38,176 bases of DNA from an uncultured Gammaproteobacteria bacterium. Its GTDB lineage: Bacteria; Pseudomonadota; Gammaproteobacteria; Magnimaribacterales; Magnimaribacteraceae. The stretch covers positions 1 to 38,176 of the forward strand of contig CAJWPI010000015.1 in assembly GCA_913045055.1 (NCBI GenBank), read 5' to 3'. Both the position numbers and the translations under genes were made by a program. The number at the start of each line of letters is the position of its first letter. Position 1 is the stretch's first letter. Positions 1 to 38,176 of the stretch are shown here, piece by piece. The notes beneath the pieces are model-generated. The model saw only the letters and a program-made list of their open reading frames with translations. It was not told the origin of the DNA and did no database searches.

Positions 1-289
1 ATCTTTATTAGGTTTTCTCAGCTGAATTTCCTGAGATAGATAAAACTGATCAAAACAATTTTTAAAGTCTTCATAAAAACTAACGTTATCTTTTATAAAG
101 TCTATATGCATATCGTTTGTATTACTCAATAATATGAGTTTGTAATCTTGCTCTTTTGCAAGTTGTTGAATAAACTCTAATCTGTACTTTGGGAAATCTT
201 TCAGGATGTAATTCCAGGCTTCAATGATTTGATTTTCGTTTAAATATGAGAATTTAGATACATAAAAATCAATAAATTCTTGATAATCT
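1..289 (-). other. C-terminal half of a HAD-superfamily hydrolase, in frame with the recombinase
   Basis: After about codon 470 the fused frame reads like a YihX-type HAD phosphatase. It has a helix with [20 protein letters not shown], then the motif II region [12 protein letters not shown], then a motif III-like [12 protein letters not shown] at the window edge. The N-terminal motif I (DxDxT, the Asp nucleophile) and most of the cap domain are missing, because the recombinase joins directly before the FIDFYVSKF helix. Motif IV would lie beyond base 1. The segment is AT-rich like the rest of the window, so it is probably native sequence. As it stands it could not be an active phosphatase. Confidence 0.6.
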
Positions 290-1701
290 CCCATAACATC
301 ATCTTCGATCATAGAAATTAAGTGCAAGTACCTCTGCGTAGTAGCCACACTGGAGTGGCCGAGCCTATCCCGCACATATAGCAACGGATCTATAACACTC
401 TTACGCCTGCGCATGTCATGGAGTGTATGCGTCGCATAGGTATGGCGGAGCATATGAGGAGTGACTGTGAAAGGAAGCCCCAGATCTTTCCACATATGGT
501 TTAGACTCTGGCCTTTAGGACTGTAAGGCACACCATACCTAGATAGAAACAACGGAATTGACTCTACACATGAGGTCTGCATACTCCGATTACGCTCATG
601 AATTTTGTACTGCCAGAGCGCGGCCATAAGCGAGCGAGGGATGTCAATCTCCCGCGCCTTATTCCCCTTGAGCTCCATATCCTTTGGACTACAGAAAACT
701 CTAAAGTGAGAACTGCCTTTAGATATTTGAGCGGGATCAAATATATAGGAGCTTGGAAATGTAAGGAGCTCTTCCTTCCTCAACCCACTGCTTAGGGCTA
801 GTCGTGCAATAAGCTTTTGAGTAGAACAACTTATGGAATTTAAAAAAATTGAATTAAAATTGAAATCTTCTAAATTAATATTGTTAAGTCTTCTAAAGCT
901 TCTTTTTCTTGCTAATGCATCTAAAGTTTCTATTTCAGAAAGTCTAGCTGAAATAACATTAGAACATTGGTTCATCTTAATATTATGATTCAAGGCCTTT
1001 ATACTAGGTCTGCTATTTTCAGTAGACAATACTCTATTAAATGTTCTTGAAAGAAAAATAGTAAATGTACCTACACCACAATGTAACTCTAATACATCAT
1101 CTTTTTTATCTATATTTTCAAAAATCCAAGATAGAATTTTTTCACATATATAAGGATTTGGTTGACAAAAACATTGATCAAAGAGACTTATTGAGTATTT
1201 TCTGTCCATATAATTATAAGTTTCGTCAACACAGTCTTTTTCTATAACAATTTTCTGGTTTTTACTTCTTCCTATAATCGAAGTATGAAGGTACTTGTTA
1301 AGTTCAGAAGCCATTTCTATCCAACTTGTATCAAGTCTTTTGTGGTATACCAAAGTAATTAAAGCTTGTGTGTCTCTATTTACCATAAACTCAACTTGAA
1401 AGAGACGATAACTCAAAATTTTATTTTTTCTAATTAAATCAATTAATTTAGTCATTAATGTATTAATTTTTGGATCGCAAATTGACAATTCAGAAATCTT
1501 AATTTTAGAGGAGTCTTGTGTCATATAAAATTCTTCTTGATTATCTAGAACTGTTAGTCCAAGTTCTATTCTCGTTCTAAAACCTTCTTCAGGTGACTGA
1601 TAATAAGAAATATTCTTTGTATGCTCTTGGAAGAATTCTTTAAATTTAAATTTTTTCTTCTTGAACTGTGTTTTATAGACTCTTTTATTTTTGTTATTCA
1701 A
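1..1701 (-). CDS. trmA: Fused ORF: TrmA N-terminal part, tyrosine recombinase domain, HAD hydrolase C-terminal part (incomplete at the window edge)
   Basis: Reading the minus strand codon by codon gives 567 codons with no stop, and the frame is still open at base 1. Codons from 1701 to about 842 match TrmA, the SAM-dependent tRNA uracil-54 C5-methyltransferase. Visible features are the motif FCQPNPY, the SAM-binding motif [11 protein letters not shown], and an ending (FNFNSIFL) that aligns with E. coli TrmA just before DPPRSG. The DPPR motif, the catalytic Cys region and the C-terminal Glu base are not present in normal form. The frame continues into a tyrosine recombinase (about 841-290) and a HAD-type hydrolase (about 289-1). 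The start is probably TTG at 1701, overlapping the metH stop by 8 bases, because the next in-frame ATG is about 60 codons in and would remove conserved TrmA sequence. A TrmA made from this frame should be inactive. The frame may be real or a chimera. Confidence 0.75.
290..841 (-). mobile_element. Tyrosine recombinase (phage/ICE-type integrase) catalytic domain, lacking its N-terminal DNA-binding domain
   Basis: This middle section of the fused frame carries the catalytic set of the tyrosine recombinase family in the right order. There is a first Arg in SSGLRKEEL, a Lys in the beta-hairpin region [12 protein letters not shown], HxxR in [10 protein letters not shown], a His in [11 protein letters not shown], and the Tyr nucleophile in TQRYLHL. 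The family's N-terminal SAM-like core-binding domain is absent; TrmA sequence stands in its place. Codons such as GCG, CGC, CGG and CTC are common here and rare in the neighbours, so the piece looks acquired from another replicon. It resembles integrases of phages and integrative elements more than XerC/XerD. No attachment-site repeats or other element genes are visible in the window. Confidence 0.8.
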
Positions 1702-4700
1702 TATTAGAGCTCAAAAATTTCTTTGTTATTGATATCTTCTCTTTTCTAGTCTTAGCTACTCTTTTAACCTGATCATTTCCAATCTTGCCAACTCCAAAAT
1801 AAGTACTTTCAGGGTGTGAGAAATACCAACCACTTACAGAGGCAGCAGGACTCATTGCAAAATTTTCTGTTAAAGATACTTTTATTTTTTTATCTGCATC
1901 TAATAGTTGAAACAACTTTAATTTTTCAGAATGATCTGGACAGGCAGGATATCCAGGAGCAGGTCTTATACCTAAATATTTTTCTTTAATTAGGTCTTCA
2001 TTAGTATAGTGTTCATTTTTTGCGTAACCCCAGAGATCTTTTCGAACTTTTTCATGCATATATTCAGCAGATGCTTCAGCCAATCTATCTGCTAAAGCTT
2101 TTAGCATAATGGAAGAATAGTCATCATTATTTTTTTCATACCTCTTACAAGCTTCTTCTACCCCAATGCCTGCCGTAACGGCAAAACCACCGATTACATC
2201 TTTTCTATTTTCTTCTTTAGGAATAATAAAATCTGCTAAGCATCTATTCGGTCTTTTCAAGCCTTGTTCTTTTTGTTGTCTTAAAAAGTTTAAGGTAGTC
2301 AAAACCTTTTTTTTACTTTTAGTATCGTATATCTCAATGTCATTGTTATTAATTTGATTACATGCCCAAAAACCAACAACTGCTTTAACTTCAATTATCT
2401 TCTTTTCATCAATATTTTCTAGCATATCTTTTGCATCTTTAAATAAATTTTTTGCTGCATCTCCTACTTTAGGATCAGACAAAATATCAGGGTATTTACC
2501 AGCTAAATCCCAAGATCTAAAGAATGGAGCCCAGTCAATATAATTTCTTAATATCTTTATAGGAATATTGGATAAAGTTTTTGTACCATAAAAAGTAGGT
2601 TGGGTGGAATTGTAATTTTTCCAATCTATCTTTTGTTTATTCTTATTTGCAGCCTTAATGTCTAATAAAGGTTTTGTTTTACCTTTTAATAATCTTTCTC
2701 TAACCTTTTCGTATTCAGCTTTTATTTCTATTAAAAACTCCTTTTTATTTTTTTTATTAACTAAGTTCTGAACCACACCAACGCTCCTAGATGCATCAAT
2801 GACATGAACAACAGGACCTGATTTGTATCCAGGCTCAATTTTAAGTGCAGTATGGGCTTTTGAAGTTGTGGCACCTCCTATTAGTATTGGAATACTTAAC
2901 TCTCTTTTTGTCATTTCTTGGGCTACATGAACCATTTCATCTAGAGATGGGGTTATAAGTCCACTAAGACCTATGAAATCAGCCTTTTCTTTAATTGCAG
3001 TTTGAATTATCTTCTCTGCAGGAACCATCACTCCCAGATCAATTACTTCAAAGTTATTACATTGTAAGATTACACCAACTATATTTTTTCCTATATCGTG
3101 TACATCACCTTTCACTGTAGCTAAGACTATCTTTCCATTTGATTTTAGTTTTCCAGTTTTTTCTTTTTCTATAAAAGGGACTAGATACGATACTGCTTCT
3201 TTCATAACTCTCGCACTCTTGACTACTTGAGGAAGAAACATTTTTCCTTCTCCAAACAAATCTCCTACTATGTTCATCCCATCCATCAAAGGTCCCTCAA
3301 TGACCTCTATAGGACTATCCTTAAGTAATCTTTCTACTTCGACATCTTCTATTATGAATTTATTTATTCCATGGACTAGAGCATGAGAAATCTTTTCACT
3401 ATTTTTTAATTCACGCCAAGCTATAGTTTCTTTTTGTTCTTCTTTCTTCTTACTCAAACCTTTAGAAGCTTCTATTAGTTTTTCTGTAGCGTCTTTATTT
3501 CTATTAAGAATTACATCTTCAATTATGTCTCTTAATTTAGGATCAATATCTTCATAAACTGAAAGTTGGCCTGCATTTACAATGCCCATAGTTAATCCGT
3601 TCTTAATTGCATGGTAAAGAAATACTGAGTGCATGGCTTCTCTTATTAGGTCATTACCTCTAAAAGAGAAAGACACATTACTAATCCCACCTGATGTTCT
3701 TATATTTGGATAGTTTTTCTTTATGTATTTGCATGCATCTATGAAGTCTTTTGCATAGTTCAGATGCTCATCAAGACCGGTGGCTACAGCAAAGACATTG
3801 GGATCAAAGATAATATCCTCTTCTGGGAAATTTACTTCTTTGACTAATATATCGTAGCTTCTTTTACAAATTTTACATCTATCTTCGTAAGTAGAAGCCT
3901 GACCCTTTTCATCAAATGCCATAACAACTACTGCAGCTCCATATGTTTTGCATAATAAAGCTTGTTTTATAAACTCTTCTTTGCCTTCTTTTAAACTTAT
4001 AGAATTAACTACACTTTTTCCTTGTATATTTTTTAAACCCTCTTCCAATACTTCCCATTTCGATGAATCTATCATTATCGGAACTTTACAGATTTCAGGT
4101 TCAGTAGAAATAAGCTTTAAGAAATGCACCATTTCCTCTTTTGAATCAAGTAATCCTTCATCCATATTAATATCAATAATTTGGGCTCCTGATTCAACTT
4201 GATCCTTTGCAATTTCGAGAGCTTCATCATATTTTTTTTCTTTAATTAATCTAGAAAATTTCTTTGATCCCGTTACATTAGTTCTTTCTCCTATGTTAAT
4301 GAACAGTGAATCATTACCTATAGATAGATGCTCAAGTCCGCTTAAAAGAGTTACTTTATTATTTTTTTTAATTTTTCTTTGATTCAAAGCTGAAACTTCT
4401 TCTTTTATAGCCTCAATATGGCTAGGTGTGGTTCCACAACACCCGCCAACTAAGTTAACTAATCCTTCTTCAGCAATTTCTCTTATTATCGAAGACATAT
4501 ATTCAGGAGATTCATCATAACCTCCCATTTCATTAGGTAGTCCTGCATTAGGATGAAGACTTATAGGTTTATCTGAAATATTATCTAGAGAGTGCAGGTG
4601 TGGTTTAAGATGTTCAGCACCTAAAGCACAGTTAAAGCCTACAGCATCAGCATCGCTATGTTTTATAGCTGTCCAGAAGCCTTCAACAGTTTGACCTGAA

Positions 4701-5347
4701 AGAGTTCGTCCTGATGCATCAGTTATAGTTCCTGAAATTATTAGAGGAATTTTTAATTTTAAATCTTGGCATTTTTCTAAATAAGCATATATTCCAGCTT
4801 TTACATTTAATGTATCAAAAACCGTTTCAAACATGAGTAGATCACTACCACCATCTATTAATCCATCAATACTTTCCCTGTAACTTTTAACAAGTTCACT
4901 GAAATAGATATTTCTTTGAGAAGGGTCGTTTACATCAGGCGATAATGATGCAGTTTTATTAGTAGGACCAATAGCGCCAATTACATAAGCCTTTTTTTTG
5001 GTATCTTTAATAGCCTCCTTGGCTATCTTGGCTCCTTGAAAGTTAAGTTCATAAGCTTTTTTCTGTAAAGAATAATCTGCTTGAGAGATCGAATTCGAAT
5101 TAAAAGTATTTGTTTCTATAAAATCACTTCCAGCAAGAAGAAACTTTTTATGAATATTTTTTATAAGTTCAGGTTGAGTTATGTTTAGGAGGTCATTATT
5201 TCCTTTTAATTCGTGATCAAAATTTTTGAATTTTTTACCTCTAAAATCATCCTCTAAAAGATTTTCGTCTTGAATCATAGTACCCATGGCACCATCAAGA
5301 AACATAATCCTAGTTGATAATAGTTTTTGAAGTTGTTTTTTTAACAT
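1694..5347 (-). CDS. metH: Cobalamin-dependent methionine synthase MetH
   Basis: Transfers a methyl group from 5-methyltetrahydrofolate to homocysteine through enzyme-bound cobalamin. At 1217 residues it is close to the E. coli protein (1227). The domains follow the standard order. The homocysteine-binding domain has its zinc Cys ligands in GFNCALG and [10 protein letters not shown]. Next come the pterin-binding domain ([14 protein letters not shown]), the cap, the B12-binding domain with the DxHxxG His ligand ([13 protein letters not shown]), and the C-terminal activation domain with [12 protein letters not shown]. The enzyme is complete, so the cell needs cobalamin from synthesis or uptake. 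The 220-bp gap upstream, shared with divergent nfuA, shows no cobalamin riboswitch B12 box that I can recognise. The trmA-like frame overlaps the 3' end by 8 bases, which suggests co-transcription. Confidence 0.98.
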
Positions 5348-5567
5348 TTGTATACTAAAAACAATAGCTTAATATTAAAATATATAAGTAGGTACTATAA
5401 TTTACTTATTATTAAGGGATTATCAACAAGCAGTATAAAGAGAATAGTAATTTTAAATGAATTTCTTATGTTTGATTGTGTTTTTTCTTAATGAAAATTC
5501 CACTTACTTGCTGCTTAGATAATATATGATAATTTAAAGGTTTTGTTTGATAATGTAAAATAACCTT

Positions 5568-6155
5568 ATGTCTGAAATAGAAATTACAAAATCAGCTTCT
5601 AGCTATCTAAAAGAGCTCTTAGAAAAACAAGATGAAAATACTGTTGGTATAAAGATATTTGTCACTCATCCAGGCACACCTCGTGCTGAGACTTGTATAG
5701 CCTATACCAAAGATATAGATGATCTTTCTAAATTTGTTTTAAAAGAAAACCAAAACTTTAATCTTTATTTAGAAGAAGGATCATTAAATTTCTTGGAAGA
5801 TGCAAAAGTAGATTATTCACCTGACAAATTTGGTGGAAATCTAACAATAAAAGCTCCTAACGCAAAGCTTCCTTTATTTTCCGATGATGGTTCTTTAGAA
5901 GAAAAAATAAATTATTTTCTTTATTCTGAAATTAATCCAGGGCTAGAAGCTCATGGAGGTGAGGTTATGCTGGTTGAAATTCTTGAAGATAATACCGCTG
6001 TTTTGCAATTTGGTGGCGGTTGCCAAGGGTGTGGAATGGTTGATCTCACTTTGAAAGATGGAGTTGAAAAAACATTGATGGAAAAAATACCTGAATTAAC
6101 TAAAGTTCTTGATATTACAGATCATAGCAATAGAGAGAATGCTTATTATAAATAA
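5568..6155 (+). CDS. nfuA: Fe-S biogenesis protein NfuA
   Basis: A carrier that receives 4Fe-4S clusters and passes them to target enzymes, important under oxidative stress or iron limitation. It has 195 residues (E. coli 191). The N-terminal half is a degenerate A-type carrier domain lacking the usual three Cys ligands. The C-terminal half is the Nfu domain with the CxxC cluster ligands C152 and C155 in GGGCQGCGMVDLTL. The gene stands alone, divergent from metH. The gap to sbcB (44 bp) is T-rich but shows no clear hairpin. Confidence 0.97.
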   Translation: MSEIEITKSASSYLKELLEKQDENTVGIKIFVTHPGTPRAETCIAYTKDIDDLSKFVLKENQNFNLYLEEGSLNFLEDAKVDYSPDKFGGNLTIKAPNAKLPLFSDDGSLEEKINYFLYSEINPGLEAHGGEVMLVEILEDNTAVLQFGGGCQGCGMVDLTLKDGVEKTLMEKIPELTKVLDITDHSNRENAYYK

Positions 6156-6199
6156 AGTTATTTTCCTTTTTTTATCTTATTCCAATATATAATTCTTGA

Positions 6200-7615
6200 A
6201 TGTCTTTATTAAATGCTGAATCTTGTTTTATTTTCACAGATACGGAGACTTCAGGATTAAATATTAACTTCTCTCAAATTATCCAGGTAGGTTCAATACT
6301 TTCTAATGACAGCATAGAAGTAGAGGACACCCAGGATTTAAATTGTAATTTACTTCCCTGGGTAGTTCCTAGTCCTGAAGCTTTTTTAGTGCACCGAAGA
6401 GTTGAAAGCTTGGTTGGAAAAGAATTATCTCACTATGAAATGATGCTTAAATTAAGGCAAGAATGGCTTGATTGGTCTAGTTCACGTAACCCTGTTTTCA
6501 TTACTTATAACGGCCATAGATTTGATGAAGAACTTTTTAGAAGACAATTTTATTGGTGCTTGCTTCCTTCATACATAACTAATACTGAAGGTGCATCGAG
6601 GTTAGATCTAATGTATACCTTTCAGTTAATTGCTAATTTCTTTTCACACTGTGTTCAGGTTCCTAGGAACGATGAAGGGGAGGTTAGTTTAAAATTAACT
6701 GATTGGGCCAATCAAAACGATATATCTTCTGAAGGTGCACATGATGCTTTAAATGACTGTTATCTGATGGTTGAACTATCAAAAATTGTAAAAGACAAGG
6801 CAGGTGCTGCCTGGAAGGCGTCACTTAAAGGATCTTCTAAAGGAGGTAATCTAAATCTTATACAATCTGAACCATTTGCGATGTTGGGAGAGGTGTTTAG
6901 AAAAAAAACATTCCCTTCTCCAATCACTTTTTGTGGACAAAATCCCAAGTTTACAAATGAAGTAGCGGTTTTAGATCTGTGCTGTAATCCCGATGAGTTA
7001 GATGAATACACAGATAATGAATTATTAGAACAAATTGGAACTAGCGGAACAGCTATTAGAAAATTAAAGATTAATAGAAGCCTTCCAATAATGCCTTCTG
7101 ATCAAATCCCTAACTTAAAGGAACATCTAGAGAACATGAACGTAACTCAGAATAAAGTTGAAGAAAATGCTTTCAAGATTAGGAATAACGTCAATTTACA
7201 AAAAAGGATATCTGAATTAATGGCTAATAATCAGATAAGTTACCCTGAACCTAAATTTGTAGAGCAGTCTGTCTATGCAGGTTTTGCTTCAAAAGCAGAT
7301 GAATTATGGATGGAAAGATTTCATTCTGAAGATTGGAACAAGAAAGCTACTCTCATAAACGGTTTCGAAGATAAGCGCTATAAAGAATTAGCTGAAAGAC
7401 TTGTTTGCAGTAACTCTCCTAATTCAATCTCAACAGAAGCAAATAGTAAATATAAGCTTTTTTTGAAGGAAAGAATACATTCTAAGGGACCTTGGTTAGA
7501 TTTAAAAGGAGCTAAAGAAAAGACTGATAAGTTGTTATTAGAGACTAAAGACGATGAAGATAAGAAAATATTAGAGCAGCTTAAAGATCACCTTAAGTCT
7601 ATGGCCCTTCTTTAA
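6200..7615 (+). CDS. sbcB: Exodeoxyribonuclease I (SbcB)
   Basis: A 3'-5' exonuclease on single-stranded DNA, used in recombination and mismatch repair. It has 471 residues (E. coli 475). The N-terminal DEDD nuclease fold begins with motif I at FTDTETSG (D14, E16). Exo II lies near TYNGHRFDEELFRRQFYW, and the exo III region near SSEGAHDALNDCYLMVELS carries the conserved His and Asp. The SH3-like and helical C-terminal domains follow. The last 17 bases overlap the 3' end of csiV on the opposite strand, so the two messages are antisense to each other at their ends. Confidence 0.96.
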   Translation: MSLLNAESCFIFTDTETSGLNINFSQIIQVGSILSNDSIEVEDTQDLNCNLLPWVVPSPEAFLVHRRVESLVGKELSHYEMMLKLRQEWLDWSSSRNPVFITYNGHRFDEELFRRQFYWCLLPSYITNTEGASRLDLMYTFQLIANFFSHCVQVPRNDEGEVSLKLTDWANQNDISSEGAHDALNDCYLMVELSKIVKDKAGAAWKASLKGSSKGGNLNLIQSEPFAMLGEVFRKKTFPSPITFCGQNPKFTNEVAVLDLCCNPDELDEYTDNELLEQIGTSGTAIRKLKINRSLPIMPSDQIPNLKEHLENMNVTQNKVEENAFKIRNNVNLQKRISELMANNQISYPEPKFVEQSVYAGFASKADELWMERFHSEDWNKKATLINGFEDKRYKELAERLVCSNSPNSISTEANSKYKLFLKERIHSKGPWLDLKGAKEKTDKLLLETKDDEDKKILEQLKDHLKSMALL

Positions 7616-8618
7616 TGTCTATAGCATCCCAAGGTGAGATTTGTATCAAGACTCCAAAATAGGGGTGATCAATATAGTGTAATTTGCCTTCTTCCATTTT
7701 TCTCTCTTCAATTAATTCATACTGATTTTCTGGTAATAACTGAATTTCAGGAATTGACTTACTGCTTGTATTTATAACTTCTTCTTTAATAGTAATTTCA
7801 TTTGGAATAAGAGGTAAATAATTAAACCATTTCTTGATATCTATAAAAGAAATTTTTATTTTAGGGAGGAAAGACTCTTGCCAGAAATAAGAATCTTTTT
7901 TTAATTTATTATTTTCTTTAAATATATTTTCTAAATCATTGAATTTATAAAGATAATCTATTTCTGGGATATAGTCTAAGTCTGAATTTTTTGGAGAAAA
8001 TCTTAACTTAATGTCACTATGAAGATATCTTTCTTTATAAGTTATTAATTCTCCATAAACTACTTTATCTAACTTATTGCCTAAGATTAAAACAGGAAAA
8101 GATAGTTCTTTATTAAAAATAGGCTGATACCAAGATCTTTGATAGAGAACCTTATAATTAGAATTTTTATTGATGTCCTTGTAAATTTGAGTTAATTTTT
8201 GATCTTCAACTTTTTCAAATAATTCTACTGGTAATCTATTTTTTTCTTTTTTAGGATTTTTAACTAAAACCTCTTCCTGGTTCTCTTTATTAGAAAATTC
8301 GACTTTTTTTATCAGCGTAGGTGTTTCCTTTAGACCGTGTTTAATAGATGTTTTTTTAACTAACAAAGAAGGTTCTTTTGGCAGTTCTACTAAATTTTCT
8401 GAGAACTCCCATTCTTTTAAATCATACCAAGTTTCTTCTGCATCTGATTCAGAAATTTTAAGATTTTCAATAACAACTATATCTATTCTATAAATTGAAA
8501 TTGGCTTTGATTTATCTATGTAAGTTTTAATAGACTTTTCTAATGAAGCGGGAATATATAATTCTGCGTATACCGAAGAGGTGATACAGATTAAGAATGA
8601 TAGGATTAATTTTTTCAT
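7599..8618 (-). CDS. csiV: CsiV-family peptidoglycan-binding protein
   Basis: 339 residues with an N-terminal signal peptide (MKKLILSFLICITSSVYA), so the protein is periplasmic. The C-terminal HYIDHPYFGVLIQISPW is the hallmark of the CsiV family. The Vibrio cholerae member binds peptidoglycan and supports LpoA/PBP1A cell-wall synthesis. The middle of the protein (about residues 110-200) is Lys/Glu-rich and poorly conserved. It lies 11 bases downstream of mfd on the same strand, probably as one operon; the same mfd-csiV order is known in Pseudomonas. The family call rests mainly on the C-terminal motif and the context. Confidence 0.8.
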   Translation of the reverse strand: MKKLILSFLICITSSVYAELYIPASLEKSIKTYIDKSKPISIYRIDIVVIENLKISESDAEETWYDLKEWEFSENLVELPKEPSLLVKKTSIKHGLKETPTLIKKVEFSNKENQEEVLVKNPKKEKNRLPVELFEKVEDQKLTQIYKDINKNSNYKVLYQRSWYQPIFNKELSFPVLILGNKLDKVVYGELITYKERYLHSDIKLRFSPKNSDLDYIPEIDYLYKFNDLENIFKENNKLKKDSYFWQESFLPKIKISFIDIKKWFNYLPLIPNEITIKEEVINTSSKSIPEIQLLPENQYELIEERKMEEGKLHYIDHPYFGVLIQISPWDAIDIKEGP

Positions 8619-8629
8619 TTTCTTAATAA

Positions 8630-11611
8630 TTATATGTTAAGTAGCTCTTCTTTAATTCTGGAAGGAAAATCCTCTAACTTACTAGGAGTTTTCATGGTTA
8701 TTTGTTCTTTATTTATATACATAATCTTAATTCTATCTCTACTAGCTTGTATAGAGGAGATGGATAGACTTTCAGCAATTAGCCTTATCTCATTTTGAAT
8801 AAAGAGATTATTTATTTCTTTAGGAAATAATCCAAATCTATCTATCATTTCAATTTGAATAGCTCTCAATTCTTGATTAGACCTAGCAAGGGCAATTCTG
8901 TTATACATTATTAATCGCTGGTTTAGGTCTGGAAGATAATCTTTTGGTATATAAGAAGAAACACCTAAATTTATATCTTTTTCTTTTTCTAATAGATCAA
9001 ACTCTAATATCCCTTTTTTTATGTAATCTGCAGCTTTATTTAAAAGTCTTGTATACAAATCTAATCCGATCGATTGCAATATTCCACTTTGTTTTTCTCC
9101 AAGTATTTCTCCCGCTCCTCTTATTTCAAGATCTTTAATAGCTAATAAAAGTCCAGCTGAAAGAGAATCTGAATCTTCAAAGGCTTCTATTCTAGATCTT
9201 GCTTTCTTCCTTTTAATATTGCTAGAAGATTTTAAGAAGTATGCATATGCCTGCTTATTACTTCTTCCAACCCTTCCTCTCAGTTGATGAAGTTGAGCCA
9301 GACCTAATTTGTCTGCACTTTCTATGATAATAGTATTTGCATTCTGAATATCTAAACCGCTTTCAATGATTGTTGAACAAACCAGAATATCAATATTTCC
9401 TTCATGGAACTCTAACATTGTAGTTTCAATGTCTAGGGGTTTAAGCCTTCCATGAACAATGCCTATAGAAAGTTCTGGAAAACTGTCCTGTAAATCTACC
9501 TTTCTGTTATTTATTAATCTTAGATCATTACAAAGGTAATAAATTTGGCCACCCCTTAGAATTTCTCTTTGTATAGATTCACTAATTAAATTTTTATTTA
9601 AAGAGTAAACAAAAGTTTTAACACTGACTCGATCTGGAGGAGGGGAAGAGATTATAGAAAAATCTTTGAGCTTAGAGAGAGCAAAATTAAGGGATCTTGG
9701 AATTGGAGTAGCTGATAAGCTTAAAACATTAATATCTTTCTTAATTTTTTTAATTTTTTCTTTCTGTCTTACTCCAAATCTATGTTCTTCATCAATTATT
9801 AAAAGTCCGATATCTGAATAAGAGATAGAGTCTTGAAGGAGTGCGTGAGTTCCTATCAAGATGTCTATCTTTCCTTTAGAAAGGTCCTCTAAAAGTATCT
9901 TTCTAGTTTTGTTCTTTATGTTTTTAGTTAGCATAGCAATATTTACTGCTGTATCTTCAAATCTTTTTTTAAAACTATCTAAATGCTGTTGCGCTAAAAG
10001 AGTTGTAGGTACTAGCACACATGTTTGTTTATTATTGTAACTTGCTAAAAAAGCTGCCCTCATAGCTAATTCAGTTTTTCCAAAACCTACCTCTCCGCAA
10101 ACCAATCTATCCATAGGTTTTTTATTAAGCAGATCAGTTTCAACTTCTTTCATTGAAGTTATTTGGTCAGGAGTTTCTTGATAAGGGAAATTAGAAATAA
10201 AATTATTGTATTCTTTAGGTATTACATAACTTGATCCCATCGAAGAGTTTCTATGAGCTTGAACTTGTAATAATTCAGCAGCTATATCAAAAGATTTTTT
10301 TATTGCTACATTTTTTCTTTTATTCCAAACTTTAGAACCCAGACTATCTAAAGATGTTTCTTTTGGACCGAAATATCTAGAAACTAAAGACATAGATTCA
10401 ATGGGAACAAAAACTTTTCCTTTATTAAGATACTCTATTTCGATGCAGTCATTAATTATCCCTTTAGTCTCTATTTGTTTTAAACCTTTAAATAATCCTA
10501 TTCCATAGGAAAGATGAACAATTTTTTGATTTTTTTCTGGTAAAGATATTAAAGATTGTTGTTTTTTGTTGGTCTTGATCTCATTATGTTTTTTGTTATC
10601 TACAACATTTAATTCTTTCTTGGTACCTTTTTTAAAGCTTCTAAAGAGTTTTATTTTTTTACTTTTTAAGAAAATGTCATATTCTTCTTGAGAAGCAAAA
10701 AGTTTATTAGGCGGTAGTATGGGTCTTTGAATATCATATCTATACTCTTCATATCTATTGTTAACAAGATTTAAAAAATCTTTAGTTGAGGAAGTAACAT
10801 CTTGATCTATATAGATATTCCTAAAGTGTTTTAAAAAATTTATTAAAACAACTTTCTTACTATAGAAAAGAGGGAGATATATTTCGGCGCCTATTGCAGG
10901 TTTATGATTTGTAATTTTCTTAAATATATCAGAATCATCTTCATGACTATCAAAATTTTCTCTCCAATTTTTAATGAAACTAGAAATAGATTCTCTATTT
11001 AGTGGATATTCAAAAACTGGAAGAGTAGATAAAGATTTTACTTTTTTAGTAGTTAATTGTGTTTCAGGATTAAATAGTCTTATTGACTCAACATTATTTC
11101 CCAATAATTCAATCCTTGCAGGATAAGAAAGGTTAGATGAGAAAAAATCAACAACTGAACCTCTTAAAGAAAACTCTCCGCGATTTCTTACTACTTCTTT
11201 CTGTAAATATCCATTATCAATTAATGTATGAACAAACTTTCTTCTATTAAATTCTTTTCCTATTTCAATATTTGCAATATCTACTATATGTTTATTATCA
11301 GCACAAGGACTCATCAAAGCCTGTATTGAAACAACTAAGGTAGTTTTTTTTTGTGAACTTAATTCAGATATTGTTTTAATTCTTTTAGATCTAACTTCGG
11401 GTGTCGGAGAAAAAAAATCATAAGGAAGGGTTTCATTGTAAGGAAATAGAAATAAGTTCTTAGATTTGTATTTAGAACGTAAAAAGTTAAAAGCTTGTTC
11501 AGCTAAATAAGGACTAGAAAAGATTAAGAGTTCATTCTTTTTATATGTTAAATCTAGTTTTTTAAGTTCACTCTCTAGATTTACTTCTGATTGACTAATG
11601 TTTTTTTTCAT
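8630..11611 (-). CDS. mfd: Transcription-repair coupling factor Mfd (short form)
   Basis: An ATP-driven translocase that removes RNA polymerase stalled at DNA lesions and recruits UvrA. The 993 residues are about 150 fewer than in E. coli. UvrB-like domains occupy about 1-300. The RNA-polymerase interaction domain lies near 365-420 (HLSYGIGLFKGLKQIE). The motor has Walker A at 506-514 (GEVGFGKTE), DEEH at 607-610 and a later RGRVGRSNKQAY motif. Two things are reduced. The poorly conserved domain 3 is replaced by a Lys-rich linker of about 50 residues (310-360), and the C-terminal TRCF domain stops some 40-50 residues early compared with E. coli. The core activities should be retained. It is divergent from the acyl-CoA dehydrogenase pair. 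Confidence 0.97.
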   Translation of the reverse strand: MKKNISQSEVNLESELKKLDLTYKKNELLIFSSPYLAEQAFNFLRSKYKSKNLFLFPYNETLPYDFFSPTPEVRSKRIKTISELSSQKKTTLVVSIQALMSPCADNKHIVDIANIEIGKEFNRRKFVHTLIDNGYLQKEVVRNRGEFSLRGSVVDFFSSNLSYPARIELLGNNVESIRLFNPETQLTTKKVKSLSTLPVFEYPLNRESISSFIKNWRENFDSHEDDSDIFKKITNHKPAIGAEIYLPLFYSKKVVLINFLKHFRNIYIDQDVTSSTKDFLNLVNNRYEEYRYDIQRPILPPNKLFASQEEYDIFLKSKKIKLFRSFKKGTKKELNVVDNKKHNEIKTNKKQQSLISLPEKNQKIVHLSYGIGLFKGLKQIETKGIINDCIEIEYLNKGKVFVPIESMSLVSRYFGPKETSLDSLGSKVWNKRKNVAIKKSFDIAAELLQVQAHRNSSMGSSYVIPKEYNNFISNFPYQETPDQITSMKEVETDLLNKKPMDRLVCGEVGFGKTELAMRAAFLASYNNKQTCVLVPTTLLAQQHLDSFKKRFEDTAVNIAMLTKNIKNKTRKILLEDLSKGKIDILIGTHALLQDSISYSDIGLLIIDEEHRFGVRQKEKIKKIKKDINVLSLSATPIPRSLNFALSKLKDFSIISSPPPDRVSVKTFVYSLNKNLISESIQREILRGGQIYYLCNDLRLINNRKVDLQDSFPELSIGIVHGRLKPLDIETTMLEFHEGNIDILVCSTIIESGLDIQNANTIIIESADKLGLAQLHQLRGRVGRSNKQAYAYFLKSSSNIKRKKARSRIEAFEDSDSLSAGLLLAIKDLEIRGAGEILGEKQSGILQSIGLDLYTRLLNKAADYIKKGILEFDLLEKEKDINLGVSSYIPKDYLPDLNQRLIMYNRIALARSNQELRAIQIEMIDRFGLFPKEINNLFIQNEIRLIAESLSISSIQASRDRIKIMYINKEQITMKTPSKLEDFPSRIKEELLNI

Positions 11612-11630
11612 AAAACTCTATATTAGATAA

Positions 11631-11659
11631 CTGAAAGAAGTAATTGCTAAGTGTATAAT
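11631..11659 (+). promoter_or_regulatory. Putative sigma70-type promoter of the acyl-CoA dehydrogenase pair
   Basis: A -35-like CTGAAA (11631-11636) and a perfect -10 TATAAT (11654-11659) are separated by 17 bases. The GTG start at 11688 would follow a leader of about 20 bases. The site lies in the short gap divergent from mfd. It was found by eye and has no experimental support. Confidence 0.55.
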
Positions 11660-11687
11660 ATTTTCGCTCAAGTATGAGAGACAAAAA

Positions 11688-12878
11688 GTGGATTTAAAAT
11701 TTTCAAAAGAAGATCTTGAATTTAAACAGGAAGTGGAGGGTTTTCTAGATGCTAATTATCCCTTGGATATTAAAGAGAAGCAGGATAGAAGATACCCTCT
11801 TGATAAGTCAGATGTAATTAAATGGCAGAAGATACTATCTAAAAGAGGGTGGTTTGCTATAACTTGGCCCAAGGAATATGGAGGTTCCGATTTATCTCCG
11901 ACTAAAAAATATATTCTTCAAAATGTGCTTGCTGAAGCAAACACACCTATCCTTATTCCTTTTGGAGTTAATATGTGTGGACCAGTTATATACTCTTTTG
12001 GAACAGAAAAACAAAAAGACTTTCACTTACCTAAGATTTTAAATAGTGATATATGGTGGTGTCAGGGATATTCAGAACCTGGGTCAGGATCAGATTTAGC
12101 TTCATTGAAAACAAAAGCAGAAAAAAAGGGAGACTACTACGTAGTAAATGGAGCTAAAACATGGACAACATTAGCTCAACACGCTGATTGGATATTTTGT
12201 TTAGTAAGAACTAAAACTACCAGTATCAAACAAGAAGGAATAAGCTTTATATTGATAGATATGAATAGTGAAGGTATTGAAGTAAAGCCAATAATTACAA
12301 TAGATGGTGCTCATGAAGTGAACATGGTTTATTTTGATAATGTAAAAGTACCAAAAGAGAATTTAGTAGGCGGTGAAGGTCAAGGATGGAACATAGCAAA
12401 ATTTCTTCTTATGCATGAGAGAACAGGTATAGCAGGTCTAGCCGCTATTAAGAGGGAATTGAATAGATTAAAAGAATTGGCATCTGAAATATATACTGGA
12501 GAAGACACTCTATTGGAAGATAATAGTTTCCGAAAAAAAATAAATGAAACCGAGATAGAATTAGAAGCAGCAGAGTTTACAGAATTAAGAACTTTGTCTG
12601 CTATAGCTAAGAATGGTGCTCCAGGTCCTGAATCATCTATTTTAAAGATTAAAGGAACCGAACTTCAACAAAGAGTTACAGAACTTTTTGTAGAGATGTT
12701 AGGATACTACGCTCATCCATTCTTTAAAGAGAATGAATTGGGATCAAATATGTCAATTGGCCCTGATTATGCCGCACCGGTCATGCCAAATTATTTAAAT
12801 TTTAGAAAAGTATCAATTTATGGCGGTAGTAATGAGATACAAAGAAATGTAATAGCAAAAGCTATATTAGGATTATAA
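11688..12878 (+). CDS. Acyl-CoA dehydrogenase, probable catalytic subunit of a heteromeric enzyme
   Basis: An FAD-dependent alpha,beta-dehydrogenase of acyl-CoA thioesters. It has 396 residues in the usual three-domain layout, with the acyl/FAD motif YSEPGSGSDLASLKTKA near 125 and the C-terminal signature GGSNEIQRNVIAKAILGL. The usual C-terminal catalytic Glu is Gly here (YGGSNEIQ). Glu244 in MHERTGIAG lies where isovaleryl- and long-chain-type enzymes place their base, so the protein can still be catalytic. The start codon is GTG at 11688; the nearby ATG at 11674 is out of frame. The second dehydrogenase follows after 3 bases. The substrate cannot be told from the sequence. Confidence 0.93.
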   Translation: MDLKFSKEDLEFKQEVEGFLDANYPLDIKEKQDRRYPLDKSDVIKWQKILSKRGWFAITWPKEYGGSDLSPTKKYILQNVLAEANTPILIPFGVNMCGPVIYSFGTEKQKDFHLPKILNSDIWWCQGYSEPGSGSDLASLKTKAEKKGDYYVVNGAKTWTTLAQHADWIFCLVRTKTTSIKQEGISFILIDMNSEGIEVKPIITIDGAHEVNMVYFDNVKVPKENLVGGEGQGWNIAKFLLMHERTGIAGLAAIKRELNRLKELASEIYTGEDTLLEDNSFRKKINETEIELEAAEFTELRTLSAIAKNGAPGPESSILKIKGTELQQRVTELFVEMLGYYAHPFFKENELGSNMSIGPDYAAPVMPNYLNFRKVSIYGGSNEIQRNVIAKAILGL

Positions 12879-12881
12879 ATT

Positions 12882-14009
12882 ATGGATTTTTCTTTTAATG
12901 AAGAACAGACACTTATTCAAAATCAAGTTGAACAATTTATTCAAAGAGATTATGACTGGGAGACCAGACAGTCATTAGCAGAATCTGATCTTGGTTTCAG
13001 TCAAGAGAATTGGCAGAAGTTTGCTGAATTAGGTTGGCTAGGAATTTCTCTTTCAGAAGAAGCAGGTGGATTTGGCGGAAGTGCAATTGAAACTATGATT
13101 GTCATGGAAGAGTTTGGTAAGGGTTTAGTACTTGAACCTTTCCTAGAGACTATAGTATTAGGCTCTTCGTTGATTGATTTAACTGGTAATGCAGAACAAA
13201 AAAAAGAAGTTCTATCTTCTGTTATAGAAGGAAACCTTCAACTTGCCCTAGCTTTTACTGAACCTCAGAGCAGGTTTAATCTATCTGATATTACAACTGA
13301 AGCTAAGGAAGACGGTAAAAACTATTTACTCAACGGATTTAAATCAGTAGTTATGAATGGTCCCTCAGCTAACCAATTTATAGTAAGTGCAAGAACTGCT
13401 AATAATCAGAGAGATATTAAGGGTATAAGTCTTTTCCTAGTTGATGCCAACTCTGAAGGAATTTCAACTAGAAATTATAAGACTGTAGATGGGAGAAGGG
13501 CATCTGAACTAACTCTAGAAAATGTAAAAGTATCAGCTGATTCAATTTTAGGCTCGTTAGATAAAGGGTATGAATTCTTAGAAAAAGGCGTTGATATTGC
13601 AACTTTAGCAATCTGTGCTGAAGCTGTTGGTATTATGGAGATTCTATATAAAACAACTGTGGAATATTCAAAAACAAGAGAGCAGTTTGGTCAACCCATA
13701 GGTAAATTTCAGGTATTACAGCATAGAATGGTGGATATGTTTATGGAATATGAACAATCAAAGTCTCTTTTATATATGGCTACAATGAAGCATGTTGAGA
13801 ATGCACCTGATTCAAAGAAAGCCATTTCTGGACTAAAATACCAAATTGGGAAAGCAGGAAAATTTGTAGGACAAGAATCTATACAAATACATGGTGGAAT
13901 GGGTGTTACAGATGAATTAAATGTAGGTCATTTTTTTAAAAGACTTACAACAATAGGTACAATATTTGGAAATACTGATTTTCACTTAAAACGATACTCT
14001 TCAATCTAA
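12882..14009 (+). CDS. Acyl-CoA dehydrogenase family protein, probable non-catalytic partner
   Basis: 375 residues, with N-terminal, beta and C-terminal dehydrogenase domains. The QIHGGMGVTDE motif near the end and KTREQFGQPIGKFQVLQHR are typical of FAD-binding at the dimer interface. I see no Glu at either known catalytic position: the C-terminal site reads FGNTDFHLKR and the internal one VDIATLAICAEAVG. The front motif is also altered, to TEPQSRFNLSD. Together with the 3-base spacing to the preceding gene, this fits the alpha2beta2 dehydrogenases described for actinobacterial FadE pairs, where one subunit lost the base. The pairing is inferred. Confidence 0.88.
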   Translation: MDFSFNEEQTLIQNQVEQFIQRDYDWETRQSLAESDLGFSQENWQKFAELGWLGISLSEEAGGFGGSAIETMIVMEEFGKGLVLEPFLETIVLGSSLIDLTGNAEQKKEVLSSVIEGNLQLALAFTEPQSRFNLSDITTEAKEDGKNYLLNGFKSVVMNGPSANQFIVSARTANNQRDIKGISLFLVDANSEGISTRNYKTVDGRRASELTLENVKVSADSILGSLDKGYEFLEKGVDIATLAICAEAVGIMEILYKTTVEYSKTREQFGQPIGKFQVLQHRMVDMFMEYEQSKSLLYMATMKHVENAPDSKKAISGLKYQIGKAGKFVGQESIQIHGGMGVTDELNVGHFFKRLTTIGTIFGNTDFHLKRYSSI

Positions 14010-14014
14010 CTTTA

Positions 14015-15493
14015 ATGACCTCAGATCAACCAGATAAAAGAAAAAGACCAGATCTTCCTTTAGATAGTTTTGGTGATTTTCAATACAGGCAGGCTCTAGC
14101 TGAAGAGATGCTTCCTATGATAGGAAGATTGTATAGACAAAATGTTCATTTATTATTGTATGGTAAGCCATTAGTAAATCTTTCTGTTTCTGAGCTTATG
14201 CAAGCTCACAGATTTGTTAGAGAAGTAGAAAATAATGAGTTAAGTGAGTTTGAAACCTACCAAGTTATAACTTCTCTAGCTGAATTAGAATTAGGGCCAG
14301 CGGAAGTCGATGTAGGAATTATTGCTGCAGCATATCTTTATGATGATAAAAAATCTGAGATAAATGACTTTGTTTTAGATTCAGTTAGAGAATTAATAGG
14401 TAAAACAGGATCAGTACTTGATGAAGCACAAGATATTGTCCTTTTTGGTTTCGGAAGGATAGGGCGTATATTAACTAGATTATTAGTTGAAGATAGCGGA
14501 GGTGGAGATAATTTATTACTCAAAGCTATTGTTGTTCGCAAGTCTGGGTCAGGTGATTTAATAAAAAGAGCAAATCTTCTTAGAACAGATTCTGTACATG
14601 GACCTTTTAAAGGCACCATTAGGGTTATGGAAGATAAGGATATACTCATAATAAATGGCAATGAAGTTCAAATAATCTATGCAGATGGACCAGAAGAGAT
14701 AGATTATACAAAATACAATATTAACAATGCTCTTCTTATTGATAATACTGGAGTTTGGAGAGATAAAAAAAATCTTTCTAAACACCTTAAGTGTAAAGGA
14801 ATAAAAAAAGTTTTATTAACAGCTCCAGGAAAAAAGGGCATAAAAAATATCGTTCATGGTATTAATAATCAAGATAAGAATAAGAACGACTTGATCCTCG
14901 GAGCTGCTTCTTGCACAACAAATGCGATAGTGCCTGTATTGAAGGTTATTCATGACAAGTTCCACATTGTTTCTGGACATATTGAAACCGTGCATGCATA
15001 TACAAATGATCAAAATTTAATTGATAACTTTCATAAAAAAGAAAGAAGAGGCAGAAGTGCCGCACTTAATCTTGTAATAACAGAAACTGGTGCTGGCAAG
15101 GCTGTTGGACAAGTCTTACCAGATCTTGAAGGCAAGCTCACCGCTAATGCCATTAGAGTACCAACTCCTAATGTTTCATTGGCTATCATGAGGTTAGATT
15201 TAGAAGAGAACATAGATACTAATGAATTAAATGATTATTTAAGACAAATAGCTTTTCATTCTTCTTTTAAAGACCAAATAGACTTTACCAATCTAACAGA
15301 AGTTGTCTCTTCAGATTTTGTCGGTAATAGAAAAGCAGGGATTATCGATTCAGCGGCTACCATCTGTAATGGCAGTAATAGCTGTGTGCTATATGTCTGG
15401 TACGATAATGAATTTGGATATACAGCACAACTTCTTGGATTAGCAAAGGACATGGTAGGTTTATCTTACGAAAGATATCCAAAATTTGATTAA
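14015..15493 (+). CDS. gap: Glyceraldehyde-3-phosphate dehydrogenase-like protein with N-terminal extension
   Basis: 492 residues: a GAPDH of about 340 residues preceded by about 130 extra residues. The NAD-binding GFGRIGRILTRLL starts near residue 148. The catalytic Cys300 lies in AASCTTNAIVPVL, and the substrate-site regions ETVHAYTNDQ and YVWYDNEFGYTAQ are present, so the core should be active. The extension (starting TSDQPDKRKRPDLPLDSF) matches the long GAPDH that sits beside mfd and nqr in Pseudomonas (PA3001-like, from memory), whose role I do not know. It follows the dehydrogenase pair by 5 bases and precedes nqrA by 93. Confidence 0.92.
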   Translation: MTSDQPDKRKRPDLPLDSFGDFQYRQALAEEMLPMIGRLYRQNVHLLLYGKPLVNLSVSELMQAHRFVREVENNELSEFETYQVITSLAELELGPAEVDVGIIAAAYLYDDKKSEINDFVLDSVRELIGKTGSVLDEAQDIVLFGFGRIGRILTRLLVEDSGGGDNLLLKAIVVRKSGSGDLIKRANLLRTDSVHGPFKGTIRVMEDKDILIINGNEVQIIYADGPEEIDYTKYNINNALLIDNTGVWRDKKNLSKHLKCKGIKKVLLTAPGKKGIKNIVHGINNQDKNKNDLILGAASCTTNAIVPVLKVIHDKFHIVSGHIETVHAYTNDQNLIDNFHKKERRGRSAALNLVITETGAGKAVGQVLPDLEGKLTANAIRVPTPNVSLAIMRLDLEENIDTNELNDYLRQIAFHSSFKDQIDFTNLTEVVSSDFVGNRKAGIIDSAATICNGSNSCVLYVWYDNEFGYTAQLLGLAKDMVGLSYERYPKFD

Positions 15494-15499
15494 TCTCGC

Positions 15500-15528
15500 T
15501 AGTAAAGTTCCTCTCTGATATTTATAAT
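15500..15528 (+). promoter_or_regulatory. Putative promoter of the nqr operon
   Basis: A perfect -10 TATAAT lies at 15523-15528 in the 93-bp gap before nqrA. The matching -35 at 15500-15505 (TAGTAA) is weak. The leader that follows has an unusually GC-rich patch (acgcgcgcat). Just before the start a small inverted repeat (CTCTT/AAGAG, about 15571-15582) includes part of the purine-rich ribosome-binding site. Activator dependence is possible but unproven. Confidence 0.4.
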
Positions 15529-15586
15529 ACGCGCGCATACCACGCACGGTCTTGGATTACTTTAAATTTCTCTTACAAGAGAGGGA

Positions 15587-16930
15587 ATGATAAAAATAAA
15601 GCAAGGTTTAGATCTTCCAATCGCTGGGTCTCCAGGAGGCAAGTTATCTGACCCTAAAAAAGTAAGATCTGTAGCTCTTCTTGGTAATGACTACAATGGG
15701 CTAAAAGCATCAGTACTAGTGGAGCCTGGTCAGAAGGTCAAATTAGGTCAAACTCTCTTCTTAGACAAGAAAAATCCTGGTGTTAAATTTACATCACCTG
15801 GAGGAGGAACTATACAGGCTGTAAATAGGGGTTTAAGAAGATCTCTACAGTCAATCGTTATCGATTTAGACAATGATGAGGAAGAAGTGAGTTTTAATTT
15901 AGAAGACCTTCAATCCGTAGATCCTTACAAAATCAGAGATAACCTGATCGATTCAGGTCTTTGGACTAGTCTTAGAAAAAGACCATTCAGTAAAATTCCT
16001 TCAATAGAAGAGGTTCCTTCATCTATTTTTATAAACGCTATGGATACTAATCCGTTATCACTAGATCCAGAATTAGTAATTTCCTTAAATAAGGAACATT
16101 TTTATAGAGGTATAGAGATTCTAAAAAGGCTAACTGAAGGAAAAGTTTATATATGTGCTTCAACAAATTCTTCTATTGAGATCGAAGGAAGCTCTCAACT
16201 AGAGAAACATATTTTTAGTGGTCCACATCCGGCTGGTTTATCAGGAACCCACATGCATTTTATCTCTCCCCCAACTTTGACAAATATAAACTGGCATATT
16301 AGTTATGCAGATGTTATATCATTTGGTGAATTCTTTTCTTCGGGAAAACTTCCAACAAAAAAATATATAAGTTTAGCTGGACCTCAAGTTGAAGATCCAA
16401 AGATATTCTTAACTAGAATAGGAGCAAGTACAGATGAAATATGTAATGGAGAGCTAAAACCCGCAGACAACAGAGTAATATCTGGTTCAGTTATTGGAGG
16501 AAAAGAAGCAATGGGAGCATTTGCTTATTTAGGAAAATATCATAACCAAATTTCGGTTATTGAAGAAGCATCTCCAGAAGACAGGGAGTTATTTGATTGG
16601 GGTAGATTAGGATTTAATAGATATTCTTTTATTCCTTTATTTATTTCAAATTTTCTGAAATCAAAAAAATATAATCTTAAGACCTTAATGTACGGTCCTG
16701 ATAGAGCTATATTGCCAATAGGAACATATGAAAAAGTTTTCCCATTGGAAATGCTCATTACTGTTCTACTTAGATATATTGTTGTTGGAGATACAGAAAA
16801 AATTCAATCTCTAGGCGGTCTAGAATTAGATGAAGAAGACCTTGCTTTATGTAGTTTTGTTTGCCCCAGTAAATATGATTTTGGCTCTCTACTAAAGGAG
16901 AACTTGGCGCGTATTGAAGTAGAAGGCTAA
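15587..16930 (+). CDS. nqrA: Na+-translocating NADH:quinone reductase subunit A
   Basis: A peripheral subunit of the sodium-pumping NADH dehydrogenase, implicated in quinone binding. It has 447 residues (V. cholerae 446). The family's opening (IKIKQGLDLPIAGSP) and the biotinyl-like section VEPGQKVKLGQTLF...SPGGGTI are clear. FSGPHPAGLSGTHMHFI and the region around SLAGPQVEDPKIFLTRIGA are typical. It is the first gene of the operon; nqrB follows after 2 bases. A ribosome-binding site GAGAGGGA lies directly upstream. Confidence 0.97.
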   Translation: MIKIKQGLDLPIAGSPGGKLSDPKKVRSVALLGNDYNGLKASVLVEPGQKVKLGQTLFLDKKNPGVKFTSPGGGTIQAVNRGLRRSLQSIVIDLDNDEEEVSFNLEDLQSVDPYKIRDNLIDSGLWTSLRKRPFSKIPSIEEVPSSIFINAMDTNPLSLDPELVISLNKEHFYRGIEILKRLTEGKVYICASTNSSIEIEGSSQLEKHIFSGPHPAGLSGTHMHFISPPTLTNINWHISYADVISFGEFFSSGKLPTKKYISLAGPQVEDPKIFLTRIGASTDEICNGELKPADNRVISGSVIGGKEAMGAFAYLGKYHNQISVIEEASPEDRELFDWGRLGFNRYSFIPLFISNFLKSKKYNLKTLMYGPDRAILPIGTYEKVFPLEMLITVLLRYIVVGDTEKIQSLGGLELDEEDLALCSFVCPSKYDFGSLLKENLARIEVEG

Positions 16931-16932
16931 TT

Positions 16933-18138
16933 ATGAAATTTTTAAGAAAAATATTTGATGATCTAAAACCTACCTTTTCGCCAGGTGGAAGGTTTGAAAG
17001 ATGGAATGTTATTTTCGATGTAATTGAGAATTTCTTTTATTCTTCAGGTCGACGAACCTTCGGTTCAGTACATGTTAGAGATGCTTCAGATGTACAGCGC
17101 ATTATGGTTACAGTAATGGTTGCTACCTTACCGGCTGTATTTTATGGGATGTACAATATAGGTTTCCAGGCTTTACAAGTAATAGATCTAAATGATCCAA
17201 CATTTAAAAACGATTGGCATTTTGTTTTTATTGACCTGCTCTGCAATTACAACCCTCAAAATATATTTGACTGCCTTTGGTATGGAGCATGCTTTTTTAT
17301 TCCTATTTACGCAGTAACTTTTGTTGTAGGAATTCTTTGGGAAATGATATTTGCATTCGTTAGAAATCATGAAATAAGTGAAGGTGCCTTTGTAACTACA
17401 ATTTTATTTGCTCTCTGTTGTCCTCCTGATGCTCCTTTATGGCAAGTTGCTCTTGGAATAAGCTTCGGAATAGTTATAGGTAAAGAGGTCTTTGGAGGTA
17501 CTGGCAAGAACTTTCTGAACCCAGCTTTAGCAGGAAGAGTTTTCTTATATTTTGCTTACCCGGCTCAATGGTCAGGAGATTCTGCTTGGGTTGCTGTAGA
17601 TGGTTTTAGTTCACCGACAATTCTATCGGTGGCGGCGCAAGAGGGCATGCAAGGTGTACTAACAGATATTTCTTGGAGTGAAGCTTTTATTGGATCCATG
17701 GCCGGATCTATTGGAGAAACATCTACATTATTTATTTTATTGGGTCTCTTGTTACTTTTTTATAACAAAGTAGCTTCGTGGAGAATTGTTGTTGGAGTTC
17801 TTCTAGGTACTATCTTTACAAGTGCATTATTTAATACGATAGGATCAGATACTAACCCTATGTTTTCTTTACCATTTTATTGGCATATAGTCATAGGAGG
17901 CTATGCTTTTGGATTAACTTTTATGGCCGTAGAACCTGTTACTGGTTCACATACAAATCTAGGTAGATGGTATTACGGTATATTAATAGGGATCATGGTA
18001 GTTCTAATAAGAGTCATAAATCCTGCTTTCCCTGAAGGAATGATGTTAGCTATACTGTTTGCTAATCTATTTGCTCCTATAATTGACCATTTTGTACAAG
18101 AAAGAAATATAAAAATGCGTTTAAGAAGGCAAAATTAG
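16933..18138 (+). CDS. nqrB: Na+-translocating NADH:quinone reductase subunit B
   Basis: A multi-spanning membrane subunit that carries covalent FMN and riboflavin and forms part of the sodium path. It has 401 residues, with many hydrophobic helices after the N-terminal cytoplasmic segment (VHVRDASDVQRIM). GKEVFGGTGKNFLNPALAGRVF is highly typical. The FMN-attachment site should be a Thr in an S-G-A-T type motif. Here the equivalent Thr229 (codon 17617-17619) sits in DGFSSPTILS, so the two residues before the Thr are Ser-Pro instead of Gly-Ala. The rest of the protein looks normal. Confidence 0.97.
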   Translation: MKFLRKIFDDLKPTFSPGGRFERWNVIFDVIENFFYSSGRRTFGSVHVRDASDVQRIMVTVMVATLPAVFYGMYNIGFQALQVIDLNDPTFKNDWHFVFIDLLCNYNPQNIFDCLWYGACFFIPIYAVTFVVGILWEMIFAFVRNHEISEGAFVTTILFALCCPPDAPLWQVALGISFGIVIGKEVFGGTGKNFLNPALAGRVFLYFAYPAQWSGDSAWVAVDGFSSPTILSVAAQEGMQGVLTDISWSEAFIGSMAGSIGETSTLFILLGLLLLFYNKVASWRIVVGVLLGTIFTSALFNTIGSDTNPMFSLPFYWHIVIGGYAFGLTFMAVEPVTGSHTNLGRWYYGILIGIMVVLIRVINPAFPEGMMLAILFANLFAPIIDHFVQERNIKMRLRRQN

Positions 18139-18140
18139 AC

Positions 18141-18929
18141 ATGAAAAGCAATAACTCAATTTTAAAAACTATAGGAGTATCTTTAGTACTTTGTCTCGTA
18201 TGCTCTTCAGTGATTTCTTTTGCAGCTGTAAGTCTTAAAGAAAAGCAAGAGGCTAATGTCTTACGAGATAAACAACAGACCATTTTGGCTGCTGCTGGTT
18301 TACTGAAAGAACAAGAATCAGTAGACCAAATTTTTGCTTCTATTAGTGAAAAGATTATAAATTTAGATACAGGAGATTATGACTTCACAATAGACTTGTC
18401 CTCATACAGTCAAAAAGATTACTCTAAGAATGAATTAACATCTAAAACACTTGTTCCTAAAGAAGATATTGCTGTTATAAAAAGAAGAGAAAATTTTGCA
18501 AAAGTTTACTTGTATTACAAGGATGAGGTCTTAGAAGCAATAATACTTCCAGTAAGAGGGCTTGGTTTGTGGGGAACTTTATATGGGTATATTGCTCTTG
18601 AAAGTGATTTACAAACCATTATTGGTCTGGAATTCTATAAACATAAAGAAACTCCCGGTTTAGGTGCAGAAGTAGACAACCCAAAATGGAAAGCGTTATG
18701 GAAAGGAAAAAAAGTCTACGATACTAACGGCGAGGTTATTTTGTCTGTTATTAAAGGTCAGGTTAAAAGAAATTCTCCTTCTTCACTTTATCAAGTTGAT
18801 GGGTTGTCAGGTGCAACAATTACAAGTAAAGGCGTAACAAACTTATTACATTTTTGGTTAGGGGAGATGGGGTATGGTCCTTATCTAAAGAAGCTCAAAG
18901 AAAGTAATTTAGGGAATTCAAATGTCTAA
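18141..18929 (+). CDS. nqrC: Na+-translocating NADH:quinone reductase subunit C
   Basis: A membrane-anchored periplasmic subunit with one N-terminal helix (about residues 10-30) and covalent FMN. It has 262 residues. The flavinylation motif [12 protein letters not shown] is canonical, with FMN expected on Thr226. The region [17 protein letters not shown] is also family-typical. Its last 8 bases overlap the start of nqrD, which suggests translational coupling. The ApbE encoded downstream is the expected enzyme for the FMN attachment. Confidence 0.97.
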
Positions 18930-19590
18930 GGCAAAACAAATACTCCTAAATCCTATCTTTAATGATAATCCTATAGCTCTTCAGGTATTGGGAGTTTGCT
19001 CTGCTCTCGCTGTAACAACAAATCTCTATGTTACGCTAATTATGTGCTTAGCTTTAACTTTAGTGGTTGGCTTTTCTAATCTGTTTGTTTCAATAGTAAG
19101 AAACCATATTCCTTCAAATATAAGGATTATTGTTCAAATAACGATCATTGCTTCATTGGTAGTAATAGTAGATGAATTACTGCAAGCATATGATTATGAA
19201 AGCAGTAAAACCATGACAGTATTTGTAGCCTTAATTGTTACAAATTGCATTGTAATGGGAAGGGCTGAAGCTTTTGCTATGCAAAACACTCCTTTTCTTA
19301 GTTTTCTGGATGGTATCGGGAACGGCTTAGGTTACAGTGTAATTCTAATTTTAGTAGCAGCTGTTAGAGAACTTTTAGGAGCAGGAACTTTACTAAATTA
19401 TGAGATTCTTCCTCTTATCCAGAACAATGGTTGGTATACAGGGAATAATTTTTTTCTGTTACCTCCAAGCTCTTTCATAATCATTGCTCTATTAATTTGG
19501 GGCTTAAGAGCATGGAAGAAAGATCAAGCAGAAGAAGCTCAATTTAAAGTAGCTGAAAATAGTCTTGAATTAGAAGAAAGCAAAATGTAA
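18922..19590 (+). CDS. nqrD: Na+-translocating NADH:quinone reductase subunit D
   Basis: A six-helix membrane subunit, homologous to RnfE and partner of NqrE. It has 222 residues. Typical segments are [20 protein letters not shown] at the N-terminus, [14 protein letters not shown], and [12 protein letters not shown]. The [11 protein letters not shown] segment carries one Cys ligand of the intramembrane iron centre that NqrD and NqrE share. The assignment to D rather than RnfE rests on its place between nqrC and nqrE. Its C-terminal tail is charged and cytoplasmic. Confidence 0.97.
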
Positions 19591-20202
19591 ATGTTTGAAT
19601 ATTATTTAACTTTATTTATAGAAGCCGTCTTTGTAGAGAACATAGCCTTAGCCTATTTCTTAGGTATGTGTACTTTTTTGGCTATTTCTAAAAGAGTAAA
19701 TGCTGCTATAGGTTTAGGAATAACAGTTATTTTTTTGCTAACTTTAACTGTGCCTATAAACAATCTCATTTATACATACTTCTTAAATGAAAACGCTTTA
19801 ACTTGGATAGGAATAACTGGAACTGATCTTAGGTTTGTGGGTTTGATAACCTATATTGGTATTATTGCTGCAGTAGTACAGATTTTAGAAATGTTCTTAG
19901 ATAAATATGTTCCTTTTCTTTATAACGCTCTTGGCATTTATCTACCCTTGATAACAGTCAACTGTGCAATTTTAGGAGCTTCTTTATTTATGGTAGAAAG
20001 AGAACTTCTTTTTGTTGAAAGTGTAGTTTACGGATTTGGAGCAGGAACAGGTTGGGCTCTTGCAATTATTGCCTTAGCAGGAATTAGAGAAAGACTTAAA
20101 TATGCTGACATACCATCTGGACTAGAAGGATTAGGAATTACTTTTTTAACTGTTGGCTTGATGTGTTTTGGATTTATGGCATTTGGAGGAATATCTTTAT
20201 AA
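19591..20202 (+). CDS. nqrE: Na+-translocating NADH:quinone reductase subunit E
   Basis: A membrane subunit of 203 residues, homologous to NqrD/RnfA with inverted topology. The segments [24 protein letters not shown] and [18 protein letters not shown] contain the conserved Cys residues expected to bind the shared iron centre. It starts at the base after the nqrD stop and ends 2 bases before nqrF. Confidence 0.97.
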
Positions 20203-20204
20203 AT

Positions 20205-21443
20205 ATGGAAAATCTACTTCAAAATGAAATATTTCTTGGCGTACTAGCGTTTACTATCTCAGTTAATCTTATGGTTTTTATTATTTTAGGTGCCACTAGA
20301 ATTTTAGTAAGCAGCGGAAATATTAATATCCAAATTAATGAAGATCCAGAAAGAACTCTAAATACAACAACTGGAGGAAAATTACTCCAAACCCTAGCTT
20401 CTCAAAACCTCTTCTTGTCTTCAGCTTGTGGAGGAAAGGGAACATGCTCTCAATGTAAGTGTCAAGTCACAAAAGGAGGTGGTGATATTTTGCCTACAGA
20501 AGAATCATATTTTACTAACAAAGAGAAGAAAGATGGTTTTAGACTTGCTTGCCAAGTTCCAGTAAAAAATGATCTAGAAATTCTTATACCTGATGAAGTT
20601 TTTGGAGCTAAGAAATGGGAATGCGAAGTAATATCAAATGATAATGTAGCTACTTTTATTAAAGAATTAGTTCTAAAACTTCCAAAAGGAGAAGAAGTTA
20701 ATTTCAGAGCGGGAGGTTATGTACAAATGGAAATACCACCTTATTCACTAAATTTTAAAGATTTTGATATAGATGAGAAATACCATGACGATCTGGAAAG
20801 ATTTAATTTTTGGAATAACTCTTCATCAGTTAAAGAGACTGTTATACGCGCTTATTCCATGGCTAATTATCCTGAAGAAAAAGGAATTATGAAATTCAAT
20901 GTAAGAATAGAAGTACCTCCCCCTGGTACAGATTTTCCTCCAGGTGAAATGACTTCATATCTGTTTAGTTTAAAACCAAAGGACAAACTAACTATTTTTG
21001 GACCTTTTGGTGATTTTTTTGCTAACAAGACAGATGCGGAGATGATCTTTATAGGTGGTGGAGCAGGAATGGCTCCAATGAGATCTCATATTTTTGATCA
21101 ATTATTAAGAATTAATACAAAGCGAAAGATAACTTTCTTTTATGGAGCTAGAAGTCTAAGTGAAATGTTTTATGCAGAAGAATATGATGAATTACAAGAT
21201 AAATTTAATAATTTTAATTGGCATGTAGCTTTATCTGACCCACAGCCTGAAGATAACTGGGAAGGTTCTACGGGTTTTATTCATCAAGTTATTCATGATG
21301 AATATTTAGGAGATCACAAAGCTCCTGAAGATTGTGAGTATTATATGTGTGGTCCCCCTTTAATGATGGATGCATGTTTTAAAATGCTAGATGATTTAGG
21401 GGTAGAAGAAGATTCTATTAAATTTGATGATTTTGGTGCTTGA
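20205..21443 (+). CDS. nqrF: Na+-translocating NADH:quinone reductase subunit F
   Basis: The NADH-oxidising subunit: one N-terminal helix, a 2Fe-2S ferredoxin domain, an FAD domain and an NADH domain. It has 412 residues from ATG 20205. A reading frame open from 20163 would add 14 residues lying inside nqrE, and known NqrF proteins start just before the membrane helix, so I chose 20205. The 2Fe-2S ligands are C75, C81, C84 and C116 ([20 protein letters not shown]). FAD is bound at RAYSMANYP and NADH at [12 protein letters not shown]. The C-terminal FDDFGA is typical. Confidence 0.98.
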
Positions 21444-22452
21444 TTATTTAGTTAAAAGATTCATCTTTCCTTTTTCTTTCCTTTTAATAATTCTATTAAG
21501 TTCGTGCGGTTATGATGAGGGTATTCTTGAGCAATATAAGGGCTCTATTATGGGCACGACATATAAAATCTCTTTCATAGAAAAAACGGAGAATATTACC
21601 GAAAAAGACATATTTTCAATATTAAAATTAGTAGATAAAGAAATGTCTACTTATGATGATGCGTCTTTGTTATCTAAAATTAATTCTTCAAGTACAGGAA
21701 GTTGGATTCCGATTAGTATTAATCTCGCTGTAGTATTGAAGTTTTCAAAAGATACATGTATTGATACAGGAGGTGCTTTTGATGTTTCTATAGGAAAAAT
21801 TGTTAATTCTTGGGGTTTTGGTCCTTCTCAACAAAACTTAATACCCTCAAAAGAAAAAATAAAAGAACTGCAATCTTATGTAGGGTGTAATGCTTTTGAA
21901 TTAGATTTCCAAAACAAAAAAGTAAAAAGAAATGAAGATGTTTATATAGACCTTTCTGCTGTCGCTAAGGGTTTTGCTGTAGATCTTGTTGCTCAATATT
22001 TAGAAAGTAAAAATATAGAAAATTATTTAATTGAACTGGGTGGAGAATTAAAAGTAAAAGGAAAGAAAATTAACGAACCTTGGAAAGTAGGCATAGAAAA
22101 CCCGCTGCAACAAGGAAAGCCCATATTTACCTTAGTTACCAATGGATTTAATGAACTGTCCTTGGCTACTTCAGGAAATTATAGAAATTTTATCGAAAAT
22201 AACGGGATTAGAGTTTCACATACTTTTGATCCAACTAGTGGATTGTCTATATCACATAATTTAGCTTCTGTTAGCGTAGTTTCTGAAAGTGTTATGAAAT
22301 CTGATGCTTTAGCAACTGCTCTTAATGTAATGGGACTTGAGCAAGGTCTAGATTATGCTAATTTAAACAATATCAAAGCACTATTTATCTTAGTGAATGA
22401 CAATAAAGTTCTTAGTTATCCTTCAAAAGAATTTAAAACACTATTAAACTAA
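21427..22452 (+). CDS. apbE: FAD:protein FMN transferase ApbE (lipoprotein)
   Basis: Attaches FMN through a phosphoester bond to Thr residues of NqrB and NqrC on the periplasmic side. It has 341 residues from ATG 21427. A lipobox (ILLSSC, Cys27) predicts a membrane-anchored lipoprotein. GTTYKISF, the [19 protein letters not shown] segment, [12 protein letters not shown] and SGNYRNF are ApbE motifs, and [20 protein letters not shown] supplies the metal-site region. The start overlaps the end of nqrF by 17 bases. A TTG at 21424 is also in frame, and GTG 21436 is possible. Its place right after nqrF gives its job. Confidence 0.96.
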
Positions 22453-22456
22453 AAAG

Positions 22457-22636
22457 ATGTCGACCCTTATTGTAACTTTCTTTGTTTTACTTTTAGGCAT
22501 ATTTGCAATGTCTATAGGTGTAATTTTAGGTAAGAAACCTATAGCTGGATCCTGTGGAGGGTTGAAGAGTCTAGGAGAAATAGATTGTGAAGTTTGCGGA
22601 GGGGATATGGGGAAGTGCCCTAAATCCAATACATAA
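22457..22636 (+). CDS. nqrM: NqrM, Na+-NQR assembly factor
   Basis: A 59-residue protein with one N-terminal membrane helix (TLIVTFFVLLLGIFAMSIGV) followed by a Cys-rich tail: GSCGGLKSLG, then CEVCGGDMGKC. The four Cys and the CGGL motif are diagnostic of NqrM (formerly DUF539). It is required for maturation of Na+-NQR, probably for iron delivery to the NqrD/E centre. It lies 4 bases after apbE, as in Vibrio and Pseudomonas. The gene is easy to miss because of its length. Confidence 0.95.
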   Translation: MSTLIVTFFVLLLGIFAMSIGVILGKKPIAGSCGGLKSLGEIDCEVCGGDMGKCPKSNT

Positions 22637-22643
22637 AATAAAC

Positions 22644-22664
22644 TTAATCTTATAGAAAGATTAA
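22644..22664. terminator. Possible bidirectional terminator between nqrM and aceA
   Basis: An 8-bp perfect inverted repeat (TTAATCTT / AAGATTAA) with a 5-base loop fills the gap between the convergent genes nqrM and aceA and includes the aceA stop codon. Only one G-C pair is present, so the hairpin would be weak, and no long T-run follows on either side. Confidence 0.35.
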
Positions 22665-24265
22665 AACTGATTCATTGTATTATCTTTTCCACCTGCTAAA
22701 AGTGCATTTTTTCCTGAAAAATATTCTTTATGTTCATCACCTATAGTAGTTCCAGCTAGATCTTGATGTTTTACAGAAGCTTGTTCTCGTCTTATTTCTT
22801 GTCTTTGAATGTCTCTTACATAAGCGAGCATCCCTAGTTCGCCAAAATAGCCTTCAGAAAGTATATCTGTTCCTAAGGCTGATTCATGATAAGTAGGAAG
22901 GGTAATTAAATGATGGAATATGCCAGCTCTCTTTGATGATTCTTTTTGAAATCTTTGAATTAGATTATCTGCTTCAGCTGCTAACTCACTATCATCAAAT
23001 TTTTTATCCATAAGTCCTTTAGGTTTATCAGAAGGATTTGGATAATCTTTCATATCTTTTCCTTGTTCGGCCCATTCGCTATAAACTTGCTCCCTAAAAG
23101 CAAGAGTCCAATTAAAAGAAGGAGAGTTGTTATAAACTAATTTAGCCTTAGGTTTAACCTTTCTAATTTCATCAACCATTGATGCTATTTGTGCGATATT
23201 TGGTTTTTCAGTCTCTATCCAAAGAAGATCTGCTCCATGCTCTAAACTTGTAATACAGTCCAAAACAACCCTATCAAAACCTGTATCTGGTTTAAATAAA
23301 TAGAGGCCATTCTCTAATCTTAAGGGTTTAACTAAAGAACCGTCTTGGTGGATTGTTATATCATGTTCAGATAGTTCACTGACATCGTTGACGGGTGTTG
23401 TTTCTAAGAATTCATTATATTGGCTAGCAAGATCTCCTGGTTCTTTTGAAACTGGGATTTTTTGAGTAAGGCCTGCTCCCAGAGAGTCAGTTCTAGCAAC
23501 TATAAGTCCATTTTCAACTCCTAATTCTAAGAAAGCATATCTCACAGCATTTATTTTAGAAAGGAAGTCTTCATGCGGGACAGTAACCTTACCAGCTTGA
23601 TGGCCACATTGTTTTTGATCAGATACTTGATTTTCTATTTGGATACAACAAGCACCTGCTTCTATCATTTTTTTTGCTAAGAGGTAGGTGGCTTCTTCAT
23701 TCCCAAAACCTGCATCTATATCAGCAATAATTGGAACAACATGAGTTTCAAAATTATCTATTTTTTCAAGAACCCTTTTTTCATCGCCTTTATTTTCTCT
23801 TACCTCATCCAGGTCTTTAAAAAGAAGCTGAAGTTCTCTTGCATCTGCTTGCTTAAGAAAGGTATAAATTTCTTCAATTAGAGAAGGTACTGATGTTTTT
23901 TCATGCATGCTTTGATCGGGAAGGGGTCCAAAATCAGACCTTAGAGCTGCAACCATCCATCCACTTAAGTAAACATAACTCTTTTGTGTTCTTTTTTTAT
24001 GTTTTTTTACTGCCATCATCATTTGTTGTGCAATAAATCCATGCCAACACCCCAGTGATTGAGTATATAAAGAATTATCAGACTCATATTCTGAGATATC
24101 CCTATGCATAATGTCGGCAGTATATCGAGCTATATCTAGACCTGTAGGAAATCTGTTCTGGAGTCTCATGCGTGCTGCAAATTCAGGGTTTACAGCACCC
24201 AGAGAAGTACCGTTTTCCTGTTTTTTAGTAGCAATTTGTTTAATTAAATTAAGATATTCAGACAT
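22661..24265 (-). CDS. aceA: Isocitrate lyase (Pseudomonas-type, long form)
   Basis: Splits isocitrate into glyoxylate and succinate, the first step of the glyoxylate shunt, which allows growth on acetate and fatty-acid carbon. It has 534 residues, like the 531-residue Pseudomonas enzyme. The active-site Cys is in DQKQCGHQAGKVTVPHEDF (the classic KKCGH motif reads KQCGH in this subclass). Metal and substrate regions include PIIADIDAGFGNEEATY and IVARTDSLGAG. Malate synthase is not in the window. The two acyl-CoA dehydrogenases nearby fit a fatty-acid-fed shunt, but this link is inferred. Confidence 0.97.
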   Translation of the reverse strand: MSEYLNLIKQIATKKQENGTSLGAVNPEFAARMRLQNRFPTGLDIARYTADIMHRDISEYESDNSLYTQSLGCWHGFIAQQMMMAVKKHKKRTQKSYVYLSGWMVAALRSDFGPLPDQSMHEKTSVPSLIEEIYTFLKQADARELQLLFKDLDEVRENKGDEKRVLEKIDNFETHVVPIIADIDAGFGNEEATYLLAKKMIEAGACCIQIENQVSDQKQCGHQAGKVTVPHEDFLSKINAVRYAFLELGVENGLIVARTDSLGAGLTQKIPVSKEPGDLASQYNEFLETTPVNDVSELSEHDITIHQDGSLVKPLRLENGLYLFKPDTGFDRVVLDCITSLEHGADLLWIETEKPNIAQIASMVDEIRKVKPKAKLVYNNSPSFNWTLAFREQVYSEWAEQGKDMKDYPNPSDKPKGLMDKKFDDSELAAEADNLIQRFQKESSKRAGIFHHLITLPTYHESALGTDILSEGYFGELGMLAYVRDIQRQEIRREQASVKHQDLAGTTIGDEHKEYFSGKNALLAGGKDNTMNQF

Positions 24266-24277
24266 ATTCTTCTATAG

Positions 24278-24307
24278 ATTTTATGATGAAATAGTAAGGT
24301 TCGACAA
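24278..24307 (-). promoter_or_regulatory. Putative aceA promoter
   Basis: On the minus strand, TTGTCG (24307-24302) and TAAAAT (24283-24278) are spaced by 18 bases and lie 12 bases before the aceA start. The match is moderate and the leader would be very short. A different upstream promoter is possible. Confidence 0.35.
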
Positions 24308-24375
24308 GTTAAGCAAAAAAAAGGCAGTTTATATAAGATGTCATAGAAATCAATGATTTAATTCTTAAAAAATAT

Positions 24376-25743
24376 TTAGACATCTTTAGCTAACTTATCT
24401 GCCAAACCTATGTAATTACGTGGAGTAAGTTTCTTTAAAGCATTTTTTTCTTCTCCTGGTATAGCTAAAGTATCAATAAATTGATGTAAATCCTCTTTGC
24501 TTAGATTTTTACCTCTTGATAATTCCTTCATTAATTCATATCCGTTGTCCAATAAGTACTTCCTCATAACTGTTTGTACAGCTTCAGTTAATACTTCAAA
24601 AGAGTTATCTAAATCCTTGTCTATATTAATTTTATTTATTATTAACTTATCAATTCCTTTATTTAAAGACTTCAAGGCTATTAGAGTGTATGAAAAGGCA
24701 GAACCAACATTTCGCATTATAGTTGAATCAGTTAGGTCCCTTTGCCACCTAGAAATAGTTATAGTTGAAGAAATATGACCAAAGAGTGCATTTGCTAATC
24801 CTAAGTTTCCTTCAGCATTTTCAAAGTCTATAGGATTAATTTTATGTGGCATGGTTGAGGAGCCAATTTCTCCATCTTTAGGTTTTTGTGAAAAGTATCC
24901 TAATGAAATATAACCCCAGATATCTCTAGAAAAGTCTATAAGCACATTATTTACTCTTTGATATCCATGCATTAGCTTAGAAAGAGCATCCTTGGGCTCA
25001 ACTTGAGTAGTGTAGGGAGACCATGAGAGCCCTAATTTAGTTACAAAACGTTCAGAAACTAACTCCCAATTTACTTTAGGAAAAGCTACTACATAAGCAT
25101 TGTAGTTACCTACAGCCCCATTTAATTTTCCTCTTACTGGTATTTTATGAATAACCTTGCTAATCCTTTCTAATCTAAATAGAAAGTTTGCAAATTCCTT
25201 ACCTACAGTTGTAGGTGAAGCATTTTGACCATGTGTTCTTGATATCATTGGAGTAGATGAAAATCTTCTGGAAAAAGACCTTAATTTTTTTGTAATTGCT
25301 AAAATCTCCTTTAGTAGTATTTTCTCTGATATTTCTTTTATCATTAACCCATAAGCTAAATTATTTATGTCCTCAGAAGTACATCCAAAATGAATAAATT
25401 CCTTAAACTTTTTTAAAGAATTAATTTCTTTTACCTTTTCTTTTACGAAATATTCAACTGCTTTTACATCATGATTCGTATTTTTTTCAATAATCTTAAT
25501 TTTTTTAGCATCTTTATAAGAGAAATCTTGATAGATTTTTTTTAGCTTTACCAAATTATTCTTTGAAATTTTAGGTATTTGAGGAATATTCTTTTGATTT
25601 GCAAGATGAATAAACCATTCAATCTCTATTTGAACTCTATACTTCATAAGCCCAAATTCACTCACCAGATCTCTTAATTCTTCTGTTTTTTGTTGGTATC
25701 TACCATCTATAGGAGATATGTTTTTAAGGTTATCTGTTTCCAT
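24376..25743 (-). CDS. purB: Adenylosuccinate lyase
   Basis: Acts twice in purine synthesis, releasing fumarate from SAICAR and from adenylosuccinate. It has 455 residues (E. coli 456). The family signature is GSSTMPHKINPIDFENAEGN, with the flexible-loop Ser. The His regions HFGCTSEDINN and SRTHGQNASPTT are also present. ISPIDGRYQQKTEELR at the start is typical of the gammaproteobacterial form. A perfect -10 TATAAT (minus strand, 25763-25758) lies 15 bases before the start, with no convincing -35. In Pseudomonas and E. coli hflD separates purB from mnmA; here a different gene lies between them. Confidence 0.97.
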   Translation of the reverse strand: METDNLKNISPIDGRYQQKTEELRDLVSEFGLMKYRVQIEIEWFIHLANQKNIPQIPKISKNNLVKLKKIYQDFSYKDAKKIKIIEKNTNHDVKAVEYFVKEKVKEINSLKKFKEFIHFGCTSEDINNLAYGLMIKEISEKILLKEILAITKKLRSFSRRFSSTPMISRTHGQNASPTTVGKEFANFLFRLERISKVIHKIPVRGKLNGAVGNYNAYVVAFPKVNWELVSERFVTKLGLSWSPYTTQVEPKDALSKLMHGYQRVNNVLIDFSRDIWGYISLGYFSQKPKDGEIGSSTMPHKINPIDFENAEGNLGLANALFGHISSTITISRWQRDLTDSTIMRNVGSAFSYTLIALKSLNKGIDKLIINKINIDKDLDNSFEVLTEAVQTVMRKYLLDNGYELMKELSRGKNLSKEDLHQFIDTLAIPGEEKNALKKLTPRNYIGLADKLAKDV

Positions 25744-25817
25744 GTTTGAAAAGATTAATTATAACTGACAAACAGAAAAGCTTGTGTTGAAACTAATCTA
25801 GTAGCAGACTTATATTT

Positions 25818-27116
25818 ATGAAAATTGGTCAATCGCGTATTTTAAGTTCTTTTATAACTTTTTTACTTCTTTTTTCTCAAGAGACTTTTGCTTCTATAGT
25901 CATACATGCGGGTCAGTTAATAGATGGAACAGGTTCAAGTCCTTCATCTGAAATGAGTATTATAATTGATGATAAAAAAATTACTTCTATAGAAGCAGGC
26001 TTTATTACTCCTCAACCAGAAGATGAATATATTGATCTAGGCGCTTATACAGTTTTACCTGGTCTTATGGACATGCATGTTCATTTAGCAAGTGAATATA
26101 GTGAAAAAAGTTATCTTGAACGCATATCATTAAATGAATCAGATTACGCTATTAGAGGAGTTATTAATGCTAAGAAAACTTTATTATCGGGGTTCACAAC
26201 AGTTAGAAACTTAGGTGATAGTAATTTAATTACCATCAGTTTAAGAAATGCCATAGAAGATGATCTTGTCCAAGGTCCAAGAATTTTTAGCTCTGGTATT
26301 ACTATTGCTTCTTCTGGAGGTCATGGAGATGGGACTAATTCTTTAAGAAAAGACTTATCGAGTGATCCTGGACCTAACAAGGGAATCATTAATAATAAAG
26401 AAGATGCTTATAAAGCAGTTAGACATAGATATAAAGAAGGTGCAGATCTAATAAAAATAACGGCAACTGGAGGGGTTTTAAGTAATGCGAAAGATGGACA
26501 GAACCCTCAACTAACTGTTGAAGAAATATCTTCAGTAGTTAAAGCAGCTAAAGATTATGGATTCAAGGTTGCTGCTCATGCTCATGGAGCTGAAGGTATA
26601 AAGAGGGCGGTTATAGCTGGTGTTGATTCAATTGAACATGGAACTCTGATGGATAGTGAAGCAATTGCTCTTATGAAACAAAATGGTACCTATTATGTTC
26701 CAACAATAATAGCTGGTTTATGGGTCGCAGAAAAATCAAAAATACCAGGATTTTTTCCTGAGAAAGTAAGACCCAAAGCAGCTGAAATTGGCCCAAAAAT
26801 AAAATCTACTTTTGCAAAAGCCTATCAAGCAGGTGTAAAAATTGCTTTTGGAACTGATTCAGGGGTATCTAAACACGGAGACAATGCAACTGAATTTAGA
26901 CATATGGTGGAGGCGGGTATGCCTCCAATGAAAGCTATAGAAGCAGCTACAAAAGAAGCTGCTAAATTATTAGGACTAATTGATAGTTTGGGCACTATTT
27001 CAAAAGGAAAGATTGCTGATATTGTAGCTGTTGATGGTGATCCACTCGAAGATATAACTGTCTTAGAAGATGTAGACTTTGTTATGAAAGAAGGAAAGGT
27101 TTATAAGTCCCCTTAG
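25818..27116 (+). CDS. Secreted metal-dependent amidohydrolase (imidazolonepropionase/prolidase-like)
   Basis: 432 residues with an N-terminal signal peptide ending near QETFA, so it acts in the periplasm or outside. It is a TIM-barrel amidohydrolase with a two-metal site: HxH at H87/H89 (LMDMHVHLA), a probable carboxylated Lys in [10 protein letters not shown], His residues in [10 protein letters not shown] and SIEHGTL, and the catalytic Asp in FGTDSGV. The C-terminal [17 protein letters not shown] is usual. Related proteins hydrolyse Xaa-Pro or other dipeptides and cyclic amides; I cannot pick the substrate. The stop overlaps that of mnmA on the other strand by 4 bases. Confidence 0.9.
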
Positions 27117-28192
27117 TTAATTTCTGAAATTTCTCCACCACCTAAACATACATCATCTTTATAAATAACAACCGATTGACCTGGAGTAACAGCTCTTTGA
27201 GGTAAAGAGAATTCTATTCTTAAAGTGTCTCCTTTTTTGGTAATTTTGCATTCTTGATCCTTTTGCCTGTATCTAACTTTTGCAGTCCCATAAAAATCTT
27301 TATCTTTTATATTATTAATGAGAAATAGATTCTTAGTTTCAAGCACTGAAGAAAATAATTTAGGATGCTTATTACCTTGTACGGCAATAATACTGTTATC
27401 AGAAGTTATTTTTTCAGCAACATACCAAGGACTGTCTTGAGTATCTTTAATCCCTCCAATTCCCAATCCCTGTCGTTGTCCTAAAGTATAAAAAGCTAAG
27501 CCTTTATGTCTTCCTATTTCATTTCCTTTGTCATCATAAATAATACCTGGATTTTCTGGAATGAAGTTTCTTAAAAATTCTGGAAAAGGTCTTTCTCCTA
27601 TAAAACAAATACCTGTGCTATCCTTCTTTTTACTGGTTATTAAATTATTTCTTTCTGCTATTTCTCTTACTTTAGTCTTTTCTAATTCTCCTAGAGGAAA
27701 AAGACTTTTTTCTAATACTTCATTCTTAATTGAGTGTAGGAAGTAACTTTGATCTTTTGTATGATCTGACCCTTTAAGTAATTCAAAAGAATTATTATCT
27801 GTTCTTTTTCTAGCATAGTGACCTGTTGCAATAAAGTCATAGTTTAAGCTAAGAGCATATTCGTAAAAGACTTTAAATTTTATTTCTCTATTACAAAGAA
27901 TATCAGGATTTGGAGTTTTTCCTTCTCTTAATTGCTCAAGAAAATAAGAGAAAACTTTCTCTTTGTATTGTTTTGAAAAATTAAGTTCTTTTACCTCTAT
28001 ATCTAATTGATCAGCAACAAATACAGCATCAAGAAAATCTTCTTTAATGCTGCAATATGGTGAACCATTCTCTTCTTCCCAATTCCTCATGAAGAGGGCA
28101 TCAACTTCATAGCCTGAATTTTTTAATAAAACGGCTGATACAGAAGAATCTACTCCTCCTGAAAGACCTAATAAGACTCTACCTTTTGACAC
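27113..28192 (-). CDS. mnmA: tRNA-specific 2-thiouridylase MnmA
   Basis: Thiolates U34 of the tRNAs for Lys, Glu and Gln. It has 359 residues (E. coli 368). The PP-loop [12 protein letters not shown] is at the N-terminus. The two catalytic Cys lie in [11 protein letters not shown] and [20 protein letters not shown] and [13 protein letters not shown] are conserved. It is divergent from icd, with an 80-bp gap to the icd start I chose. Confidence 0.97.
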
Positions 28193-28201
28193 TACTTAAA
28201 A

Positions 28202-28230
28202 TTAACCTTGTTGTTTATATACTATATAAT
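28202..28230 (+). promoter_or_regulatory. Putative icd promoter
   Basis: TTAACC (28202-28207) and a perfect TATAAT (28225-28230) are separated by 17 bases. This places a start site upstream of ATG 28273 with a leader of about 35 bases, and inside any longer reading of icd. It therefore supports the shorter icd start. Confidence 0.5.
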
Positions 28231-28272
28231 CTGCATCCCTTTTTCGAAATAACAAATTTTATACACACTAAT

Positions 28273-29532
28273 ATGGGATTTAAACACATTAAAGAACCTG
28301 ATAACGGAAGTAGAATATCTTTTGACTCTAAAAATCAACTCTTAGTTCCTGATAACCCAATTATTCCTTTTATTGAAGGAGACGGTATAGGTTCTGATAT
28401 AACTCCAGTAATGTTAGATGTAGTAAATCAAGCTGTTCTACGATCTTACGGTGAAGAAAAGAGAATTGAGTGGATGGAAATTTATTGCGGAGAGAAAGCT
28501 TTAGATGTATATGGTAAGGATGAATGGCTTCCTTTAGAAACCCTAGAAGCGCTTGAAACCTTCTTAGTTGGTATCAAAGGTCCTCTTACTACTCCAGTTG
28601 GAGGAGGTATAAGATCTTTAAATGTTGCTCTCCGTCAAGATTTAGATCTTTATGTCTGTCAAAGACCAGTTAGATACTTTGAAGGGGTTCCTAGCCCAGT
28701 AAAAGCCCCTGAGAAAACAGACATGGTAATTTTTAGAGAAAACTCTGAAGATATATATGCAGGTATTGAATGGGAAGCTGGTAGTAAAGATGCCGAAAAG
28801 GTAATTAAATTTCTTGTAGAAGAAATGGGTGTAGAAAAGATACGTTTTACTGAAGAATGTGGTATTGGAGTAAAGCCAGTTTCAGAAGAAGGAACAAAAA
28901 GATTAGTAGATACTGCAATCCAGTATGCCATAAACAATGATAAAGATTCAGTAACCTTTGTTCATAAAGGTAATATTATGAAATTTACTGAAGGTTCATT
29001 TAAAAATTGGGGCTATGAGCTCGCCGCAGAAAAGTACAATGCAAAAGAAATCGATGGTGGACCGTGGTTAAGTTTTAATAATCCTGAAACAAACAAAAAG
29101 ATAATAATAAAAGATGTTATAGCAGATGCTTTTTTACAACAAATTTTAACTAGACCAGATGAATATAGTGTTATAGCAACTTTAAATTTAAATGGAGACT
29201 ATATCTCAGATGCTTTGGCAGCTGAAGTAGGTGGTATAGGTATAGCTCCAGGAGCTAACTTAGGAGATAGAGTTGCTCTATTTGAAGCTACACATGGTAC
29301 TGCTCCAAAATATACAGGACTTGATAAAGTAAACCCTGGTTCATTAATATTATCTGCTGAAATGATGTTAAGACACTTAGGATGGAAGGAAGCTGCTGAT
29401 TTAATGATTGAAGCTTTGTCTAAAACCATTAAAAATAAGGATGTTACTTACGATTTTGAAAGACTCATGGAAGGAGCAAACCTTTTAAGCTGTTCAGACT
29501 TCGGTAAAGCAATAGTCAATAATATGAAATAA
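28273..29532 (+). CDS. icd: NADP-dependent isocitrate dehydrogenase
   Basis: Oxidises isocitrate to 2-oxoglutarate in the TCA cycle and competes with AceA for isocitrate. It has 419 residues from ATG 28273 (E. coli 416). The frame is open upstream to 28186, but those 29 residues are not family-like and would overlap mnmA and the putative promoter. Active-site sequence [19 protein letters not shown] includes the regulatory Ser (Ser113 in E. coli). [14 protein letters not shown] and [10 protein letters not shown] are conserved. The aceK kinase that controls this Ser in enterics is not in the window. The stop overlaps the clpS start (TAATG). Confidence 0.97.
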
Positions 29533-29897
29533 TGTTCCCATTTTTCTTACATTCTATTTTGCCCTCTGAAAATGATGAAACAGAAGAACATATTGCAACC
29601 TCTGTTGTAGTAGCTGAACCTAAAGCTAAAATAAAAAAACCTAATCTTTACAGGGTAATTATTTTTAATGATGATTACACTCCAATGGAATTCGTAGTTT
29701 ATATACTACAAACTCTGTTTGGATTTGGTAAAGAAAAAGCTACTCAAATTATGCTTGCAGTTCATACGCAGGGGAAGGGAGTATGCGGTATATTTACAAA
29801 AGAGGTAGCAGAAACAAGAAGCATGCAGATCAATAATCTAGCTCAAGAAAATGAACACCCTTTATTAAGCGAAATTGAACCAGTAGAAGAAGAATAA
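29532..29897 (+). CDS. clpS: ATP-dependent Clp protease adaptor ClpS
   Basis: Delivers N-degron substrates to ClpAP. It has 121 residues (E. coli 106). The binding pocket is formed by NDDYTPMEFV and MLAVHTQGKGVCGIFTKEVAET, and ENEHPLL near the end is conserved. The N-terminal arm is longer than in E. coli. The ATG overlaps the icd stop, and the last base is the A of the clpA ATG, so icd, clpS and clpA are probably translated together. Confidence 0.97.
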   Translation: MFPFFLHSILPSENDETEEHIATSVVVAEPKAKIKKPNLYRVIIFNDDYTPMEFVVYILQTLFGFGKEKATQIMLAVHTQGKGVCGIFTKEVAETRSMQINNLAQENEHPLLSEIEPVEEE

Positions 29898-32158
29898 TGT
29901 TAGATAAAGAATTAGAAAATAATCTTAATGAGATCTTTAAACTAGCCCAGAAAGAGAAACATGAATTTGTAACTGTGGATCACCTTTTACTCTCTTTAAT
30001 GTTTAATAATGATGCCAGGTCTATTTTAGAGTCCTGTGGAGTAGATCCTGAGTTATTAAAGAAGGATTTAGAAGAATTTATTAAGAAAACTACACCAATC
30101 ATAGAATCAGCAGATCCAAAAGAAATTCAACCAACTTTAGGTTTTCAAAGAGTTCTTCAAAGAGCTGTATTTCATGTTCAATCTTCTGGAATTAAAGAAG
30201 TTAAAGGTTCCAATGTTCTTGTAGCAATCTTTAGTGAAAAAGAAAGTCAGAGTGTTTTTCTTCTCGAACAATACGGCATGACTAGGTTAGATGCTGTAAC
30301 CTATCTAAGTCACGGAAGTTTAGAAGGTGAAATAGAAGACTCATCTAGTCAGAATGAAGTAAAAAAAGAAAAGACAAAACCAAAATCAGCCCTCGAAGCC
30401 TTTACTTTAAATCTTAATAAAGAAGCTTCAGAAGGTCGAATCGATCCTCTTATTGGTAGAGAAAAAGAAATAGAAAGAGTCAGTCAGATACTTGCAAGGA
30501 GAAATAAAAACAATCCTCTTTTAGTTGGAGAGTCTGGGGTAGGTAAAACAGCAATAGCTCAAGGAATAGCCAAATTAATAGTAGAAAATAAAGTTCCTGA
30601 ATTAATTCAAGGAAGTACTATTTATTCATTAGATATGGGTTCTTTACTAGCTGGAACAAAATATAGAGGAGACTTCGAAAAGAGGTTAAAAGCAGTATTA
30701 GAAGAATTAACAAAAGAAAAAAAGTCTATCCTCTTTGTAGATGAAATTCATACAATTATAGGTGCCGGAGCAACTTCAGGCGGGGTAATGGATGCCTCTA
30801 ACCTTTTAAAACCCTCCTTAGCTGAAAACTCTATTAGATTTGTAGGGTCTACAACTTATAAGGAATATAGGGGTATTTTTGAAAAAGACAGAGCTTTATC
30901 TAGAAGGTTCCAAAAGGTTGAGATTGAAGAACCTACTGTAGATGAAACTATAAGTATTTTAAAAGGACTAAAGTCTAAATTTGAAGATCATCACACTATT
31001 AGATACACCATTGGTGCTTTAAAAGCAGCAGCTATTCTTTCAAGTAAACATATTAACGATAGATATTTACCAGATAAGGCCATAGATGTCATTGATGAGG
31101 CTGGAGCTAAGCAAAGGCTTTTACCAAAGAGTAGAAGAAAAAAAACAATATCTGAAATAGATATAGAAAAGATAGTTGCTTCGATAGCCAGGATTCCAGA
31201 AAAAACAGTTAACGTCTCGGATAAGACTTCTTTATCTAAATTAGAGGAAAATCTTAAGAGGGTTATATTTGGTCAGGATATAGCTATAGAAACTTTATCT
31301 TCTTCAATAAAGATGTCTAGGGCAGGCTTAGGAATAGATGAAAAACCTGTAGGTTCTTTCTTGTTTTCTGGACCAACCGGAGTTGGAAAAACTGAGGTTA
31401 GTAAGCAATTAGCTTTAATACTTGGAATAGAATTCATTAGATTTGATATGTCTGAATATATGGAGCGTCATACTGTTTCTAGACTTATCGGAGCTCCTCC
31501 TGGTTATGTTGGATACGATCAGGGAGGATTATTAACTGAAGCTATAACAAAGAACCCGCATTCAGTTATTTTATTAGATGAAGTAGAAAAAGCTCATCCT
31601 GAAGTGTTTAATATTCTTTTACAGGTAATGGATCACGGAACTCTAACAGATAACAATGGACGAAAAGCAGATTTTAGGAATAGCGTATTAATTATGACAA
31701 CAAATGCAGGAGCTCAAGATATGTCTAGAGCATCAATGGGATTTAAATCTCAAGATCATTCCTCGGATGGAATTGAAAAGATTAAACAAATATTTTCTCC
31801 AGAATTTAGAAACCGTTTAGATGGCATCATTCAATTTAACCCATTACCAACTGAGGTAATTAAAACTGTAGTAGATAAATTTTTAGTCGAGCTACAAGCC
31901 CAACTAGACGACAAAAAAGTACTTATAGATGTTAGTGACGAAGCAAGGAATTGGCTAGTAGAGAATGGTTATGATAAGAATATGGGAGCCAGGCCTATGG
32001 AAAGGTTAATCCAAGAAACAATAAAAAAATTATTAGCAGAAGAAATTCTTTTTGGGAAACTTGCTAAGGGGGGAGGGGAGGCTTTCATAGATATCAAAGA
32101 AAACAAGATAACCATAAGTTATAAAGAGCATTCCCCTAGAGAGAAAGTATTAAATTAA
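29897..32158 (+). CDS. clpA: ATP-dependent Clp protease ATP-binding subunit ClpA
   Basis: An AAA+ unfoldase that feeds substrates to ClpP. It has 753 residues (E. coli 758). It has an N-terminal ClpS-binding domain, D1 with Walker [12 protein letters not shown] and [10 protein letters not shown], and D2 with [11 protein letters not shown] and [13 protein letters not shown]. ClpP is not in the window. Its stop codon overlaps the infA stop on the opposite strand within a shared TTAA. Confidence 0.98.
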
Positions 32159-32373
32159 TGTTCTCTAAAGATAATTCTTCCTTTTGACAGGTCATAAGGG
32201 GTAATCTCTACTTTGACTCTATCTCCCGTTAGAATTCTTATATAGTTTTTTCTCATCCGTCCAGATATGTGAGCAGTGATAACATGATCATTTTGAAGTT
32301 TTACTCTGAAAGTGGTATTTGGAAGTGTTTCAATCACTTCTCCATCCATTTCTATTAGATCTTGTTTAGCCAT
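32155..32373 (-). CDS. infA: Translation initiation factor IF-1
   Basis: 72 residues, a single S1/OB-fold protein that binds the ribosomal A site during initiation. The start [19 protein letters not shown] and [19 protein letters not shown] are almost identical to the family consensus. The clpA-infA neighbourhood is ancestral in gammaproteobacteria, although aat (leucyl/phenylalanyl-tRNA transferase), often beside infA, is not here. Confidence 0.98.
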
Positions 32374-32376
32374 ATA

Positions 32377-32529
32377 ATGATTTTGCCTCAGACCAATAAA
32401 AATATCAAAGCTGGATTAGATATGCCTCAAAAAGAATTTAAATTTTACAAGTTAATTTTATTTTTATCTTTAGTAATTGCTGTAATAGCTCTCATTAGCT
32501 ATTTTGTAGATGTATTGATAAATTATTAA
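32377..32529 (+). CDS. Possible small membrane protein (50 residues)
   Basis: An ATG-to-TAA frame in the 161-bp gap between infA and the CoA-transferase. It encodes a polar N-terminus, a single hydrophobic helix ([19 protein letters not shown]) and a short tail. An internal ATG at 32422 would give 35 residues. It starts 4 bases from the infA start on the other strand and has no strong ribosome-binding site, and the infA promoter must lie somewhere in the same stretch. The helix favours a real gene; the rest is neutral. No family recognised. Confidence 0.4.
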
Positions 32530-32534
32530 TTAAT

Positions 32535-33734
32535 CTAAGAAATAACACCTTCTTCAATTAAACTTTCTATTTGCTCTTTGGTATAACCATTTAAAGACTC
32601 TAATATTTCTTGTGTATGTTGTCCCAGAAGAGGGGGGGGCGTAAATATCTCTTCAGAGTTTTGACTTAATTTTACAGGGTTTCCTGGCATATTAACTGAA
32701 CCACCTTCTGGATGAAAAACTTCAACTACCATATTTCTATGGAGTACTTGTTCATCTGATAAAGCATCACTAAATTTATTTACAGGTGCACAGGGCACTC
32801 TAGCAGCAGATAATTTTTTTAACCAATAAGCAGTAGTTTGTTCACTTAACTTTTTATTTAGTAAATGTTCTATAAATAATTGGTTTGAAAGTCTACCTTT
32901 CTGCTCAGAGTATTTTGGATCACGTAATTTATCTATTTTTACAACTTCTAATAGAGAGTACCAAAATTCATTTGTGATGACAGCAATTACAATAAAACCA
33001 TCCTTAGTAGTAAAAGTATTATAGGGAACATGAACAAAATGAGCATTTCCAATCGGTTCAGGGTCGTCACCAGAGAGTATTTGCATAGTAGCCATATAAT
33101 TTAGTAAAGATATTTGAACATCTAATAAAGAGATATCTACATGCTGACCTTGGCCTGTTTTATCTCGAGCAATTAAAGAAGAAAGGATTCCTATTACTCC
33201 AAAAAGTCCACCAGCTAGATCTCCAATAGGAATTCCTGCTCTTACGGGTTGTGAGGAATCTTTACCCGTAATAGACATACCTCCACCATAAGCTTGAGCT
33301 ATTTGATCATAGGAGGGGTGTTTAGAATTGGGTCCTGTTTCACCAAAACCAGTTATAGAGCAAGTAATAAGTCTTGGATTAATAGTTTTGAGTGATTTGT
33401 AGTCAATTTTTAGCTTCTCGATAACCCCAACACTAAAATTGTTTAAAACTACATCTATATTCTTTATTAAATCATAAAAAACCTTAAGTCCTGATTGTGA
33501 CTTTAGATCTATAGCTACACTTTTTTTATTTCTATTAAGTGTAAGAAAGTAAGCTCCCATATCTTTAAATTTATATTGATCTTGATTAAGCAAGAGAGAC
33601 CTAGTCATTTCTCCAGTACCTAAAGGTTCTATTTTAATAGTTTCAGCCCCTAAGTCTGCCAGAACCATACCCGCATAAGGACCTGCAAGCATATGGGTTA
33701 AATCAAGAATTTTTATTCCTTCTAATGGTCTCAT
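32535..33734 (-). CDS. CaiB/BaiF family (class III) CoA-transferase
   Basis: Moves CoA between organic acids without a covalent acyl-phosphate step. It has 399 residues. The opening RPLEGIKILDLTHMLAGPYAGM is typical, followed by ADLGAETIKIEPLGTGEMTR. The catalytic Asp is probably in GIPIGDLAGGLFG. GQHTQEILESLNGYTKEQI closes the protein. Members act on formyl-, carnitinyl-, succinyl- or other CoA esters. The substrate cannot be read from the sequence, and no partner gene lies beside it. It could belong with the acyl-CoA dehydrogenases elsewhere in the window only by metabolism, not by operon. Confidence 0.93.
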   Translation of the reverse strand: MRPLEGIKILDLTHMLAGPYAGMVLADLGAETIKIEPLGTGEMTRSLLLNQDQYKFKDMGAYFLTLNRNKKSVAIDLKSQSGLKVFYDLIKNIDVVLNNFSVGVIEKLKIDYKSLKTINPRLITCSITGFGETGPNSKHPSYDQIAQAYGGGMSITGKDSSQPVRAGIPIGDLAGGLFGVIGILSSLIARDKTGQGQHVDISLLDVQISLLNYMATMQILSGDDPEPIGNAHFVHVPYNTFTTKDGFIVIAVITNEFWYSLLEVVKIDKLRDPKYSEQKGRLSNQLFIEHLLNKKLSEQTTAYWLKKLSAARVPCAPVNKFSDALSDEQVLHRNMVVEVFHPEGGSVNMPGNPVKLSQNSEEIFTPPPLLGQHTQEILESLNGYTKEQIESLIEEGVIS

Positions 33735-33875
33735 TTCATTAATTTATAAATACCTATATTAAGTCCTTTCTTTATTTAACATAATATATATTATACGAAG
33801 TTATATAAACTAGATATAGTATGATACTCCTTAAAAGATAAGTAAATGTTGATTTCAGGGTATATGCCCTTCTTT

Positions 33876-36800
33876 TTAGTAAGCCCATATATAAAGATAT
33901 TCATAAGAACTTCCACAAGAAAGAGTAAATAGGTTCCATCCAGGTGTAGAAATGGTCACAGACTCACTTCCTGATGAATTTTTGTTTCCAGACCATGTAC
34001 CTCCTGCTGTACATGATTGAGCTGAAGAATTCCAGGAAAGTGTAATAGATGTTCCAACAGCGACATTTTCACTTGTTGCATAAAAAGGATCATTATTAAG
34101 AGGTGAAGATGAAGTTGAAGTACTACTTGAAGTAGATGATGTATCAGAAGAACTTGTGGTAGTTGAAGCACTAGAAGTTGATGAAGTATTGGTTGATTCA
34201 TTTATTCCTGTTTCATTGACTAAATCTTCTATTGTAATAACGGAATCACCACCCATCCCTGAGTGAATTTCACAATAATAAAATAATTGATCAGGGGCAT
34301 CATCTGCTACAACAAGCTTCAAAAAAGAACCTTCCTCCCCGGTATTGCCTACTTTAGTTATGCCATCTAAGTATTCCTGCCCTCCTCCATGTGTTCCATC
34401 TTTTATGGAAGATAATCGAAACGGATGGTTTCTCAGAGTATCTGTATTTGCTGGAGTAGCTCCCGATAGATCAAAGTAGTAGGTATTACCCCTCTTTAGT
34501 GTTAAATCTCTAGATGTTTGATAGTTAAGAGCAAATTTATTAGAGCCATTAACCTGCTTAACTTCCACTAACAAAGCATGATTCTTTGAGTTATGTCCCC
34601 GATAATTTCCATCAGGAATATTTGTTGGAATGGCATATCCTCTATTATTTAAGAGGTTGTATAATTTGCTATCAACGGAACTAAACTCATCTCTACCACA
34701 GATTCTCCATTCATCTTGAACGTTCTCACAATGCCCAGCTATTTGTAAGGCGCTCATGTTCGACATTAATCCCCAATAAACGTATTCAACTGCCTGACAC
34801 CGATAATCACAACCACTGTCATAATAGCCGTACCAAGCGTTACTAGGGTAAGCAGATGGTACATCTTTAAATCTTCCACCTCTTGCTGAATCCATGGCTT
34901 CAGTTAATTCACTTGGATCATCATAGCTTGTACCAAAAGCATCTGGATAAACATCAGCCCATCCATCGGTTACTATATGCCAAATTTCCTCTAAGTTACC
35001 ATCCCAATTATCTTGAGCCTGGTTATCACGAGCATTCTCTAGACCTCCTAAGGTCCAAGAATCTCCATAAACAATCTCACCAGTAGATGAAAGAGTATCC
35101 ACATACATAGAAGCATTCATATTAAAATAATCCTGGCAAGAATCACTCCAAAAAGACTCTCTAGTGATCTCGGTCCAGACTGGAGCAACCTTACCTTTAT
35201 CAAGTAAGTTATTTAAAACCTGTTGATCATCAGGAATACCATCTTCATCATTATCTAGATAAGATGCTAATACCTTTGCAGAATGCATCATTTTTGAAAT
35301 AGGAACCTCTTCAGGCGATATAACATATACTCCGAAAACATTTATGAACTTAGAGAAAAAATCTGATGCACATGCATATTCTGGGTGTTCATCTAAAATT
35401 TCAAAAGTAGGTATAGAATAAGAATTAGTTTCATTCGAACTAGAAGAATTAGATCCGGATAAATCCTCAGTACTAGAAGAGCCTGGAGAAGAACTTGATC
35501 CAGAAATTGAAGCAGTGATTGTAAATTCTGTATCTGAGTTTTCTTGAATACTAAAAGAGGAACTGCTGGTAAAAGAAATAGCAGAGGATCCAGAGTTTGA
35601 AGTAGGTAGAGAAGAAGAACTAGAAGAAGATCCTGATGACATACCTAAATCATAGCCTGAGCCTGAATCATAGCCTGAACTCTGACCAGTAATACTCCCA
35701 CTGCTCGAAGAACCTGAGATCATTCCATAACCAAAATCTCCAAAATCTCCTAAACCACCCATAAAGCCACCCATATTGTCCATATCCGAATTTGACGAAG
35801 ACTCATCTTCATCATTTACAGTTATAGAGATGTTTTGAGAGTTACTTATATTTCCTGTACTTGCAGTAACAATAATTTCATAAACATTATCTTGGTCTGA
35901 ATCTAAAGGGTTTTCATAATCAGGAGAAGATTTAAAAGTAATCTCACCAGAAGATGGGTCTATGTTAAATAAGTCAGCATCTACACCAGATAAAGAAAAT
36001 CCTAAAGGATCATCAGTACTAATTCCTGAATCACTATCAGATGATGAAGAACCTGATGCTGAGCCTGACGAAGATCCAGTAGAGCCTGTCTCTGCATTAA
36101 AAGAAACTACAGCCTCTTGAGAGAACAATTGTCTTAACAAGGATTCACTTGGTGGTACTAAAATTTTCGCTACGTAGTCAAGATACAATTGGTGAGCTAA
36201 GGGAAGTTTATTTTCGAGGTCAGTTGACCCAGTAATTTTCCACTCTTCATTTGGTACAGTCATATTTATGACATCAAAGTAATCCCATTCAGACATTATT
36301 ACCCAGTAAATAAATTCTTGAGCTTCTACTCTCTTTCTGGAATCAATAGGTTCAATTTCTGCATAACTTGAAATATCGTAATGACCCATTTCTACAGCTT
36401 GGTCTTTAGCTAGCTCTAATTGGGAAGTAGGACAAACTCCATCACTATGCCAATCCCATGGAGAACAGTCGTCTTCTCCTTCTTTGAAAGCTCTATGAAA
36501 GCCCATGGTGGTTACCGTATGAAGAAGGTGTTCCATGACCTCGTTAAATTGTCCTGATGCATTTTCATTCTCTTGCTGCCATATGTAGTCAGCTGCATGA
36601 TGTTCGTAATCATCAGTTTCATCGGGTTGACTTGGTGTAGGATGACCAGGAGGTTCTCCCCCATAGTTATCAGGACCTCCCTTCCCTACCCTCTGAAAAA
36701 TATATTGATTTTGTAGAGTATTTATATACTGATCTCTTAAAGATGAATCTATTAGGGGTCCATCACCAAACATAGCTGCATATGCACTCGCAACATTTTC

Positions 36801-38176
36801 TAAGAAGGTACCTGATACATCATCTAATCCAAATATTCGCAATCCATAAGAATCAATGTATCTATTAAAAGGATCGTATGAACTATCACTAGTTAAATCA
36901 CCTACCTGGTAAAGACTTGAAGTACTAGAAGAAGATGATGAACTACCAGAAGCACCTTCTGGTTGTATGTCTAAAAAATAAGATAGATCACTCGCTTGAG
37001 GGGCCCAATCATCAGGTATATCCGCTTCTGGATCACCTGTACGCATATAAGAATTGAAGTCATCATAGAACTCCTGTTTGCTCATGCCAACATGCTTCTC
37101 AAAAGCACCCCAAAACCCCAGCTGATAATAATCTTGAGGGATGTCTACCCAAATAGTCTTATACGAAGTTCGATATGCAAGAAATGCTGCGGCCCATACA
37201 CTTATTCGTTGCCCACATTCTGACTCTGTTTCGTACCTCTCTTCCAACTCGGTAAAGTTCCAGTTTGGATCGCATACTTCGGTACTTCCTGAGGTAACTT
37301 TTCTTCCAGGTGCACCTTGTATTGACCGTCTTATCTCTTTATAAGACTCAGACCTAGTTACACTCGCTATATCTATACCTCTTATTTGACCTAGGGTTGC
37401 GTCATCAAATAATGAAATTTTGTCCCAATTAGCTTGAAACCAAGCGTTTTGAAAAGCGATAGCGGCGCCTTCTATCCACCAGGTAGGAGCTTCGACTGTG
37501 GTTTCTGGGTTATTTCTATCGTATTGGTAATCAAACCCTCTTTCTAAAGCATGAGCTCTTTGATAACTATGAAAGTATTCGTGGGCCTGATTAAGAGCAA
37601 TACGTATATATCCTTCAACTTCTGAACCCCCACTACCAAATGGATTTTCTCGGAATTCTAAACTTTGTAAACAGACATTGTATGGGTCTGTTGTAGCGGT
37701 TCTACTTCGTCCTGCATTAGCTCCTGCAAGACAACTTTGGGAGTCTATTAACTCTTGGAAAGTTAATCTATTGTTAGCGCTATTGTTATAATTAATTTCT
37801 TGAAGTCTATCTATAACAGGTGCAGCATCTGCTTCAGTACCATTTGTATTAAAAACTAAGTAGACAAATCTTGGGTAACTGCCTAAAACAGCATTAAGCT
37901 GATCTTGGATCTTAAAGAAGTTTTCTCGGTGAATATCCGGTACATCTAGTCCTGCTACGTATTCTTGTGTGTTACTTGTTGATGGAACATTAAAATTTAT
38001 ACTCAACAATTTATCTTTAGCCTCTTGAGCAGTAAAACTGGTAGCACTTGGATAAAGTTCTCCAGAAATAGAAGATTCTGAACTGGAAGAAGCACTTGAA
38101 GAAGACTCGGAACTAGAAGAAGATTCTGAACTGGAAGAAGCACTTGAAGAAGACTCGGAACTAGAAGAAGATTCTG
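33876..38176 (-). CDS. Giant exported multidomain protein: metallopeptidase-like, cadherin-like, cupredoxin and Ig-like domains (N-terminus outside the window)
   Basis: The frame is open to the right edge (about 1432 codons visible), so the start lies outside; the TTG at 38007-38009 is not a credible start. In protein order there is a Ser/Glu-rich repeat, then a metallopeptidase-like domain with HEYFH (codons 37583-37569) and a likely third ligand Glu in WWIEGAA (37472-37470). An unrecognised domain around EVMEHLLHTV follows, then a cadherin-like segment (about 36010-35820, with DADLFNIDPSSGEITF). After a Gly/Ser-rich linker comes a second copy of the unrecognised domain (LEEIWHIVTDGW), then a cupredoxin domain with His in NHPFRL and Cys, His and Met in YYCEIHSGM. 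A Ser/Thr linker leads to an Ig-like end (SCTAGGTWSGNK). Probably secreted or surface-bound. The function is unknown. Confidence 0.85.
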   Translation of the reverse strand, partial: ESSSSSESSSSASSSSESSSSSESSSSASSSSESSISGELYPSATSFTAQEAKDKLLSINFNVPSTSNTQEYVAGLDVPDIHRENFFKIQDQLNAVLGSYPRFVYLVFNTNGTEADAAPVIDRLQEINYNNSANNRLTFQELIDSQSCLAGANAGRSRTATTDPYNVCLQSLEFRENPFGSGGSEVEGYIRIALNQAHEYFHSYQRAHALERGFDYQYDRNNPETTVEAPTWWIEGAAIAFQNAWFQANWDKISLFDDATLGQIRGIDIASVTRSESYKEIRRSIQGAPGRKVTSGSTEVCDPNWNFTELEERYETESECGQRISVWAAAFLAYRTSYKTIWVDIPQDYYQLGFWGAFEKHVGMSKQEFYDDFNSYMRTGDPEADIPDDWAPQASDLSYFLDIQPEGASGSSSSSSSTSSLYQVGDLTSDSSYDPFNRYIDSYGLRIFGLDDVSGTFLENVASAYAAMFGDGPLIDSSLRDQYINTLQNQYIFQRVGKGGPDNYGGEPPGHPTPSQPDETDDYEHHAADYIWQQENENASGQFNEVMEHLLHTVTTMGFHRAFKEGEDDCSPWDWHSDGVCPTSQLELAKDQAVEMGHYDISSYAEIEPIDSRKRVEAQEFIYWVIMSEWDYFDVINMTVPNEEWKITGSTDLENKLPLAHQLYLDYVAKILVPPSESLLRQLFSQEAVVSFNAETGSTGSSSGSASGSSSSDSDSGISTDDPLGFSLSGVDADLFNIDPSSGEITFKSSPDYENPLDSDQDNVYEIIVTASTGNISNSQNISITVNDEDESSSNSDMDNMGGFMGGLGDFGDFGYGMISGSSSSGSITGQSSGYDSGSGYDLGMSSGSSSSSSSLPTSNSGSSAISFTSSSSFSIQENSDTEFTITASISGSSSSPGSSSTEDLSGSNSSSSNETNSYSIPTFEILDEHPEYACASDFFSKFINVFGVYVISPEEVPISKMMHSAKVLASYLDNDEDGIPDDQQVLNNLLDKGKVAPVWTEITRESFWSDSCQDYFNMNASMYVDTLSSTGEIVYGDSWTLGGLENARDNQAQDNWDGNLEEIWHIVTDGWADVYPDAFGTSYDDPSELTEAMDSARGGRFKDVPSAYPSNAWYGYYDSGCDYRCQAVEYVYWGLMSNMSALQIAGHCENVQDEWRICGRDEFSSVDSKLYNLLNNRGYAIPTNIPDGNYRGHNSKNHALLVEVKQVNGSNKFALNYQTSRDLTLKRGNTYYFDLSGATPANTDTLRNHPFRLSSIKDGTHGGGQEYLDGITKVGNTGEEGSFLKLVVADDAPDQLFYYCEIHSGMGGDSVITIEDLVNETGINESTNTSSTSSASTTTSSSDTSSTSSSTSTSSSPLNNDPFYATSENVAVGTSITLSWNSSAQSCTAGGTWSGNKNSSGSESVTISTPGWNLFTLSCGSSYEYLYIWAY
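38071..38176. repeat. 48-bp tandem repeat, 2.2 copies, running off the window
   Basis: The units at 38071-38118 and 38119-38166 are identical, and a third begins at 38167. Each encodes 16 residues on the minus strand, nearly all Ser with spaced Glu and one Ala, in the N-terminal part of the giant protein. The copy number is unknown because the array continues past the edge. Confidence 0.95.

Follow-up and report, generated by a model that had tools for sequence, protein, structure and literature searches.

Does the long open frame at the start of this contig encode a genuine three-domain protein, or were its parts joined by some other route? The window, 38,176 bp, is the whole of contig C15 (bases 1-38176) in an assembly of 56 contigs and 1.49 Mb, and the frame therefore sits at a contig terminus. 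On the minus strand of positions 1-1701, 567 codons run without a stop and stay open to the first base, which is the contig end, passing from a TrmA part through a tyrosine recombinase part into a HAD part. The original prediction described just such an uninterrupted frame, and this description stands: Pfam recognizes PF05958 and PF00589 in the translation, and the HAD part is recognized through the Winogradskyella gene that it matches, whose full product matches HAD_2. The joins that it placed near 841 and 289 are close to the ones we located, at 841-850 and 267-281. GC content changes in a sharp step, from about 22-31% on both flanks to 41-52% in the recombinase piece. In GC profiles of 43 contig ends, which are blind to foreign AT-rich tails, a narrow high-GC block of comparable kind appears only at the start of C15. 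At the opposite end of the contig, a serine-repeat-rich frame of more than 1,400 residues (33876-38174, minus strand) runs off the terminus and looks like a large secreted or surface protein.

TrmA is a tRNA (uracil-5-)-methyltransferase of family PF05958, and the window holds the front of its gene. Positions 841-1701 on the minus strand encode the first 287 codons, in which residues 9-288 align to positions 2-290 of the 357-position profile (E 5.9e-69, Pfam). As the original prediction noted, the gene breaks off immediately ahead of the conserved DPPR motif, so that the window protein lacks both this motif and the catalytic C-terminal part. Directly upstream is metH, the gene for methionine synthase (1694-5347, minus strand), placed as in relatives, and the order of metH, nfuA and further neighbors is common to the window and its relatives. 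Only the sequence from 841 onward belongs to the host.

The relatives show what the rest of this gene should look like. A TrmA match is present in 32 of 60 related genomes (25 from the same family and 7 from the same order), and in same-family relatives intact open frames of 354-390 codons match the host TrmA at 43-51% identity. Across all 32, the open frames span 336-390 codons, the match to the window protein ends at the first join or just beyond it, and no fusion was found. The 19 relatives that we inspected end as normal TrmA proteins, showing the DPPR/DPPK motif as well as a stretch that reads DQFP(Y/F)T. The original prediction had reasoned that close relatives with intact trmA and HAD genes and no recombinase between them would speak against it, and for trmA this is what the relatives have.

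The middle piece (267-850, minus strand) comes from the interior of a tyrosine recombinase gene. Its DNA matches one plasmid record, Pseudomonas aeruginosa p2017-45-137A (CP109686.1, 147206-147789), at 99.7% identity (582/584). The only two mismatches fall at 834 and 286, leaving 547 consecutive identical bases from 287 to 833. The match both starts and ends inside the gene for a 379-residue tyrosine recombinase, a protein with an N-terminal SAM-like DNA-binding domain and a complete catalytic domain (Pfam). In the window protein, PF00589 (Phage_integrase) is present at residues 294-461 (E 5e-11, Pfam), from profile position 23-24 onward only. The rest of the 8.5-kb stretch that surrounds the match in CP109686.1 is absent from the window's genome, and no second copy of the piece was found elsewhere in it. 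Phages and E. coli genomes hold no match to the recombinase DNA, the recombinase query found nothing in viral contigs, and 369 genomes of the class yielded only a chance 39-base match besides the host itself. The plasmid comes from a sink-drain isolate, and near-identity to it suggests contamination or DNA from another sample.

The terminal piece (1-281, minus strand) has a different source. It is an internal fragment of a HAD-family hydrolase gene, 98% identical (275/281) to a Winogradskyella (Bacteroidota) metagenome genome, PBLD01000003.1. Positions 59-281 are identical over 223 bases in a row, and all six mismatches lie within the last 58 bases. Here too the match begins and ends inside a gene, in this case for a 203-residue HAD protein. 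The donor protein begins MIDTLIFDFGD, and the window piece starts well after the nucleophile motif FDFGD, which agrees with the earlier observation that the nucleophile half is missing. The piece itself has no Pfam match, and every one of the 53 genome records that match its DNA bears a Bacteroidota name. The remainder of the 6.3-kb stretch around the match in PBLD01000003.1 is absent from the window's genome, a second copy of the piece was not found elsewhere in the host genome, and the HAD query was not found in viral contigs.

Each join falls on a short sequence that the two neighboring pieces share. The recombinase and HAD pieces have exactly 15 bases in common at 267-281 (minus strand AAGAATTTATTGATT); no other 15-mer occurs in both the plasmid and the Winogradskyella gene, and the codon phase is the same in the two. 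At the other join, 841-850, trmA and the plasmid gene probably share about 10 bases (minus strand AATTTTTTTA), again in matching codon phase (I-F-L). The plasmid match begins at 850. All 19 inspected relatives read F-L/V-D-P-P at this point, and the window reads F-L-N-S, like the plasmid, where the host TrmA should read F-L-D-P-P; hence our estimate of about 10 bases, an indirect one because the host sequence after 841 is in neither of the two contigs that carry trmA. In random joins between the same genes, at least 15 shared bases at the second junction arose in about 3 of 100,000 trials, and at least 10 at the first in about 1 of 100,000. Neither junction sequence was found in 2.9 million viral contigs. 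The frame stays open because both donors read in the same codon phase at each join. The original prediction held that two same-strand, in-frame joins would rarely occur by chance, but this is a weak argument: we estimate about 1 in 36 for random joins within coding DNA, and each shared stretch simply happens to be in the same phase in both of its donors.

The true continuation of trmA lies on another contig. A profile built from the C-terminal parts of relatives' TrmA proteins gave a single match in the same assembly, on contig C24 about 600 bases from the contig end (G000:C24:24787-24948, minus strand). This trmA piece begins near KEFNQIIYISCGF, and its C-terminus reads EFNQIIYISCGF...VLRKL followed by the stop codon. 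The original prediction had advised looking for an intact trmA elsewhere in the genome; what C24 holds is the C-terminal end, and about 17 codons, DPPR included, are missing between C15 and C24. Beside the trmA end on C24 are two genes that, on our reading of their sequence, are acyl-CoA dehydrogenase-like, and then etfA and etfB. In four relatives examined, etfA and etfB directly follow trmA, and the gene order around the C24 piece is close to theirs. The two acyl-CoA dehydrogenase-like genes (G000:C24, L085:4480-6779) lie between trmA and etfA, which abut in those four relatives.

On its other side, the trmA piece of C24 also runs into sequence of another kind. The last 600 bases of the contig (L085:6943-7542) hold the C-terminal 199 residues and stop codon of a receptor-like protein, joined directly to the trmA tail. 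This open frame has only weak matches in relatives (23-45% identical), no close relative among 369 sampled genomes of the class, no second occurrence in the assembly and no Pfam match, and a search for its source found none. Since C15 and C24 each carry part of trmA with an unrelated tail, trmA was cut at one place and unrelated tails are attached to both cut ends. The end of C24 is probably a second chimeric contig end, and an ordinary, intact trmA is almost certainly present in the organism.

We therefore hold with high confidence that the 567-codon frame is a chimeric contig end made of DNA from three unrelated bacteria, and that it represents neither a fused gene nor a new enzyme nor the scar of an integration. 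Its segments match different organisms with near-identical DNA, it lies at a contig terminus with the true continuation of trmA elsewhere in the assembly, and it is joined at short shared sequences, of 15 bases by direct observation at one junction and about 10 by estimate at the other. The joining step was amplification, library preparation or assembly. True host sequence ends inside trmA at about 841-850, and the integrase fragment (850-267) and then the HAD fragment (281-1) come after it. Most likely, template switching at microhomology produced the joins at the bench, in whole-genome amplification (MDA) or library PCR, and the assembler then extended the contig end with the resulting chimeric reads. 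That the joining was physical and not purely computational, and that MDA was used, are the presumptive steps of this scheme.

A computational origin is the alternative for that physical step, and it leaves the verdict of an artefact untouched. The assembler could have misjoined the three sequences where they are alike, with no chimeric DNA molecule involved, as the contig-end location and the shared sequence at both joins would allow. The lengths of the shared stretches make this unlikely. The ends of contigs C10 and C24, and likewise those of C2 and C17, share an overlap of exactly 55 bases, which suggests de Bruijn assembly at k=55, and the smallest k-mer in such assemblers is usually 21. 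Stretches of 10-15 bases are shorter than either, so reads spanning the joins probably existed before assembly; because the joins need such reads, chimeric molecules formed by template switching are the better explanation. We favor a physical chimera over a pure assembly misjoin; library PCR and a computational misjoin are possible alternatives to MDA.

Biological explanations fare much worse. Along with a chimera, the original prediction offered a real fusion and a scar of element integration, and of these three options only the chimera survived, upheld by the three DNA sources, the contig terminus and the rest of trmA near the end of C24. In favor of a scar left by a mobile element whose target was trmA and whose integrase was the recombinase, one could point to a recombinase lying right at the break in trmA, and to the unrelated sequence joined to the C24 part as well. 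An integrated element, however, would have a whole integrase and defined ends. What is present here is an inner section of a plasmid's integrase gene, taken from its middle and lacking the N-terminus; the inside of a Bacteroidota gene comes next after it, and none of the remaining 8.5-kb plasmid stretch, and so none of its plasmid neighbors, is present. We consider such a scar highly improbable. That plasmid and Bacteroidota DNA had very recently been inserted for real into the trmA of this cell, giving a translated fusion, seems to us an extremely remote prospect. As for a real, expressed three-domain enzyme, including the TrmA-recombinase fusion that the original prediction listed as one possibility, the frame is indeed open throughout; but its TrmA would work without DPPR and the catalytic C-terminal part, its HAD part without the N-terminal half, the other two fragments are near-identical to DNA of two other organisms, no relative carries the fusion, and the viral contigs hold neither junction. 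This makes such an enzyme vanishingly unlikely.

An annotator who took the 567-codon open frame at face value would record a novel fusion protein. No such protein should be deduced from the frame: it is an ordinary artefact that requires no new biology, and its value is as a warning only. The genome record of 56 contigs has at least one, and probably two, chimeric contig ends, which should be trimmed, and its trmA is to be treated as intact.

Set against known proteins, each part of the frame is a familiar sequence cut short. Residues 1-287 correspond to a normal host TrmA front (PF05958), but DPPR and the remainder are missing from the window, and the C-terminal end lies near the end of C24. 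The recombinase piece shares 99.7% of its DNA, over 584 bases, with the gene for WIK43689.1 of p2017-45-137A, of which the window has about half, the N-terminal SAM-like domain being absent. The HAD piece is 98% identical over 281 bases to the HAD-family hydrolase gene of Winogradskyella sp. SP247 (PBLD01000003.1), but only the middle of that gene is present, and both ends and the N-terminal nucleophile region are lost. The closest parallel to the joins themselves is found in the chimeras made by MDA, in which priming takes place at a match of up to 21 complementary bases (PMC1855051). In most of those an inverted join links parts of a single molecule, and different molecules are joined more rarely (PMC1855051), a point against the scheme proposed here, in which three organisms are combined and the use of MDA is presumed. 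What the two have in common is that segments are joined at a short shared sequence, of up to 21 bases in the MDA chimeras and of 15 and about 10 bases here.
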